The notes beneath the pieces are model-generated. The model saw only the letters and a list, made by a program, of their open reading frames with translations. It searched no databases and was not told the origin of the DNA. Shown in pieces: positions 1-64,000 of a stretch of 64,000 nucleotides of DNA. How positions within the stretch are numbered: the first letter of the stretch is position 1; every line of letters starts with the position of its first letter. The translations under genes and the position numbers were made by a program. Origin of the DNA: Oscillospiraceae bacterium (GTDB lineage Bacteria > Bacillota > Clostridia > Oscillospirales > CAG-272); assembly GCA_015063685.1 (NCBI GenBank), contig SVTR01000012.1, forward strand, positions 1 through 64,000, written 5' to 3'.

Positions 1-1192
1 TCACCGCCCCACCTGCACCGAGCAGGGCTACACCACCCACACCTGTACCCGTTGTGACGATACCTACACCGACACCGAGGTAGCACCCCTGGGTCATAAG
101 CCCGGCGCCGCCGCCGATTGTATCAAGGATCAAACCTGTACCGTATGTGGCGTTGTCCTGACCGAAAAGCTGGGCCACGATTACAAAACCGAGGTCACCG
201 CCCCCACCTGCACCGAGCAGGGCTACACCACCCACACCTGTACCCGTTGTGACGATACCTACACCGATACTGAGGTAGCGCCCCTGGGTCATAAGCCCGG
301 TGACGAGGCTACCTGTACCACAGCTCAAACCTGTAAGGTCTGCGGAGAAGAACTGGTTGCCGCCCTGGGTCATAAGCCCGGCGCCGCCGCCGATTGTATC
401 AAGGATCAAACCTGTACCGTTTGCGGCGTTGTCCTGACCGAAAAGCTGGGTCACGATTACAAAACTGTGGTCACCGCCCCCACCTGCACCGAGCAGGGCT
501 ACACCACCCACACCTGTACCCGCTGTGACGATACCTACACCGATACCGAGGTAGCGCCCCTGGGTCATAAGCCCGGTGACGAGGCTACCTGTACCACAGC
601 TCAAACCTGTAAGGTCTGCGGAGAAGAACTGGTTGCCGCCTTGGGTCATAAGCCCGGAGCCTCCGCCGATTGCGTCAACGATCAGATTTGTACCGTTTGC
701 GGCGTTGTCCTGACCGAAAAGCTGGGCCACGACTATAAGGCCGAGGTCACCGCCCCCACCTGCACAGAGCAGGGCTACACTACCCATACCTGTACCCGCT
801 GTGACGATACCTACACCGATACTGAGGTAGCGCCCCTGGGTCATAAGCCCGGTGACGAGGCTACCTGTACCACAGCTCAAACCTGTAAGGTCTGCGGAGA
901 AGAACTGGTTGCCGCCTTGGGTCATAAGCCCGGCGCCGCCGCCGATTGTATCAAGGATCAAACCTGTACCGTTTGCGGCGTTGTCCTGACCGAAAAGCTG
1001 GGCCACGACTACAAGGCCACGGTCACCGCCCCCACCTGTACCGAGCAGGGCTACACCACCCACACTTGCTCTCGTTGTGACGATACCTACACCGACACCG
1101 AGGTAGCGCCCTTGGGTCATAAGCCCGGTGACGAGGCTACCTGTACCACAGCTCAAACCTGTAAGGTATGCGGAGAGGAAATGACCGCCGCC
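1..1192 (+). repeat. 276-bp in-frame tandem repeats
   Basis: The unit start GTCACCGCCCCCACCTG recurs at 194, 470, 746 and 1022, giving an exact period of 276 bp (92 codons). The unit before position 194 is only 195 bp because it lacks one 27-codon submodule (the GDEATCTTAQTC... part). The last unit decays after about 1180. Copies differ by few bases, so they were homogenised or duplicated recently. Confidence 0.95.
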
Positions 1193-1693
1193 CAGGGACA
1201 TATCCCCGGAGAATGGATCATAGACCAAAAACCTGCGGCCGGCGTGGAAGGTAGCATGCATAAGGAGTGCACGATTTGCCAAGCCGTGGTTGATGAAGCG
1301 ATCATTGAGGCGCTGCCTGTGGAAACAGAAGCAGAAACAGAAACCGAAACCGAGCCTGAAACAGAACTCAATACCGAACTCGGAACTGAACTTGCAACCG
1401 AGCCTGAGGCAGAACCCGAAACTGAGCTTGATACAGAACTCGAGACCGAACTTGAAACCGAGCTTGTGACTGAGCCGGAAACAAAAACCGAAACTGTAGC
1501 AGAATCCGAAACCAAAGGGAAAGATCCCGGCGCTACAGTAACCGACGGTGCTCTTGAAACGTCCCCTCCCGCAAGCACAGAAAAAGCACCCGCTACAAGC
1601 GGATGCTTCGGATCGATCAACGGTACGTTCCTGTTGCTCTTGCTGATGCTTGTCGTTCTTCCCATGATGGCGAAGCGTTCTAAAGAATCCTGA
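2..1693 (+). CDS. Cys-rich tandem-repeat surface protein, C-terminal part
   Basis: Open from the window edge in frame 2, so the true start lies upstream; 563 residues are visible. The bulk is near-identical 92-residue repeats with motifs such as PTCTEQGYTTHTC, RCDDTYTD, LGHKPG and TCTVCGVVLTEKLGH. Each repeat carries several CxxC-like pairs, suggesting small metal- or disulfide-stabilised modules. After about residue 440 comes a Glu/Thr-rich low-complexity linker (ETETEPETEL-like), then a Cys-containing junction (SGCFGS), a hydrophobic stretch (about 20 residues) and a basic tail (AKRSKES). Such a tail would hold the protein in the membrane with the repeats outside. There is no LPxTG motif. 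Function is unknown; a secreted, anchored repeat protein is the most that can be said. A hairpin terminator follows directly. Confidence 0.85.
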   Translation, partial: HRPTCTEQGYTTHTCTRCDDTYTDTEVAPLGHKPGAAADCIKDQTCTVCGVVLTEKLGHDYKTEVTAPTCTEQGYTTHTCTRCDDTYTDTEVAPLGHKPGDEATCTTAQTCKVCGEELVAALGHKPGAAADCIKDQTCTVCGVVLTEKLGHDYKTVVTAPTCTEQGYTTHTCTRCDDTYTDTEVAPLGHKPGDEATCTTAQTCKVCGEELVAALGHKPGASADCVNDQICTVCGVVLTEKLGHDYKAEVTAPTCTEQGYTTHTCTRCDDTYTDTEVAPLGHKPGDEATCTTAQTCKVCGEELVAALGHKPGAAADCIKDQTCTVCGVVLTEKLGHDYKATVTAPTCTEQGYTTHTCSRCDDTYTDTEVAPLGHKPGDEATCTTAQTCKVCGEEMTAAQGHIPGEWIIDQKPAAGVEGSMHKECTICQAVVDEAIIEALPVETEAETETETEPETELNTELGTELATEPEAEPETELDTELETELETELVTEPETKTETVAESETKGKDPGATVTDGALETSPPASTEKAPATSGCFGSINGTFLLLLLMLVVLPMMAKRSKES

Positions 1694-1701
1694 TATACTT
1701 T

Positions 1702-1732
1702 GTCCCTGCACGTTTGTGCAGGGACGTTTTTG
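1702..1732 (+). terminator. Rho-independent terminator of the repeat protein
   Basis: Perfect 10-bp stem GTCCCTGCAC / GTGCAGGGAC with a 4-nt loop, followed by GTTTTTG, nine bases after the stop codon. Confidence 0.9.
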
Positions 1733-1758
1733 TTGTGCATAACAATTGCAAGAAAAGC

Positions 1759-1784
1759 AAAAAAGCACCCTCCGGGGAGGATGC
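1759..1784 (-). terminator. Terminator downstream of tRNA-Ser
   Basis: On the minus strand the stem GCATCCTCC / GGAGGGTGC is followed by TTTTTT, eleven bases beyond the tRNA CCA end. Confidence 0.85.
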
Positions 1785-1795
1785 CTCTTGTTTTT

Positions 1796-1884
1796 TGGCG
1801 CAGAGAGAGGGATTCGAACCCTCGTGTGCTTTCGCACAAACTGATTTCGAGTCAGCCCCGTTATGACCACTTCGATATCTCTGC
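1796..1884 (-). tRNA. tRNA-Ser(CGA)
   Basis: The minus strand folds as a class II tRNA. The acceptor stem is GCAGAGA / TCTCTGC, the anticodon loop is CTCGAAA (anticodon CGA, reading UCG), the long variable arm is built on GTGC-GAAA-GCAC, and the T arm is GAGGG-TTCGAAT-CCCTC. The discriminator G and the CCA end are encoded (1796-1799). The long variable arm is typical of serine tRNAs. Confidence 0.93.
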
Positions 1885-1940
1885 GTATGTAATTCGGTTG
1901 CCACTTGCGAGTCATGGAAAACTCCCGAAACGACCTGTAT

Positions 1941-1969
1941 ATTATACCACAACTTCAAAATAATTGCAA
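1941..1969 (-). promoter_or_regulatory. Promoter of tRNA-Ser
   Basis: On the minus strand TTGCAA (1964-1969) is separated by 17 bp from TATAAT (1941-1946), about 57 bp upstream of the tRNA. Confidence 0.75.
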
Positions 1970-2068
1970 GGGCTTTTTGAAAAAATATAAAAAAATCTGA
2001 AAAACGTCCGAAGTCACGACCAATACGACGGGAAACATTAAAAAATTATAAAAAATATCCGTTCCCCC

Positions 2069-2097
2069 TTGAAAGTAAAGGAAAAATGAGATATAAT
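2069..2097 (+). promoter_or_regulatory. Promoter of the two-component/glycosyltransferase operon
   Basis: TTGAAA (2069-2074), 17-bp spacer, TATAAT (2092-2097) preceded by an extended -10 TGAGA context. It lies 45 bp before the regulator start. The AT-rich stretch 1975-2068 shows no other feature. Confidence 0.75.
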
Positions 2098-2141
2098 ATA
2101 ACAGATAACGCCCATGAATTGTCAGGGAAGGAGGATGTACC

Positions 2142-2918
2142 GTGTCGGCATATGAAAAAAAGCAGGTGACTGCTACAGACGATGCTTGTGATAAGGCGCG
2201 CAGCAGGGAACTGATCCTTGTAGTGGATGATGAGCAGGATATCCGTACGCTTCTCCGGATCCTTTTTGAAAAGGAAGGATGGCAGGTGGCGGAGGCTTCC
2301 GATGGTCGGGAGGCCGTGGACTACGTTGCGTCTCACGGCGAGGTTTCCCTTATTGTGATGGACATCATGATGCCCATGATGGATGGCATCACAGCCGCTG
2401 CGGAGATCCGCCCCTTGACCCACGCCCCCATTCTGTTTTTGACCGCACGTTCTGCAGATGGCGACAAGATGGCCGCTTATCGCAACGGAGGCGACGACTA
2501 TATCGTCAAGCCCTTCCATGCCACCGATTTGCGCTTGAAGGTTCATGCCATGCTTTCCAGATATCGCTTCTATCGTGATCGGATCGCCATGTCGGACATG
2601 CCCGACCGTGACAGGGAGATCTATACGCCCACAGAGGATATCGAGGTTCATGCTGAGGAGAAGACGGTTTTGAAGCAAGGGAAACGGGTGATGCTGACTG
2701 AGCGTGAGTACGCGCTGCTGTGCTTTTTCTGTCGCAACCGCCGAAGAACTTTGTCACCGGCGGAGATATATGAAGCTGTGTGGGAGGAGCCCTACCTGAA
2801 TACCGCATCCAATACGGTGATCGTTCATATTGCCAACCTCCGGAAAAAGCTGGAGAACGTTCCTACCGATCGATCCTTCATTCGCACCGTGTGGGGAAAG
2901 GGGTATCGCGTTGACTAA
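2142..2918 (+). CDS. OmpR-family response regulator
   Basis: 258-residue DNA-binding response regulator, cytoplasmic. The receiver domain covers about residues 22-140, with the acidic pair Asp29/Asp30, phospho-acceptor Asp74 in VMDIMMP, Thr101 in FLTAR and Lys123 in IVKPF. A winged-helix output domain follows (about 150-258; LTEREYALL, NTVIVHIANLRKKL, TVWGKGYRVD). Start is GTG, chosen because GGGAAGGAGG sits about 8 bp upstream; the ATG a few bases later is out of frame. The gene overlaps the histidine kinase by 8 bp if that starts at TTG, so the two are surely a pair. The signal sensed is not evident. The downstream glycosyltransferase suggests control of a surface polysaccharide (inference). 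Confidence 0.95.
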   Translation: MSAYEKKQVTATDDACDKARSRELILVVDDEQDIRTLLRILFEKEGWQVAEASDGREAVDYVASHGEVSLIVMDIMMPMMDGITAAAEIRPLTHAPILFLTARSADGDKMAAYRNGGDDYIVKPFHATDLRLKVHAMLSRYRFYRDRIAMSDMPDRDREIYTPTEDIEVHAEEKTVLKQGKRVMLTEREYALLCFFCRNRRRTLSPAEIYEAVWEEPYLNTASNTVIVHIANLRKKLENVPTDRSFIRTVWGKGYRVD

Positions 2919-4386
2919 ACGGAATCCTTTGAAAAAAAACTCCGAAAAGCGTCTGTCGGTCGAAAAAAGGCGGCGATTGCTATTTTCAGGACGTAGCGCC
3001 CAAAACAACGGGCGTCCCTTTCTCTCCCTTCGCATCAAATTTGCCATGGTGCTGATCATCAGCTCTGTGGGCATTGTGGTGGCCATGCTGATGCTGATCC
3101 CGCTGTCCGCCAGTCTGATCACCAAAGAATACATGCAGCCCGAGCGTCTGAACCTCAGACTGGATGATTATATCAAAAATTTCAGCGATTACGTGGCTGA
3201 GGAAAATATCACCTCGGATGATGCCGCATCGGTGGCCAGATGGTCCATGTATCACCGCAACGTGCACCTGGTTGTTTTCGGCGGTGAGAAGGCCCAATTC
3301 GGCGTTGCTGACGGTGAGATCCTGGAGGGAGATGACGCACCCGAGATCAGCGATCCCGTGTTCACCGAAAACATCCCCATCGGAGAAACCTCGGACACGG
3401 CTTTGGGCAACACCTATTTCGTCCGCTTTGCAGACCGCGTCTGTTCGGTTTCTGTCATGGATTATTCAGGGCAGGCCGTATATAACGGCATCCAATGGGG
3501 GGGTGCTATCCTTGCGCTCCTGGCTTTCTTTATCATCGTCTTGGTTTATTATCATTTCCAGACCAAGGCCATCCTCCGACTTTCTGCGGAGGTGGAGGAG
3601 GTCAGCGGAGGTGCTTTGTCAGCACCCATTCACTCCAAGAGAACGGATGAAATCGGCGGTCTTGCCAGAGACGTGGATAACATGAGAACCACCATTCTGA
3701 AAAAAATGGAGGAGGAAAAGGCGGCGAGAGAGGCCAACGGTGAGTTGATCACCTCCATGTCTCATGATATCAGAACCCCCCTGACAACCCTTCTGGGGTA
3801 TATGGAGCTTTTGCAGAATGACTGTGAGGGTATGACCGATGAGCAAAAGACCTATGTCCGTCTCTGCTCCGAGAAGGCCGCGCAGATCAAGGAGCTTTCG
3901 GACAAGCTGTTTCTTTATTTTTGGGCATACAGTATCGGTGAGGATCACGTGGATACGGAATCCTGCGATATCCGGCTGCTGGGGGAGCAGATGATCGGAG
4001 AGTGGTTGCTCCCCATGGAAAATGAAGGACTGACACTCAAGGTTCAGAGCGATACGCTGCCTGCGGGCACCTGCGTTGCCGTTAATACCGAATGCCTGCG
4101 CCGCATCATTGATAATCTTCTGGACAACATCCGAAAGTATGCTCACAGGGATCACCCTGTGGAGATCCTCGTGACCTTGTCTCCCGGCAAGCGCTACGTT
4201 TGTCTTACCTTCCGAAATACAATCGGCTCCTGGGATAGCAAAACCACTGGTACCCATATCGGACACAAGACCTGTACCAATATGGCCAACCTCATGGGCG
4301 GACGCTTTGAAACCGTGACAAAGGGTGACGTTTTCGAGGCCCGCCTGTATATGCCTGTCGATTCGTCGGCAGGCGACCACCAATGA
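2911..4386 (+). CDS. Sensor histidine kinase
   Basis: About 491 residues, membrane-bound. A basic N-terminus is followed by a first membrane segment (about 46-66, FAMVLIISSVGIVVAMLML), an extracytoplasmic sensor domain of about 125 residues, a second membrane segment (about 190-211), a HAMP-like linker and the kinase core. The H-box is SMSHDIRTPLTTLLGY and the N-box IIDNLLDNIRKYA. The G-box region is unusual: THIGHKTC replaces the usual GxGLGL pattern, and the D-x-G-x-G loop is also not clear. The start is taken as TTG at 2911, with AAAGGGG seven bases upstream and translational coupling to the regulator. An ATG at 2830 in the same frame lies inside the regulator gene and is less likely. Confidence 0.9.
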   Translation: MTKRNPLKKNSEKRLSVEKRRRLLFSGRSAQNNGRPFLSLRIKFAMVLIISSVGIVVAMLMLIPLSASLITKEYMQPERLNLRLDDYIKNFSDYVAEENITSDDAASVARWSMYHRNVHLVVFGGEKAQFGVADGEILEGDDAPEISDPVFTENIPIGETSDTALGNTYFVRFADRVCSVSVMDYSGQAVYNGIQWGGAILALLAFFIIVLVYYHFQTKAILRLSAEVEEVSGGALSAPIHSKRTDEIGGLARDVDNMRTTILKKMEEEKAAREANGELITSMSHDIRTPLTTLLGYMELLQNDCEGMTDEQKTYVRLCSEKAAQIKELSDKLFLYFWAYSIGEDHVDTESCDIRLLGEQMIGEWLLPMENEGLTLKVQSDTLPAGTCVAVNTECLRRIIDNLLDNIRKYAHRDHPVEILVTLSPGKRYVCLTFRNTIGSWDSKTTGTHIGHKTCTNMANLMGGRFETVTKGDVFEARLYMPVDSSAGDHQ

Positions 4387-4399
4387 AGAGGATGTATTT

Positions 4400-5671
4400 A
4401 TGAATCTTTTTGATATTGCCAATCTGATCCTGGGTGTGCTTTTTATCGCGTGCTATTCGTATCAGATCTTTTACGTGATCTATACTCTCTTTAAAAAGCC
4501 TAAGACCTTTGCCCCTACTGATCAGACAAACCGCTACGCCGTGCTCATATGCGGCAGAAATGAGGAGGCGGTTATCGGATATCTTCTGGATAGCATCAAG
4601 GCTCAAGACTATCCCTCCGATCTCATTGACGCCTACGTTTGCGCGGATAACTGTACAGATCGTACAGCAGATGTGGTTCGGGAAAAAGGCGCATTTGCCT
4701 ACGAGCGCTTCAATCAGACCGAGATCGGCAAGGGCTACGCCTTGAGTGAATTGATACAACATATCTTTGATATCCACGGTCAGGATTACTATGACGGCTA
4801 TTTCGTCATTGACGCGGACAATCTTCTGGATCCCCACTTTATCTCCGAAATGGATAAGGCCTTCTGCGCTCCCGAGGGCTACAAGGTCGTCAACGGATAC
4901 CGCAATTCCAAAAACTTTGGTGATAACTGGCTATCCGCCAGCTACGCGGTGTGGTTCCTCCACGATGCCAAGCAGCTCAACAACGCCCGTTGCCTTTTGG
5001 GCACCAACGCCGCCGTGGCAGGGACGGGCTTTGTGATACATAAAGACGTGCTGAAGGCTCAAGGGGGCTGGATTCACCACGGTCTCATCGAGGATATCGA
5101 GTTTACCGCAGATGCCTTTACAAAAGACGTAAAATTCGGCTATTGCCACGACGCTATCCTTTACGACGAGCAGCCCACCAGCTTTATCCAGTCCTGGCAC
5201 CAGAGAATGCGCTGGGTCAAGGGATATTTGCAGGTGCTAAAAAAATATGGCTGGGCATTGACCAAGCGTATGTGCCGAAAGGGCGGCTTTGCCTGCTTTG
5301 ACCTGATGTGCAATATCAGCGCCGCCTATCTGCTCACAACTACCGCCTTCCTTTTGAACCTGGTGTACCTGATCGTGACGCTGATCGTCAGTCCCGCCAC
5401 CTTCCTCGGAACGCTGGTGACTTCACTTGTCATGCTGTTCGGTGGATATATGTGCATGCTGTTTCTCAGCTTTTTTGTGTGTATCACCGAAAAGGATCGT
5501 ATCCACGCAAGCAGGGGCAAACGCATTCTTGGTATGCTGACTTTCCCCTTTTTCATGATGTCCTTCGTGCCCATCGCTATCATTGCCATCTTTACGCCCA
5601 AGGTATCCTGGAAGCCCATCAAGCATACGGCGGCCATGTCCGTGACCGACGTAAAAAACAAGGATCAATAA
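4400..5671 (+). CDS. Membrane glycosyltransferase, family 2
   Basis: 423 residues, processive-type GT2 fold in the cytoplasmic membrane. N-terminal hydrophobic helix (about 5-33), then the GT-A domain with a nucleotide-binding segment (VLICGRNEE, ADNCTDRT), DxD-type metal site (FVIDADN), the acceptor-side acidic motif (LIEDIEF) and QRMRW (QxxRW type) near residue 270. C-terminal membrane helices follow. This arrangement is seen in chitin/hyaluronan/PNAG synthase relatives; the sugar cannot be told. The start at ATG 4400 has GAAGAGGA upstream and lies 13 bp after the kinase stop, so it is the third gene of the operon. Confidence 0.9.
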   Translation: MNLFDIANLILGVLFIACYSYQIFYVIYTLFKKPKTFAPTDQTNRYAVLICGRNEEAVIGYLLDSIKAQDYPSDLIDAYVCADNCTDRTADVVREKGAFAYERFNQTEIGKGYALSELIQHIFDIHGQDYYDGYFVIDADNLLDPHFISEMDKAFCAPEGYKVVNGYRNSKNFGDNWLSASYAVWFLHDAKQLNNARCLLGTNAAVAGTGFVIHKDVLKAQGGWIHHGLIEDIEFTADAFTKDVKFGYCHDAILYDEQPTSFIQSWHQRMRWVKGYLQVLKKYGWALTKRMCRKGGFACFDLMCNISAAYLLTTTAFLLNLVYLIVTLIVSPATFLGTLVTSLVMLFGGYMCMLFLSFFVCITEKDRIHASRGKRILGMLTFPFFMMSFVPIAIIAIFTPKVSWKPIKHTAAMSVTDVKNKDQ

Positions 5672-5705
5672 TCTGAACGCTTTTTATAATTTTTATAATT
5701 ATCAC

Positions 5706-5757
5706 AAAGGGGCTGAGCCAGTTGCTTTCGTAAAAGCTTTTGGCTCAGCCCCCTTTT
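5706..5757 (+). terminator. Terminator of the glycosyltransferase operon
   Basis: Stem AAAGGGGCTGAGCCA / TGGCTCAGCCCCCTTTT with an inner GCTTT/AAAGC stem, ending in TTTT. Confidence 0.88.
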
Positions 5758-5785
5758 ATGCGGGAAATAAGCCTGTAATTTTATA

Positions 5786-5959
5786 GGGCATCTCTAAAAA
5801 CTCATCGCACGCCGATATGACGGTGCTTTTTCCGTCATGCGTCACAAAATTCTTTCGCATAGGGTCAACTATGCGTGCAGATTTTTGTTTAGAGGTGACC
5901 TTTAGTCTGACGAAAAAATCTCTCGCATCTCGCCGCATACTGAGTATTTAGAGATGCCC
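5786..5959. mobile_element. MITE-like element, copy 1 (174 bp)
   Basis: Starts GGGCATCTCTAAAAACTCA and ends with the inverse TGAGTATTTAGAGATGCCC (19-bp terminal inverted repeats, one mismatch). It is flanked on both sides by TATA (5782-5785 and 5960-5963), a 4-bp target duplication. It has no coding capacity. It holds internal inverted segments (GACGG-TGCTTTTT-CCGTC; GCATAGGG...CTATGC). It is 13 bp longer than copies 2 and 3 because of an extra AGGTGACCTTTAG. Confidence 0.85.
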
Positions 5960-6004
5960 TATAGAATATTTTTTCGCGTTTTTTTTGTATTTTTCATGTA
6001 ACTC

Positions 6005-6033
6005 TTGACATTGTACCCCAAATGTTATATAAT
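6005..6033 (+). promoter_or_regulatory. Promoter of the ABC exporter operon
   Basis: Perfect consensus: TTGACA (6005-6010), 17-bp spacer, TATAAT (6028-6033). An 80-bp leader precedes the first start codon. Confidence 0.9.
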
Positions 6034-6116
6034 TAAAAGGTTAGCGGTTAAGAATAATTTTGACCGTTTAATCATATTCGGCGATTCATCATCAAGCCGA
6101 AAGAAAGGATGAAAAA

Positions 6117-7868
6117 ATGCTCAAACGCCTCACCGCGAGTGTCAGGGAATTCAAGACGGCATCTATCCTGACCCTCCTTTTCATCATTGGTGAAGCCATC
6201 ATCGAGGCCTTTATACCCTTCATCACCGCAGACTTGATCAACTATATCAAGGATGCGGGTAATGACTTGGAAATGAAGAGGATCCTCCTGACAGGCGCTC
6301 TTTTGGTCGGCATGGCCGTCCTCTCCCTAACCTGTGGCGGCGTGGCCGCCTACACCTGTGCCAAGGCCTCCTCGGGCTTTGCGCGCAACCTGAGAAATGA
6401 CATCTTTGATAAAATACAAGCCTTTTCTTTTGAAAACGTGGACAAGTTTTCTGCCACGTCCCTGGTCACCCGTTTGACCACCGACGTCAATAACATCCAG
6501 ATGTCCTACATGATGATCATCCGCACGGCCATTCGCGCCCCCCTGGTGCTCATTTTCTCCATCATCATGGCCTACGTTATGGGCGGTGTGTTGGCTACCT
6601 CCTTTGTGGTACTTATCCCCCTCCTGGGCGGCGGTCTTTTCCTGGTCAGCCGCAAGGCCATGCCCGCCTTCCGCGCAGTGTTCCGAAAGTATGACAGACT
6701 CAACGAGTCCATCGAGGAAAATGTTCGCGGTGCCCGTGTGGTCAAGGGCTTTTCCCGTGAGCGGCATGAAATGAAGAAATTCGGCGTTGCTGCTGAGGAC
6801 ATTCGCGGTGACTTCACCCGCGCCGAGCGTATCGTTGCCTGCAACAGTCCCCTCATGCAGTTCTGCGTCAACGCCAACATGGTGTTCGTTCTGTTGGTAG
6901 GCTCCCAGCTTATCATCAAATCCGGCGGCGCTGACCTGAACGTAGGTCATATGTCCGCCATGCTGACCTATGGTATGCAGATCCTTATGCAGCTCATGAT
7001 GCTGAATATGATCTACGTCATGATCACCATGTCCTCCGAATCCATGAAGCGTGTAGGGGAGGTGCTGAACGAGCAGTCCACCCTGGTGTCCCCCGAAAAC
7101 GCGGTTACCGAGGTGAAGGACGGCTCCATTGATTTCGAGGGAGTCAGCTTTAAGTATTCCGCCAAAGCAGATCGCTTCGCCCTTGCAAACGTAAATCTTC
7201 ATATCAGATCCGGTATGACCGTGGGCATTTTGGGCGGTACCGGCTCCAGTAAATCCACCTTGGTTCAGCTCATCCCCCGTCTTTACGACGTCACCGAAGG
7301 CGCTGTCAAGGTAGGTGGCGTGGACGTTCGCCACTACGATCTTGATACCCTGCGCGGTGAGGTGGCCATGGTACTTCAGAAGAACCTTTTGTTCTCGGGA
7401 ACCATCAAGGAAAACCTCCGCTGGGGTAACGCCAATGCCACCGACGAGGAGCTGATAGAGGCATGTAAGCTGGCCCAGGCCCATGACTTCGTGTCCTCCT
7501 TCCCGGACGGATATAATACCCGCATCGAGCAGGGCGGCACCAACGTCTCGGGTGGGCAGAAGCAGAGACTTTGCATTGCCCGTGCGCTGCTGAAAAAGCC
7601 CAAGATCCTCATTTTGGACGACTCCACCTCAGCGGTGGATACCAAGACTGATGCCATGATCCGCGCGGGCTTTAAGTCCTACATTCCCGAGACCACTAAA
7701 ATCATCATTGCTCAGCGCGTGTCCTCTGTACAGGATGCCGACCTGATCCTGGTCATGGAGAACGGCGAGATCGCCGCCATGGGTAAGCACGATCAGTTGT
7801 TGGCATCTTGTGAGATCTACCGTGAGATCTATGAGCAACAGACTAAGGGGGGTGAGGGTCATGAGTAA
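6117..7868 (+). CDS. ABC exporter half-transporter, degenerate-site subunit
   Basis: 583 residues: six-helix exporter-type membrane domain (about 1-320), then an ATPase domain. Walker A is GGTGSSKST, signature NVSGGQKQR, Walker B ILILDDSTSAVD. The residue after the Walker B Asp is Asp instead of the catalytic Glu, and the switch His is Gln (IIIAQRVSS). In known heterodimeric exporters (BmrC/BmrD, TM287/288) this pair marks the non-hydrolysing site. It overlaps the next gene by 8 bp (ATGAGTAA), so the two subunits are co-translated. Substrate unknown; drugs, lipids or peptides are all possible. Confidence 0.93.
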   Translation: MLKRLTASVREFKTASILTLLFIIGEAIIEAFIPFITADLINYIKDAGNDLEMKRILLTGALLVGMAVLSLTCGGVAAYTCAKASSGFARNLRNDIFDKIQAFSFENVDKFSATSLVTRLTTDVNNIQMSYMMIIRTAIRAPLVLIFSIIMAYVMGGVLATSFVVLIPLLGGGLFLVSRKAMPAFRAVFRKYDRLNESIEENVRGARVVKGFSRERHEMKKFGVAAEDIRGDFTRAERIVACNSPLMQFCVNANMVFVLLVGSQLIIKSGGADLNVGHMSAMLTYGMQILMQLMMLNMIYVMITMSSESMKRVGEVLNEQSTLVSPENAVTEVKDGSIDFEGVSFKYSAKADRFALANVNLHIRSGMTVGILGGTGSSKSTLVQLIPRLYDVTEGAVKVGGVDVRHYDLDTLRGEVAMVLQKNLLFSGTIKENLRWGNANATDEELIEACKLAQAHDFVSSFPDGYNTRIEQGGTNVSGGQKQRLCIARALLKKPKILILDDSTSAVDTKTDAMIRAGFKSYIPETTKIIIAQRVSSVQDADLILVMENGEIAAMGKHDQLLASCEIYREIYEQQTKGGEGHE

Positions 7869-9816
7869 TACAAGCGCAAGAAAAGCCCCTCCCGGCATGG
7901 AAAAGGGAAAGCGCAAGATCAACTGGCGAGTTCTTGGACGCGTGGTCAAAATGCTGTTCCAATCCTATCCTCGCCTGGTGCCCATAGCGATGATCTGCAT
8001 CATGTTTTCCGCGGCCGTGGCGGCCATCCCCTCTATCTTCACTCAGAAGGTGCTGGCGGTGGTTACCAGCTATATGGACAGCGGCAACACCGATTGGAGC
8101 GCCGCAGCCGGGGAGATCATACCCCTGGTCATTGTCCTGATCTGCCTCTATCTTCTGTCCATTACGTTTACTACCATTCAGACCCAACTTATGGCTTATA
8201 TCACCCAGGGCTTTCTCTGCAAGATGCGTCGTAAAATGTTCGACGGTATGCAGCATTTGCCCATTCGGTATTTTGATACCAACAAGCACGGCGATATTAT
8301 GAGCCATTATACCAACGATATTGATACCCTCCGCCAGCTGGTGTCCCAGTCCCTCCCCGTCCTGCTGCAGTCCAGCATCATTGTTGTGACCGTTCTCTGC
8401 ATCATGCTGTGGTACAGCGTATGGATGACCCTGGTGGTGCTTTTGGGTGTCCTTCTCATGATTTTTGTTTCGGGTAAGATCGGCGGTGGCTCTGCCAAGT
8501 ATTTCGTCCGTCTCCAGGCTCATGTGGGTAAGATCGAAGGATATATTCAGGAGATGATGAGCGGACAGAAGGTGGTCAAGGTATTCTCCCATGAGGATAA
8601 GGCGAAGGAAGAATTCCACGAGATCAACGACGAGCTGTTCAAAATCAGCTACCGTGCCAATGCCTACGCCAATATGCTGGGCCCCATCATCATGAACATC
8701 GGTAATATCCTGTACGTCATCGTGGCGGCCGCAGGCGGTGTGTTTATTTTGACGGGGATTCAGAACTATAGCGTCAGCGCCCTGTTCTTCGGAGTGGGGA
8801 TGCTCACCATTGACATCGCCGTCCCCTTCCTCAATATGACCAAGCAGTTCACGGGTAACGTGAATCAGTTCTCTCAGCAGATCAACTCCATCGTCATGGC
8901 CCTGGCGGGCGCCGACCGTATTTTCAAGCTCATGGATCAGGAGCCTGAAGCTGACGAGGGCTATGTAACCCTGGTCAACGCTCGCATCGACGAGCAGGGC
9001 AACGTGACCGAGACCGCCGAGCACACGGGGCAGTGGGCGTGGAAGCATCCCCACGGCGACGGTACGCTGACCTATACCCCTCTGCGCGGTGACGTCCGCA
9101 TGGAGCATATGGACTTTGCTTACGAGGAAGGGAAGACCGTTCTCCACGATGTGACCCTGTACGCCGAGCCCGGTCAGAAGGTGGCCTTTGTGGGCGCTAC
9201 GGGCGCGGGTAAGACTACCATCACCAACCTCATCAATCGCTTCTATGATATCGCCGACGGCAAAATTCGCTATGACGGTATCAACATCAACAAAATCAAA
9301 AAAGATGATCTCCGCCGCTCCCTGGGTATCGTGTTGCAGGAGACCAACCTGTTCACGGGTACGGTCATGGACAACATCCGCTACGGCAAGCTGGATGCCA
9401 CCGATGAGGAGTGCATCGCGGCGGCCAAGCTGGCGGGCGCTCACGATTTCATCACCCGCCTCCCCGGGGGCTATCAGAGCGAGCTGACCAACAACGGCGC
9501 CAATCTCTCTCAGGGTCAGCGTCAGCTTATTGCCATTGCCCGTGCGGCGGTGGCCGATCCTCCTGTCATGATTTTGGATGAGGCCACCTCCTCCATTGAC
9601 ACCCGTACTGAAGCTATCGTTCAGGCGGGCATGGATCGTCTCATGAAGGGACGTACCGTGTTTGTCATCGCCCACCGCCTGTCCACCATCATGAACTCCG
9701 ACGTCATCATGGTGCTTGACCACGGTCGCATCATCGAGCGCGGCGACCACCAAAAGCTCATCGACGAAAAGGGCACCTACTATCAGCTCTATACGGGCGC
9801 GTTTGAGTTGGAGTAA
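7861..9816 (+). CDS. ABC exporter half-transporter, catalytic subunit
   Basis: 651 residues. A basic N-terminus, six membrane helices (about 35-350) and an ATPase domain with Walker A GATGAGKTT, signature NLSQGQRQL, Walker B MILDEATSSID with the catalytic Glu, and a canonical switch His (VIAHRLSTI). An insert of about 45 residues between the membrane and ATPase domains (about 380-425, NARIDEQGNVTET...) is longer than usual. The start at ATG 7861 overlaps the partner stop; an upstream in-frame ATG at 7810 would overlap by 59 bp and lacks a good ribosome site. Together they form one heterodimeric exporter. Confidence 0.93.
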   Translation: MSNTSARKAPPGMEKGKRKINWRVLGRVVKMLFQSYPRLVPIAMICIMFSAAVAAIPSIFTQKVLAVVTSYMDSGNTDWSAAAGEIIPLVIVLICLYLLSITFTTIQTQLMAYITQGFLCKMRRKMFDGMQHLPIRYFDTNKHGDIMSHYTNDIDTLRQLVSQSLPVLLQSSIIVVTVLCIMLWYSVWMTLVVLLGVLLMIFVSGKIGGGSAKYFVRLQAHVGKIEGYIQEMMSGQKVVKVFSHEDKAKEEFHEINDELFKISYRANAYANMLGPIIMNIGNILYVIVAAAGGVFILTGIQNYSVSALFFGVGMLTIDIAVPFLNMTKQFTGNVNQFSQQINSIVMALAGADRIFKLMDQEPEADEGYVTLVNARIDEQGNVTETAEHTGQWAWKHPHGDGTLTYTPLRGDVRMEHMDFAYEEGKTVLHDVTLYAEPGQKVAFVGATGAGKTTITNLINRFYDIADGKIRYDGININKIKKDDLRRSLGIVLQETNLFTGTVMDNIRYGKLDATDEECIAAAKLAGAHDFITRLPGGYQSELTNNGANLSQGQRQLIAIARAAVADPPVMILDEATSSIDTRTEAIVQAGMDRLMKGRTVFVIAHRLSTIMNSDVIMVLDHGRIIERGDHQKLIDEKGTYYQLYTGAFELE

Positions 9817-9834
9817 GGAGGACGAGGAGTACGC

Positions 9835-9931
9835 GAGGGGAACTTTTGAGAAAAGTTCCCCCTCGACCCCCTCAAAACCTTTTAAAAAGGGACTTGGAAA
9901 AGGGAAGTGAGGAGACACCCGTGGGTGTTTC
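9835..9931 (+). terminator. Terminator/hairpin cluster after the exporter
   Basis: Three hairpins in a row: GAGGGGAACTTTT-GAGA-AAAAGTTCCCCCTC, CCTTTTAAAAAGG, and GAGACACCC-GTG-GGTGTTTC followed by TTTACC. The GGAACTTTT...AAGTTCC part looks like an intergenic repeat rather than a plain terminator; only the last hairpin has a T-rich tail. Confidence 0.6.
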
Positions 9932-9995
9932 TTTACCCCCAGGGGGGCCTACTCCATACGCAAGTCATATTGCACAGAAATAATTTTGTATTCTT

Positions 9996-10009
9996 TGAAT
10001 AAATATGCA
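9996..10009 (+). promoter_or_regulatory. Candidate ArgR box upstream of argG
   Basis: TGAATAAATATGCA differs at one position from the general ARG-box pattern TGAATWWWWATTCA and ends 9 bp before the -35 element. A further palindrome, GAATATATTC (10072-10081), lies in the leader. No ArgR gene is in the window, so this is inference from the site alone. Confidence 0.45.
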
Positions 10010-10018
10010 GAAAACCCC

Positions 10019-10047
10019 TTGACAAATCTGCATAAATGTTGTATAAT
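10019..10047 (+). promoter_or_regulatory. Promoter of argG
   Basis: Perfect TTGACA (10019-10024), 17-bp spacer, TATAAT (10042-10047). Confidence 0.9.
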
Positions 10048-10103
10048 AACCGCATATTTTGAAATTTCGCTGAATATATTCGGCATATAATCGGAGGTTC
10101 ATC

Positions 10104-11330
10104 ATGATTAACAAGGAAAACATCAAAAAAGTCGTTCTCGCCTACTCGGGCGGTCTGGATACGTCCATCATCATTCCGTGGCTGAAGGAAAACTACAACA
10201 ACTGCGAGGTCATCGCGGTTTCGGGTAACGTGGGTCAGGCCGACGAGCTGGAGGGCCTGGAGGAAAAGGCTCTCAAGACCGGCGCGTCCAAGCTCTACGT
10301 TCTCGACCTCACCGAGGAGTATGTGGACGAGTACATCATCCCCTGCATGAAGGCAGGCGCCATCTACGAGGAGTACCTGCTGGGTACCTCCCACGCCCGT
10401 CCCTGCATCGCCAAGGGCCTGGCCGAGATCGCCATCAAGGAGGGCGCCGACGCCATCTGCCACGGCTGTACCGGTAAGGGTAATGACCAGGTCCGCTTCG
10501 AGCTGACCCTCAAGCACTTCTGCCCCGATATGCCCATCATCGCTCCCTGGAGAGAATGGGATATCAAGTCCCGTGAGGAAGAGATCGACTACGCAGAGGC
10601 ACACAACGTCCCTCTGAAGATCAACCGCGAGACCAACTACTCCAAGGATAAGAACCTGTGGCACCTGTCCCATGAGGGTCTTGACCTGGAGGATACGGGC
10701 AACGAGCCCCAGTACGAAAAGCCCGGCTTCCTGGAGATGGGCGTTTCCCCCATCCAGGCGCCTGACGTCCCCACCTATATCGAGCTTGATTTCGTTCAGG
10801 GCGTTCCCGTGGCGCTGGACGGCAAGAAGATGTCCGCCAAGGATATTATCCTGGCCCTCAACGAGCTGGGCGGCAAGAACGGTATCGGTCTTCTGGATAT
10901 CGTGGAGAACCGTCTGGTCGGCATGAAGTGCCGTGGAGTCTACGAGACCCCCGGCGGAACCATCCTCTACAAGGCTCACTCCGTCCTGGAGAGCATTTGT
11001 CTCGACAAGATGACCCTGCACGAGAAGCAGAAGCTGGCCATCACCTACGCCGAGCTAGTCTACAACGGACAGTGGTTCACCCCCCTGCGCGAGGCTCTTG
11101 CCGCCTTCGTGGACAAGACCCAAGAGACCGTCACAGGTAAGGTGCGCCTGAAGCTCTACAAGGGCAACATGATCAACGCGGGCGTTTGGTCCGACTACTC
11201 CCTCTACTCCGAAGAGATCGCCACCTTCGGCGAGTCCGACTACAACCAGGCCGATTCCGCAGGATTTATCAACCTTTACGGCCTGCCCATCAAGGTCAAG
11301 GCCATGGTGGATGCCAAAAATAAGAAATAA
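10104..11330 (+). CDS. argG: Argininosuccinate synthase
   Basis: 408 residues, the usual length. Joins citrulline and aspartate with ATP to argininosuccinate in arginine synthesis; cytoplasmic. The PP-loop ATP-binding motif AYSGGLDTS is at residues 13-21. Family segments [19 protein letters not shown] and [11 protein letters not shown] are present. ATG start with TCGGAGG about 6 bp upstream. Its partner argH lies downstream on the same strand but is separated by a hairpin and an intergenic repeat array of more than 550 bp, so co-transcription is doubtful. Confidence 0.97.
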
Positions 11331-11338
11331 TGAGGCAT

Positions 11339-11370
11339 AAGAAATATGGGGCGGATGCCCCATATTTCTT
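11339..11370 (+). terminator. Hairpin after argG
   Basis: Perfect 14-bp stem AAGAAATATGGGGC / GCCCCATATTTCTT with a GGAT loop, 8 bp after the argG stop. The 3' arm ends in a U-rich stretch (TTTCTTGT). Confidence 0.75.
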
Positions 11371-11385
11371 GTATAACAGAGTGGT

Positions 11386-11943
11386 AAATTGTTGTTTAGC
11401 GGGCAGTGCCCGCGGCCATCGCTCGGGGTAGTGCATCCTATGCGTACCACATACCGCGATGAGCAGCTGGTCAGTTAAATTGTTGTTTAGCGTTGTTGTG
11501 CCCCGCCTTGAAACAGTCATCCTGAGCGAGGGCGATGCCCGAGTCGAAGGATCCCACAGGAAGCAAAACCTTTTTATGACAATGGTTTTTTACAGGTATA
11601 AAGAGATCCTTCGGCGCGGCCAGCGGCCTTGCTCAGGATGACCGCGTTGGTCAGTAAACGCCCATAAACAACAATTTAACTGAACAACTGCTCATCGCGG
11701 TATGTGGTACGCATAGGATGCACTACCCCGAGCCAGAGCCCCACCTCAGGTGGTAAACAACAATTTATCTAACCAACTGCCCTTCGCGGTATGTGGTACG
11801 CATAGGATGCACTACCCCGAGCCAGAGCCCCACCGCAGGTGGTAAACAACAATTTAACTGAACAACTGCTCACCGCGGTATGCGGTCTGTATGGGTTGAA
11901 CTCCTCGGCGTTGGCAGGCGGCACGGCCGCCAAACAACAATTT
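11386..11943. repeat. Modular intergenic repeat array 1 (AAATTGTTGTTTA family)
   Basis: Boundary 13-mer AAATTGTTGTTTA occurs at 11386 and 11477; its inverse TAAACAACAATTT occurs at 11665, 11754 and 11843, and a variant at 11931. Spacings are 91, 89, 89 and 88 bp. Each unit carries a conserved block (CGCGGTATGTGGTACGCATA) and a variable hairpin tip (GGGCAGTGCCC, CCACCTCAGGTGG, CCACCGCAGGTGG, GGCGGCACGGCCGCC). The 175-bp middle module (11490-11664) has inverted halves built on GTCATCCTGAGCGAGG and CTTGCTCAGGATGAC. Confidence 0.9.
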
Positions 11944-11970
11944 ATCTTTCCCCTAAGAAAGGAATAATGT

Positions 11971-13347
11971 ATGGCAAAAATGTGGGCAGGCAGAACGGCG
12001 GGGGAGACCGACCGTATCGCCGATGATTTTAATTCATCCATTCACTTTGACTCCCGTATGTACCGTCAGGACATCACGGGCTCCATGGCGCACGCCGCCA
12101 TGCTGGCATCCAAAAATATCATCACCTCTGAGGACGCCGATACCCTCATTGCAGGGCTGGAGGGCATCCTCAATGACATCGACAGCGGAAAGCTGGCCAT
12201 CGACATGACCTGTGAGGACATCCATATGTTCGTGGAGCAGGTGCTGACCGAGCGGCTGGGCGACGTGGGCAAAAAGCTCCACACCGCCAGAAGCCGTAAC
12301 GACCAGGTGGCCCTGGACCTCCGTATGTACCTCCGCGATGAGATCACGACCGTCAAGTCCCTTATCAAAGATCTCATCGAAGCGCTGACAAATCAGGCCG
12401 AGGCGCACAAGGACGTGATCCTCCCCGGATATACCCACCTCCAGCGCGCCCAGCCCATCGTGTTCGGCCATCACCTCATGGCCTACGCCATGATGCTGCT
12501 CCGTGATCTGGACAGATTCACCGACACCGCCCGCCGCATGAACGTCTCCCCCATCGGCTCTTGTGCCTTGGCGGGAACGACCTACGATACCGACCGTTAT
12601 TTCGAGGCCGAAAAGCTGGGCTTTGATTCCATCTGTCTCAACAGTCTGGACGGCGTGTCCGACCGTGATTTCGCCGTGGAGTTCTTGTCCTCCTGCGCTA
12701 CGCTGATGATGCACCTGTCCCGCTTCTCCGAGGAGCTGATCCTTTGGTCCAGCTGGGAGTTCAAATTCGTGGAGCTGTCGGATGCCTATACCACAGGCTC
12801 CTCCATCATGCCCCAAAAGAAGAATCCCGACATGGCCGAGTTGATCCGCGGCAAGACGGGGCGTGTCTACGGTGATCTCATGGCACTCCTCACCACCCTA
12901 AAGGGTCTGCCCCTGGCCTACAACAAGGATATGCAGGAGGACAAGGAAAGCGTCTTTGACGCGGTGGACACCGTCAAGATGTGCCTGCAGGTGGCCATTC
13001 CCATGGTGGCGACCATGACTGTCCGCGCTGATAACATGAAGCGCGCCGCAGGGGAGGGCTTCATCAACGCTACCGACTTGGCCGATTATCTGGTCAAGAA
13101 GGGACTGCCTTTCCGCAGTGCCTACAAGATCTCGGGTCAGATCGTGGCCAAGTGTATCGCCGATAAGACCGTGCTGGAGGATCTGCCGCTATCGGTCTAT
13201 CAGACCTTCTCCGACCTCTTTGAATCCGATCTCTACGGCGAGATCGCCCTTGAGACCTGCGTGGCGAAGCGCATCTCCGAGGGCGGTACCTCGGTAGGCT
13301 CTGTGGAAAAGCAGATCGCCTATGTCAGAGGAATGATTAACGTCTGA
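11971..13347 (+). CDS. argH: Argininosuccinate lyase
   Basis: 458 residues, normal length. Splits argininosuccinate into arginine and fumarate, the last step of arginine synthesis. The family signature GSSIMPQKKNPD surrounds the catalytic serine (Ser277/278). Also visible are the N-terminal KMWAGR and TARSRNDQVALDLR and the GYTHLQRAQP segment. ATG start with AAGAAAGGA about 8 bp upstream, immediately after repeat array 1. No clear promoter is seen between the array and the start, so transcription may come from within the array or from argG. Confidence 0.97.
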   Translation: MAKMWAGRTAGETDRIADDFNSSIHFDSRMYRQDITGSMAHAAMLASKNIITSEDADTLIAGLEGILNDIDSGKLAIDMTCEDIHMFVEQVLTERLGDVGKKLHTARSRNDQVALDLRMYLRDEITTVKSLIKDLIEALTNQAEAHKDVILPGYTHLQRAQPIVFGHHLMAYAMMLLRDLDRFTDTARRMNVSPIGSCALAGTTYDTDRYFEAEKLGFDSICLNSLDGVSDRDFAVEFLSSCATLMMHLSRFSEELILWSSWEFKFVELSDAYTTGSSIMPQKKNPDMAELIRGKTGRVYGDLMALLTTLKGLPLAYNKDMQEDKESVFDAVDTVKMCLQVAIPMVATMTVRADNMKRAAGEGFINATDLADYLVKKGLPFRSAYKISGQIVAKCIADKTVLEDLPLSVYQTFSDLFESDLYGEIALETCVAKRISEGGTSVGSVEKQIAYVRGMINV

Positions 13348-13390
13348 ATTATTCTCGGAAAATCTCAGATGTCCTGAAAACCATGATGTA

Positions 13391-13426
13391 AAACAAAAAC
13401 GAACGGTCACCCGTTCGTTTTTGTTT
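13391..13426. terminator. Bidirectional terminator between argH and the reductase
   Basis: Perfect 16-bp inverted repeat AAACAAAAACGAACGG / CCGTTCGTTTTTGTTT with a TCAC loop. T-runs occur on both strands, serving the convergent genes. Confidence 0.92.
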
Positions 13427-13442
13427 TCTTCCATAAGCTTTA

Positions 13443-14558
13443 TCATTCGAAATACTCGGAAACCCGCTTCAAATGCTGAATGATAGGCAATTCCTGAGGA
13501 CAAATGCCCTCGCATTGGCCGCACTCGATGCACTCGGAAGCCCAAGCGCCTTCCTTGGCGGTCTTAACGTAATTTTCCATGATCTCCTTCTTCTTATCAG
13601 CCTTGCGCTCGCTGAGATACTCGTTGTACTGAGCAAAATAAGTGGAGATCGGAATACCCACGGGACAGCCGTCGGTGCAGTAAGAGCAGGCGGTGCAGGG
13701 AATGGCAATGCCTGCCTTGATAATATCCGCTGCCTTGTGAACCAAAGCCAACTCCTCATCATTCAGAGGCTTCAAATCCATCATAAAGCTCGTGTTGTCC
13801 AGCATTTGCTCCATGTTGCTCATGCCCGACAACACCATCATCACGTTGTCAAGACCTGCGGTGAAGCGAACCGCCCAGGATGCCACCGACAGAGTGGGAT
13901 CATAGGACTTGAACAGCTTCTCCACGGAATTGGGGACGTTGGCCAGGGTACCACCCTTGACGGGCTCCATGACGATGACGGGCACGCCGTGCTTGCAGGC
14001 CACCTCGTAGCACTTGCGGGACTGCACGTTCTCGCTCTCCCAGTCCAGATAGTTGATTTGCAGCTGAACGAACTCCATCTCGGGGTGGGCCGTCAGTACC
14101 TCGTCGAGGAACTCAGCATTGTCATGGAAGGAGAAGCCGACATGCTTGATAAGGCCCTTTTCCTTTTTATCCATGATCCAGTTGAAGCAATCCAGGTCGT
14201 TGTAAATTTCGTAGTGAGATCTGCGCATATCATGAAGCAGATAGTAATCGAAGTACTCTACACCGGTCTTGCGGCGCTGCTCCTCAAAGACCTTGTCGCG
14301 GTCTTCCTTTGTCTTGATGAAAGCCGCGTGAAGCTTGGTGGCCAAGGTGTAGCTGTCTCGGGGATGACGGTCGACCAGCGCTTCCTTGATGGCTACCTCG
14401 CTCTGGAAACCGCAGTACATCCAGGCGGTGTCAAAGTACGTAAAACCGCGCTCAAGGAAGGTATCAACCATTCGTTTGGTGTGTTCGATGTCGATTTTAG
14501 ACGAATCCTTGGGGTCAAGGCTGGGCAGGCGCATGAGGCCGAATCCGAGTTTTTTCAT
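13443..14558 (-). CDS. Aldo/keto reductase with C-terminal 4Fe-4S ferredoxin domain
   Basis: 371 residues. The AKR barrel covers about 1-270 (FGLMRLP, FDTAWMYCGFQSE, LLHDMRR, GFSFHDN, VMEPVKGG). A helical linker and a ferredoxin-like domain with two clusters follow: CTACSYCTDGCP and CIECGQCEGICP, each CxxCxxCxxxCP. This architecture is common in anaerobic Clostridia, where it links carbonyl or flavin chemistry to ferredoxin; the substrate is unknown. The catalytic Tyr is likely the one in DTAWMY. Start ATG with AGGAGAAATCACC upstream. It stands alone between a bidirectional terminator and repeat array 2. Confidence 0.93.
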   Translation of the reverse strand: MKKLGFGLMRLPSLDPKDSSKIDIEHTKRMVDTFLERGFTYFDTAWMYCGFQSEVAIKEALVDRHPRDSYTLATKLHAAFIKTKEDRDKVFEEQRRKTGVEYFDYYLLHDMRRSHYEIYNDLDCFNWIMDKKEKGLIKHVGFSFHDNAEFLDEVLTAHPEMEFVQLQINYLDWESENVQSRKCYEVACKHGVPVIVMEPVKGGTLANVPNSVEKLFKSYDPTLSVASWAVRFTAGLDNVMMVLSGMSNMEQMLDNTSFMMDLKPLNDEELALVHKAADIIKAGIAIPCTACSYCTDGCPVGIPISTYFAQYNEYLSERKADKKKEIMENYVKTAKEGAWASECIECGQCEGICPQELPIIQHLKRVSEYFE

Positions 14559-14599
14559 GGTGATTTCTCCTGTAAATTTTATTATTGAGTAAAGCGTGT

Positions 14600-15157
14600 A
14601 AATTGTTGTTCACCACCTGCGGTGGGGCTTTGGCTCGGGGTTATTCAACCCATGCGAACTACATCCCGCGATGGGTAGTTAGGCAGGTAAATGTTGTTTA
14701 CCACCTGCGGTGGGGCTTTGGCTCGGGGTTATTCAACCCATGCAAACTACATCCCGCGATGGGTAGTTAGGCAGATAAATTGTTATTTACCACTTGCGGT
14801 GGGGCTTTGGCTCGGGGTTATTCAACCCATGTAATCCATATACCACGATGGGCGGTTAGGTAGCTAAATTGTTGTTTAGCGTTGTTGTGCCCCGCCTTGA
14901 AACAGTCATCCTGAGCGAGGGCGATGCCCGAGTCGAAGGATCCCACAGAAAGCAAAACCTTTTTATGACAATTGTTTTTTACAGGTATAAAGAGATCCTT
15001 CGGCGCGGCCAGCGGCCTTGCTCAGGATGACCGCGTTGGTCAGTAAACGCCCATAAACAACAATTTAACTGACCAGCTGCTCATCGCGGTATGTGGTACG
15101 CACAGGATGCACTACCCCGAGCGATGGCCGCGGGCACTGCCCGCTAAACAACAATTT
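14600..15157. repeat. Modular intergenic repeat array 2 (AAATTGTTGTTTA family)
   Basis: Boundary 13-mers at 14600 (ends TTCA), about 14688 (one T short), 14777 (TTATTTA) and 14866; inverse copies at 15054 and 15145. The first three units carry a variant block (GGCTCGGGGTTATTCAACCCATG) and the tip CCACCTGCGGTGG. The 175-bp middle module (14879-15053) is almost identical to the one in array 1, and the last unit ends in the GGGCACTGCCCGC tip. Confidence 0.9.
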
Positions 15158-15163
15158 ACCTGA

Positions 15164-16348
15164 TCAGAACTTTCTCCACACCATCTTATCCACCACACCC
15201 GTATAGGACTGAATGATCTTGACCACCTTGGTGGAGACCAACTCCTCGGTGTAGTCGGGTACGGGAATGCCGTGGTTGCCGTCCTCGGTCATGGAGACCG
15301 CGGTGTCCACGGCCTGGAGCAAACGCTTCTCGTCAATGCCCGCCAGGATGAAGCAGGCCTTGTCCAGGGCCTCGGGACGCTCGGTGGAGGTGCGAATGCA
15401 GACCGCGGGGAAGGGGTTGCCGATGCTTGTGAAAAAGCTGGACTCCTCGGGGAGGGTGCCGCTGTCAGAGACCACACAGAAGGCGTTCATCTGAAGATGG
15501 TTGTAGTCGTGGAAGCCCAGAGGCTCGTGACGGATCACACGCTTGTCCAGCACAAAACCGCTCTTTTCCAGTCGGTTGCGGCTGCGGGGATGGCAGGAGT
15601 AGAGGATGGGCATATCGTACTTCTCGGCCATCTTGTTGATGGCGGTGAAAAGACTCTCAAAGTTCTTTTCGGTGTCGATGTTCTCCTCTCTGTGGGCAGA
15701 GAGCAGGATGTATTTCTTGGGCTCGAGACCCAGGCGGGTGAGAATATCACTCTTTCTAATGTCCGCAAGGTTGTTGTGCAGTACCTCGGCCATGGGGGAG
15801 CCTGTGACGTAGGTGCGCTCCTTGGGGAGACCGCACTCGTGGAGATAGCGGCGGGCGTGCTCGGAGTAGGCGAGATTGACATCCGAGATGATATCCACGA
15901 TACGGCGGTTAGTCTCCTCGGGAAGGCACTCGTCCTTACAGCGGTTGCCTGCCTCCATGTGGAAGATGGGGATGTGCAGACGCTTGGCGGCGATGGCCGA
16001 CAGGCAGGAGTTGGTGTCACCCAAGATCAGCAGGGCGTCGGGCTTGATCTGATTCATGAGCTTGTAGGAGCAGTTGATGATGTTACCAACCGTCGCGCCC
16101 AGATCGTCACCCACGGCGTCCATGTAGACCTCGGGATCCGCCAGCTTCAGATCCTTGAAGAACACGCCGTTGAGATTATAGTCATAGTTCTGACCCGTGT
16201 GAGCCAGGATGCAGTCAAAGTACTTGCGGCACTTGGTGATGACGGCGGCCAGGCGGATGATCTCGGGGCGGGTGCCTACGATGATCAGGAGCTTCAGCTT
16301 GCCGTTGTCCTGAAAGTGAATATCGCTATAATCTAATTTAATGTTCAT
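15164..16348 (-). CDS. capG: UDP-N-acetylglucosamine 2-epimerase family protein (CapG/FnlC type)
   Basis: 394 residues, cytoplasmic. GT-B-like epimerase fold with VGTRPEIIRLAAV near the N-terminus, HTGQNYD, ILGDTNSCLSA, HMEAGNRC, EETNRRIVD, TGSPMAEVL, LLSAHREEN and VSDSGTLPEES. In the CapE-CapF-CapG route of S. aureus this enzyme inverts C2 of UDP-N-acetyl-L-pneumosamine to give UDP-N-acetyl-L-fucosamine. The order capE-capF-capG with ATGA overlap to capF supports CapG over the plain WecB/MnaA 2-epimerase. The start at ATG 16348 is coupled to the capF stop. The gene ends next to repeat array 2. Confidence 0.88.
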   Translation of the reverse strand: MNIKLDYSDIHFQDNGKLKLLIIVGTRPEIIRLAAVITKCRKYFDCILAHTGQNYDYNLNGVFFKDLKLADPEVYMDAVGDDLGATVGNIINCSYKLMNQIKPDALLILGDTNSCLSAIAAKRLHIPIFHMEAGNRCKDECLPEETNRRIVDIISDVNLAYSEHARRYLHECGLPKERTYVTGSPMAEVLHNNLADIRKSDILTRLGLEPKKYILLSAHREENIDTEKNFESLFTAINKMAEKYDMPILYSCHPRSRNRLEKSGFVLDKRVIRHEPLGFHDYNHLQMNAFCVVSDSGTLPEESSFFTSIGNPFPAVCIRTSTERPEALDKACFILAGIDEKRLLQAVDTAVSMTEDGNHGIPVPDYTEELVSTKVVKIIQSYTGVVDKMVWRKF

Positions 16349-17544
16349 TGTACTACCTCAAAAAAAGTATCAGGTTTGTTGGGATCAAAGCATTCATTCG
16401 CCCACATGACGGTCACCAGATCCTCGGTGTCCGACAGGTTGATGATGTTGTGGGTGTACCCGGGGAGCATATGGACGGCCTCGATGCGCTCACCGCTGAC
16501 CTCAAAGTTCAGCACCTCGTCAGTACCGATCTTGCGGAGCTGGATGAGACCGTGACCTGCTACCACGATGAAGAACTCCCACTTGGTGTGATGCCAATGC
16601 TGCCCCTTGGTGATGCCGGGCTTGGAAATATTCACGGAGAATTGCCCGCACTTGTCGCTCCGCAGAAGCTCGGTGAAGGAGCCGCGAGCGTCACAGTTCA
16701 TCTTCAAGGAAAAACTGATCTTCTCCTTGGGAAGATAGGACAGGTAGGTGGAGTACAGCTTCTTGGCAAAGGAGCCGTAGGGGATTTCAGGCATGGTGAG
16801 GGTCTTTGGCTGGTCGCGGAAGGACTCCAGCAGGCGGACGATCTCCCCCAGGGTCACCCGATGGGTCACGGGAGCGGCGCAAAAGTCCCCGTCGGGGGTC
16901 AGCACCGTTCTGATACCATCAAAGGTACAGCGGTGAGGGCGGCCCTCCAGGGCACAGAGCATCTCGTCCATGAGATCGTCGATGTACAAAAGCTCCAGCT
17001 CCACGGCGGGGTCGCTCACCGTGATGGGGAGGTCGTTTGCCATATTGTTGCAGAAGGTGGCCACCGCGCTATTGTAGTTGGGACGGCACCACTTGCCGAA
17101 AAGATTGGGGAAGCGGTAGACGTAGACCGTCGAGCCGGTTTCCTTGGCGTAGCCGAAGAACAGCTCCTCCCCCGCCTTCTTACTGCGGCCGTAGTCGCTG
17201 TCGTAGCGGCCGATGAGAGTGGCCTGGATGGAGGAGGACAGCACCACGGGGCAGGTGTTTCCGTGCTTCTTCAGGGTCTCCAGCAGGGTGGAGGAGAAGC
17301 CGAAGTTCCCCGCCATGAACTCGGCAGGATCCTTGGGGCGGTTGACCCCCGCCAGATGGAAGACGAAGTCTGCCTTGGCGCAGTACTCGTCCAAAAGGGA
17401 AGGGTCTGTGTCGATATCGTAAAGATAAAGCTCGCCAATGGACAGGGTAGGGTGTGTTCTGTCCTTGCCGTCCTTGATGCTTTGCAGAGCCGCCGTCAGG
17501 TTCTTACCCACGAACCCGGCAGCGCCGGTGATCAGTATGTTCAT
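16345..17544 (-). CDS. capF: NAD(P)-dependent reductase with C-terminal cupin (CapF/FnlB)
   Basis: 399 residues in two domains. The N-terminal SDR Rossmann domain starts MNILITGAAGFVGKNL. The C-terminal cupin carries the metal-binding cluster QHWHHTKWEFF and a later His in HMLPGYTHNI. This matches S. aureus CapF, in which the cupin binds zinc and the SDR reduces the 4-keto sugar made by CapE. The start is at 17544 (one base after the capE stop, with GGGGAAAGTAAG upstream). The longer frame starting at 17586 would begin inside capE. Confidence 0.9.
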   Translation of the reverse strand: MNILITGAAGFVGKNLTAALQSIKDGKDRTHPTLSIGELYLYDIDTDPSLLDEYCAKADFVFHLAGVNRPKDPAEFMAGNFGFSSTLLETLKKHGNTCPVVLSSSIQATLIGRYDSDYGRSKKAGEELFFGYAKETGSTVYVYRFPNLFGKWCRPNYNSAVATFCNNMANDLPITVSDPAVELELLYIDDLMDEMLCALEGRPHRCTFDGIRTVLTPDGDFCAAPVTHRVTLGEIVRLLESFRDQPKTLTMPEIPYGSFAKKLYSTYLSYLPKEKISFSLKMNCDARGSFTELLRSDKCGQFSVNISKPGITKGQHWHHTKWEFFIVVAGHGLIQLRKIGTDEVLNFEVSGERIEAVHMLPGYTHNIINLSDTEDLVTVMWANECFDPNKPDTFFEVVQ

Positions 17545-17545
17545 C

Positions 17546-18592
17546 TTACTTTCCCCACTTGGCCAGCTCATCCTGGATGTAGGCAAGGGAGGCGATCTTG
17601 GCCTTGGTCTCGGCTACGGTCAGGAGCCTCGTGTTGTTGGAGTTGAATTCGGTGAGAGGATTGCGGTCGGCATCGCCCTGGTTGAAGTACTTGTCGTAGT
17701 TCAGGCCGCGCTTGTCGCAGGGGACGCGGTAGAAGTTGCCCATGTCGATGGCACCGGCGCACTCCTCGTTGGTCAGCAGGGTCTCGTACATCTTTTCGCC
17801 GTGACGGATGCCGATGACCTTGATGTTCTCCTTGTCGCCGCCGAAGAGCTCGCAGACCGCCTCGGCCTGGGTACGGATGGTACAGGCGGGGGCCTTCTGG
17901 ACCAGAATGTCACCGCTCTGACCGTGCTCAAAGGCGAAGAGCACCAGATCCACCGCCTCGTCCAGGGACATGATGAAGCGGGTCATACTTCCGTCGGTGA
18001 TGGTGATGGGGTTGCCCGCGCGGATCTGGTCGATCCACAGAGGGATCACCGAGCCGCGGGAGCACATGACGTTACCGTAGCGGGTGCAGCAGATCTTGGT
18101 CTTATCGGGGGAGACGGTGCGGGACTTGGCCACGATGACCTTCTCCATCATGGCCTTGGAGGTACCCATGGCGTTGACGGGGTAGGCGGCCTTGTCGGTG
18201 GACAGGCAGACAATGTTCTTCACCCCTGCCTCAATGGCGGCGGTGAGGACGTTCTCGGTGCCCAGGACGTTGGTCTTGACTGCCTCAATGGGGAAGAACT
18301 CGCAGGAGGGTACTTGCTTCAAGGCAGCGGCGTGGAAGATATAGTCCACCCCGTGCATGGCATTTTTTACCGACGCCAGATCGCGGACATCGCCGATGTA
18401 GAACTTGATCTTGTCGGCCACCTCGGGCATCTTGGCCTGGAACTCGTGGCGCATATCGTCCTGCTTCTTCTCGTCGCGGGAGAAGATACGAATCTCACCG
18501 ATATCGGTTTTTAAAAAACGGTTGAGAACGGCGTTACCGAAGGAGCCGGTGCCGCCGGTGATCAGCAAGGTTTTTCCTGTGAAAAGAGACAT
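17546..18592 (-). CDS. capE: UDP-GlcNAc 4,6-dehydratase/epimerase (CapE/FnlA type)
   Basis: 348 residues, soluble short-form FlaA1 relative. The nucleotide-binding motif is TGGTGSFGN. The active-site segment MGTSKAMMEK has Met in place of the usual SDR Tyr, as known for CapE-type enzymes. It acts first in UDP-L-FucNAc synthesis from UDP-GlcNAc. The start is ATG 18592, with GGAGG nine bases upstream; the ATG at 18613 lies before that ribosome site and is rejected. First gene of a three-gene operon with its own promoter. No glycosyltransferase or flippase for the sugar is adjacent. Confidence 0.9.
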   Translation of the reverse strand: MSLFTGKTLLITGGTGSFGNAVLNRFLKTDIGEIRIFSRDEKKQDDMRHEFQAKMPEVADKIKFYIGDVRDLASVKNAMHGVDYIFHAAALKQVPSCEFFPIEAVKTNVLGTENVLTAAIEAGVKNIVCLSTDKAAYPVNAMGTSKAMMEKVIVAKSRTVSPDKTKICCTRYGNVMCSRGSVIPLWIDQIRAGNPITITDGSMTRFIMSLDEAVDLVLFAFEHGQSGDILVQKAPACTIRTQAEAVCELFGGDKENIKVIGIRHGEKMYETLLTNEECAGAIDMGNFYRVPCDKRGLNYDKYFNQGDADRNPLTEFNSNNTRLLTVAETKAKIASLAYIQDELAKWGK

Positions 18593-18630
18593 ATCTGTGA
18601 TCCTCCGAACCAAACATAATAATTCATTTC

Positions 18631-18659
18631 ATTATATCACATTTTTCGTCATCCGTCAA
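18631..18659 (-). promoter_or_regulatory. Promoter of capEFG
   Basis: Minus strand TTGACG (18654-18659), 17-bp spacer ending AAAATGTGA, TATAAT (18631-18636); extended -10 TGA. Confidence 0.85.
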
Positions 18660-18709
18660 GAGAAATTTTTAGAGATCGTATTTTGGCAAATTCTCAGAAT
18701 CGTATTTTG

Positions 18710-18752
18710 CAAAACCAAAGGAGGCTGGCTCACAGAGAGTCGACCTCCTTTT
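18710..18752 (-). terminator. Terminator of the giant lipoprotein gene
   Basis: On the minus strand AAAGGAGG...CCTCCTTT with an imperfect inner stem (TCGACTC / GAGCCAG), followed by GGTTTTGC. It lies about 50 bp beyond the stop codon at 18802. Confidence 0.65.
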
Positions 18753-18801
18753 GGGAAATCATGGTTTTTTCAGTTGGGAAAGAAGGCATGGCCCTCTATA
18801 A

Positions 18802-21800
18802 TCAACTGATCGTCAAGTTCTTTTTATAGCCAACGAGCTGATCGACGTCACTCTCACCGGTCACGGTACCGCTGCTCGTGCAGTCAGTCACGGAGCCTGC
18901 CGCATTGGAGTTAGTGTATCCAAAGAGACCTCCCACATAGGAGACACCGCTCACGTTACCCGTATTTTCGCACTCAACCACCGTTAATTTATGGCCGCTG
19001 CTTGTGCAGTTAGAGCGCCCTACCAGACCGCCCGCATAGTTGCCGATGGCCACGATCGCTCCGCTGTTCTTTACCTGTTGGAAGGTGGCGGAGGAAGTTC
19101 CCTGAGTACCAATGATACCGCCCACCAACTCAAAGCCCGAGATATTCGCCACGTTTTCAACGTTGTTACAAGTGATACCCTCGTCTACGTTACCAACAAC
19201 ACCGCCGATATAACGGCCGGCGTCGGTAGCATTGATGGAGATCTCGTTTTTCACGTTGGTAAAGGTGCCGCCTCGCGTTCTTCCAAAGAAACCGCCGATA
19301 TTTTCGTGCTTGAATTCATTGACAGCGGGAAGCTCATCGGTCAAAATGATCTTGGAGCCGGTGTTTTTAGCATCGGTGAGATTGAGAGCGTAGCCTTCGC
19401 CGGCAAAGCCACCCACATAGAATTGGCCCGTGACGGTAGAGGAGGCAGAAGCATTCTTGATGGTGCCGGTACTGTTGGACTTAACGTATCCGAAAAGACC
19501 ACCCACGTGCTGTTGACCTGTAACCTTACCCGTGGAGGAGATGTCCGTGAAGCTGCCTGCGGCGTTGGAATAAGCATATCCGAACATACCGCCTACATAG
19601 GTTACACCGCTTACGTCACCCGTGTTTTCACATTCAAGTACAGTCAAATTTTTGTTGCTGTCGGAGCAATTTGTACGTCCTGCCAAGCCGCCGGCGTAGT
19701 CACCGGAGCTTGAAATATTACCGCTGTTCTTGACCTGCTGATAGATGGCGGTGCTTGATCCCTGGGAACCGATGATACCTCCCACACGCTCCGCACCCGA
19801 AATATCGGCCACGTTTTCAACGTTGGTACAGGTGATGCCGTTGTCTATGTTACCGACCACACCGCCGATATAGCGGCCGGTACCGTAAGCGTCGATCGCA
19901 ATCTCATTTTTAACGTCGGTAATTCGACCTCCCGTTGTTTTTCCGAAGAAGCCGCCGATATTGCTATGCACATATCCTTCCTGGGCGGGAAGCGCGTCGG
20001 TGAGAATAATCTTAGAGTCGGAGTTCTGACAGTTGGAGAGAATCATGTCATAGGCCTCACCCGCAAAGCCACCCACGTAGAATTGACCCTTAATGGTGGC
20101 GGAAACGGAGGAATCCGCGATGGTGCCGGCGGTGTTGGATTTAGCGTATCCAAAGAGACCGCCCACGTGCTGCTGACCTGTAACGTTACCCGTGGAGGAG
20201 ATGTCCGTGAAGCTGCCTGCGGCGTTGGAATAAGCATATCCGAACAGACCGCCTACATGCTGTTGACCTGTAACGTCACCCGTGTTTTCACATTCAAGCA
20301 CCGTCAACTTCTGGTTGTTGTTGGCACAGGATGCGCATCCCGCCAAACCGCCGATGTAATCACCCGTACCTGAGATGTTACCGCTGTTCTTTACCTGCTG
20401 GTAAGAGGAGGTCCAAGGTGAGTGATATCCGATGATACCGCCAACGTACGCAGCACCGGAAATGTCAGCCACGTTTTCAACGTTTGTGAAGTAAACGCTG
20501 TTGGTCAGATGACCAACGATACCGCCGATATAGCGGCCGTTGCCGTATGCGTCAATTTCAATCTCGTTTTTCAGATTGGTGAGGGTAGCGGCGGTGGTCT
20601 TACCGATATAGCCGCCAATGTATTCGTTTTTCAGATTATTTACCGCGGGAAGCTCATCGGTGAGAATGATCTTGGAGCCGGTGTTCTTACAATCGGTGAT
20701 ATTGATGCTGTATGCCTCACCCACAAAGCCGCCCACATAGAACTGACCCTTGATGGTGGCGGAAACGGAGGAATCCGCGATACTGCCTGCAACGTTGGAA
20801 TAAGCGTATCCAAACAGACCGCCTACATGCTGTTGACCTGTAACGTCACCCGTGTTTTCACATTCAAGCACCGTCAACTTCTGGTTGTTGTTGGCACAGG
20901 ATGCGCATCCCGCCAAACCGCCGATGTAATCACCCGTGCCGGAGATATTGCCGCTGTTCTTTACCTGCTGGTAAGAGGAGGTCCAGGGGGCGTGATATCC
21001 GATGATACCGCCAACGTACTCAGCACCGGAAATGTCAGCCACGTTTTCAACGTTTGTGAAGTAAACGCTGTTGGTCAGATGACCAACGATACCGCCGATA
21101 TAGCGGCCGTTGCCGTATGCGTCAATTTCAATCTCGTTTTTCAGATTGGTGAGGGTAGCGGCGGTGGTCTTACCGATATAGCCGCCAATGTATTCGTTTT
21201 TCAGATTATTTACCGCGGGAAGCTCATCGGTGAGAATGATCTTGGAGCCGGTGTTTTTACAATCGGTGATATTGATGCTGTATGCCTCACCTACAAAGCC
21301 ACCTACGTAGAACTGACCCTTGATGGTGGCGGAGACGGAGGAATCCGTGATACTGCCGGCAACGTTGGAATAAGCATATCCGAACAGACCGCCTACATGC
21401 TGTTGACCTGTAACGTCACCCGTGGAGGAGATGTCCGTGAAGCTGCCTGCGGCGTGGGAATAAGCGTATCCGAACAGACCACCTACGTTCACACCACCGG
21501 TTATGTCACCCGTGTTTTCACATTTAAGCACCGTCAACTTCTGGTTGCTGTTGGCACAGGATGCGCATCCCGCCAAACCGCCGATGTAATCACCCGTGCC
21601 GGAGATATTACCGCTGTTCTTTACCTGCTGGTAAGAGGAGGTCCAAGGTGAGTGATATCCGATGATACCGCCAACGTGCTCAGCACCGGAAATGTCAGCC
21701 ACGTTTTCAACGTTTGTGAAGTAAACGCTGTTGGTCAGATGACCAACGATACCGCCGATATGGCGGCCGTTGCCGTATGCGTCAATTTCAATCTCGTTTT

Positions 21801-24800
21801 TCAGATTGGTGAGGGTAGCGGCGGTGGTCTTACCGATATAGCCGCCAATGTATTCGTTTTTCAGATTATTTACCTCGGGAAGCTCATCGGTGAGAATGAT
21901 CTTGGAGCCGGTGTTCTTACAATCGGTGATATTGATGCTGTATGCCTCACCCACAAAGCCACCTACGAAGAACTGACCCTTGATGGTGGCGGAAACGGAG
22001 GAATCCGCGATACTGCCTGCAACGTTGGAATAAGCATATCCGAACAGACCGCCTACATGCTGTTGACCTGTAACGTCACCCGTGTTTTCACATTCAAGCA
22101 CCGTCACCTTCTGGTTGTTGTTGGCACAGGATGCGCATCCCGACAAACCGCCGATGTAATCACCCGTGCCGGAGATATTACCGCTGTTCTTTACCTGCTG
22201 GTAAGAGGAGGTCAAGGGGGCGTGATATCCGATGATACCGCCAACGTACGCAGCACCGGAAATGTCAGCCACGTTTTCAACGTTTGTGAAGTAAACGCTG
22301 TTGGTCAGATGACCAACGATACCGCCGATATGGCGGCCGTTGCCGTATGCGTCAATTTCAATCTCGTTTTTCAGATTGGTGAGGGTAGCGGCGGTGGTCT
22401 TACCGATATAGCCGCCAATGTATTCGTTTTTCAGATTATTGACTGCGGGAAGCTCATCGGTGAGAATGATCTTGGAGCCGGTGTTTTTACAATCGGTGAT
22501 ATTGATGCTGTATGCCTCACCCACAAAGCCACCTACGTAGAACTGACCCTTGATGGTGGCGGAAACGGAGGAATCCGCGATACTGCCTGCGGTGTTAGCG
22601 GAATAAGCGTGTCCAAACAGACCACCGACGTAGGATTGACCCGTGACAGGAGCAGAGACCGTAGAAGCCTGGACGGTCAGGGTGCTGTTGGCGCGGGCAA
22701 AACCGGCAAGACCGCCGACGTAAGACACACCGGTAACCGCGCCCGTGTTTTCGCAGTCAAGGATCGTAAGGGTTGTGCCACTGTAGACAACCCCGGTGCA
22801 ATAACCTGCAATACCGCCCACGTAAGTGCCGGTGCCCGTGACGCTACCGTGGTTCTTAACATTCTGATAAACGGTATCGTAGTTACCCTGGTAACCTAAA
22901 ATACCGCCGACGCAATCTACTGCCGTAACAGAACCGTGGTGTTCAAGATTCTGATAGGTACCGCCATTTTCCACACGTCCTACCAAACCACCCACATAGG
23001 TTTTACCGATCACCTCGGTATTGGCAGAGCAGTTGATGATGTGGGAACGGGCATAACCTGCGATACCACCTACGTACGTCATACCGGGAGCGTTGATATA
23101 ACCCGAAACGTTGACCTCTGAGAGGCTGTTCGTGTAGTAACCGCAAAGGATACCCGCGTAATTCAAGTCTCCGCTGACCGTGATGCTGGCACCCGTTACG
23201 TTAACACGCTTGAGGGTACCGCTTACGTTACCAAAGAGACCCACGTAAGAGGTCTGCTTGGAGATCTTCAGGTTGGAAATGGTCAGATTCTTACCGTCAA
23301 AGGTACCGCTGAAGGCCTTGCTTGCGTTACCGATGGGGATCCATTCGGCAGAACCGAGGTCGATGTCGTTGCCGAGACTGACGGTCTTGCCGGAGAAATT
23401 ATAGCCGTTGATATTGACAAGGTACGCAAGACCTGCCAGCTGTTCTCTGGTCGTCAGAACGAAGGAGCTTACCGATCCGGAATACCAGCTGGTATCGGGT
23501 GTGATCTCACCGAAGGGCTCCTCCAGCTCGCAGAAGAGACAGTAGCGATCCACGAAATGATGACCCTTGGCAGGGGTGTAATCATTTCTGTAACTGTAGC
23601 CGCAATCCTGGCAGGTAAAGGTGGTGTAACCCTGCGCAAGACAAGTGGGGGACGTGACCAACTGAACCATGTTTTCATGCTCACAGGTGCTGTTGGAAAT
23701 CTCCACCTCGTATACAGAACCGTTGGACAGGGTGATGACAACGTGACCCGTGTAATCAATGAGAATATCGGAAATGCCGATACCCGTGTCACCCTTATCA
23801 CCCTTGTCACCCTGAATACCTTGCTCACCGTCTACACCGTTGACAACCTCAAAGGTGGTGGTGGAGCCATCGTCAAAGGTGATGGTGTAGATGTCTACGT
23901 TATCTCGGGTGTCGGTCTTTTCAACAGAGACAATACCGTTACCGGTGTCGCCCTTGTCACCCTGATCACCCTTGTCGCCCTTATCACCCTTGTCACCCTT
24001 ATCGCCGTCTTCTCCGTCAATACCGTTGACCACGTTGAAGGTGGTGAAGCTGCCGTCGTCAAAGATGATGGTGTAGGTGTCCACGTTGCCGCTGGTAGCG
24101 GTCAATTCGATATTGACAATGCCGTTACCCTTATCACCCGGAACACCCTGGATACCTTGAATACCTTGAGGGCCTTGGGCACCGGTGTCACCCTTGTCAC
24201 CCTTGTCGCCCTTTTCGCCATCCTCGCCGTCAATGCCGTTGACGATCTCAAAGGTGGTGGTGGAGCCGTCGTCAAAGGTGATGGTATATGTATCGACGTT
24301 CTCGTTGGTGGAAGTTTTTTCAATGGTCAAAATACCGTTGCCCTTGTCACCCTTGGGGCCGACGAGGGACAGAAGCCAGTCGCTCTCAGAGCCCTCGTAG
24401 CCGTATTTACAGGCAATTTCGTAAGCCGACAGACCATCATCGCCATCCTTGCCGTCAACGCCTACCATGGTAGCCAGCCAATCTTGGAGCGTACCCTCAA
24501 AGCCCTGCTCCTTGGCCAACTCATAGGCGGATTTACCGTCATTACCATCCTGTCCGTTCTGGCCATCCTGACCGTTCTGACCCACGAGGGATGCCAGCCA
24601 TTCAGTCAGAGAGCCCTTGAAGCCCATGTCGCAAGCCAGCTGATAGGCGGATTTGCCATCAGCACCGGTAGCGCCGGTTTCACCCTGAGGACCCTGAGGT
24701 CCGGTAGCGCCGGTTTCGCCCTGAGGACCCTGAGGTCCGGTAGCGCCGGTCTCGCCCTGAGGACCCTGAGGACCGGTAGCGCCGGTCTCACCTTGAGGAC

Positions 24801-25647
24801 CCTGAGGACCGGTAGCGCCGGTCTCGCCCTGAGGACCCTGAGGTCCGGTAGCGCCGGTCTCGCCCTGAGGACCCTGAGGACCGGTAGCGCCGGTTTCACC
24901 CTGAGGACCCTGAGGTCCGGTAGCACCGGTCTCGCCCTGAGAACCCTGAGGACCGGTAGCACCGGTCTCGCCCTGAGGACCCTGAGGACCGGTAGCACCG
25001 GTCTCACCAATCAGAGAATCCAACCAGGCCGCCAGGGAACCCTTGAAGCCGTTATCAAGAGCCAGCTCATAGGCAGATTTGCCGTTTTTACCGTCCTGAC
25101 CGTCAGCGCCGGCGGGACCCTGAGGACCGGTCGCACCGTCCTGGCCGTCAGCACCCGCGGGACCCTGAGGACCGGTAGCACCGTCTTGACCGTCAGCGCC
25201 GGCGGGGCCGATGAGGGACTCCAGCCATTCGGCCTCAGTGCCGGTATATCCGTTTTCTACGGCAAGCTCATAGGCGGATTTGCCGCGCTCACCGTCGGCC
25301 CCGGTAGCACCCACCTCACCCACAAGGGAAGCAAGCCATTGCTCAAGGGTACCTTGGTAGCCCTTGTCTACAGCAAGCTCGTAGGCGGATTTTCCGTCAA
25401 CGCCATCTTTTCCGTCGACGCCATCTTTTCCGTCAACGCCATCTTTTCCGTCGACGCCGTCTTTGCCGTCAACGCCGTCTTTTCCATCCACACCGTCCTT
25501 ACCGTCAGCGCCGGCAGGACCCTGAGGGCCTGTGGCACCGGGCTGACCGTCAGCACCGGGCAATCCGTCCTGCGCGCAGGAGGTGAAAACGATGCAACAC
25601 GTGAGGAATAGTATAGCGATTACTGATAGAAATGAAGATTTTTTCAT
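18802..25647 (-). CDS. Giant lipoprotein with collagen-like and GLUG-like repeats
   Basis: 2281 residues, predicted cell-surface lipoprotein. The signal peptide ends in the lipobox-like VFTSC (Cys about residue 25). Residues about 27-640 are Gly-X-Y collagen-like: runs of DGKDGV, then ten or so [12 protein letters not shown] 12-mers, with recurring KSAYELA..GY.GT...WL.SL.G inserts. Residues about 650-710 hold a Cys/His module ([21 protein letters not shown]) related to the repeat protein at the window start. The remaining 1570 residues are YVGGLxG/IGGIVG repeats of GLUG type, expected to form a beta-solenoid. ATG 25647 is used because TTGGAGGAAGCT precedes it; the ORF extends 14 codons further without a ribosome site. 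Likely adhesin or matrix role (inference). Confidence 0.9.
20431..22800 (-). repeat. 570/660-bp tandem repeats inside the giant lipoprotein gene
   Basis: The segment GATGATACCGCCAACGT recurs at 20431, 21001, 21661 and 22231: period 570, 660, 570 bp (190 or 220 codons). The 660-bp unit has one extra 30-codon [18 protein letters not shown]-type module. The four units are almost identical in DNA. Two further, diverged units lie nearer the 3' end of the gene (18.9-20.4 kb). Confidence 0.92.
24668..25008 (-). repeat. 36-bp collagen-coding tandem repeats
   Basis: About ten near-identical 36-bp units encode [12 protein letters not shown]. Synonymous differences (GGTCC/GGACC, GCGCC/GCACC) are scattered between units. 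Confidence 0.92.
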
Positions 25648-25679
25648 AGCTTCCTCCAAGATCAATATATATAAAATAT

Positions 25680-25708
25680 ATAATATCACATTTTTACTCC
25701 AATGTCAA
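25680..25708 (-). promoter_or_regulatory. Promoter of the giant lipoprotein gene
   Basis: Minus strand TTGACA (25703-25708), 17-bp spacer ending AAAATGTGA, TATTAT (25680-25685). The spacer end matches the one in the capEFG promoter. Confidence 0.8.
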
Positions 25709-25816
25709 TAAAAGTTGCTAAAATGATGAATAAACGCCGGCAAAGAATTTTTCGATAAACAGTTCTGTTACCAAAAATTTCGCATGGATTTTGCTTTGTA
25801 ATATATGCCATTTCGC

Positions 25817-25845
25817 TTGACATCAATGCCACATTATGGTATAAT
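25817..25845 (+). promoter_or_regulatory. Promoter of the GH127-type gene
   Basis: TTGACA (25817-25822), 17-bp spacer, TATAAT (25840-25845). Confidence 0.88.
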
Positions 25846-25904
25846 CTTTTGCGATAGGGTGAGCATTCCAAACCGAAAATCCAAGCCACCCTGCGGAGAT
25901 GTAT

Positions 25905-27707
25905 ATGAAGGATTACTTGTATCAATATCTGCCCGACGGCGCGGCCGCTTATGAAAACGACGTTCATAAAAACGCCCTGTTTATTCTGGAAAAACAATTG
26001 CTGGACAAGTCCCTTTGGGATAAATTTGTCTACGTCTTTACCGAGCGTCCCGATCCCGAGGACTTGGGCTGGCGAGGTGAGTATTACGGCAAAATGATGC
26101 GGGGCGCATGCCTTACTTATCGCTATCTCCCCTCGGACGAGCTGTACACCGTCCTGTACGAGACCGTCAAGGGTCTCTTGGATACTCAGGATGCCGATGG
26201 CCGTATTACCACATACGCCAAGGACAAGGAGTACTGCGGTTGGGATATGTGGACGAGAAAGTATGTCCTGGTCGGATCTCTCTATTTCTACGGTATCTGC
26301 CGTGATGAGGCCTTCAAGGCACGGATTATCACCGCTATGAAAGCGCAGGTGGACTACCTTATTGATACCTTGGGAGAGGATAAGCTGTCTATCCTCAATA
26401 CCTCCGCATGGTGGGGAGGCCTCAACTCCGCGTCCGTGCTGGAACCCATCGTGGAGCTTTACAAGCTGACGGGAGAAGAAAAATACCTGATCTTCGCTAA
26501 ATACGTGCTGGAGTCCGGCGGGTGCCGTGACGGAAATCTCCTCGATTTGGCCGAGGAAGGGAAACTCATGCCCTATGAATACCCCGTGGTCAAGGCCTAC
26601 GAAATGATGTCCTATTTTGAGGGCGCGCTGGCCTACTACGAGGTCACGGGGGAGACCAAATACCTAAATATCGTGGAAAAATTCGCAGATGCCGTGCGTA
26701 AGACAGATATTACCATCATCGGTTGCGCGGGCTGTACCCACGAGCTTTTTGACCACTCCGCGGATAAGCAGACCGAAGAGACCGAGCCTTTGGCCATCAT
26801 GCAGGAGACCTGCGTCACCGTTACCTGGATGCGTTTGCAGGAACGCCTGCTTCGCCTGACGGGTAAGGTCATCTACGCCGAGGGTATCGAGCAGTCTGCC
26901 CTCAACGCCTTGTACGGTAGTTTGAACTATGAAGGTCTGCCCCAGCTTGAGAAAAGCGAGAACATCCGCGTGCCCGGCGTCCCCTTCGACAGCTATAGCC
27001 CCCTCACCTTCAAGGCTCGCGGTATCGGCATCGGTGGATATAAAAAGTTCTCCACCGGCGGATATTATGGCTGCTGCGCCTGCATCGGAGCGGCGGGTAC
27101 CGCACTGTTTCCTCTCATTAGTGTGATGGCACAGGAGAACGGCTTCGTGATCAATGAGTATAACAACGGCACCGTTACCGCCACTACCCCCGTAGGTAAC
27201 CCTGTTACCCTCCGCATCAGCGGTTATTTTATCGATGAAGGTCATGCCACCGTCACTCTCGCACTGAGCACCCCCGAGACCTTTACCCTCCGTCTCCGGG
27301 TTCCCGCCTGGAGCCATGAGCCCACCGTCACGGTGAACGGCGATAGCAAAAAGGTGGAGGTCGGCTACGTCGATCTTACCCGTGAGTGGAAGGATGGCGA
27401 CACCCTCACGATTGATGCCCATCCCGAAATGGAAATGCAGACTCTTAACGGTAAGATCGCTTTTACCTTCGGAGCCCTGGCTCTTGCCCGCGACGAGCAA
27501 AAGGAGGAGGGGAACATCGAAGCCCCTGTCGTACCTGTCCTGCATAACGGCAAGCTGATCGTTAATCAGTTGGATGCCAAGGCCGGTGAGACTGTCCGCT
27601 TCACCGTCAAGACCGAAGCAGGCGACCTGCTCCTCACCGACTACGCCTCCTGCGGCAAGCATTGGATGGAGGAAAGAAACCGCATCTCGGTTTGGCTGAA
27701 CAGATAA
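25905..27707 (+). CDS. GH127-type (DUF1680) glycoside hydrolase
   Basis: 600 residues, cytoplasmic (no signal peptide). An (alpha/alpha) barrel covers about 1-420 and a beta-sandwich tail the rest. Glu301 and Cys303 in METCVTVTW and Cys390/Cys391 in YYGCCAC fit the Glu-Cys-Cys-Cys zinc set of the beta-L-arabinofuranosidase HypBA1, where a Cys is the nucleophile. Arabinofuranosidase activity is the best guess, but GH127 relatives (GH142, GH146) differ. The start is placed at the second ATG (25905), six bases after GCGGAG; the first ATG (25899) abuts the ribosome site. The stop TAA is formed by the edge of repeat array 3. Confidence 0.85.
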   Translation: MKDYLYQYLPDGAAAYENDVHKNALFILEKQLLDKSLWDKFVYVFTERPDPEDLGWRGEYYGKMMRGACLTYRYLPSDELYTVLYETVKGLLDTQDADGRITTYAKDKEYCGWDMWTRKYVLVGSLYFYGICRDEAFKARIITAMKAQVDYLIDTLGEDKLSILNTSAWWGGLNSASVLEPIVELYKLTGEEKYLIFAKYVLESGGCRDGNLLDLAEEGKLMPYEYPVVKAYEMMSYFEGALAYYEVTGETKYLNIVEKFADAVRKTDITIIGCAGCTHELFDHSADKQTEETEPLAIMQETCVTVTWMRLQERLLRLTGKVIYAEGIEQSALNALYGSLNYEGLPQLEKSENIRVPGVPFDSYSPLTFKARGIGIGGYKKFSTGGYYGCCACIGAAGTALFPLISVMAQENGFVINEYNNGTVTATTPVGNPVTLRISGYFIDEGHATVTLALSTPETFTLRLRVPAWSHEPTVTVNGDSKKVEVGYVDLTREWKDGDTLTIDAHPEMEMQTLNGKIAFTFGALALARDEQKEEGNIEAPVVPVLHNGKLIVNQLDAKAGETVRFTVKTEAGDLLLTDYASCGKHWMEERNRISVWLNR

Positions 27708-27958
27708 ATTGTTGTTTAGCGGGCAGTGCCCGCGGCCATCGCTCGGGGTAGTGCATCCTGTGCGTACCACATACCGCGATGAGCAGTTGGTCAGTTAAAT
27801 TGTTGTTTATGGGCGTTTACTGACCAACATGGTCGTAGGGGCGAACTGTGTTCGCCCGTAATAAAAAGTATATTGATAAACAAAGGCTTTGGGGGAACGG
27901 CGGGCGAACGCAGTTCGCCCCTACGGGTTTTCATTAAACCTCCGCTAAACAACAATTT
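27706..27958. repeat. Modular intergenic repeat array 3 (AAATTGTTGTTTA family)
   Basis: Boundary 13-mer at 27706 and 27797 (spacing 91), inverse copy at 27946. The first unit matches that of array 1 (GGGCAGTGCCCGC tip). The middle module differs: it begins GGGCGTTTACTGACCAAC (the mirrored edge of the array 1 middle module) and then holds a GTAGGGGCGAAC...TTCGCCCCTAC inverted pair. Confidence 0.9.
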
Positions 27959-27994
27959 ACATACTCCCATATTTAGAATACAAGGAGAACTACC

Positions 27995-30388
27995 ATGAAA
28001 CAACTTCACCTCATTTGTAACGCTCACCTGGACCCCGTCTGGCAATGGGACTGGAACGAGGGCGCTACCGCCGCTCTGGCCACCTTCTACGCCGCCTGCG
28101 AGATCGCCGAGGAATACGACTACATCTTTTGCCACAACGAAGCCCTGCTCTATGAATTCGTGGAGACCTACGACCCCGCCCTTTTTGAGCGTATCAAGGG
28201 TCTTGTTAAGGCAGGAAAATGGCACATCATGGGTGGCTGGTACGTCCAGCCCGACTGTAACATTCCCTCCGGCGAGGGCTTTGTCCGCCAGATCGAATCG
28301 GGTCTTACCTACTTCAAGGAGAAGTTCGGCGTGATTCCCACGGCGGCGGTCAACTTCGATTCCTTCGGCCATACCCAAGGACTGGTTCAGATCCTTTCCA
28401 AGTGCGGCTACAGCGGCTACATCTGCTGCCGCCCCATGAAGGAGCTGAACCCCTTCTCCGCCAACTACATGGAGTGGAAGGGCTTTGACGGCAGTAGCAT
28501 CAAGGCAGCCCGCTTCGATGACCTCACCATTTATACCAACGACCTTGGCGATGCGGTCAACGCCGTCAAGCGCAAGATGCAGCCCTGGAACGATCAGGGC
28601 GAGGAGATCGCCTTTGCTCTTTGGGGCGTGGGTAATCACGGCGGCGGCGCCTCCCGTAAGGATCTCTCCGAGCTGGCTGTCTTCATGGAGGAACAGAAAT
28701 CCGAGGGTGTGGAGATCTTCCACTCCACCCCCGAGGCCTTCTTCGCCGCATCTACTCCCAAAGCACAGTGGGACGCCGCCCTCCAGCCCTGCTTCGTCAA
28801 GTGCTATACCTCCATCGCCCGCCTCAAGCGCCGCTACGCCGAGCTGGAAAACAAGCTCCTCATGACCGAAAAGATTTGCGCCTACGCCGACGCCGAGGGA
28901 GTATATGATTATAACTTCGACGCTTTCGACGACGCCCAGAAGCGTATGGCCATGGTACAGTTCCACGACGTCCTGTCGGGCACTTGCATTATCGAGGGCG
29001 AAAAGAGCAGTATGCAGAAGCTGGATTACGCCCTGGAGCTCCTGGACAAGGAGTTTACCAAGGCCTTCATGGGGCTCTGCCGTGACTATGAAAAGGCCGT
29101 TCCCCTGAAATACCCCATCTTTGTCTACAACCCCAATCCTTATGCCGAGGAGTCCATCTTCACAGGGGATTTCTTCCTTTTGAACGGCATCTGTTCCGAC
29201 ACCGAGGGCTATGAATTCACCGTCAAACGTGATGGAGAAGAGGTGCCCTTCCAGATCGTTAAGGAATCCTCTTGCATCAATCTGGATCGCAGTAAGCGCC
29301 TGGCCATTAAGACCACTCTGAATCCTCTGTCCATGACCCGCTTTGATGTAGAGGTTCGCCGTAGCACCAAGAAGCTCCTTGACCGTACCTTCCAGACCGA
29401 GTTCATCACCGCGCAGGGAACCAAGGCTACCTTTGACGCAACCACGGGGGCTTTGACCTCCTTCGTGGTGGATGGCAAGGAGTACCTGAAGGGTTCCGCC
29501 TTTACACCCATCGTCTACGACGACAATCCCGACCCTTGGGGCTGGCACATGAGAACGGTAGGGAAGAACTACCGTATCCCTGAGTGTAAAACCTCCCTTC
29601 GTGTTGTAGAGAGAGGCAACCTCCTCACTACCGTAGAGAGCATTTACGATACCGGTAAGTCGGATATCCGCGTGGCCTATACTCTGTATAAGGATTTCGA
29701 CTATATCGACGTTACCGTCAACGCCTATTGGAACGACGCGGGAAAGGGCTTGAAGCTGGCCATCCCCGTGTCTGAGATCGGTAAATTCGTGGGTCAGACC
29801 GCCTTCGGTATCCAGACCTACACCGAGGGTCTGGAGGAATGCTCCCAGCGTTTTGTGGGTATCGAAAACGGTGATAAGCTGGTGACGATCTTTAAGGACG
29901 GTACCTACGGCTGCTCTTTGGAGGATGGCGTGCTGTATCTCGACCTCCTCAACGGCTCGGTTTACTGCGCTCATCCCGTAGGCGATCTCCCCATCATCGA
30001 CGAGCAGCGCTTCAACCGCTACATCGACCTGGGCCGCCACGAGTTCACCTTCCGTCTGGAGCTTTGCGACAAGTCCGCTATTGAACGTAAGGCCGCCGCT
30101 TTCACCCAGAAGCCCTACGCCCTCAACTTCTATCCCCACGGCGACGGACAAAAGAAGGAGACTGCCCCCGTCACTCTGTCCGATGGTGTCATCTCCCTCT
30201 CCTGTTTCCGCAAAATGAACGCAAATACCTACATGATCCGTCTGTTCAACAATACTACGGATAGCCGCGCCTGCGACTGTAGTGTCTTCGGTCAGTCCAT
30301 CACCCTTGATTTCGGGAAATTCGAGGCCAAGACCCTCCTGTTCCGCGGCGGTGAGCTTTTCGAGCACAACTCCATGCTGATGCTTTGA
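27995..30388 (+). CDS. Alpha-mannosidase, GH38
   Basis: 797 residues, cytoplasmic. The N-terminal catalytic domain begins with the zinc motif NAHLDPVWQW (His11, Asp13). The nucleophile is Asp122 in NFDSFGH, with a further GVGNHGGG segment. The C-terminal half is the beta-sandwich of the family (KGSAFTPIVYDDNPDPWGWHM). It hydrolyses terminal alpha-mannosides, typically from N-glycan-derived oligosaccharides. ATG start with ACAAGGAGAACTACC upstream. It lies between GH127 and fucI; a strong terminator follows, and the promoter is not obvious because array 3 occupies the upstream region. Confidence 0.93.
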   Translation: MKQLHLICNAHLDPVWQWDWNEGATAALATFYAACEIAEEYDYIFCHNEALLYEFVETYDPALFERIKGLVKAGKWHIMGGWYVQPDCNIPSGEGFVRQIESGLTYFKEKFGVIPTAAVNFDSFGHTQGLVQILSKCGYSGYICCRPMKELNPFSANYMEWKGFDGSSIKAARFDDLTIYTNDLGDAVNAVKRKMQPWNDQGEEIAFALWGVGNHGGGASRKDLSELAVFMEEQKSEGVEIFHSTPEAFFAASTPKAQWDAALQPCFVKCYTSIARLKRRYAELENKLLMTEKICAYADAEGVYDYNFDAFDDAQKRMAMVQFHDVLSGTCIIEGEKSSMQKLDYALELLDKEFTKAFMGLCRDYEKAVPLKYPIFVYNPNPYAEESIFTGDFFLLNGICSDTEGYEFTVKRDGEEVPFQIVKESSCINLDRSKRLAIKTTLNPLSMTRFDVEVRRSTKKLLDRTFQTEFITAQGTKATFDATTGALTSFVVDGKEYLKGSAFTPIVYDDNPDPWGWHMRTVGKNYRIPECKTSLRVVERGNLLTTVESIYDTGKSDIRVAYTLYKDFDYIDVTVNAYWNDAGKGLKLAIPVSEIGKFVGQTAFGIQTYTEGLEECSQRFVGIENGDKLVTIFKDGTYGCSLEDGVLYLDLLNGSVYCAHPVGDLPIIDEQRFNRYIDLGRHEFTFRLELCDKSAIERKAAAFTQKPYALNFYPHGDGQKKETAPVTLSDGVISLSCFRKMNANTYMIRLFNNTTDSRACDCSVFGQSITLDFGKFEAKTLLFRGGELFEHNSMLML

Positions 30389-30410
30389 AGCTACGACTCC
30401 TACCAATGAA

Positions 30411-30447
30411 AAAATCCCCGATGCGTGCAAACGCATCGGGGATTTTT
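30411..30447 (+). terminator. Terminator of the GH38 gene
   Basis: Perfect 16-bp stem AAAATCCCCGATGCGT / ACGCATCGGGGATTTT with a GCAA loop and T-tail. Confidence 0.93.
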
Positions 30448-30466
30448 ATGATATGGGAAGAAGCGG

Positions 30467-30590
30467 TTATTCAATAACCTCCGGGATCTGTGTGCCTGCT
30501 TTGTCGTAGAGGCGAGTGATCTGCTGGGAGTTTTCCGGGGATGATTAGATCATCCACTTGTAGTGCAGACCATTGTGGACGCAGCGCAGG
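30467..30590 (-). pseudogene. C-terminal fragment of a lost gene
   Basis: On the minus strand one frame reads LRCVHNGLHYKWMI, an in-frame TAA, then SSPENSQQITRLYDKAG and TQIPEVIE before a second stop. The text has normal protein composition but no start, and its 5' end runs straight into the MITE remnant at 30590. The parent protein is not recognised. Chance reading cannot be excluded. Confidence 0.4.
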
Positions 30591-30640
30591 ACGAAAAAAT
30601 CCCTCGCATCTCGCCGTACGCTGAGTGTTTAGAGATGCCC
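30590..30640. mobile_element. Truncated MITE-like element (right end only)
   Basis: 51 bp match the right end of the full copies (GACGAAAAAATCCCTCGCAT... to TTTAGAGATGCCC), followed by TATA. The left two thirds are missing. Confidence 0.8.
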
Positions 30641-30684
30641 TATAATTGAGTTTTCAAAAAGCTTTAAAGCCTATGCATAGCTGA

Positions 30685-32487
30685 TTATTTCTTAAAGCAG
30701 GGCCCGAAGTTGGCGCAAGCTCTGTAGTCGGCGCCCTCCTTGTCCATGCCGAAGGCGTTCCAAGCGGCGGGGCGGAAGATCTTGTCCTCGGGCACATTGT
30801 GCATACAAACGGGGATGCGGAGCATGGAGCACAGGGTGATGAGATCCGCGCCGATGTGACCGTAGCTGATAGCGCCGTGGTTAGCACCCCAGTTGTTCAT
30901 GACCTCATAGGCGGTCTTGAAGGGAGAACCGTCGCGGCCGTCACAACGAGGGGCGAACCAGGTGCAAGGCCAGGTGTAGTCGGTGCGCTTCCACAGGGCG
31001 TCAGACACCTCTGCGGGAAGCTCTACCGTCCAGCCTTCCGCGATTTGCAACACAGGACCCAGACCCTTCACGAGATTGAGACGGATCATGGTAGCGGGCA
31101 TTTCGCACTTGGTCTCAAAGCGGGAGGAGTAGCCGCCGCCGCGGAAGTAGCCCAGATCGGCGTAATTCCAGGTGGTGTTCTCCATGACGGCCTTCATGTC
31201 GGCGTCGGTCATGTCGTACCAGGGCTTCATGACGCCGTTGCCGTTCTCGTCCTTGACGGCACCGCAAGCGTCCAGACAGCAAGCACCCGAGTTAATGAGG
31301 TGGATGATACCGTTGGCATCCTTGGCCTTGCCGTCCATCTCAAAGCCCGTCACACGCTTGACAGATTCGCCGCTCCAATAGGTGCGCACGTCAGCGAACA
31401 TCTGAGCGCGGTTGGTCAGCAGCTTCATGAACAGCATACCGATGCCATTCAGCACGTCGTTCTCGGTGGCCAGGATGTAGGGCTCACGGGCACCGTTCCA
31501 GTCGAAGGAGGTGTTCAGCATGGCCTCGGGGAAGTCGCAGTTGGGATAGAAGTCGGTCCATTGACGCTGACCCTGGAAGCCTGCGGCGATGGCGTTGTGA
31601 CCTACCATCTCCTCGCGGCAGGTGTCGGGCAGGTTCTTGTTACCGTTCATGAGATCCTTGATGATGACCATCATCTTGGTGACGAACTCCCAGTCGGCAT
31701 CCTTCTCAGCGCGGGTCTTTTGCAGTTCCTCGGGGTTCTTGTCAAAGCCCTCGATGCAGTTTGCCTTGACCCAAGCCAAAGCCTTCTCGTACTCGGCCTT
31801 GTCGTAAATCTCCTCGGTCATGCGGCGGATGATCTCCACCTCGTCCACGGACTCCACTCTCATGCCAAGATAATCTTCAATAAAGTCGGTACTGATGATG
31901 GAACCGCCGATGCCCATGCAGATGGAACCGATCTGTAAATAGGATTTACCGCGCATGGTAGCGGCGGCGATGGCGGCACGACCGAAGCGCAACAGCTTTT
32001 CCTTCACGTCCTCAGGGACGGTGGTATCGTCGCAATCCTGTACGTCATGGCCGTAGATGCCGAAGGCGGGCAGACCTTTCTGGGCGTGGGTGGCGAGAAC
32101 GGAGGCAAGATACACCGCGCCGGGTCTCTCAGTGCCGTTAAAGCCCCAAACGGCCTTAATGGTGTGGGGATCCATGTCCATGGTCTCGGCGCCGTAGCAC
32201 CAGCAGGGGGTAACGGTGAGGGTGATGTCCACACCTGCCTTGCGGAACTGGTCGGCACAAGCGGCGGCCTCTCCCACGCGGCCGATGGTGGTGTCGGAGA
32301 TGACCACCTTTACGGGCTCGCCGTTGGAATATTTCAGATTTTCCTCAAAAAGCTTGGCGGCGGTGCGCGCCATGTTCATGGTCTGCTCCTCCAGGGACTC
32401 GCGGACGCCGAGAACACCCCGTCTGCCGTCGATGGTGGGGCGGATGCCGATGACGGGGTAAGAGCCTACGTAACGGTTTGTTGCCAT
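30685..32487 (-). CDS. fucI: L-fucose isomerase
   Basis: 600 residues, very similar along its length to E. coli FucI as I know it ([87 protein letters not shown]). It converts L-fucose to L-fuculose in the cytoplasm using Mn2+; the conserved Asp in SFDWNG and His in NWGANHG are expected metal ligands. D-arabinose is a known side substrate. ATG start with CAAGGAGGAAATTCAT upstream. Fuculokinase and fuculose-1-phosphate aldolase are not in the window. Regulation may involve the adjacent AraC gene upstream on the same strand. Confidence 0.96.
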
Positions 32488-32520
32488 ATGAATTTCCTCC
32501 TTGAGAAATTAATTTTTTTC

Positions 32521-32550
32521 AGTATATCAAAAAATATGATTTCTTTCCAA
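32521..32550 (-). promoter_or_regulatory. Promoter of fucI
   Basis: Minus strand TTGGAA (32545-32550), 18-bp spacer, TATACT (32521-32526). Weak -35, consistent with activator dependence. Confidence 0.6.
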
Positions 32551-32604
32551 TGAATTCTTGACAAAAAATGAGCAATGTTTGACTTTTTGCCTGCCAAAAA
32601 GAAA

Positions 32605-32635
32605 ATCGGATATTCCAAAATGAGGAATATCCGAT
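32605..32635 (-). terminator. Terminator of the AraC-family gene
   Basis: Stem ATCGGATATTCC / GGAATATCCGAT with a 7-nt loop, followed on the minus strand by TTTCTTTTTGG. It separates the regulator from fucI. Confidence 0.85.
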
Positions 32636-32648
32636 AATGGTGTGAGGA

Positions 32649-33464
32649 TCAGGAGGATCCGCCTCTTTTTTCATAAATCGCCTGCTGACGGTATTCTCTC
32701 GGTGTCATCCCCTTGGAGCTTCGAAAGGTGCGATTGAAGCTGCTCAGCGTTGCAAATCCGCATTGAATGGCAATGGACAATATGCTGTCTTTGGTATTTA
32801 TCAGAAGATAGCAAGCCCTGTCTATCTTTACCGATTGCACGTAGGCATAAAAGGGGATGCCGACGATCCTTGTAAAGTATCTTGAAATATAGGCGGGATT
32901 ATAGCCAAGGGCTTCGGCCATCCCCTTTAGAGTGCAGGGCTCGGAGATGTTGTTCTCCAGATATATAAAAATATCCCGTAGAAGAAGGGTATCCTTGGAA
33001 AAGTCGTCCTCGGTATCCATATCCAAGGCCTGATAGAACAAACCGCAGACTGTATAAAGAAAACCCTTCACCGTGGCAATATCCTTGCCTTCATCCATTC
33101 CCAGGAACATTTCCCTGTAGAAGGCGGGCACGTCGTGTATGACAGGGGAAGGGAGCTTATGCTTTGCCAAGGAATCGGAGACGGCGGCAATGAGATCGTT
33201 GGAAAAAACGCAAATGATGCATTTCCCGTTGATATTCCGAGGAGAATCATAGCTGTGAAGCCTGTTGGGCTTAATGAGTACAAGATCACCTTCCTTGAGT
33301 AAGTAATCCTGCTTTTCGATCTGCATGCTCATCTCCCCCGAGAGCATGAGAACAAATTCATAGCAACGGTGCATATGCATCGGAAATATATGATTTTCCC
33401 GCTCATAAAGCATAAAATGACCCGTGCCGATCCCGTGCTCTATTTCGTACAACAAAGGCTTCAT
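32649..33464 (-). CDS. AraC-family regulator with N-terminal cupin
   Basis: 271 residues. A cupin-like ligand domain (about 25-95; MHMHRCYEFVLMLSGEMS, GDLVLIKPNRLHSY) is followed by two helix-turn-helix motifs (about 175-265; TLKGMAEALGYNPAYISRYF and ILSIAIQCGFATLSSFNRTF, ending GMTPREYR). It probably responds to a sugar and may control the fucI gene just downstream on the same strand (inference from position). ATG start with AGGAGGAAAAT upstream. It has its own promoter and terminator. Confidence 0.93.
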   Translation of the reverse strand: MKPLLYEIEHGIGTGHFMLYERENHIFPMHMHRCYEFVLMLSGEMSMQIEKQDYLLKEGDLVLIKPNRLHSYDSPRNINGKCIICVFSNDLIAAVSDSLAKHKLPSPVIHDVPAFYREMFLGMDEGKDIATVKGFLYTVCGLFYQALDMDTEDDFSKDTLLLRDIFIYLENNISEPCTLKGMAEALGYNPAYISRYFTRIVGIPFYAYVQSVKIDRACYLLINTKDSILSIAIQCGFATLSSFNRTFRSSKGMTPREYRQQAIYEKRGGSS

Positions 33465-33495
33465 ATTTTCCTCCTATTCACCGCATTTTATATAC

Positions 33496-33524
33496 ATCAT
33501 AACAGAAAAAGAGCTTTTCGTCAA
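33496..33524 (-). promoter_or_regulatory. Promoter of the AraC-family gene
   Basis: Minus strand TTGACG (33519-33524), 17-bp spacer, TATGAT (33496-33501). Confidence 0.75.
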
Positions 33525-33544
33525 GTTCTCCAAGGAAAAACAAC

Positions 33545-33574
33545 AAAAAAGCCCCCATGACTTGGCATGAGGGC
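33545..33574 (-). terminator. Terminator of the DUF6512-like gene
   Basis: Minus strand stem GCCCTCATG / CATGGGGGC with a 6-nt loop, followed by TTTTTT. Confidence 0.85.
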
Positions 33575-33635
33575 AGAATACCCGGCGAAGTGTGAAGCGC
33601 TATCTTACCATAACAATCTCCAAGGTGACGTTTTT

Positions 33636-34169
33636 TTATATCCCATAACTCCCCGTTAAGGGATCCCGAAAGATTCCGATCTCAGGCGTGAAAAACGTAA
33701 ATACCACAAACAGCACCGCCATCACACCAAGGATTGCCACCGCCCATTGGGGCGATCCGCACCTTACCTTGCCTCCCTCAAACAACCGTGTCTCATAGAG
33801 ATACACCACCGCCGCCACTACAAAGAAAATGGCAATATTGAACCAGTCAGGAGATCTGCCCACCGCTCCGTTGTAGGTGTAGAAGATCACGGGGATCAGC
33901 GCCATTCCCAAGAGGCTCCCCCGAAGCTTGACGCACCAGAAATCCTTCCGATCCTTGAAGAAAAAGCTCTGGAGGATAGCGAAGGTGAGCATGGGCCAGA
34001 AGAGCAGCTTCATGTGCTCCCACGTGGATTCGTTTACCCCCGAGAAGGGCGCGACCCACGTTGCCTTCCCCAGCCAGTCGTAAAGAAAATGAAGTATGGT
34101 TCCCCCGAGGGATGTGACGGCAAAGCCCATCAGTTGCCAAAGAGAGATGGAACGTTCCGAAGGGTTCAT
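33636..34169 (-). CDS. Small integral membrane protein, DUF6512-like
   Basis: 177 residues with about five hydrophobic segments (LMGFAVTSLGGTILHFLY, LFWPMLTFAILQSFFF, LLGMALIPVIFYTY, FNIAIFFVVAAVVYL, AVAILGVMAVLFVVFTFF). The segment VAPFSGVNESTWEHMKLLF is the part I associate with DUF6512 proteins of Clostridia; function unknown. The start is ATG 34169, with GGAGGTATAT upstream. The frame is open 46 codons further, but that part would cross into the divergent Nudix promoter. Confidence 0.8.
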   Translation of the reverse strand: MNPSERSISLWQLMGFAVTSLGGTILHFLYDWLGKATWVAPFSGVNESTWEHMKLLFWPMLTFAILQSFFFKDRKDFWCVKLRGSLLGMALIPVIFYTYNGAVGRSPDWFNIAIFFVVAAVVYLYETRLFEGGKVRCGSPQWAVAILGVMAVLFVVFTFFTPEIGIFRDPLTGSYGI

Positions 34170-34233
34170 GATATACCTCCTGCTTTTTTGTAGCAATATA
34201 TGCCCGAGATGTGGGCGGTATGCCGACAAGCTC

Positions 34234-34262
34234 TTGACACATAACGGTCTGTTTGATATAAT
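34234..34262 (+). promoter_or_regulatory. Promoter of the Nudix/radical SAM operon
   Basis: TTGACA (34234-34239), 17-bp spacer, TATAAT (34257-34262) with extended -10 TGA. Confidence 0.9.
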
Positions 34263-34297
34263 GATGCTATAAAAACAAACCGAAAGCGAGAGACAAC

Positions 34298-34690
34298 GTG
34301 AAAGCAACCGAAGTTGTGGCCGCCCTCATATGGCGGGGAGATAAATTTATGATCTGCCAACGTCCTGCCCACAAGGCCCGCGGACTTTTGTGGGAATTTG
34401 TGGGGGGAAAGGTAGAGCCCGGAGAGACTAAAGAGGAAGCCCTCATCCGCGAGTGCAAGGAAGAGCTGGGCGTGCTTCTTTCCGTTGATGATGTGTTTAT
34501 GGACGTGACCCACGAGTACCCCGACCTGACCGTGCATCTGACCCTGTTTAGTGCCACCATTGCCGAGGGGGTGCCGCAGAAATTGGAGCATAACGATATC
34601 CAATGGATCACCTCCGCAGAGATCGGTCAGTACGATTTTTGCCCTGCGGACGAGGTCATACTGGAAAGGATTCGTGAGCGGTATGAATGA
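34298..34690 (+). CDS. Nudix hydrolase, MutT-like
   Basis: 130 residues, the typical single-domain size. A complete Nudix box GGKVEPGETKEEALIRECKEEL (residues about 36-58) fits GX5EX7REUXEEXGU. FMICQRP and LLWEFVGGK resemble 8-oxo-dGTP diphosphatase MutT, so nucleotide-pool cleaning is the likely role. Start is GTG with only a weak GAGAGA ribosome site. It overlaps the radical SAM gene by 8 bp, and is the first gene of a four-gene operon. Confidence 0.92.
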   Translation: MKATEVVAALIWRGDKFMICQRPAHKARGLLWEFVGGKVEPGETKEEALIRECKEELGVLLSVDDVFMDVTHEYPDLTVHLTLFSATIAEGVPQKLEHNDIQWITSAEIGQYDFCPADEVILERIRERYE

Positions 34691-35477
34691 GCATCTGAAA
34701 CACCTGCACAAGATCGAGTTCGTCATCACAAACGCCTGCACGGGACGCTGCAAGCACTGCTCTGAAGGAGATCATACCGCGCGCGGGGCGTCCATCGATC
34801 CCCAAATCGCCGCCGATGCGGTGAGAAAGATCGCTGCCAAGTACGACATCCAAACCGTCATGACCTTCGGCGGGGAGCCCCTTTTGTATCCCGACGCGGT
34901 GTTAGCCATCATGACTGCTGCCAAGGCGTTGAACATCCCCAAGCGGCAGATCATCACCAACGGTTATTTCTCCAAGGATCCCGCCCGCATCCGCGAGATG
35001 ACGGAGGGACTGGCCGAGAGCGGCGTCAATGACCTGCTTTTATCGGTGGACGCCTTCCATCAGGAAACGATACCGCTTGACGTAGTGAAGCAGTTTGCCG
35101 CAAGCGCCAAGGCATGTGGCATACCTATTCGACTTCAGCCCGCGTGGCTGGTGAGGGTTGATCACGACAACCCCTACAACAGGCGAACTTATGAGATCCT
35201 TGAAAGCTTTACCGATATGGAGATATCCGCAAATGAGGGGAATATCATCTTCCCCGAGGGAAATGCGCTGAAATATCTCGCCGAGTACTTTGCGGGTGAG
35301 ACCCCTGAAAATCCTTATGCGGAAGATCCCTTCGATGTGCGTTGTGTGTCCTTCGCCCCCAACGGAGACGTGCTTGGAGGGAATGTCTATCAATGTGATA
35401 TAGTGGATATTCTGGAAAATTACAGACCGCAAGGGAAGGATATGGCTTCGGAACATAAGAAAAATAAGACGGAGTGA
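34683..35477 (+). CDS. Radical SAM protein
   Basis: 264 residues. The cluster motif is CTGRCKHC (CX3CX2C) at about residues 19-26, followed by the GGEP motif in TFGGEPLLYPD, ITNGYFS and LLLSVDAFHQETI. There is no long Cys-rich SPASM tail; two Cys lie near the end (DVRCVSF, YQCDIVD). Substrate unknown. Neighbours with nucleotide-type folds (Nudix, P-loop kinase) may hint at a small-molecule modification (inference). ATG 34683 is chosen because it overlaps the Nudix stop; the frame runs further upstream without a ribosome site. Confidence 0.88.
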   Translation: MNEHLKHLHKIEFVITNACTGRCKHCSEGDHTARGASIDPQIAADAVRKIAAKYDIQTVMTFGGEPLLYPDAVLAIMTAAKALNIPKRQIITNGYFSKDPARIREMTEGLAESGVNDLLLSVDAFHQETIPLDVVKQFAASAKACGIPIRLQPAWLVRVDHDNPYNRRTYEILESFTDMEISANEGNIIFPEGNALKYLAEYFAGETPENPYAEDPFDVRCVSFAPNGDVLGGNVYQCDIVDILENYRPQGKDMASEHKKNKTE

Positions 35478-35487
35478 GCGAGCGTAA

Positions 35488-35979
35488 ATGAAAAAAATCA
35501 TTGTCATCGGCTGTCCAGGCAGCGGTAAAAGCACCTTTTCACGTGCCCTGCATCATAAAATGGGGATTCCTCTGTATCATCTTGATATGATGTATTGGAA
35601 TGCGGATAAAACCACCGTGGAAAAAAACGTGTTCTCAGAGAGGTTGTCTGCCGTACTTGAAAAGGATGAGTGGATCATTGACGGCAATTACGGCTCAACC
35701 ATGGAGATGCGAATGATGGCGTGTGATACGATTATTTTTCTCGATTATCCCACGGATATCTGCCTTGACGGCATTCAGAGGCGACGCGGAAAGTCACGAA
35801 GTGATATGCCGTGGATAGAAACCGAAGAAGATGAAGACTTTATGGCGTTTATAAAAACTTATAACGAACAGCAACGCCCTAAGGTGCTTTCATTGCTTGA
35901 TAAATACTGCGGCAAACGTGTGGTAATTTTCACGAGCAGGGAAGAAGCAGACGCGTTTTTGAAAGGAGAAGCTCTATGA
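35488..35979 (+). CDS. P-loop kinase-like protein (adenylate kinase/FlaR type)
   Basis: 163 residues. Walker A is GCPGSGKST (residues 8-16), followed by LYHLDMMYW and [14 protein letters not shown], the pattern of the small topology-modulation (FlaR) or adenylate-kinase-like family, and an RRR lid ([10 protein letters not shown]). Likely phosphorylates a small molecule; substrate unknown. The ATG follows GGAGTGAG and lies 10 bp after the radical SAM gene; the end overlaps the GNAT start (ATGA). Confidence 0.88.
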
Positions 35980-36518
35980 TTTTACAAACACCTCGCCTCA
36001 TCCTCCGTCCGTGGAGAGAGAATGATGCTGAGGCACTATATATATACGCTCGTGACCCGGAGGTGGGACCCCCTGCGGGGTGGCCGCCCCACACAAGCGT
36101 AGAAAACAGCCGCGAGATCATCCGCACTATACTGTCCGCCCCCGAGACCTATGCCGTTTGCCTCAAGGAAAGTGGGATGCCTATTGGTAGCGTTGGCCTG
36201 CATCGCAACGACCTGGCGTGCCATGATGACGAGTACGAGCTGGGCTATTGGATTGGTAAGTCCTTTTGGGGACAAGGCCTGATTCCGGAGGCCTCCCGCG
36301 AGGTGCTGCGCTACGCCTTTGAGGATCTTGGCATGAGCCGTATTTGGTGCGGTCATTACGATGGAAACATCAAAAGCCGCCGTGTGCAGGAAAAGCTGGG
36401 CTTTGTTTATCATCACACCACCGAAGGCATCAAGCTTGAGCAGCTTCACGAAATTCGCACGGGGCACGTCATGCTGATGACGAGAGAAATGTGGGAAAGG
36501 GTGACGAAGCACGCTTGA
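35976..36518 (+). CDS. GNAT acetyltransferase, RimJ/RimL-like
   Basis: 180 residues. The acetyl-CoA fold is shown by [38 protein letters not shown] (the pyrophosphate loop) and [13 protein letters not shown]. This group acetylates ribosomal-protein N-termini, amino groups of antibiotics or other amines; the target is not known. It starts in the ATGA overlap with the kinase gene and ends the operon. No clear terminator was found in 36519-36626. Confidence 0.92.
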
Positions 36519-36626
36519 GAATCTCTGCATAGTCCACTCCTTTTGAGGGGGGGCGATTTGTTGACCAAAGAAAAGCATTTGGTTTTGTTCACATTGCCAA
36601 AATTGTAATGATCTGGAACATTTCTC

Positions 36627-36655
36627 TTGTGCAGTGATAAGAATTATGTTATAAT
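36627..36655 (+). promoter_or_regulatory. Promoter of the secreted TIM-barrel gene
   Basis: TTGTGC (36627-36632), 17-bp spacer, TATAAT (36650-36655). Its position rules out the ATG at 36662 as start. Confidence 0.75.
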
Positions 36656-36700
36656 AATAGCATGAATGCCCCTATTTTCCTTGAAAGGAGATTTGCCCTT

Positions 36701-38482
36701 ATGAAAAAACAGATTGCTCACAGATCTATCCGTTTCCTTTGCCGTGTCATGGCAGCCGTCATGCTGCTCTCGACTCTGGCCCTCCCCACCATGGCTCTGA
36801 CCGCCCACGCCGAGGATGCCGTCGAGGAAGAAGTGGACGCCGAGTATGAAGCCAAGAAGAAAGCCTACCGCGAGAAGATCATGGCGGATGACGTCACAAC
36901 CGACGATTTGCTCATCGGCTCTTGGGTGACCTTCTACTCCTTTGAGAAGGACAGCTATGAGTATCAGCTGGATCAGATGGCCGCCGCGGGCCTCAACTTC
37001 AATATGTTTCCTCGGGATTTCGGCTCGGGATATATGTATGACGCCGAGTACTGGAACAATATTGAGGAGCAGTACGCTAAGCGCAACATGATTTACCAGA
37101 TGAACGGCAGCATGGCCGAGAAGAATATCGCCATCGGCGTGGAGTACGCCGCGGGCAAGGAGCATTGCGTGGGCTATCACGTGGTGGATGAGCCTACCGC
37201 AGACAAGTTCCCCGAGATCGCCCGTCTGGTGAAGCTTTACCGTGAGGCGGATGAGACCCGATACCCCATGGTCAACCTCTTCCCCAGCTACGCCCCCGAA
37301 TGGGCCCTGGGCGGCACCTATGAGGAGCACGTCACCAATTTTGTCCAGACCATTGGTGCCGAGAACATCGAGTACCTGTCCCACGACTACTACCCCTTCC
37401 GCGACGGCGGCGTGGTGCTGACCGACATCTTTGCCGACATGGAGGTGCTCCGCAAGGTGGCCTATGAGAACGGCAAGCTCAAGACCCACGCCTTCCCTCA
37501 GTCCACCGCCTGGAACGGCACCCGTATGCCCACTGTCAATGAGATGCGTTGGAATGTATACGGCTACCTGGCCTATGGCTTCAAGGCTCTTTCTTATTTC
37601 AACCTGGTTTGCCCCGGCTCCTCCGATACTGAGGGCGAGGGCTTCCGCGACTCCCTCATCTATCGTGACGGCACCATCCGCGATCCCGAGCTTTTCGCCG
37701 CCTTCAGCGAGCTGAACTGGGAGGTGCGCGGCCTGTCCTCCATCCTCATGAATCAGGACGTAGCCCATGCATACCACACCGATAAGCAAACGGCAAATGT
37801 GGAGTATCTCCCCGAGGATTTCTTTATCCAGCCCGAAGGACGCAGAAGCGAGTTTATCATCAGTGTGATGGAGCCCAAGGAGGGCGATGATCAGTATATC
37901 ATGATCTTCAACAAAAATTATTTGAGAAAGAAAATGACCGGTAGTTTTTTGGTTGATCTGTCGGGCGATGTTAAATGGCTGGAATATTTCGATCCCTTCA
38001 CCGGTGAATATACTCCCGTGAAGCTGGAGGATGGCGAGATGAAGGAGACCTTCCTTGCAGGCGAGGGCAGAGTGTATCGCCTTCGTACCGACGAGCCTCC
38101 CAAGGAGCCCGAGGTTACCGAACCCGCTACCGAGCCCATAACCGAGCCCGTGACCGAGCCCGTGACAGAACCTGCCACCGAGCCTGAGACCGTACCTGTG
38201 ACCGAATCCGTCACGGAGCCTGTGACAGAACCCGTTACCGAATCTCATACCGTGTCTGTGACAGAATCTGCTACCGAAGCAGTTACCGAACCGGCAACCG
38301 AGCCCGCCACCGAGCTCGCTACCAAGCCTGTTGCCGAGTCTTCTGCCGATCTTTCTACCGAGGCGTCTACCGAAGTCTCCACCGGAGAGGCAGAGTCAGG
38401 CTGTGGCTCCACCCTGGCAATAGGGGGATTACTGCTGGCTTTGTTGGCTGCTATCCCCGTTATGTATCGCAGGAAGGAATAA
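36701..38482 (+). CDS. Secreted TIM-barrel glycosidase-like protein with C-terminal anchor
   Basis: 593 residues. A Sec signal peptide (to about 38, ALTAHA) is followed by a barrel-like domain (about 50-400). Its motif GYHVVDEPTADKFPE has the Asp-Glu-Pro seen at the acid/base position of several clan A glycosidases; a second acidic residue is not certain. A small beta domain follows (about 400-470), then a linker of TEP(V/A) repeats and the tail ESGCGS, a hydrophobic stretch and RRKE. Substrate unknown. ATG 36701 has AAAGGAG upstream. A perfect terminator follows, into which a MITE has inserted. Confidence 0.82.
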   Translation: MKKQIAHRSIRFLCRVMAAVMLLSTLALPTMALTAHAEDAVEEEVDAEYEAKKKAYREKIMADDVTTDDLLIGSWVTFYSFEKDSYEYQLDQMAAAGLNFNMFPRDFGSGYMYDAEYWNNIEEQYAKRNMIYQMNGSMAEKNIAIGVEYAAGKEHCVGYHVVDEPTADKFPEIARLVKLYREADETRYPMVNLFPSYAPEWALGGTYEEHVTNFVQTIGAENIEYLSHDYYPFRDGGVVLTDIFADMEVLRKVAYENGKLKTHAFPQSTAWNGTRMPTVNEMRWNVYGYLAYGFKALSYFNLVCPGSSDTEGEGFRDSLIYRDGTIRDPELFAAFSELNWEVRGLSSILMNQDVAHAYHTDKQTANVEYLPEDFFIQPEGRRSEFIISVMEPKEGDDQYIMIFNKNYLRKKMTGSFLVDLSGDVKWLEYFDPFTGEYTPVKLEDGEMKETFLAGEGRVYRLRTDEPPKEPEVTEPATEPITEPVTEPVTEPATEPETVPVTESVTEPVTEPVTESHTVSVTESATEAVTEPATEPATELATKPVAESSADLSTEASTEVSTGEAESGCGSTLAIGGLLLALLAAIPVMYRRKE

Positions 38483-38517
38483 CAAAAGCGTTAAAAGAAA
38501 AGCAATAACATGATAAA

Positions 38518-38560
38518 AATCCCCCAATAGGGTACATACCCTATTGGGGGATTGGTTTTT
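38518..38560 (+). terminator. Terminator of the TIM-barrel gene
   Basis: Stem AATCCCCCAATAGGG / CCCTATTGGGGGATT followed by GGTTTTT; the MITE begins inside the T-run. Confidence 0.9.
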
Positions 38561-38721
38561 GGGCATCTCTAAAAACTCATCGCACGCCGATATGACGGTG
38601 CTTTTTCCGTCATACGTCACAAAATTCTTTCGCATAGGGCCAACTATGCGTGCAGATTTTTGTTTAGTCTGACGAAAAAATCCCCCGCATCTCGCCGCAC
38701 GCTGAGTATTTAGAGATGCCC
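38561..38721. mobile_element. MITE-like element, copy 2 (161 bp)
   Basis: Same 19-bp terminal inverted repeats as copy 1, flanked by TTTT on both sides (38557-38560 and 38722-38725). No coding capacity. Confidence 0.85.
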
Positions 38722-38776
38722 TTTTGAAAATACGGGTTTAATTTGCTGCTTTGCTATACTTGGTCAGAATGTGAGA

Positions 38777-41700
38777 TCAGCTTTCTACCTCAACGCCGCG
38801 AACCACGGTCATAATGCAGAGTCCATCGGAATCGTTTAGGGGAACCAACGCAAATATCACGTCCACCTTCTGTCCCGCATAGGCGGCGAGATCAGCACAG
38901 ACACCGGAAGGAATGCCCTCAGTGCCTTGGAAAACGATCTTGTCGGGGTGCTCTGTGACCTTGTAACCCGAAGCGGAGAAGAACTGGTTGGCAGAATTGG
39001 CGATACCCTCGTTGAGGCTGACATCTCCAAAAGAGGTTTGGGCATACAAACTGCACTCCTGCCAGGTCTTTCCTCCATCTGCCGACCACATGTACTTGTC
39101 AATGCCGCCATTGGCCACAGCCCAGCCCGCCAAAGCCAGCTTGCTGCCGTCCACGGTAGAGTTGTTGTAGTCCATGAGATCCAGGGGCTTGTCGGAGTTG
39201 GTTCCGCGGGCGTCGTAGGCGCCGTCGCCATCCCCCTTACCGTTGATAAAGTCGATCATGGAGGCATATCGCACGTCTGAGATAGTCCATCCGGATGTGG
39301 GGTCAACGTAGTAATTGGGATTCATGATGTCCTCCGCATCGGGGGAAGCGCCCGTAGCGAAGTCAAGCGTACCTGCTATTACGCCGCCCTTGTAGATCTC
39401 ACCGATACCGGTTTGGTTATGCTTGCAGATATTGTCCAGACTGTCTGCCATAGCTACGTAAGCAATGTCAACGTAAGTATCCGCAGAGACGGGGGTATTG
39501 AAAATATCAAAGCGGAGGTACAGGGCCGTGTAAGAGCCGCTGGAGTCTGCCTCAAAGGTGGGGAGCATCTGATCGGCCATATCTACGAGGAGCACGTGCC
39601 ACTCACCGTCAGCAATGAGGGAGTTCACCATGAAGCTTTCACCGGCCTGTGCATCGGGATGCTTGGTGCTGATGAAAAATTCGAAATGAATCTTGTCAGG
39701 ATTATTTTCGGGAAGGCGATACTTAACAGCCAGATATTGGCCGGTGGGGCTGAGATCCGAATTTTGATATGCCCGGAAGAAGGCTTCGGCTGCGCCGTCA
39801 CCGCTGCCAAAGATACGTACATAGCTCTCATCCTCGGAAATTTCGGTCTTGCCGATGCCGCCGGCACCCACGGTAGCCTGCTTAAGCTCCTGTCCCGCGA
39901 CCAAAACCTTCATATTGGAGCTCTCGTGGGAAGCTCCGCCCTCTTCAGGCCAACCGGTAAAGTCCTTGCGGGCCACGACTCTGAAGGAACGGCTCTCGGC
40001 GTTGTCCATGTTGAAGGCAAACGCGTAGGAGTAGGTGCCGTCACGATCATAATAAACGGTGTATCCATCATAGAAGTGAGCGTGTCCCTTTATATCGGGG
40101 GTTTGTGAGGAGTTGACCGTCAGCTCTACCCACTTACCGTTTATCTTTTCATAGATGATGGGAGCAGTCAGCTTTTCAAAGCCGTAGACACGGACAGCCT
40201 TGTTATTGGAACCTCCGGAAACTGTAAACTCGGCGGACTTACCGTCTGTCGACTTGACCTTGGGCAGATATACGCTATCCATAGCCTCGCCGTCCTGCAC
40301 CGTCAGCTTGAGAGGATTCAAACAGGTGTTCTCACGGATCTTTTGCATATTGGAATCATCTGTGGAGGTATAGAAGCCCCAGGGAGAGATGATGATGCAG
40401 AGCTTCATGGTGTCGCCTGCCTTCAGGGTGGTTGCACCCAGATCCAGGGACAGGCTATACTTGGCATTGGAACCTGTCAGAACAAAGCCGGCGTCGCAAG
40501 CTTCGCCGCCGATGATAAATTCGGAGTCGGCGATGATAAAGCCCAGATTGACGTTGTTCGTCGCCCAATCGGGGGTGTCTGCCTTGAGATCGTAGAGAGC
40601 AACGTAGGGGAAGTTGTCACCTAGCTTGATAACTTCGGGCCTGAGCCTCAAATTGGTTTCAGCATGGACGATCTCGTTGTTCTCACCGAGATAACCGATC
40701 TTCTGATATTTGCCTGCGTATCCCTCGAGAGAGTAGAAGGAGAAGTCCTTGGCAAAGTCTGCAATGGAGATATCCTCCAGCACCGTGTAGTTGATCTCAT
40801 AATAGGCGCGGAGCTCATCAGTTTCGGGAAGCTCCAAATGGTTGTAGGAAGCCTTGATACGACCGTCATCCGAGATATAGTCCATCTTCACGTCGGTGTA
40901 GACGGGACCGGAGGAGATGATATCGTTGTGATAATTTTCGGTAGCGGAATAGTTACCCTCGGCATCGGTGTACTGGAGGAAGTACTGGAAGCCGCCGTGG
41001 GTATGCTGGGGCTGGTTGCTGTAGCCCTGACCCTCGGGAAGCTCGAACCAGTAGGGCATGGACATGGAGCGGAAGTCGGGCAGGGTCCACAGATCGCGCG
41101 CACCGTACAGAGGGCTGATGCAGCTGGTTTCGGTGGTACCTAAAGAGAGGTGATAGTAGGGCCAGAAGAACTGGATAGAGGAGAGCTGCTTCAAGGGAAT
41201 CTGACCCCAGTTCATATAAAGATTCAGCACCGTCAGCTCAGTTGTGCTTCCCGCTTTGACACAAACAGGGAAGTAGGTTTCGGAGTAAGAGGGGTCTCCG
41301 GGATCGAAGATAGGCTCTTCGTTCTCGCCCTTGAAGTTCTTATAGATCATGACAGGAATGGGCAGGAGCATATCATCCTTGTCCAGTACCAATGCATTCT
41401 CGCCGCAACCTCCCTCAAAGTAGGTGTAGACGTAAATGTTGCGGTCACTGTCGTTGCCCTTTACCGCGACGTCGGCGGTATAGTGGCGGTTTTGCTCTGT
41501 AAAGAAGGGCTCGTTAAATCCTGTGCCACCGATCTTGAACTTATAGGCGCCGCGCAGTACATCGTAGCCCAGGTAGCTTTCGCCGCTGACTGTTTCCAAA
41601 GGGTGGCGCTCAATCTCAGCCTCACGAAGGAAGGCATCGAAATCGTGATTTTCATCGGTATAGAGGCGGTGACCCATGTAAAAGTCGTCAGCTGTGGTAT

Positions 41701-43183
41701 TGGGATCGTAGTGAAGGACACCACCCTCAGGTGTGGCAGTCTGTGTGACCGTATAGATACCGCCCTCCAAGGAGATCTCCAGCTTTCCGCTATTCTCATG
41801 AGGCAGAAGAATAAAGCCCAAAATGCCCACGTCCTTGATGTCAAAGGCCGCATACTCGCAGGTAGCGAAGTCAACGCCGTCAAGGGAATCGTGGATGCTA
41901 TTGGCATCCTTGATCATCAGCTTGGCAACGGTATCAGCGGAAATGCTTGTCATGAAGCCCATCCCCTCAATACCCTCCACCTCGGAAGAGGCGACAAAGT
42001 GAAGCACCTGATTCATTTTGTCGGAGTAAGTGTGGAAGGTGCGATCCAGCAGTACGGCGGGAGCGGAGGTGTCCAGATGGATAGCCTTGATGTCCTTGAT
42101 TTCCACCTTTTCACCGGGGTTGCCGATGTCAAAGCGCAGGGAGGTAACGATGTCTGTGTAATCGGGGGCGGTATTCAATGCTACCGTATAGGTGTTCCAT
42201 TCTCCGTTAGCCTCGATATCAAAGCGTATCTCCTGCTCGGGATTATGTCCGGTTTTAGAACCGGCAATGAAGTAAAGATAACCTTCCGTGGAAGAGGTTT
42301 TGACCGAAAACTGTACCGCGTTGTATGTTTCGGCAGGGAAACACAGTCCTTTTTGATTTTTGTTTGCAACGGTATAAACGTAAGGGTCGGCACCGTCAGC
42401 GGTATAGGAAATCATGCCGTCATTGACAGTAAGGTCCTTTACCTGATTGCTTTTAACGGTAGCTTTGGTGATTTTAAAAGGCATCTCCGTGGTGATGCTT
42501 GCGCCCCCCATGAAGTTTTGGCCCATGATGTGGGTGTCGTAGTAGTAGTAGCCCATGCGGTAAATATTGGTGTGAGGCGCGGCGGTAGAATCGGATGCCC
42601 AATATGTCTTGCCGTCGTCCATGGCAATGAAAACGTCCATGGTGTTCTCAATATAAGGCTGTCCCTTGGCATTGGTCAGAGAGGCTATCAGATTTGGCTG
42701 GGAGGAGGAGAGGGTATATTCCAGGCCCATATTCATGTTTTCAATGCGGTACGCCGTGCGCTTGACGTTGGCGTAATAGGCCTGCACTCGATCAGCCAGA
42801 CGGTTCGCGTGCATGATGGTGTCAGCATAGGGACCCGTGATGATGGGCTCAACATATTCCGTGATGCTTTCTGTTTCGCTCATAGTTTCATCCTCAACCT
42901 TTCCTTCAGTTTCGGTCTCAGTTTTATCCATAGGCTCGCTTTCGGGTTCTTCCGTGGTTTCATCCGCAGGCTCACCTATAGTTTCACCTGTGATACCACC
43001 CGTGATTGCATCATCGGGTTTGCTTTCCGCGGTGCTTTCCGGATTTCCCTCGGGATTGGGGGAGGTGGCTACGGGATCAGCCGTGGTTTCGAGAGGCTCG
43101 GCCTCGCTCTTGCAGGAGGAGAGTACTCCGCATATCAAGAGAGTACAGCAGAGTGTCATCAGCAAAAAAAGTTTTAGCTTCAT
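38777..43183 (-). CDS. Large multidomain lipoprotein of unknown function
   Basis: 1468 residues. The lipoprotein signal ends in VLSSC (Cys about residue 23). An acidic Thr/Glu/Pro linker follows to about residue 100. The rest looks like beta-rich extracellular modules. Two segments share a signature: about 290-365 (NGEWNTYTVAL, SLRFDIGN) and about 1150-1240 (DGEWHVLLVDM, YLRFDIFN), which resemble carbohydrate-binding jelly rolls. The middle (about 680-1050) has no family I recognise and no evident catalytic motif. The C-terminal 200 residues include WSADGGKTWQECS, like a sialidase Asp-box (SxDxGxTW). Likely glycan binding or processing (inference). ATG 43183 is chosen for the AAAGGAAG upstream; 84 extra codons are open but lack a ribosome site. 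Confidence 0.82.
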   Translation of the reverse strand: MKLKLFLLMTLCCTLLICGVLSSCKSEAEPLETTADPVATSPNPEGNPESTAESKPDDAITGGITGETIGEPADETTEEPESEPMDKTETETEGKVEDETMSETESITEYVEPIITGPYADTIMHANRLADRVQAYYANVKRTAYRIENMNMGLEYTLSSSQPNLIASLTNAKGQPYIENTMDVFIAMDDGKTYWASDSTAAPHTNIYRMGYYYYDTHIMGQNFMGGASITTEMPFKITKATVKSNQVKDLTVNDGMISYTADGADPYVYTVANKNQKGLCFPAETYNAVQFSVKTSSTEGYLYFIAGSKTGHNPEQEIRFDIEANGEWNTYTVALNTAPDYTDIVTSLRFDIGNPGEKVEIKDIKAIHLDTSAPAVLLDRTFHTYSDKMNQVLHFVASSEVEGIEGMGFMTSISADTVAKLMIKDANSIHDSLDGVDFATCEYAAFDIKDVGILGFILLPHENSGKLEISLEGGIYTVTQTATPEGGVLHYDPNTTADDFYMGHRLYTDENHDFDAFLREAEIERHPLETVSGESYLGYDVLRGAYKFKIGGTGFNEPFFTEQNRHYTADVAVKGNDSDRNIYVYTYFEGGCGENALVLDKDDMLLPIPVMIYKNFKGENEEPIFDPGDPSYSETYFPVCVKAGSTTELTVLNLYMNWGQIPLKQLSSIQFFWPYYHLSLGTTETSCISPLYGARDLWTLPDFRSMSMPYWFELPEGQGYSNQPQHTHGGFQYFLQYTDAEGNYSATENYHNDIISSGPVYTDVKMDYISDDGRIKASYNHLELPETDELRAYYEINYTVLEDISIADFAKDFSFYSLEGYAGKYQKIGYLGENNEIVHAETNLRLRPEVIKLGDNFPYVALYDLKADTPDWATNNVNLGFIIADSEFIIGGEACDAGFVLTGSNAKYSLSLDLGATTLKAGDTMKLCIIISPWGFYTSTDDSNMQKIRENTCLNPLKLTVQDGEAMDSVYLPKVKSTDGKSAEFTVSGGSNNKAVRVYGFEKLTAPIIYEKINGKWVELTVNSSQTPDIKGHAHFYDGYTVYYDRDGTYSYAFAFNMDNAESRSFRVVARKDFTGWPEEGGASHESSNMKVLVAGQELKQATVGAGGIGKTEISEDESYVRIFGSGDGAAEAFFRAYQNSDLSPTGQYLAVKYRLPENNPDKIHFEFFISTKHPDAQAGESFMVNSLIADGEWHVLLVDMADQMLPTFEADSSGSYTALYLRFDIFNTPVSADTYVDIAYVAMADSLDNICKHNQTGIGEIYKGGVIAGTLDFATGASPDAEDIMNPNYYVDPTSGWTISDVRYASMIDFINGKGDGDGAYDARGTNSDKPLDLMDYNNSTVDGSKLALAGWAVANGGIDKYMWSADGGKTWQECSLYAQTSFGDVSLNEGIANSANQFFSASGYKVTEHPDKIVFQGTEGIPSGVCADLAAYAGQKVDVIFALVPLNDSDGLCIMTVVRGVEVES

Positions 43184-43286
43184 AACTATGGCTTCCTTTC
43201 CGTTGAGTATGAATTTGCCAATTGGACATAAACGATTTGTCTCGGGCAGACCTGGGATTTTCAAGTGGGAGAAAATCTTTGCGTAT

Positions 43287-43315
43287 ATTATACAATAAAT
43301 GAGCCAATATGTCAA
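43287..43315 (-). promoter_or_regulatory. Promoter of the 1468-aa lipoprotein gene
   Basis: Minus strand TTGACA (43310-43315), 17-bp spacer, TATAAT (43287-43292). Confidence 0.88.
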
Positions 43316-43375
43316 GAATATTTTGGAGCATATGATGGATGTTGCCAATCTTTTATGCAGGGACACTAAATGAAA

Positions 43376-43421
43376 AGAGCCGAATTCTCCACCTGAAGGG
43401 TGAAACGAATTCGGCTTTTTG
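43376..43421. terminator. Terminator downstream of the Gfo/Idh/MocA gene
   Basis: Stem AGCCGAATTC / GAATTCGGCT with an inner CACC...GGGTG; T-runs on both strands. It lies just after the minus-strand stop at 43444. Confidence 0.8.
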
Positions 43422-43443
43422 TATGAAATCGGCATGAGAAGGG

Positions 43444-44739
43444 TCAGCCTTTACTGCCTTGGGTCAACGCGGCCTGGCGGTAAGTGCCTTCAGTTTTGGC
43501 GCATTCCTGGGCCCAGAGTGCAGCTTGGTGCTCATAAATTTCCTTGGGGATATCGGGCGTGCCTAAGGAAAAGGTGGGGAGCAGCATGTCACCGGCGGCC
43601 AAGGGATCCGTGCAGGCGGTGTCGTTGCGCCAGACCTCCCGCTCCTCCTTGTTGCGGAGATTGGGAATAGCCATGGAAATACCTCCCGCTAAAATGGAGC
43701 GGTAGGCGAAAAGCCCTGGCAGGAACATATCCAGCGCTTCATAGACGTCGATGGTATCCGCTGTTTCGTCCCCTAAAATCTTCTTGATGAAGTAGTACAT
43801 AGAGAAGAAGTCGGAACCGCCGTGACCGAAGCCCGCCACATCTTCAGCGGGGGCATGCTCTGGAAAATAGGAGCGTAGAGAGCCTGTTTCATATCCGCCG
43901 TCGTACTCGTCCTTATTGATGTAGATCTTTGCGATGTGGCCATCCATGGCATCCTCACGGCCGCACTCCATGCGCCCCTTGGAGCCGTACATGGTGTACC
44001 AAATGGAGTTTTTGTACAAATCACCGTGGATGGACTTGACAATGCCGCCATTGTCCAACGTCACCATCTCGATACCGAACTGACCGCCCTTACCGCCCGA
44101 GCGAAGGCGGCGAGCGTTTTTGGTACCCTCAAAGCCCACCACGGATACGGGACGCAGACCCGTTGCGTGGATGATGGGGCCCAGAGAATGGGTACAGTAG
44201 AAAGTAGCGTACATATTGTTGCGCCAGTGATCGGATTCACCGTAGGCGATGGAGGGCCAGATAGGCTCGCAATTGTGGATGTACTCGCCCTCGCCGTACT
44301 CAAAGTCACCGATCTCACCGCTCTCGTAGAGCTTCTTCATCTCATAAGGCGCGGGCATATAGCAATAGTTTTCACCGTAAGCATAGACCAGCCCGCTTTC
44401 CTCCACCGCCTCTACCAGCTCCACAGCCTCCTTCATGCTCTGAACGGGCAGAACCTCAGAGAAAACGTGCAATCCCCGCTTCAAGCAGCGGATGGCAAAA
44501 GGCGCATGCTCGTTGGCATAGTTGGCCAGCACCACGGCATCCATGTCGTGTTCGATGAATTTGTCAAAGTGGTCGTAGAAGGTGATGTTCAGACCCTCTG
44601 CGGCGGCACGCTGGGCGTCCAAGGCCTCAGGGTTCTTGTCGCAGATAGCCACCACCTCAGCGTGGTCAGCTCTTTTGCAGTAATTGATCATGCTGGTGCC
44701 TCGATAAGCGCCCAGCACACCGATACGTACTTTTTTCAT
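43444..44739 (-). CDS. Gfo/Idh/MocA-family oxidoreductase
   Basis: 431 residues, cytoplasmic. N-terminal NAD(P)-binding domain RIGVLGAYRGTSMINYC, then ICDKNPEAL and VVLANYANEHAPFA. The family Glu-Lys-Pro segment appears as SEVLPVQS, so the usual catalytic Lys is not at its normal place. The C-terminal substrate domain carries EGEYIHNCEPIW and FYCTHSLGPI. Members oxidise or reduce sugars, inositols or glycosides; some with this kind of replacement act as NAD-dependent glycosidases (GH109) or serve other chemistry, so the activity is open. ATG start with GAAAGGAATGACAGATC upstream. Divergent from an AraC regulator that probably controls it. Confidence 0.88.
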   Translation of the reverse strand: MKKVRIGVLGAYRGTSMINYCKRADHAEVVAICDKNPEALDAQRAAAEGLNITFYDHFDKFIEHDMDAVVLANYANEHAPFAIRCLKRGLHVFSEVLPVQSMKEAVELVEAVEESGLVYAYGENYCYMPAPYEMKKLYESGEIGDFEYGEGEYIHNCEPIWPSIAYGESDHWRNNMYATFYCTHSLGPIIHATGLRPVSVVGFEGTKNARRLRSGGKGGQFGIEMVTLDNGGIVKSIHGDLYKNSIWYTMYGSKGRMECGREDAMDGHIAKIYINKDEYDGGYETGSLRSYFPEHAPAEDVAGFGHGGSDFFSMYYFIKKILGDETADTIDVYEALDMFLPGLFAYRSILAGGISMAIPNLRNKEEREVWRNDTACTDPLAAGDMLLPTFSLGTPDIPKEIYEHQAALWAQECAKTEGTYRQAALTQGSKG

Positions 44740-44851
44740 GATCTGTCATTCCTTTCTGATGTATAATGAGAAATGCTTTTTTGCTTGTGCTTATAAAACG
44801 ACATCATACCATTATTTATTATAACATGGCACAGCACCTGCAACAATGGAT

Positions 44852-44875
44852 AAATTCCATAAATTCATGGAATTT
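44852..44875. promoter_or_regulatory. Candidate operator between the Gfo/Idh/MocA and AraC genes
   Basis: Perfect inverted repeat AAATTCCA-N8-TGGAATTT, 13 bp before the AraC -35 element and adjacent to a TTGTTG-N17-TATAAT candidate promoter on the minus strand (44818-44846). Confidence 0.5.
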
Positions 44876-44888
44876 AGTTATAAATCTG

Positions 44889-44917
44889 TTGACTTTGGTG
44901 ATTAAGTGTGATATACT
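44889..44917 (+). promoter_or_regulatory. Promoter of the AraC-family gene
   Basis: TTGACT (44889-44894), 17-bp spacer, TATACT (44912-44917), extended -10 TGTGA. Confidence 0.82.
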
Positions 44918-44946
44918 AATGTCCATCCGATGATAAGGAGGATGAT

Positions 44947-45783
44947 ATGTCCATGGCTGAGCAGAATGTTTGCCGCTTTGTTCCTCGTGAGATCAATGAT
45001 CATAGTATTCATACGATTCATTTCGTATTGGAAACCAAAGAGCAGATCTATACGGGTCTGCGTCTGAAGGCTTTGTATACGATGTATTTTGTGGTCCAAG
45101 GCCAGGGAAAGCTCCATACCAAGGGAGACGTGCGAACCGTAGGGAAGGGAGATGTGTTCTTTTCTTTTCCCGCCGAGCCCTTTGCCATTGAATCGGTAGC
45201 GGATTTCCAATACATGTATATCAGCTTTTTGGGAGCACGGGGAAATCGAATTATGGAGCAGTTGGGAATTTCCCCCAAAACCCCGCCCATCTCAGATTGC
45301 GGGGAGCTTGCCACGATCTGGCAGCAGGGTATCCGCTGTCCTTCGGAGCTGTCGGATGTTGCCAGCGAGGCGGTTCTGCTTCATTCCTTTGCTTATCTGG
45401 GTTCAAGACTATCCAAATTCACCTCCCATGAGGGGTGCGGAGTCGACCTTGTCTCCCTGATTCAAAAATATGTGGACGAGCATTTTTCGGATTCGGAATT
45501 TTCCCTGGAGCGTTTGGGAAGTGAGCTGAAATACAACAAAAAATACTTGTCCACGGTCTTTAAACGTCACGTTGGGGTGGGTATTGTGGAATACCTTCAC
45601 ACTGTACGCATCCAACACGCTTGTACCATGCTCCGACAAGGCTTTACCAGCGTTAGTGACGTGGCGTTCCGTTGCGGATATCCCGATGCACAATATTTCT
45701 CCAAGGTATTTAAGCGCAGAATGACCATCTCTCCCCGCGAATATATGGCATCGGTCAGAGCAGAGAATACCTCTGTAACATAA
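44947..45783 (+). CDS. AraC-family regulator
   Basis: 278 residues. A cupin-like sensing domain (about 30-130; YFVVQGQGKL, GDVFFSFPAEPF) and a C-terminal double helix-turn-helix (about 175-270; FSLERLGSELKYNKKYLSTVF and SVSDVAFRCGYPDAQYFSKVF, ending TISPREYM). Likely a sugar-responsive activator of the divergent Gfo/Idh/MocA gene. ATG start preceded by ATAAGGAGGATGAT. Confidence 0.93.
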   Translation: MSMAEQNVCRFVPREINDHSIHTIHFVLETKEQIYTGLRLKALYTMYFVVQGQGKLHTKGDVRTVGKGDVFFSFPAEPFAIESVADFQYMYISFLGARGNRIMEQLGISPKTPPISDCGELATIWQQGIRCPSELSDVASEAVLLHSFAYLGSRLSKFTSHEGCGVDLVSLIQKYVDEHFSDSEFSLERLGSELKYNKKYLSTVFKRHVGVGIVEYLHTVRIQHACTMLRQGFTSVSDVAFRCGYPDAQYFSKVFKRRMTISPREYMASVRAENTSVT

Positions 45784-45837
45784 TCGGGCATTTTCAAATA
45801 ATCGTCGCACCCTGCATAGTTAGAGTTGCCTAATCAT

Positions 45838-45879
45838 AAAACAGATCCGAGTCCCCTGAGGAGACTCGGATCTGTTTTT
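45838..45879. terminator. Bidirectional terminator
   Basis: Perfect 13-bp stem ACAGATCCGAGTC / GACTCGGATCTGT, T-run after it on the plus strand and a weaker one on the minus strand. It serves the convergent AraC and GH99-like genes. Confidence 0.9.
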
Positions 45880-45889
45880 GTTTGAGAAA

Positions 45890-48800
45890 TTACATAAGTG
45901 CGCGATAAAGTGTGGTCAGCACATCCGTATCCTCGATGACGGCGGTGGAAATGACCACCATTCCATCCTGGGAAATGGTCACGGCCTTGCCTGCGGCGGC
46001 AATGACCTCGGCGGGCATGACGTAGGTGATGCCGTAGTGATCGTAGGTGTCAAGTCCTTCACAGGATACACCGATAACCTCTTCCACAAAGGTCTTGGGG
46101 AGATAGTATTGCTCTCCGCGACCCAGAAGAACGGCCTTGGTGCTGGAAGCGTCCAGACGCACCTGCTTGCCGCCGGCGAAAGCGTTGTAGGAACCGGCCT
46201 TAAGCACGATCATATCCTCAGTCAGGCACTCGGGGAGCTTGACCTCGGTCTGTACGGTGGTGTAGCGATAGTTGAAGCGATCGTTGGGAGCGGTGTCGCC
46301 CTGATCCAGGAACTGCATAACGTCACCGTCAACGACGGAGTTGTCAGCCCACTTGAAATCAAAGGTTTCGTCCAGATTCATCACAGAGCGGGGAACCTTG
46401 ATCTGAAGGACGTTACCGCGGAGGTTGTATTCAGCCTCGCCCACGGTCTCAAGCTCCCAGGTGTCGTTGCCCACGAACTTCTCGATGGAAACCTTTCCAT
46501 CCTTCTGGGAACGGTTGATGATGAAGTCGTAGCCGTACCAACCGGTTTCACCGTTGCAATCGGCATCGATGAACAGGTTCATCCAGTTGGTGCCCTCGGG
46601 AGCGGTGATGTCCTCGGCGCACTCTGCGTAGAAGTAGAGGTTTTCGGGGTCGGAGGAGATTTTGCAGGTCACGAAATCATTGCGTCCGGAGGTGTTGGTG
46701 TAGCGGAAATCACCAACGTAGGAGTAGTGGTCGCGATCCACGGTGTCGCCCTGATAGTCGCGGTACTCGGGACCTACGATATGCCACTGACCGATATCGC
46801 CCTCAATGTCAATGGCCCACTGCTCAAAGGCGGCTTCCTGGGCACGGGAACCCTTGTACTGGCGGATGTTCTGTACCATCTGATAGAAATAGTTATCGTT
46901 GAAGCCGCCGGTCATGGGCTCGATGTCACGAGAATACTCGGTGTTGAAGGCATCCACATAGTACCACTGATACTTGGGATTCTTTTCGTCCACCTTATAT
47001 TCGCCGGCAATGGTCATGCCCTGGGCGGGATTGCCGGAGGAACCACCCCAACGTCCGGCCCACCATTCGTTCCAACCGGTGATCATGATCAGGGGAGGAT
47101 CAATCTCCTTGGCGTAATCAAAGTGCTCCTGGAATGCAAGACCCAGGCCGGAGGTGGTGTTCATCAAAGCGAAGCCAAAGTCCCAGTCACCTTCATGGGC
47201 AGGGATACCATTTGCCTTGGTGTAGCTGCGTCCTGCGTTGGTGCCATTACTACCGTTGGCCCAGAAGCCGCACATGACGATCATCTGTTCTACCTCACCG
47301 GAAGTAGAGAGACCGGGCTTTTGCGGATACATATCCGCCCATGCCCAACGGCCTCTGCCGCGGCGGTCGGTGTACCAGGTGTCATTTGTAAACGCCCAAC
47401 TTTGACGGGAAGTGAAGAAATCGGTGATTTCTTCGGGAAGGGTCTTTTTCAGAGAATCAGGGTAGAAGATCAGCGGTCTTCCGTTCCAGTAAAACCACAT
47501 ATCGGCGTACTTGCCCGTGGAATAATAATTGTTCCAAAGGAAGCTGAGGGATGCGGCAGCCAGAGAATCGGTGTTTCCGCAATGGAAGCAGATCTGAGGT
47601 ACCTGATAGCCCTCGGCACGCATTTGACTCCAAACACGCAGGAGAGCCTCCAGATTACGCTCGTAAATAATGCCGTTGGTGGCATCCACGTAGATAAAGT
47701 CCACGCCCGCCTCGGCCAGCATGTAGCCGTGCTTGCGGATAACCCATTCGTCGTCGGAATTGTAATACCCGAAGTAAGGCTCAGCCCAGTAGTGAGCAAA
47801 GCCAAGATCACCCTGGGGAACGAGGTCCCAAACGGCATCCACACCGCCCTCAAGATAGGCGGCGGTATGGTCGTAAAGGGGATTGACACCTTGCTTGGAG
47901 GCGTTGTGCCACATGAAGTAGAAGATACCTACCTTCTTATCAGTAGCGATGCCGGTATCGCTTCCCATGGGGGTTATACGGCCCACGTCGTCGGTAGCGA
48001 CCCATGTGTCAGAGAATACGTCACGGGAGGAGAGCATATCCACGGGGTTTGTGGTGGTGACGGTGGTAGAACCCGCAACCTTGATGTCGGTGATGGTGGT
48101 GTTGGTTTTCATATGGTGTGTCCAAATGCGAGAATATCCGGTCTCGTTGACGGGACTGGACAGGGGCTCAACAATGGCGGGCTCCTCGCTTCCTTCCAAG
48201 AATAATTCCAGCTTTGTGTCGCTGATCTTAAGAGTTGCCAAAGGCGTCTTGACGCCATCCTTGTCGTAGAACATGGAAATGATATTGGTCATGGGGTTGT
48301 CTTCCACATATACCAGTGCGCCCTGGGAGAAGTCTACGGGAACGTCTACCAAAGTGCAATTCGGCCACGTGCCGGTACGCATACCGATCTTGTTGTCCTT
48401 CATAAGGATCCATACGCGGGCAGATTCATGATTGGGAGCAGCGCCCGTATTGGTCAGGCGAAGACCAAAATACGCGGCGTTGTAGCTTGCGTCAGGATCC
48501 GAGGCGGTGAGACGGAATTGGTATTTAGCGATGACGTCCTTGTTGAACTGCAGGCCGATATTCAAAGAAGCAACCGTCTTGGCAAACAGTGTAATCATGT
48601 TGCCCTTGGCGTTTCCTTCTCCGATGGTGAAGGTAGAGCCGGACTCCTTTGATGAAATAAACTCATATTCTTCGGTGATGACCTTTTCGATCAAGGAGAT
48701 ATCTTGTTTTTCGAAGGTGAGCTCAGTAGCAGAAGAGAAGGGGCCTTCCTGAGGCTGTGTACGGTCGATCTGTACGGGCGCCTCGGTTTCTGCGGTGGTC

Positions 48801-49081
48801 TCAGTTGTGGTTTCCGCGCTGGTTTCAACGGTAGTTTCAGCAGAGGTCTCGACCGTAGTTTCCGCGGTGGTCTCAGCAGTTGTTTCCGCTGTGGTGTCTG
48901 CCATGGTTTCTGCTTCGGTTTCTGCTTCGGTATCCTCGGAAGGATCCGTTGCAGCTTCGGTGATGACACCCGTGGGAGCGTCAGTGTCTTGAGGAGTGTC
49001 ACCGGTGCAGGCAGCAAAGCTACCCAAGAGCATAGTAGCAGTTAACAGACACAGCATACATTTTTTTAACAAGATTTTCAT
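45890..49081 (-). CDS. GH99/GH71-like lipoprotein with DOMON/CBM9-like and stalk domains
   Basis: 1063 residues, predicted lipoprotein (LLGSFAAC). A Thr/Glu linker with many ETT/AETTAET repeats (about 35-100) comes first. A beta-sandwich domain (about 110-340) precedes a barrel-like domain (about 360-770; VGIFYFMWHNA, AHYWAEPYFGYY, VDFIYVDATNG, LIMITGWNEWWAG), which resembles the GH99/GH71 set of alpha-mannan-type hydrolases. After it comes a DOMON/CBM9-like segment (NLYFYAECAEDI, NLFIDADCNGETGWYGYDF, about 830-950) and a copper-amine-oxidase-N-like stalk domain at the end. Probably a surface glycan hydrolase; substrate unproven. GCAGGAGGAAAACC precedes the ATG. Second gene of an operon with the NlpC-like lipoprotein (28-bp gap). 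Confidence 0.85.
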   Translation of the reverse strand: MKILLKKCMLCLLTATMLLGSFAACTGDTPQDTDAPTGVITEAATDPSEDTEAETEAETMADTTAETTAETTAETTVETSAETTVETSAETTTETTAETEAPVQIDRTQPQEGPFSSATELTFEKQDISLIEKVITEEYEFISSKESGSTFTIGEGNAKGNMITLFAKTVASLNIGLQFNKDVIAKYQFRLTASDPDASYNAAYFGLRLTNTGAAPNHESARVWILMKDNKIGMRTGTWPNCTLVDVPVDFSQGALVYVEDNPMTNIISMFYDKDGVKTPLATLKISDTKLELFLEGSEEPAIVEPLSSPVNETGYSRIWTHHMKTNTTITDIKVAGSTTVTTTNPVDMLSSRDVFSDTWVATDDVGRITPMGSDTGIATDKKVGIFYFMWHNASKQGVNPLYDHTAAYLEGGVDAVWDLVPQGDLGFAHYWAEPYFGYYNSDDEWVIRKHGYMLAEAGVDFIYVDATNGIIYERNLEALLRVWSQMRAEGYQVPQICFHCGNTDSLAAASLSFLWNNYYSTGKYADMWFYWNGRPLIFYPDSLKKTLPEEITDFFTSRQSWAFTNDTWYTDRRGRGRWAWADMYPQKPGLSTSGEVEQMIVMCGFWANGSNGTNAGRSYTKANGIPAHEGDWDFGFALMNTTSGLGLAFQEHFDYAKEIDPPLIMITGWNEWWAGRWGGSSGNPAQGMTIAGEYKVDEKNPKYQWYYVDAFNTEYSRDIEPMTGGFNDNYFYQMVQNIRQYKGSRAQEAAFEQWAIDIEGDIGQWHIVGPEYRDYQGDTVDRDHYSYVGDFRYTNTSGRNDFVTCKISSDPENLYFYAECAEDITAPEGTNWMNLFIDADCNGETGWYGYDFIINRSQKDGKVSIEKFVGNDTWELETVGEAEYNLRGNVLQIKVPRSVMNLDETFDFKWADNSVVDGDVMQFLDQGDTAPNDRFNYRYTTVQTEVKLPECLTEDMIVLKAGSYNAFAGGKQVRLDASSTKAVLLGRGEQYYLPKTFVEEVIGVSCEGLDTYDHYGITYVMPAEVIAAAGKAVTISQDGMVVISTAVIEDTDVLTTLYRALM

Positions 49082-49109
49082 GGTTTTCCTCCTGAATCAA
49101 AAATGGATT

Positions 49110-50714
49110 TTATTCTGCATACAAATTGTGATAATAGATATTATTTTCTTCGGTTGCTACAGGACGGTAAGCAAACACGAAAGGCGCATTACCATAGCTG
49201 ATGGGCTCCGACGTAGGCTGGGATGACATGATACGGCTGTCCGATCCGTGATCATAGCGCAGAGCGGTACCGCCTTCCTCATCCGCTGCCAGCATGAAGA
49301 CGTGCTGAGGGCCGCCGTCGGAAGGATGGGGATTGACGAAGACGATGTCTCCCGCTTGCAAATCCTTAATGCTGGTGATCTTCTCAAAGCCCATCTCACG
49401 ACACCATACGTGGAGATTAGACACCACGCATCCTTGCACGATGGGCTGATCCGTAAAGCCGGCGCGATACAGGATCCAGTCTACAAGGCGATCACAGCTG
49501 GTACGGTGGGGGCGGTGATTGATGCCAGGATTGGTACAGGAATCTCCGTATTTGAAGCCTTCGGCTTTGGCGTATTCGGTGATGTACTTTCCTTCACGCA
49601 GGAGATTGCATTGGAGCAGGGAATAGGGGGTATAGACGATCTCTCCCTTTTCGTTGGCAACGCGGTAACCGTGATGTTTGACTCTGTCGCAACGGCGGAT
49701 GGCACTCTCCAGGGAAGAGAAGGCGCTTCCGTGTACATTGTTTTCGGGATATTGGAGACGGTCTTCATACAGACAAACGTAATACCCGGCCTCCAACGGT
49801 TCAGCAGGAGCTTCAGGCTCTCCCTTGTCGGCTTCGATGAAGGCTTCAGCCTCGGTGCGATCCTGGCAGAAGGCGATCTTTTCTACAAGGAAAACGTCAC
49901 CGGATTGCAGGAAATTGGTATAGTCCAAGCGGAAGCTGTCGTTGAAACGGGTAGCCCACCCTTGAGTGGTATCATCGGCCTCAAAAATAATGTACTGCCA
50001 GACACGCTCACCGAAAAATTCCGAATCGCCGCCGTAGACCTCTGTCATGGAATAACCGGCTGTCGCGGATTTCCGATTCTCGGTAGCGTAAAACATTTCA
50101 AAGAGACCGCCCCATTCGGCCTGAATTTTGAATACGATGACTTTTTTCTCCTCGGGGGTGAAGGGGACGTAATTTTCACCTCCGTCGGAAACAGGATAGC
50201 CGGCGGCTTTGTACATGCTATTGATTCTCCACAGCACGTTAGGATCGCGTGATTCGCCTCGCCCGATGAATTTTATACCTTCATCGCACTGCTCGGGATA
50301 TGCTGAGTTGCCGCGAAGGAAGGAGGATTTGAACAGTTGTTCGTCGAAGGTTCTCAGATCGATGCGTGTAGGATCGGGAATGAGATAGGGGGATTCGGTT
50401 TCAGGCTCGGTCTCCACTTCCGTGGTAGCCTCTGATTCCGTCTCTGCCTGAGCCTCTGTCGTCATTTCAGCCTCGGTGGTAGGCTCCGTTTCTGCCTCTG
50501 TCTTGATCTCAGCTTCGGTCTCTGTCACCACAAAAGTTTCGATTTCGGTCATAGTTTTCTCTTCTGTAGGAGCTTCGGACTTCACCTCTTCGGCAGTCGT
50601 ATTCAAAGCGGTATCACTCTCCACGGGAGGAATCGATGGTGTCCCGGCGCAGGCGGTGGATATCAACAGGGAAGATAAAAGTCCTGCCAAAAAAAATAAG
50701 TTACGTTTCCGCAT
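49110..50714 (-). CDS. NlpC/P60-like (cysteine peptidase-like) lipoprotein
   Basis: 534 residues. The signal peptide ends in LISTAC (lipobox). A Glu/Thr-rich linker fills about 25-105. A middle beta-rich domain (about 110-290) shows no recognised family. An SPOR-like segment follows (YYVCLYEDRLQYPE, about 310-350). The C-terminal domain has HRTSCDRLVDWILYRAGF with a likely nucleophile Cys and LQAGDIVFVNP...QHVFML with a likely catalytic His, the NlpC/P60 or CHAP pattern. Expected to cut peptidoglycan peptides outside the cell. The start is ATG 50714 (GAAGGGATG upstream). The operon places it before the GH99-like gene. Confidence 0.8.
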   Translation of the reverse strand: MRKRNLFFLAGLLSSLLISTACAGTPSIPPVESDTALNTTAEEVKSEAPTEEKTMTEIETFVVTETEAEIKTEAETEPTTEAEMTTEAQAETESEATTEVETEPETESPYLIPDPTRIDLRTFDEQLFKSSFLRGNSAYPEQCDEGIKFIGRGESRDPNVLWRINSMYKAAGYPVSDGGENYVPFTPEEKKVIVFKIQAEWGGLFEMFYATENRKSATAGYSMTEVYGGDSEFFGERVWQYIIFEADDTTQGWATRFNDSFRLDYTNFLQSGDVFLVEKIAFCQDRTEAEAFIEADKGEPEAPAEPLEAGYYVCLYEDRLQYPENNVHGSAFSSLESAIRRCDRVKHHGYRVANEKGEIVYTPYSLLQCNLLREGKYITEYAKAEGFKYGDSCTNPGINHRPHRTSCDRLVDWILYRAGFTDQPIVQGCVVSNLHVWCREMGFEKITSIKDLQAGDIVFVNPHPSDGGPQHVFMLAADEEGGTALRYDHGSDSRIMSSQPTSEPISYGNAPFVFAYRPVATEENNIYYHNLYAE

Positions 50715-50750
50715 GAAAGTTTCATCCCTTCTTGTAGTTTTGATCAATTC

Positions 50751-50780
50751 ATTATAGCATGTTTTCTTGTGTATTGTCAA
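50751..50780 (-). promoter_or_regulatory. Promoter of the NlpC-like/GH99-like operon
   Basis: Minus strand TTGACA (50775-50780), 18-bp spacer, TATAAT (50751-50756). Confidence 0.82.
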
Positions 50781-50839
50781 GGATGCACAACTTAATTGTG
50801 TCTTTTAGTCTGTTTTTTCTGCCTTTTTGACCGATTCTC

Positions 50840-50868
50840 TTGACAAGAGGCGACCAACATCTTATAAT
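50840..50868 (+). promoter_or_regulatory. Promoter of the GH36 gene
   Basis: TTGACA (50840-50845), 17-bp spacer, TATAAT (50863-50868); divergent from the previous promoter. Confidence 0.88.
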
Positions 50869-50927
50869 AACCTCGTACACTCCGGCTGAAAGTCGGAGAA
50901 GCGTTATTACGCGGAAAGGGAACTTCT

Positions 50928-52829
50928 ATGAATATTATACCTCGTTTTTCATTTCAGTACAGAAAAAAGACGTTCAATTTGGCCGACGTCACTGCGACCC
51001 CCACCGACTACGGTCGCCTTTACGAGTACGCCGACGGCCTGCGGGTTGAGCTGCATATTGAGGAATTTCCTGTCTATAACGCCATCTCCTGGAATCTTTG
51101 GTTTGAGAACACGGGAGAGCACGATAGCGGCCTGATTTCCGACATTCTGGACTGCGACGCCACCTGGTGCTTTGCAAACGCCTCGGGCAAGACTCCGCCC
51201 CTCTCTCTCTACAATACAGACGGCTGTGCGGGCTACGAGGCCTACCTGTACTCCGACCGCATCGCCGAGGAGTGCAAGGTTCACGAGACCAAGCTGGGCT
51301 TGGGCGCCTCCCGCTCCTTCCATCCTATGGGCGGCCGCTCCTCCAGCGGGCAGATGCCCTTCTTTGAGTTCTACACCCCCGGTCGGGGGCTCATGGCCGT
51401 CATTGGCTGGTCGGGTCAGTGGCACGCTCGCTTTGCACATACCCAAGGTGATACGCTGGAAATAAAGTCCGGTCTTGAGTATACCGCATTCAAGCTTCAC
51501 CCCGGTGAGCGCATCCGCACCTCCTCTATCCTGCTGATGGAATTTGAGGGCACACGGGTACAGGGCAGTAATCAGCTCCGCCGTCTCATCAAGAACGAGC
51601 TGTGTCCCTTCACCCCCGATCAGTTCCCCTTCGCCCTGGAGGGCATGGGCATGAACACCGAGCGCCACCTGTACCACCTGAACAACTACCGCGAGCATGG
51701 CGTCAAGGCCGACTACTACTGGATCGACGCAGGCTGGTACGGAAAGGGTAGCACCCCCGGTGCCGCCGACTGGTACAAGGAGGTAGGTAACTGGCAGGTT
51801 CGTCCCGACGAGCATCCCGACGGGCTGAAGGACGTGGTGAAGACCGTACACGACATGGGCATGAAGTTCCTCCTCTGGATGGAGCCCGAGCGCGCTTACC
51901 CCGGGACTGATCTTGCGGTGGAGCATCCCGATTGGCTCTATCCCCTGGACGGCTTCTACCTCCTCCTCCGTCTGGAGAAGGACGAGGTGCGGGAGTACCT
52001 CTTTGACGTGATCTGCCGCTTCATCGACGAGCTGGACATCAAATGCTTCCGTCAGGACTTCAACATGGAGCCTCTCCAGTCCTGGCGCATCACCGACGAG
52101 ATGGACCGCGGCGGCATGAACGAGATCAAGTATATCATGAACCTCTACCGCCTGTGGGACGATCTGCGGGCGAAATATCCCGATCTGGTCATCGATAACT
52201 GCGCATCCGGCGGCCGCCGTATTGACGCCGAGTCTTTGCGCAGAGCCATTCCCATCTGGCGCACCGACGCCTTCTGCGAGGCCAATCTGGACGCCGACGC
52301 CATCCAGACCCAGATGTTCGGCTATAACCGTCTGATACCTTGCTCAGGCGGAGTCTGCAAGCAACCCGGCAATACCTACGCCACCCGCAGCTCCTATGCC
52401 CCCGCCTATGTGGGCAGCTGGTGGTGGACCGACCGTCCCGACCGCCCCGAGCCCACCGCGGAGGTATTTGCGTGGATGAAGGGTATGTGCGACGAGTACC
52501 GCGCCATTCGCCACTTCTTCTCCTGCGACTTCTATCCCCTGGAGAACGGTGGCTGGAGCTATGCCCACGGCGGCTGGGCGGCCTATCGCTACGACAGACC
52601 CGAGGAGGGGGACGGCATGGTTATGGCCTTCCGCCGCGCCGGATCCAACTGCGTGACTTCTTGTTACCAACTGGAGGGTCTTGACGAAAGCGCCACCTAC
52701 ACCGTGACCGACATCGACACCAAGGAGACTTGCGACATCCCCGGCAAGACCCTTGTGGAAAAGGGTCTGACCGTGACCATCCTCGGTCAGTACGAGAGTA
52801 AGATTCTGCTCTATAACGTCAAAAAGTGA
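50928..52829 (+). CDS. Alpha-galactosidase-like glycoside hydrolase, GH36
   Basis: 633 residues, cytoplasmic. An N-terminal beta-supersandwich (about 1-220) is followed by the barrel with YYWIDAGWYG, LLWMEPERAYPG, the nucleophile Asp377 in IKCFRQDFN, DNCASGGRRID and the acid/base Asp447 in IWRTDAF, ending in a C-terminal beta domain. It matches clan D retaining alpha-galactosidases; alpha-N-acetylgalactosaminidase is an alternative. Shorter than typical GH36 of about 720 residues, mostly at the N-terminus. ATG start with AAAGGGAACTTCT upstream. Monocistronic, since a repeat island and terminator follow. Confidence 0.92.
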   Translation: MNIIPRFSFQYRKKTFNLADVTATPTDYGRLYEYADGLRVELHIEEFPVYNAISWNLWFENTGEHDSGLISDILDCDATWCFANASGKTPPLSLYNTDGCAGYEAYLYSDRIAEECKVHETKLGLGASRSFHPMGGRSSSGQMPFFEFYTPGRGLMAVIGWSGQWHARFAHTQGDTLEIKSGLEYTAFKLHPGERIRTSSILLMEFEGTRVQGSNQLRRLIKNELCPFTPDQFPFALEGMGMNTERHLYHLNNYREHGVKADYYWIDAGWYGKGSTPGAADWYKEVGNWQVRPDEHPDGLKDVVKTVHDMGMKFLLWMEPERAYPGTDLAVEHPDWLYPLDGFYLLLRLEKDEVREYLFDVICRFIDELDIKCFRQDFNMEPLQSWRITDEMDRGGMNEIKYIMNLYRLWDDLRAKYPDLVIDNCASGGRRIDAESLRRAIPIWRTDAFCEANLDADAIQTQMFGYNRLIPCSGGVCKQPGNTYATRSSYAPAYVGSWWWTDRPDRPEPTAEVFAWMKGMCDEYRAIRHFFSCDFYPLENGGWSYAHGGWAAYRYDRPEEGDGMVMAFRRAGSNCVTSCYQLEGLDESATYTVTDIDTKETCDIPGKTLVEKGLTVTILGQYESKILLYNVKK

Positions 52830-52869
52830 TCATCACTTAAAGAGGAAACGTGACGATTCTGCCGCACAT

Positions 52870-53027
52870 CAACTTGGGGTTTATCGGGGAGAATCTATCC
52901 ATCATAGGGGAGGGGCCTCCCCTCCCGAAATCTGTAAAATTTGAAGATAGCATAAGGTTTTTCGTAAGGCGAGAGGGGAAACCCCTCCCCTACGGCCAAA
53001 CCAAACGTCCCGACAACCCCAAATTTG
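52870..53027. repeat. Palindromic intergenic island A (GTAGGGG/CCCCTAC family)
   Basis: Imperfect outer inverted ends CAACTTGGGGTTTATCGGGG (52870) and CCCGACAACCCCAAATTTG (to 53027). Inside, CATAGGGGAGGGGCCTCCCC and GAGGGGAAACCCCTCCCCTA form two hairpins. It is related to the island at 60495-60721 and to the middle of repeat array 3. Confidence 0.75.
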
Positions 53028-53052
53028 ACATACTGTCCGAATCGCAACAAAG

Positions 53053-53098
53053 AAAACCGACCGAGCCACCGTAATGGGGTTCGGTCGGTTACTTTTTT
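53053..53098. terminator. Bidirectional terminator between GH36 and GH43
   Basis: Stem AACCGACCGA / TCGGTCGGTT, then ACTTTTTT on the plus strand and TTCTTTG on the minus strand. Confidence 0.85.
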
Positions 53099-53987
53099 AT
53101 CCAATGCGCTCGATGATCTCAAAGCCGTCGTCGGTCTCCTTCATGCGGAACAGGCGAGGGCGCTCGTTGGGGTTGACATTGGTGCTGTGAAGTATGAGGT
53201 ACAACTCACCGTCAAAGCCGTCGAAGAGCATACCGTGGCCGCCGTCCTGATCGTAGATGAAGTCGTTGGCGTGGCGCCAAGGGCCGTGGATATTACCGCT
53301 GTCGCTGATGGCCAGAGCTTGGACATACCAGTACTGGGGGCCCGCGTGGAAGCCCGACCACAACATGTAGAGCTTGCCGTTCTTACCTTTGCGGAAGAAG
53401 GGGCCGTCGGTGACGTAGTTACGGGAGGTGGGATCTACCAAGGAGTAAGACCACTCTGCACCGCTGGCGCGGAGGATGGTCTCGGGCTCACCCACAGGGG
53501 TAGTGAGATCGGCAGATAGAGGCATGATTTCGATAGTGCCGTCGCCCACCTGAGTCCATTCATGGCAGAAGGCGGTCCAAGGGTTACCTCCCTCGTCCAG
53601 ATAAAAGGTAGCGTCCAGACAAGTCCAGTCACGGGGGGTCATGGGGCCGTCGGTGAAGGGAAGGAAGGGACCCATGGGGCTGTCGCTCTTCAGGATCTGG
53701 GAGGCGCGAGTGATGTCCCCGCCCTTGAAGCTGGCGAACATATAATAGGCGTCGCCGTAGTGGTAGACCTCGGGGGCAAAGAAGTCGCGATCTGACCAGA
53801 AATCCGCGGGACGGGTGAAGCACTCGTGGGGTTCGCTCCACTCTATGAGGTCGGTGGAGGTATAGACGTCCAGACCCTGCCAAGGGATGACCTTGGTGCT
53901 GGGGCCGCGGCGGGTGCCGTAAAGATAGTATACGCCGTTTTCGGCAAAGATGAAGGGATCGCGAAGATGAATATCCTGTAGTTTCAT
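53097..53987 (-). CDS. Glycoside hydrolase, GH43
   Basis: 296 residues, cytoplasmic, five-bladed propeller. The base Asp is in HLRDPFIF, and the pKa-modulating Asp in TCLDATFYLDEGG. The acid Glu is likely in GPFFRKGKNGKLYMLWSG-to-HGPWRHAND, but I cannot place it with certainty. Single-domain GH43 enzymes are beta-xylosidases, alpha-L-arabinofuranosidases or related enzymes. The start is ATG 53987 (AAAGGAGAGCCTCT upstream); the upstream extension to 54032 is rejected. Confidence 0.88.
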   Translation of the reverse strand: MKLQDIHLRDPFIFAENGVYYLYGTRRGPSTKVIPWQGLDVYTSTDLIEWSEPHECFTRPADFWSDRDFFAPEVYHYGDAYYMFASFKGGDITRASQILKSDSPMGPFLPFTDGPMTPRDWTCLDATFYLDEGGNPWTAFCHEWTQVGDGTIEIMPLSADLTTPVGEPETILRASGAEWSYSLVDPTSRNYVTDGPFFRKGKNGKLYMLWSGFHAGPQYWYVQALAISDSGNIHGPWRHANDFIYDQDGGHGMLFDGFDGELYLILHSTNVNPNERPRLFRMKETDDGFEIIERIG

Positions 53988-54022
53988 AGAGGCTCTCCTT
54001 TGTGAATTCAGGTTACGGAAAT

Positions 54023-54051
54023 ATTGTAGCACGAAATGGAGGCAGAGTCAA
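54023..54051 (-). promoter_or_regulatory. Promoter of the GH43 gene
   Basis: Minus strand TTGACT (54046-54051), 17-bp spacer, TACAAT (54023-54028). Confidence 0.78.
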
Positions 54052-54155
54052 GGCGCAGAAGGAATTTGATTGGTAAAAATGGTTATATATTTGCTATAAA
54101 GAGGGCAGGTCAAAACAAAAAATATTTGCGTACAGGATCACTTTTTTTGATTGAG

Positions 54156-54316
54156 GGGCATCTCTAAAAACTCATCGCACGACGAAATGACGGTGCTTTT
54201 TCCGTCATACGTCACAAAATTCTTTCGCATAGGGTCAACTATGCGCGCAGATTTTTGTTTAGTCTGACGAAAAAATCCCTCGCATCTCGCCGCACGCTGA
54301 GTATTTAGAGATGCCC
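54156..54316. mobile_element. MITE-like element, copy 3 (161 bp)
   Basis: Same terminal inverted repeats as copies 1 and 2, flanked by TGAG on both sides (54152-54155 and 54317-54320). Confidence 0.85.
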
Positions 54317-54364
54317 TGAGATTATAAAAATCAATCTCGCGATAAGAAAAAACACAAAAAACTA

Positions 54365-54393
54365 TTGCATTTTTTTGAAATTTATGATATAAT
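54365..54393 (+). promoter_or_regulatory. Promoter of the tetR-like gene
   Basis: TTGCAT (54365-54370), 17-bp spacer, TATAAT (54388-54393), extended -10 TGA. Confidence 0.82.
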
Positions 54394-54402
54394 ACTCAAA
54401 AA

Positions 54403-54415
54403 TAATCATGATTAC
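54403..54415. promoter_or_regulatory. Candidate TetR operator 1
   Basis: Perfect 12-bp palindrome TAATCATGATTA, 10 bp after the -10 element, so a bound repressor would cover the transcription start. Its core AATCATGATTAC is repeated at 55133. Confidence 0.6.
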
Positions 54416-54453
54416 ATCCAAGAATACAATCAAGAATAGAAATGGGAGGCAAA

Positions 54454-55140
54454 ATGTTTATACCTCATAACCAACACGAAAAGATCAAGCTCCACGTTCT
54501 TTACACCGCGACCCAAATGTTTCTTGAAAGCGGATATACCGCAGCTACCATGCGTGGTATCGCCGAGAGGAGCGGCATTAAATACGGCTCCATGCGTACC
54601 TACTACGCCACCAAGGAGGACATCCTTTGTGACCTTGTGAATTTTGTTATCCAAGGACAATTTTCCTTTGCCGAAAAGCTGCTGGAAGGAAAGACGGACG
54701 ACAAGATCATGCTCTATGCCGCCGAAACCACCCTCCAGCTCCACATAGCCGAATCCTCGGAGCAGCTCAGGGAGCTGTATCTCGCCTGTTACAGCCTGCC
54801 CAATTCCTCTGATCGTATCTTCCATAAGATCACGGGCAAGCTGGAAAGCACCTTCAAAGAAAATCTTCCTCATTGGGAGACCAAGGATTTTTATGAAAGA
54901 GAGCTGGCCTCCGCAGGCATCATGCGTAGCTTTTTATCCGTCCCCTGTGATATGTACTTTACCATGGATCGAAAGATCCGGGTATTCCTGGAAGCAACCT
55001 TCCTTGTTTACCACGTCTCTGACGCGAAGATCGAGGAGGTTATCGAGTTTGTCTCACAGTTTGATTGGCCTGACATCGCCCGTCGGGTGATCCAAAATAT
55101 GCTCGATTACCTCAAAGAAAAATCGAACGACGAATCATGA
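54454..55140 (+). CDS. TetR-family regulator
   Basis: 228 residues. The N-terminal helix-turn-helix (about 8-55) reads TAATMRGIAERSGIKYGSMRTYYATKEDILCDL, typical of TetR. The helical ligand domain is not assignable. The start is ATG 54454, five bases after GGGAGG; the ATG at 54442 lies before that site. It probably represses its own gene and the following surface-protein gene through the two palindromes (inference). Confidence 0.92.
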   Translation: MFIPHNQHEKIKLHVLYTATQMFLESGYTAATMRGIAERSGIKYGSMRTYYATKEDILCDLVNFVIQGQFSFAEKLLEGKTDDKIMLYAAETTLQLHIAESSEQLRELYLACYSLPNSSDRIFHKITGKLESTFKENLPHWETKDFYERELASAGIMRSFLSVPCDMYFTMDRKIRVFLEATFLVYHVSDAKIEEVIEFVSQFDWPDIARRVIQNMLDYLKEKSNDES

Positions 55141-55144
55141 TTAC
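55133..55144. promoter_or_regulatory. Candidate TetR operator 2
   Basis: AATCATGATTAC, identical to the core of operator 1, spans the tetR stop codon about 78 bp before the surface-protein start. No consensus promoter is evident in 55141-55205; GTATAAGTATAG is the closest. Confidence 0.5.
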
Positions 55145-55221
55145 CCCCAAAAATTTCTAAAGGGTCTCGTATAAGTATAGAGAAAAACATTTGATTTCCC
55201 CCTGAAGGAGGTAAATAAAAT

Positions 55222-58200
55222 ATGAAAAAACGGTTTTTATGTCTGCTTCTCGCCATGGTTATGGTGGTGAGTATCTTCCCCGGTACGGCGCTGACGGCGT
55301 TTGCGACGGAGGGTGACCCTGCGACGGTCGACGTCTTCCTTGTGCTCAAGCCCGTGGATGCCGAGGGCAACTCCATCGACGCTTCGGATGGCGGGCTTGG
55401 CAGGCTTGACGTTTATTTGAACGAAATAGGGTGGGTGGATTCCGTCTATGATGGCGAACTTGATCTCTATCCCGTCAATATCGGCGAGAACATGATGAGG
55501 GATTGGGATTTCTGTCCTAATGGTTACACGAAGCCCGACTTTGAAATCACCTTCACGGCTGATGAAAATGGCCAGATCATCATCACAAGTGGAGACGCTA
55601 CGCTGGAAAAGGACGGCGATATCAATTACATCGTGGTCAAGCTTGCAGCCCACGTGCATACCTATGAGAGTGGGCAGTATTCTCGAGATACTGCCGACCA
55701 CTATAAAATGTGCGATAGCTGCGACTATGTCGACCCCGAGAGCAAAGAGGCACACAGCGACGACACGGACAACGCTCACCACGTTTGCGACGTCTGCGGC
55801 TATCATATGAGTCAGTTGTGTGAGGATATTGACGACGACCATATCTGCGACGTTTGCGCCGATCAAATGAGTCAGTTGTGTGAGGATGCCGACGGCGACC
55901 ATATCTGCGACACAGAGGCTTGCCAAGTCAAGCTCTCTACCTGTCAGGACGAGGATGCGAATTTCCAATGTGACGTCTGCGGCAAGGAGATGCGCGTGGC
56001 TTGGCATGATGCCGACGATGACGGTGTCATTGATGAGGGCGAGACGGCCTATTCTTTCTTGAATGATGCGCTTGACGATTCGAGCGCAACCAATATCAAG
56101 TTGTTGGGTGATGTGATTGACTTTTTGGATCTTATAGAAAACAGAACGCTTACGCTTGATCTGAACGGATACACCATCACGCTGAGCGGCTGGTTTGACA
56201 CAGGGGCGGGCGCAGATCTGACGATCAAGGACAGCTCGTCTTCGGGTACCGGACGCATCGTATGCGACGTAGCCGCTGAAGCTTATCTGGATGTTTACTC
56301 AGGAGGCACCCTAACCCTGGAAAGCGGCACCATTGACGCCCTGCGCTTGAATAGCGAGTCTGCCGTAACGCTGAACGGCGGTGTGGTAAGCACGATGAAG
56401 GTTAGCAATGGCGTGTTGACCTTGGGTGATGCCGCCACCGTGACCGCGTGGGAGATCACCGGCGGTACATTTAACGTCGATCCCACCACCCTCAACGGCT
56501 TTGACAGCGATACTTACGAGGCCATTGATAACGGTGACGGAAGCTGGACGGTGAATGAAAAAGACTCCATCGACCCGACGGAATGCGAGCATACCTATGA
56601 GAATGAGAGGTATGTCGGCGTTACCGGCTATCACTGTAAAATGTGCGATAACTGTGACTATGTCGACCTCGAGAGCGCGGAGGAACACAGCGAAAATCCG
56701 GAATATTCCGACCACCGCTGCGATGTCTGCAATTACTATGTTCGCGCATGGTGTACCCCTGTGGATCCCGAAACAGACCATTACTGTATCAACGGTGAAA
56801 ACTGTGGGAAAAGACTCAAGGATCTTTGCACCGATGCTGACGACGACCACGTCTGTGATGGCTGTGGGGAGCTCGTATACTGGTTCTGCTATGACGGTGA
56901 CAATGACCACCTGTGTGACACGGAGAAGTGCGGAGTGACGCTTACCGAATGTGATGATGAGGACGGAGATGAGCAATGCGATATTTGTGGAGCAGTGCTT
57001 GCTACCGTGAGTGCGGAATTTACTGAGCTGAATTATACCTACGATCGTGAGAATGACGGAATACTGGTTTCGGGTACACTGGAGGTCTACGCCAATATGG
57101 ACGGCATGATCACCGTTGAGTGGAACGATGAGGAAGCACCCATCACAGCAACGGGGCGTGTGACCGAGGGTGTTGCCACCGTTCTGGAGTTTGAGAAAGT
57201 TGCTTTTGGGGAATTATCCTACGTTGCGATCATCTTCGTTCCGGATAACGAAGAGGTCAATACGCTGGAAAACTTCATATACCTGGGTTACGATACACCG
57301 CAGGTGAGCGTATCGGCAGATAGCGAGTATCAGGAAAGCATTGGCGGAACCTACACGATCAAAACCTGGATCAATGACTTAGAGACTTCTTACCTCTATC
57401 TGTTCCCCGGCACGGAGGTCACGGTGAAGCTGAACGTTCAGCCCGGCGACAGCTATAGCATCACAGAATTTTATTATTTGGATAGCGATAGCGTGGAGCA
57501 GGTCGTCGATTATTCCAACGACGGAAAGGGCACGCTCACCTTTACCATGCCTGAGGTTGACAGAGAAACCGTATATATCACCGCGATCTTTGAACACGAT
57601 ACCGCGGATTGCACCGATGCAGACAAGGATCATATGTGTGATAGCGATCTTTGCGAGATGATTTTTGAATCGGTCGATGCTAACGGTGACAATCTGTGCG
57701 ATATCTGCGGCTTGGGCATGGCACAGCTTGGCAGCCAAAAGAGCTGCATGGTCGAAACGCTATTGAACACCGCGGCGGACGGCGATACCGTTAAGCTGTT
57801 GACTGATCATACCATTGCAGGCGGAGCAGGATGGCTTTGGGCCGTGTGGTTTAACCCGTATGACGATATCACCGTTACCTTGGATCTCAACGGCTTCACG
57901 CTCTCTGTGCTGGAGTCGGACTCTCTGATCGGTGTCGAAAACGGCACGCTGCGGATCATCGACAGCAGTGAGGCCCAAACGGGAACTCTGAAAAATGAAA
58001 ATGGTAAGAGCCTCTTTGAACTTAATGGAGGTGCTTTGGATCTTCGAGATTATCCTGACCTTGAGGGCAAGACGATCTACAATTACGGAACCGTGGTCGG
58101 CGTGTCAGGACACATCGGCGAAGAGCCGATCAAGGTCCTGCTTCCCGAAGGCTACACCGTGGAGCATGAGGAATACGGCATGATCTCGATGATTCCCGGT

Positions 58201-59058
58201 GAATCTACCGTGACCGTTGTGAAGATCCTTGCGGAGATCAAGGGTGCCACCGTGACCAGCGGCTCTGACCTTGCATTGAACTACTACGTATCCATGAGTG
58301 ACGATTATAAGGATGCCGTGATGTACTTTACCATGTCCAACGGCAAGACTGCCGAGGTCACGGGTGTGTACGATGAGACATCCGGTATGTACGTCTTCAC
58401 CTTCGACAAGCTGCCGCCCCAGACCATGGGGGATACCATCGACGCCGTTCTCAAGCTGGATGACGTCGTGCTGGAGAATATGAAGGGCTATAGCATCAAG
58501 GCGTATGCGGAATATGTGTTGAATAATACGCTTTACGAAAACAACACGGAGCTTTTGCAGCTTGTCAGCGATATCCTTCATTACGGCGCTGCCGCACAGC
58601 AATACACGGGCTATAAGACCGACGAGCCGGTCACTGAAGGTGTTGACAACCTGCTGGCGGCTTCCGTGGCTATCCCCGAAAATAGCGATATGACCATCGA
58701 CGAGAGCGCAAGCACTACCGTGGGCTTTACCGCGGTTGGCGTCTGGTTTGACTATCATAACAGAATCTACGTCAAGCTGTCCACCATCGAAAACGTCAAG
58801 CTGGTGGTCAACGGTAAAGAGGTAGAGCTGACCGACACCACTTATATGACCGAGGGCATCCTCGCCACCGAGTTCGATAAGATCTTTACTTTTGAGCTTT
58901 ACGAGGGCGAAACCAAGGTGCAGACCCTCACCTACAGCGTAGGATCTTACGTCACGGCTATGCAGAACAGCACGAATCCCAACATGACCGCGCTGGCAAA
59001 CGCCCTCTACGCTTACGGCAAGTCTGCCGAGGCGTACAAGACCGCCCGCGCATCCTGA
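55222..59058 (+). CDS. Secreted Cys-rich surface protein
   Basis: 1278 residues with a Sec signal peptide (MKKRFLCLLLAMVMVVS...LTAFA, cleavage about 28). Residues about 30-140 form a beta domain. Cys/Asp-rich blocks at about 148-260, 455-595 and 800-840 carry repeated DxDxDHxCDxC motifs (DADDDHVCDGCG, DADGDHICD), like metal-binding treble-clef or Ca-binding loops. Between them are beta-helix-like stretches (LTLDLNGYTITL, LTLESGTIDAL; again at 870-980 with VTLDLNGFTLSV). The last 280 residues (ALNYYVSMSDDYKDAV, AYAEYVLNN, LLQLVSDILHYGAAAQQY) form a domain recurring in clostridial surface proteins. No anchor motif at the end. AAGGAGGTAAATAAAAT precedes the ATG. Function unknown. Confidence 0.88.
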   Translation: MKKRFLCLLLAMVMVVSIFPGTALTAFATEGDPATVDVFLVLKPVDAEGNSIDASDGGLGRLDVYLNEIGWVDSVYDGELDLYPVNIGENMMRDWDFCPNGYTKPDFEITFTADENGQIIITSGDATLEKDGDINYIVVKLAAHVHTYESGQYSRDTADHYKMCDSCDYVDPESKEAHSDDTDNAHHVCDVCGYHMSQLCEDIDDDHICDVCADQMSQLCEDADGDHICDTEACQVKLSTCQDEDANFQCDVCGKEMRVAWHDADDDGVIDEGETAYSFLNDALDDSSATNIKLLGDVIDFLDLIENRTLTLDLNGYTITLSGWFDTGAGADLTIKDSSSSGTGRIVCDVAAEAYLDVYSGGTLTLESGTIDALRLNSESAVTLNGGVVSTMKVSNGVLTLGDAATVTAWEITGGTFNVDPTTLNGFDSDTYEAIDNGDGSWTVNEKDSIDPTECEHTYENERYVGVTGYHCKMCDNCDYVDLESAEEHSENPEYSDHRCDVCNYYVRAWCTPVDPETDHYCINGENCGKRLKDLCTDADDDHVCDGCGELVYWFCYDGDNDHLCDTEKCGVTLTECDDEDGDEQCDICGAVLATVSAEFTELNYTYDRENDGILVSGTLEVYANMDGMITVEWNDEEAPITATGRVTEGVATVLEFEKVAFGELSYVAIIFVPDNEEVNTLENFIYLGYDTPQVSVSADSEYQESIGGTYTIKTWINDLETSYLYLFPGTEVTVKLNVQPGDSYSITEFYYLDSDSVEQVVDYSNDGKGTLTFTMPEVDRETVYITAIFEHDTADCTDADKDHMCDSDLCEMIFESVDANGDNLCDICGLGMAQLGSQKSCMVETLLNTAADGDTVKLLTDHTIAGGAGWLWAVWFNPYDDITVTLDLNGFTLSVLESDSLIGVENGTLRIIDSSEAQTGTLKNENGKSLFELNGGALDLRDYPDLEGKTIYNYGTVVGVSGHIGEEPIKVLLPEGYTVEHEEYGMISMIPGESTVTVVKILAEIKGATVTSGSDLALNYYVSMSDDYKDAVMYFTMSNGKTAEVTGVYDETSGMYVFTFDKLPPQTMGDTIDAVLKLDDVVLENMKGYSIKAYAEYVLNNTLYENNTELLQLVSDILHYGAAAQQYTGYKTDEPVTEGVDNLLAASVAIPENSDMTIDESASTTVGFTAVGVWFDYHNRIYVKLSTIENVKLVVNGKEVELTDTTYMTEGILATEFDKIFTFELYEGETKVQTLTYSVGSYVTAMQNSTNPNMTALANALYAYGKSAEAYKTARAS

Positions 59059-59085
59059 TCACCTCTGAAGGAAAGGAGAACGACC

Positions 59086-59250
59086 ATGAAAAAGAAACTG
59101 AATCTTTATGAAGAACCCCAGATCGCTATCCTTGTTTTGGAAGTGCAGGACGTGATCACCACCAGCTTTGGTGACGCAAACCCCTTTGCCGGTGAGGAAC
59201 AAGATTTGTCTGATTTCTTCGGTCAGGGCAGCGACGGCTATACCGACTGA
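59086..59250 (+). CDS. 54-residue peptide with a DVITTS motif
   Basis: Short gene directly after the surface-protein gene (27-bp gap) with a strong GAAAGGAG site 6 bp before the ATG and a hairpin after the stop, so it is very likely translated. The peptide starts MKKKLNLYEEPQIAILVLE, has a central VQDVITTSFGD and an acidic, Gly/Ser/Asp-rich end (DLSDFFGQGSDGYTD). There is no signal peptide, Cys or membrane segment. Small proteins with a (D)VITTS core are familiar to me next to surface-protein genes in gut Clostridia, but no function is known. A ribosomal peptide precursor, a chaperone for the surface protein or an exported partner are possibilities. Confidence 0.8.
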   Translation: MKKKLNLYEEPQIAILVLEVQDVITTSFGDANPFAGEEQDLSDFFGQGSDGYTD

Positions 59251-59257
59251 TAAAGAA

Positions 59258-59295
59258 TGCCCGAAGGGAAGGGGAGCTGTCCCTTCCTTCGGGCA
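59258..59295 (+). terminator. Hairpin after the small peptide gene
   Basis: Stem TGCCCGAAGGGAAGGG / CCCTTCCTTCGGGCA with a short loop; no T-run follows. Confidence 0.65.
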
Positions 59296-59310
59296 ACATA
59301 GCCAAAAGAG

Positions 59311-59358
59311 AAAGCACCGACGTGACCAATCCGGGTTGTTTCGGTGCTTTCTTTGCTT
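59311..59358 (+). terminator. Terminator of the tetR/surface protein/peptide cluster
   Basis: Stem AAAGCACCGA / TCGGTGCTTT followed by CTTTGCTTTA. Confidence 0.75.
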
Positions 59359-59369
59359 TATTCAAAGCG

Positions 59370-59408
59370 AACGGCGATTTTCGTCAAGAGAATCGCCGTT
59401 ACTTTTTA
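59370..59408. terminator. Terminator between the peptide cluster and kdgK
   Basis: Stem AACGGCGATT / AATCGCCGTT, then ACTTTTT on the plus strand. Confidence 0.75.
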
Positions 59409-59431
59409 CCTTTTTATTTGGGAGATGCCCC

Positions 59432-60457
59432 TTATCTTTGCACACGCCCCGAGCCGTCGCCCCCCGCCAGCTTCTCTACCTCGGCTACGCTGACGCGGTT
59501 GAAGTCACCCTCCACCGAGTGCTTGAGAGCCGAGGCGGCTACGGCAAATTCGTTCGCTTCACCGTCAGACTTGCCGGTAATCAGCGCATAGATGAGTCCT
59601 GCTCCATAAGAATCTCCCCCGCCCACGCGGTCAACGATATGCAGGTGGTAGGACTTGGAAATGTAAGCGCAATCCGTAGCGGCGTCGTAAAGCATACTCG
59701 CCAGATCGTTGTCGCTGGCGGAGATGGAGGATCGGAGGGTGATGGCCACCTTTTCAAAGCCAAATTTATCGGCCAGCTGCTTGGCCACCGACTTGTAGCC
59801 CTCGTGGTTGAGCTTGCCGCCGTAGATGTCGGTGTTCTCGGCCTCGATGCCGAACACGTCCTTGGCGTCTTCCTCGTTGGAGATGCAGACGTCCACGTAC
59901 GCACAGAGCTTGGTCATGGCCTCGCGGGCCTCGGCGCGGGTCCAGAGCTTACCGCGGTAGTTGAGGTCGCAGGAGATCTTGACCCCGTGAGCCTTGGCGG
60001 CCTTGCAAGCATCCAGACAGATATCCACCAGCTCTCCGCCCAGAGCGGGGGTGATGCCGGTAAAATGGAACCAATCGGCTCCCGCAAAGATGGCGTCCCA
60101 GTCGAAGTCGGCGGGCTTGGCTTCCGCAATCGCGGAGTGGGCGCGGTCGTAGATACAGACAGACCCGCGCTGGGACGCGCCCTTCTCCAGGTAGTAGATG
60201 CCCACGCGATCGCCGCCACGGACGATTTTGGAGGTGTCTACGCCGAAGTAGCGCAGGGAATCAATGGCCGCCTGACCGATGGCGTGCTTCGGAAGCTTGG
60301 TGATATAGGAGGAATCCAGACCGAAATTGGCCAGAGAGACCGCCACGTTGGCCTCGCCGCCGCCGAAGGTGGCCTGCATCTGATCATTTTGGAAGAAGCG
60401 GTAATAGCCGTTGGGGGCGAAACGCAACATGATCTCGCCAAAGGTGATGACTTTCAT
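59432..60457 (-). CDS. kdgK: 2-keto-3-deoxygluconate kinase, PfkB family
   Basis: 341 residues, cytoplasmic ribokinase fold. FGEIMLRFAPNGYYRFFQ near the start and FGGGEANVAVSLANFGLDSSY match KDG kinase-like PfkB enzymes. The catalytic Asp is in DRVGGGDSYGAGL (near residue 280). It phosphorylates 2-keto-3-deoxygluconate to KDPG, the substrate of the aldolase at 62592; finding both supports the assignment. ATG start with CGGAGATCTATC upstream. It ends the minus-strand cluster; a 278-bp gap with a repeat island separates it from the GH106-like gene. Confidence 0.9.
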   Translation of the reverse strand: MKVITFGEIMLRFAPNGYYRFFQNDQMQATFGGGEANVAVSLANFGLDSSYITKLPKHAIGQAAIDSLRYFGVDTSKIVRGGDRVGIYYLEKGASQRGSVCIYDRAHSAIAEAKPADFDWDAIFAGADWFHFTGITPALGGELVDICLDACKAAKAHGVKISCDLNYRGKLWTRAEAREAMTKLCAYVDVCISNEEDAKDVFGIEAENTDIYGGKLNHEGYKSVAKQLADKFGFEKVAITLRSSISASDNDLASMLYDAATDCAYISKSYHLHIVDRVGGGDSYGAGLIYALITGKSDGEANEFAVAASALKHSVEGDFNRVSVAEVEKLAGGDGSGRVQR

Positions 60458-60494
60458 GATAGATCTCCGTTATTGTAAGATTTTTGAGTTTGGG

Positions 60495-60721
60495 AAATTT
60501 GGGTTTGTCGGGCTGTTTGACGGAAGTAAATCGGGAATTTTTATGTCACGGGCGACCACGCAGGGTCGCCCCTACACACAATTTTCAAGAAACAGAATGC
60601 CCGAAAATTTATTGATGCACAATAAGAAATGCTTGTAGGGGCGGCCCTGTGTGGCCGCCCGCCAACATAGCGGTTTCCTCGTGTTCATCGGGGGACAAAC
60701 CCACCGATAAACCCCAATTTG
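60495..60721. repeat. Palindromic intergenic island B (GTAGGGG/CCCCTAC family)
   Basis: Outer inverted ends AAATTTGGGTTTGTCGGG (from 60495) and CCGATAAACCCCAATTTG (to 60721) match those of island A. Inner hairpins are GGGCGACCACGCAGGGTCGC-CCCTAC and GTAGGGGCGGCCCTGTGTGG-CCGCCCG. Confidence 0.75.
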
Positions 60722-60735
60722 AATGTTTGTTACAA

Positions 60736-62595
60736 TCAAGCAAGAATCAGATGCATGCTCTTCCGCGGAGCCAGCTCCACCGTCAAGGTCTCCCCGCCAT
60801 GCGGCACACGCACCCCCGCCTCACAGTCCCAGACCTCGGCCACCCGCTCCCGCACCGTGGCGGTCAGGGGAACCTCGCCCTCGTTGGACAGGAAAACGAT
60901 ATCCACGCCGTACTTTTTCACGTGGGTCATCCGCAGATGCTCTGTGGATGCAATATTCAGAACCGTCCGACTCGCGCCGCGAACAGCATTGAGATAGTCC
61001 GCCTCCGCCGTATAGTCGCGGAAGTCGATCACGGTACCGCCCGCTTTCTTGAATCGCTCCAAAAAGGCAACCGTTTCGGCATCGTAGTCGCGGTCTACGA
61101 TCATCACGCGGTAGGCTTGCTTGGAGATCCTGGCCGCCCCGTCCTTCAGGATGACCTCACCCAGAAGGGAGCGCTCCAGGTAGTTGAACTCCACTTGATG
61201 CTCATACAGAGCCTTCACCGCCCCGTCGGGCAGTTCCCGTTCGGTACACAACACCGCGATATCGGTGATATTGACGCAGTCGGTGTTGAGAGCACAGCAC
61301 CGCTTGATATAGTCGGATATCTCCTTATACTCGCCCCAGAACACGCTGTGCATCCCCACCTCGGGAGGCCGCTCATCCTTGCGGGCATCGCGGAGGGAGT
61401 AGTAGAAGGCGTGGGGAATGATGAGATTGCACCCGCGGGCAAAGAGCCAATCCAGGTACCACTTCATGTCCGCCCGATCGAAAGCGTAGGGATCATCTCT
61501 GTGACCGCATACCCCGAAGCACTCGTTGCCGTTGCGGCGCTTGCCGCGGTGGCGGGCGCTGTCCGAGGCGCACTTGCCCATAGTGCTGTGAACCCCGCGG
61601 ATATTAGTCGGCTCCCCGGGGTAGAGGTACCGCCACACGATATCCTGACAGGGGATACCGAATCGGGACAAAAGATGGATGTCCGCGCTGCTCTCGGGAT
61701 GCCCCGCAAGGAGGATGTCGTGGCGGTCGCACCAATCGGCGATCTGACCGTAGAACACACGGTTCATGCGCTCAAAGACCAGACGCAGGTAATCTTCCTT
61801 GATCCGCTTGGCCGCATTGTCCTTTTGCTCGAACAGGGCGGGCAGATGGGATTCATCATACCCAAGGGACTTGAAGTCCGCGAGAAAATCCCCCGTCCAG
61901 GGGATCAGCCCGGGAAAGGAGCCTCGCCCCAAGAGGCAGGGCTCGTCGGTGAAGATGGCGATGACCGTGTCCCCGAAGTACTCCGAGAGCGCGTCGTAAT
62001 ACTTCTGATGGGTCAGACGGATGAAGGTCGCCACCGCATCGGGATCCAAGAGATCCGCCGCGGGAGGCGCGCCGGGCTGGCCGTCGTCCTGCCCGTAGCA
62101 GACACCCCGAATGGTGCCGCGGGAGGGGGTCAGGATGAAGTACACCGTCTCGCCCCCGTACTCGGTTTGCCCCACCAACCGCTCCCCCTCGGAAAGGGAA
62201 GCATGACGGGCCATCCTCAGCCCCTTGGCGGCGTAGTCGGGATCCTCGGCCACCACCTGCCCCGAGCAAGACCCCGAGGGGTACATGGCCTCGTCGTAGA
62301 GCATGACCTTCATGTCCATCTCGCGGGCTTTAGCCACGGCGTAGCGGACGAAGTACAGCCACCGCTCCCCCATGTAGGGGATGGCGGGATCCAGCCCGAG
62401 CCTGGGATGGATGACGAAGCCGTCCACCCCCTTTTCCTTGAAGGCCTTCATCTGGCGGGCGATCTCTTCTTCGGTCAGAGTATCGTTCCAGAACCAGAAG
62501 GGCATGGGAGAGAACTCGGCGGAGGGATGGTCAAACTCATAGATGAGCCTGCGGAGCCCATCAGCACTTTGATCAATCGCTTGGGGTATCATCAT
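60736..62595 (-). CDS. GH106-like glycoside hydrolase
   Basis: 619 residues, no signal peptide. The N-terminal barrel begins with SPMPFWFWNDTLTEEEIARQM and GVDGFVIHPRLGL, a pattern of GH106 alpha-L-rhamnosidases and their relatives. VMLYDEAMYPSGSCSG and IFTDEPCLLG give acidic residues at catalytic-type positions. The C-terminal third (about 450-619) is a Rossmann-like plus beta-sandwich part. GH106 proteins are usually longer, so this may be a shortened or separate family; substrate uncertain (rhamnoside or uronate-containing oligosaccharide). The start ATGA overlaps the KDPG aldolase stop, so they are co-translated. Confidence 0.78.
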   Translation of the reverse strand: MMIPQAIDQSADGLRRLIYEFDHPSAEFSPMPFWFWNDTLTEEEIARQMKAFKEKGVDGFVIHPRLGLDPAIPYMGERWLYFVRYAVAKAREMDMKVMLYDEAMYPSGSCSGQVVAEDPDYAAKGLRMARHASLSEGERLVGQTEYGGETVYFILTPSRGTIRGVCYGQDDGQPGAPPAADLLDPDAVATFIRLTHQKYYDALSEYFGDTVIAIFTDEPCLLGRGSFPGLIPWTGDFLADFKSLGYDESHLPALFEQKDNAAKRIKEDYLRLVFERMNRVFYGQIADWCDRHDILLAGHPESSADIHLLSRFGIPCQDIVWRYLYPGEPTNIRGVHSTMGKCASDSARHRGKRRNGNECFGVCGHRDDPYAFDRADMKWYLDWLFARGCNLIIPHAFYYSLRDARKDERPPEVGMHSVFWGEYKEISDYIKRCCALNTDCVNITDIAVLCTERELPDGAVKALYEHQVEFNYLERSLLGEVILKDGAARISKQAYRVMIVDRDYDAETVAFLERFKKAGGTVIDFRDYTAEADYLNAVRGASRTVLNIASTEHLRMTHVKKYGVDIVFLSNEGEVPLTATVRERVAEVWDCEAGVRVPHGGETLTVELAPRKSMHLILA

Positions 62596-63146
62596 TTTTT
62601 CTCCATGGCTTCCAGAGCCTCCTTCACAAAGAAGCTGCCGCCGATGGCCGCTACCTTGTCAAAGGCCAAAAATTCGTCGATGTTGGAGCGATCCACCCCA
62701 CCCGTGGGAATGAACTTCACCTGGGGGAAGGGAGCGGACAGCGCCTTCAGCGCCTTCAGACCGCCGTAGATGTTGGCGGGGAAGAACTTCACGGTGGTGA
62801 TGCCCAGCTCCAGAGCCGCCATGATCTCGGTGGGGGTCACGCAACCGGGATAGTAGGGGATATTCCGCTCGTTGCATATTTTTGCCACGGCGGGAGAAAG
62901 CCCCGGGGACACGATGAAGGTCGCTCCGGCTTTGAGTGCCGCCTCGCATTGCTCTGCGTTGATGACGGTGCCCGCGCCGATCTCCATGTCGGGGTAATGC
63001 TGTGCGGCATAGGCGATGGCCTCGGCGGCGCAGGCGGTGCGGAAGGTGATCTCGGCGCAGTTGATGTTATTATGCTTGAGGGCGGTCAGGATCCTGTCGG
63101 TTTCGGACAGCTCCTTGATCACCACCACGGGAATGAATTTTTCCAT
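62592..63146 (-). CDS. eda: KDPG/KHG aldolase
   Basis: 184 residues, trimeric class I aldolase. Base Glu in CAEITFRT, Schiff-base Lys in TTVKFFPAN, phosphate loop FIPTGGV and GGSFFV. It splits 2-keto-3-deoxy-6-phosphogluconate into pyruvate and glyceraldehyde 3-phosphate. Start is ATG 63146 with TTGGAGTTACGT upstream; a longer in-frame extension into the GH92 gene is rejected. It is 17 bp after GH92 and overlaps the GH106-like gene. Confidence 0.94.
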   Translation of the reverse strand: MEKFIPVVVIKELSETDRILTALKHNNINCAEITFRTACAAEAIAYAAQHYPDMEIGAGTVINAEQCEAALKAGATFIVSPGLSPAVAKICNERNIPYYPGCVTPTEIMAALELGITTVKFFPANIYGGLKALKALSAPFPQVKFIPTGGVDRSNIDEFLAFDKVAAIGGSFFVKEALEAMEKK

Positions 63147-63163
63147 ACGTAACTCCAAAAAAA

Positions 63164-64000
63164 TTATTTCATATAAAACCGAAGGACTCCGCCCTCCATG
63201 ATCTCGCGGGCAGTTATGCGGAAGCCTTCTACGGGCATTCCGTTCCATTCCACCCGATCCACGTAGATCATGGCAGGATCGGGACGCTCCGCACAGATGT
63301 GCAGGGTGTTGCCACTCGACAACAGGATTTCTGCGCCATCTACCTGAGGCGCGCCAATCAGAAACTCGCCGCTTCCGCTGACAGGGATGATTCCCAGCGT
63401 GTTCCAGAGAAACAGGGAGGAAAGCCCGCCCGAATCGTTGTTTCCGGGAAGCCCTCCGCGCCCCAATCCAAAGGAACGAGTCCCGCACTCGTGCAAGATC
63501 TCGCAGAGGCGGTCGTGACGGTCGGCGTAAATGTAGGCGTATGGGGTTTCCATATCGCACTCGTTATTGAAGCCTTGGAAACGGTGATAATGACACGAGG
63601 CGATGTCCTCGTCTGCATCCAAATGAGTGATCTGCGAGAGACTTTCGCCGCCAAATCCAAAGAAATCATCCAACATGGCGGCAAATTTATCTTTACCGCC
63701 CGCCAGCGCGATCCGCTCCTCCATATTCCGCAGCAAACGGAAGGAGTAGGTGTAGCGATCGCCCTCATAGTAGGGGGAGGCTTCTGACATAAGACCGTCG
63801 TCGCCGTAAGCGTTCCGCCAGTTCTCCGCGAGGGTCAAAAGGCGTGCCTTCAAGGCAGCGTTATTCGTGAGCTCCGCCACGCAGAGACAGGCATCGGTCA
63901 CGTCGAGAATATGGGTGTAGCGTTCAAAGTGGCCGGTCTTCACGAAGGATTCATAGTCCGCCCTTGCCAATTCACGATGCAAACATTCCTCAATGAGCGC
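63164..64000 (-). CDS. Alpha-mannosidase-like GH92, C-terminal part
   Basis: 278 residues visible; the gene continues beyond the window edge with an open frame (ALIEECLHRELARAD). Recognised by YEGDRYTYSFRLLRNM, GGKDKFAAMLDDFF, CDMETPYAYIYADRHDRL and GLPGNNDSGGLSSLFLWNTLGIIPV, which is the GH92 signature around the catalytic Asp (GNxDSG). GH92 enzymes are Ca2+-dependent exo-alpha-mannosidases. The NEP/NEC segment (GFNNECDMETP) has Asn-Glu-Cys where NEP(S/C) is usual. First visible gene of an operon with the KDPG aldolase and the GH106-like enzyme. Confidence 0.92.
   Translation of the reverse strand, partial: ALIEECLHRELARADYESFVKTGHFERYTHILDVTDACLCVAELTNNAALKARLLTLAENWRNAYGDDGLMSEASPYYEGDRYTYSFRLLRNMEERIALAGGKDKFAAMLDDFFGFGGESLSQITHLDADEDIASCHYHRFQGFNNECDMETPYAYIYADRHDRLCEILHECGTRSFGLGRGGLPGNNDSGGLSSLFLWNTLGIIPVSGSGEFLIGAPQVDGAEILLSSGNTLHICAERPDPAMIYVDRVEWNGMPVEGFRITAREIMEGGVLRFYMK

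Follow-up and report, generated by a model that had tools for sequence, protein, structure and literature searches.

The nearest described counterparts of the element reported here are the IS5-derived MITEs BrickBuilt, MITEPgRS/464 (Porphyromonas gingivalis) and ATR (Neisseria meningitidis), which like it are gene-less and have ends matching those of IS5-family insertion sequences (ISs), but differ from it in the sequence of those ends (GAGACC...) (PMC4596501). The P. gingivalis MITEs share their terminal inverted repeats (TIRs) with full-length ISs of the same genome (PMC4596501), whereas no such partner was found in the genome that houses our element. MITECca01 of Cardinium, with 169 copies and a tendency to nest in mobile elements, resembles it in its high copy number, recent spread and mostly intergenic placement or placement within other mobile elements; however, it derives from an IS982 parent and is confined to one strain, whereas relatives of the present element occur in several genera (PMC9769881). 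ERIC and Chunjie are likewise short, gene-less, intergenic MITEs (review PMC10969869). Both differ from our element in sequence and hosts. ERIC is an imperfect palindrome of conserved length seen in many genera, and the partner transposase families of ERIC and Chunjie are different or unknown. The IS5-family ISs recognized by NF033581 (transpos_IS5_4) have the same terminal ~18 bp and 4-bp duplication as the present element (L132, L098 and L207, discussed below), but carry a transposase gene, which the latter lacks.

The window, i.e., the whole 64,000-nucleotide stretch of Oscillospiraceae DNA analyzed here, contains three complete copies of the element on the forward strand, each flanked by 4-bp direct repeats that match perfectly, just as the original prediction had it. 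Copy 1 (174 bp, 5786-5959) belongs to a subtype with a 13-bp relic and lies between two TATA words (5782-5785 and 5960-5963); copy 2 (161 bp, 38561-38721) is bracketed by TTTT (38557-38560 and 38722-38725) and copy 3 (161 bp, 54156-54316) by TGAG (54152-54155 and 54317-54320). A fourth copy on the same strand is truncated to its last ~51 bp and has the right end only (30590-30640). With up to three mismatches, the 19-mer end has seven matches in the window against 0.03 expected. The left end of the copies reads GGGCATCTCTAAAAACTCA and the right end GGGCATCTCTAAATACTCA, with a one-base difference. The predicted 19-bp inverted ends are present on all three copies, but they are imperfect, the two ends of each copy differing by one base (AAAAACTCA on the left, AAATACTCA on the right; 18 of 19 bp match). 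The whole element is ~74% self-complementary. Its coding content amounts to a 60-aa ORF without coding signs that overlaps copy 1, in keeping with the claim that it encodes nothing, and an Rfam search of the window recovered just a tRNA, with no RNA family at the element. At 161 or 174 bp and without a transposase gene, it has the size of a MITE (about 50-600 bp), along with the TIRs, the fixed-length duplications and the many dispersed copies and empty sites that define this kind. Copy 1 sits between a hairpin that follows the upstream gene (5706-5760) and resembles sequences in the congeners G010 and G011, and a perfect TTGACA-17-TATAAT promoter match (6005-6033), both of which are intact.

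In the genome holding the window (G000; a 2.72-Mb assembly of 57 contigs, 93% complete), the ends occur 205 times with at most two mismatches, as against once for a reversed-pattern control, and the elements number about 100. The duplicated 4-mers, which the original prediction expected to recur at other copies, are exact and of diverse sequence in 55 of 64 curated copies, while shifted 4-mers, taken as a control, match in 0-1 of the 64. The nine copies without matching flanks include some with exchanged-looking flanks (L172, L182) and slightly altered copies, and some contigs end at copies; hence, one could conceive of recombination or assembly error, instead of transposition, as the source of the repeat's spread. 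That so many copies have exact duplications of differing sequence, and that there are clean empty sites, makes such an origin hardly credible. Empty sites are available both in a repeat paralogue and at an orthologous position in a congener. When the flanks of L166 are joined minus one AACA, they align without gaps to an unoccupied, paralogous repeat in L008, and those of L192 likewise give a continuous alignment to window 11693-11840. For L181, the flanks match a region of the congener G004 (L163) where the element is absent and the TGTA that is duplicated in G000 is single; in this alignment the left flank matches over 331 bp (72% identity) and the right one over a short stretch of 29 bp (90%). 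Together with the duplications, these sites bear out the proposed transposition with 4-bp staggered cuts, for which empty sites in relatives had been anticipated. Congeners also lack the element upstream of the ABC-transporter gene that follows copy 1; this region was rejected as an empty site, its left flank being non-syntenic. An origin from REP/RAYT (IS200/IS605-like) elements was rejected too: those elements make no target duplication, and 4-bp duplications with long TIRs are the opposite pattern.

The preferred target is AT-rich and weakly palindromic, TAAAY-NNNN-RTTTA, and this preference persists when insertions into a second repeat family are left out. By a crude ORF test, 18 of 60 insertions lie inside a long ORF, as compared with 92% of random window positions. 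The second repeat family (window 11386-11943, 14600-15157 and 27706-27958) is made up of 89-91-bp units in tandem and inverted arrays, bounded by TAAATTGTTGTTTA / TAAACAACAATTTA; its boundary word fits the preferred target of the MITE, and a considerable share of the MITE insertions lies within it (target-site duplication TGTT/AACA).

The copies are young, because the 44 correctly oriented 161-bp copies have on average ~2.3 mismatches (1.4%) to their consensus and include 20 identical pairs; this divergence excludes one apparently mis-oriented outlier with 59 mismatches and stands at 2.2% if it is included. Minimal elements with barely more than the two ends are found in L168:601-646 (46 bp) and L198:583-619 (37 bp), both flanked by perfect 4-bp duplications (TATA and AAGT, respectively). 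The family has passed through repeated rounds of movement, which can be followed in a set of nested and derived forms. A related 162-bp element, type B, with ends of the form GGGAACC.../GGTCACC... (GGGAACCTCTAAAAACTC / GGTCACCTCTAAAAACTC in L166:707-868 and L209-L218), has ~18 full copies in the genome. In L166 and L167 it is inserted in the MITE at TTTA and flanked by the resulting TTTA duplication; several type B copies are nested in the main family at this one TTTA site, and it is also found free-standing (L214 with TATT and L216 with TAAT). The 327-bp composite of type B within the MITE occurs at several sites and has moved as a unit, because it is flanked by separate duplications in L166 (AACA), L167 (TGTT) and L174 (AGTT). 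The 174-bp copies, among them copy 1 of the window, retain GAGGTGACC and a second TTTA at the type B insertion site, and several of them have their own duplications. In copy 1, comparison with the 161-bp copies and the L166 and L167 composites places this 13-bp relic, the right end of the nested element plus the second TTTA of its target duplication, at 5892-5904 on the forward strand. The 174-bp form is thus probably a deletion product of the composite, the deletion having run from one TTTAG word to another.

With regard to the enzyme, the original prediction had a transposase encoded elsewhere moving the element, and suggested a search for a transposase gene flanked by the same ends. Such a gene is present in the congener G004, but none was found in G000 itself. 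With an IS protein from Ignavibacteria as the query, an intact homologue was found in G004 (45%, E 9e-86) and decayed pieces in G002, but nothing in G000. The G004 locus is a complete IS5-family element of 1243 bp (L132:1434-2676) with ends GGGCATCTCTAAAAACTCC / GGGCACCTCTAAAAACCAC and a TGCA 4-bp duplication, and its left 18 bp are identical to those of the MITE. Its transposase is an intact 343-aa ORF that hmmscan assigns to NF033581 (279 bits, cut-off 140), with further matches to PF01609 and PF05598; no solved structure similar to it in sequence was found. G004 is listed as 9% contaminated; the L132 contig is probably no contaminant, because its right flank (the plsY region) is matched in further genomes of this genus. 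A second complete IS, from Ignavibacteria (L098:4210-5538), has a TTAA duplication and scores 245 bits with NF033581. Searches of plasmids returned homologous proteins annotated as 'IS5 family transposase', and one so annotated on a Pseudosulfitobacter plasmid goes with an end GGGCATCTCTAAAAATTG and a CTTA duplication. The classic E. coli IS5 has other ends, and its transposase is only ~28% identical. Transposase relatives at ~45% identity or more mostly adjoin an GGGCAYCTCTAAAAA end (L132, L098, L206, L207, L049, L055, L115, L127, L134, L138 and L140), and the IS5 relatives at 23-30% identity have no such end adjoining the ORF at the loci examined. Of two further homologues, L208 (41%) is devoid of the end and L141 (58%) shows it in weak form. 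This set is partly biased, as the end itself served to retrieve several of the loci, whereas L132, L206, L207 and L140 were retrieved by protein or family and are unbiased.

On the strength of the common ends and duplication length, we propose that the element is very probably a non-autonomous MITE whose movement depends on an IS5-family DDE transposase (NCBIfam transpos_IS5_4) acting in trans. This transposase would recognize the ~18-bp ends GGGCAYCTCTAAAAAC(TC), make a 4-bp staggered cut in the target and insert the element, giving rise to the 4-bp duplication, with a preference for AT-rich, weakly palindromic intergenic TAAAY-NNNN-RTTTA sites. We infer that the L132-type transposase, or a close relative, may be the version that actually moves it. 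The sharing between MITE and IS is limited to the terminal ~18 bp, and the 161-bp interior showed no resemblance to the IS copies examined; hence, a direct descent of the MITE from the IS by internal deletion is unsupported. In G000, the PF01609, NF033581 and PF05598 models recovered no IS5-type transposase, and the transposase protein of the congener had no match; as the assembly is incomplete, this absence does not prove loss, and the local family looks either orphaned or separated from a partner that is unassembled. For IS5-dependent MITEs in general, having the partner transposase in one's own genome is the usual state without being a strict requirement of the definition. The lack of such a gene in the assembly despite the recency of the copies raises the alternative that a different DDE family still in this genome (e.g., of the IS1182, IS982 or IS1380 type) moves the MITE, its IS5-like ends being convergent. 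This is unlikely given the exact 18-bp end match with an intact IS5_4 element of the same genus with an equal duplication length, and the occurrence of the same ends next to most of the closer IS5_4 homologues across several phyla. Further, PF05598, the N-terminal domain of the L132 transposase, which is also borne by IS1182 transposases, was not found in G000.

Movement by an IS5_4 transposase, the explanation we prefer, involves ends that extend well beyond this genus. The exact 19-mer end is found in many phyla, in at least 84 stretches, many of which bound gene-less elements that measure 44-261 bp and are unrelated in their interiors. A 4-bp duplication is seen at 24 of 55 mechanically paired ends, a pairing that includes false pairs, and among the taxa with gene-less elements that have both the same ends and 4-bp duplications are Lactococcus, Prolixibacteraceae and Cytophagales. 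Palindromic elements of ~44 bp, consisting almost only of the same ends, are seen on Treponema and Spirochaetales contigs (L052, L065, L069, L100, L117 and L131). The 161-bp sequence itself has no copy in the plasmid and phage collections. The word GGGCATCTCTAAAAA is absent from the literature searched, in which a few keyword searches found neither the family, nor its IS5_4 link, nor the conserved hairpin.

The interior of the element is distinguished by its secondary structure. A single element folds into one full-length hairpin (-69.2 kcal/mol, z -9.6). Across aligned elements of 158-164 bp that come from this genus and others in the family, 87% of the pairs are kept, as opposed to 36-49% when slid, and compensatory double changes occur at 32 of 59 pairs versus 15.8 in shuffles, a level that 0 of 500 shuffles reached; as the structure came from one of the aligned sequences, it is somewhat favored, and the shuffles ignore relatedness. 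An earlier set of 20 elements had double changes at 22 pairs. In the apical stem, pairing reaches 95%, and 6 of 7 pairs have changed on both sides. A covariance model of the core, which matches copy 2 at 38597-38684 on the forward strand, had hits in 17 of the 118 genomes sampled from the bacterial family and in 16 of 71 genera, some with weak E-values. Among 10 such loci inspected, 8 lie inside elements of 160-164 bp whose ends are recognizable, if sometimes much diverged, and 3 of these 8 have duplications; the other two (L234 and L236) are without convincing ends. The preservation of a hairpin across many genera is less usual than the MITE kind itself.

This stable hairpin, its compensatory changes in several genera and the mostly intergenic location could point to a repeat whose structure is retained for a function in RNA or DNA, in the manner of the ERIC/REP-type intergenic palindromes, with transposition being historical only. 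However, near-identical copies, exact duplications and empty sites testify to recent mobility, with which an additional function is still compatible, and template switching from arm to arm could likewise yield compensatory changes; we consider a purely historical transposition very improbable. For an element that is moved by an IS5_4 transposase, the conserved full-length hairpin would owe its persistence either to selection or to exchange between its arms, and both fit. We raise only tentatively the former possibility, under which the element would be a long-lived non-autonomous lineage of fixed length (~161 bp) in several genera, whose full-length stem, as RNA or extruded DNA, would be needed for its spread or have a role in the host. 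If so, the element would not simply be an IS derivative produced by random deletion.

We regard the MITE family as new and its kind, that of the IS5-group MITEs, as known, with a structured interior that is unusually long-lived. Through the common ends, it ties widespread short gene-less repeats of several phyla to one transposase group, by which they become annotatable. Its successive forms (161 bp, the 327-bp composite and 174 bp), along with the strongly covarying hairpin, make the role of secondary structure in a MITE testable.
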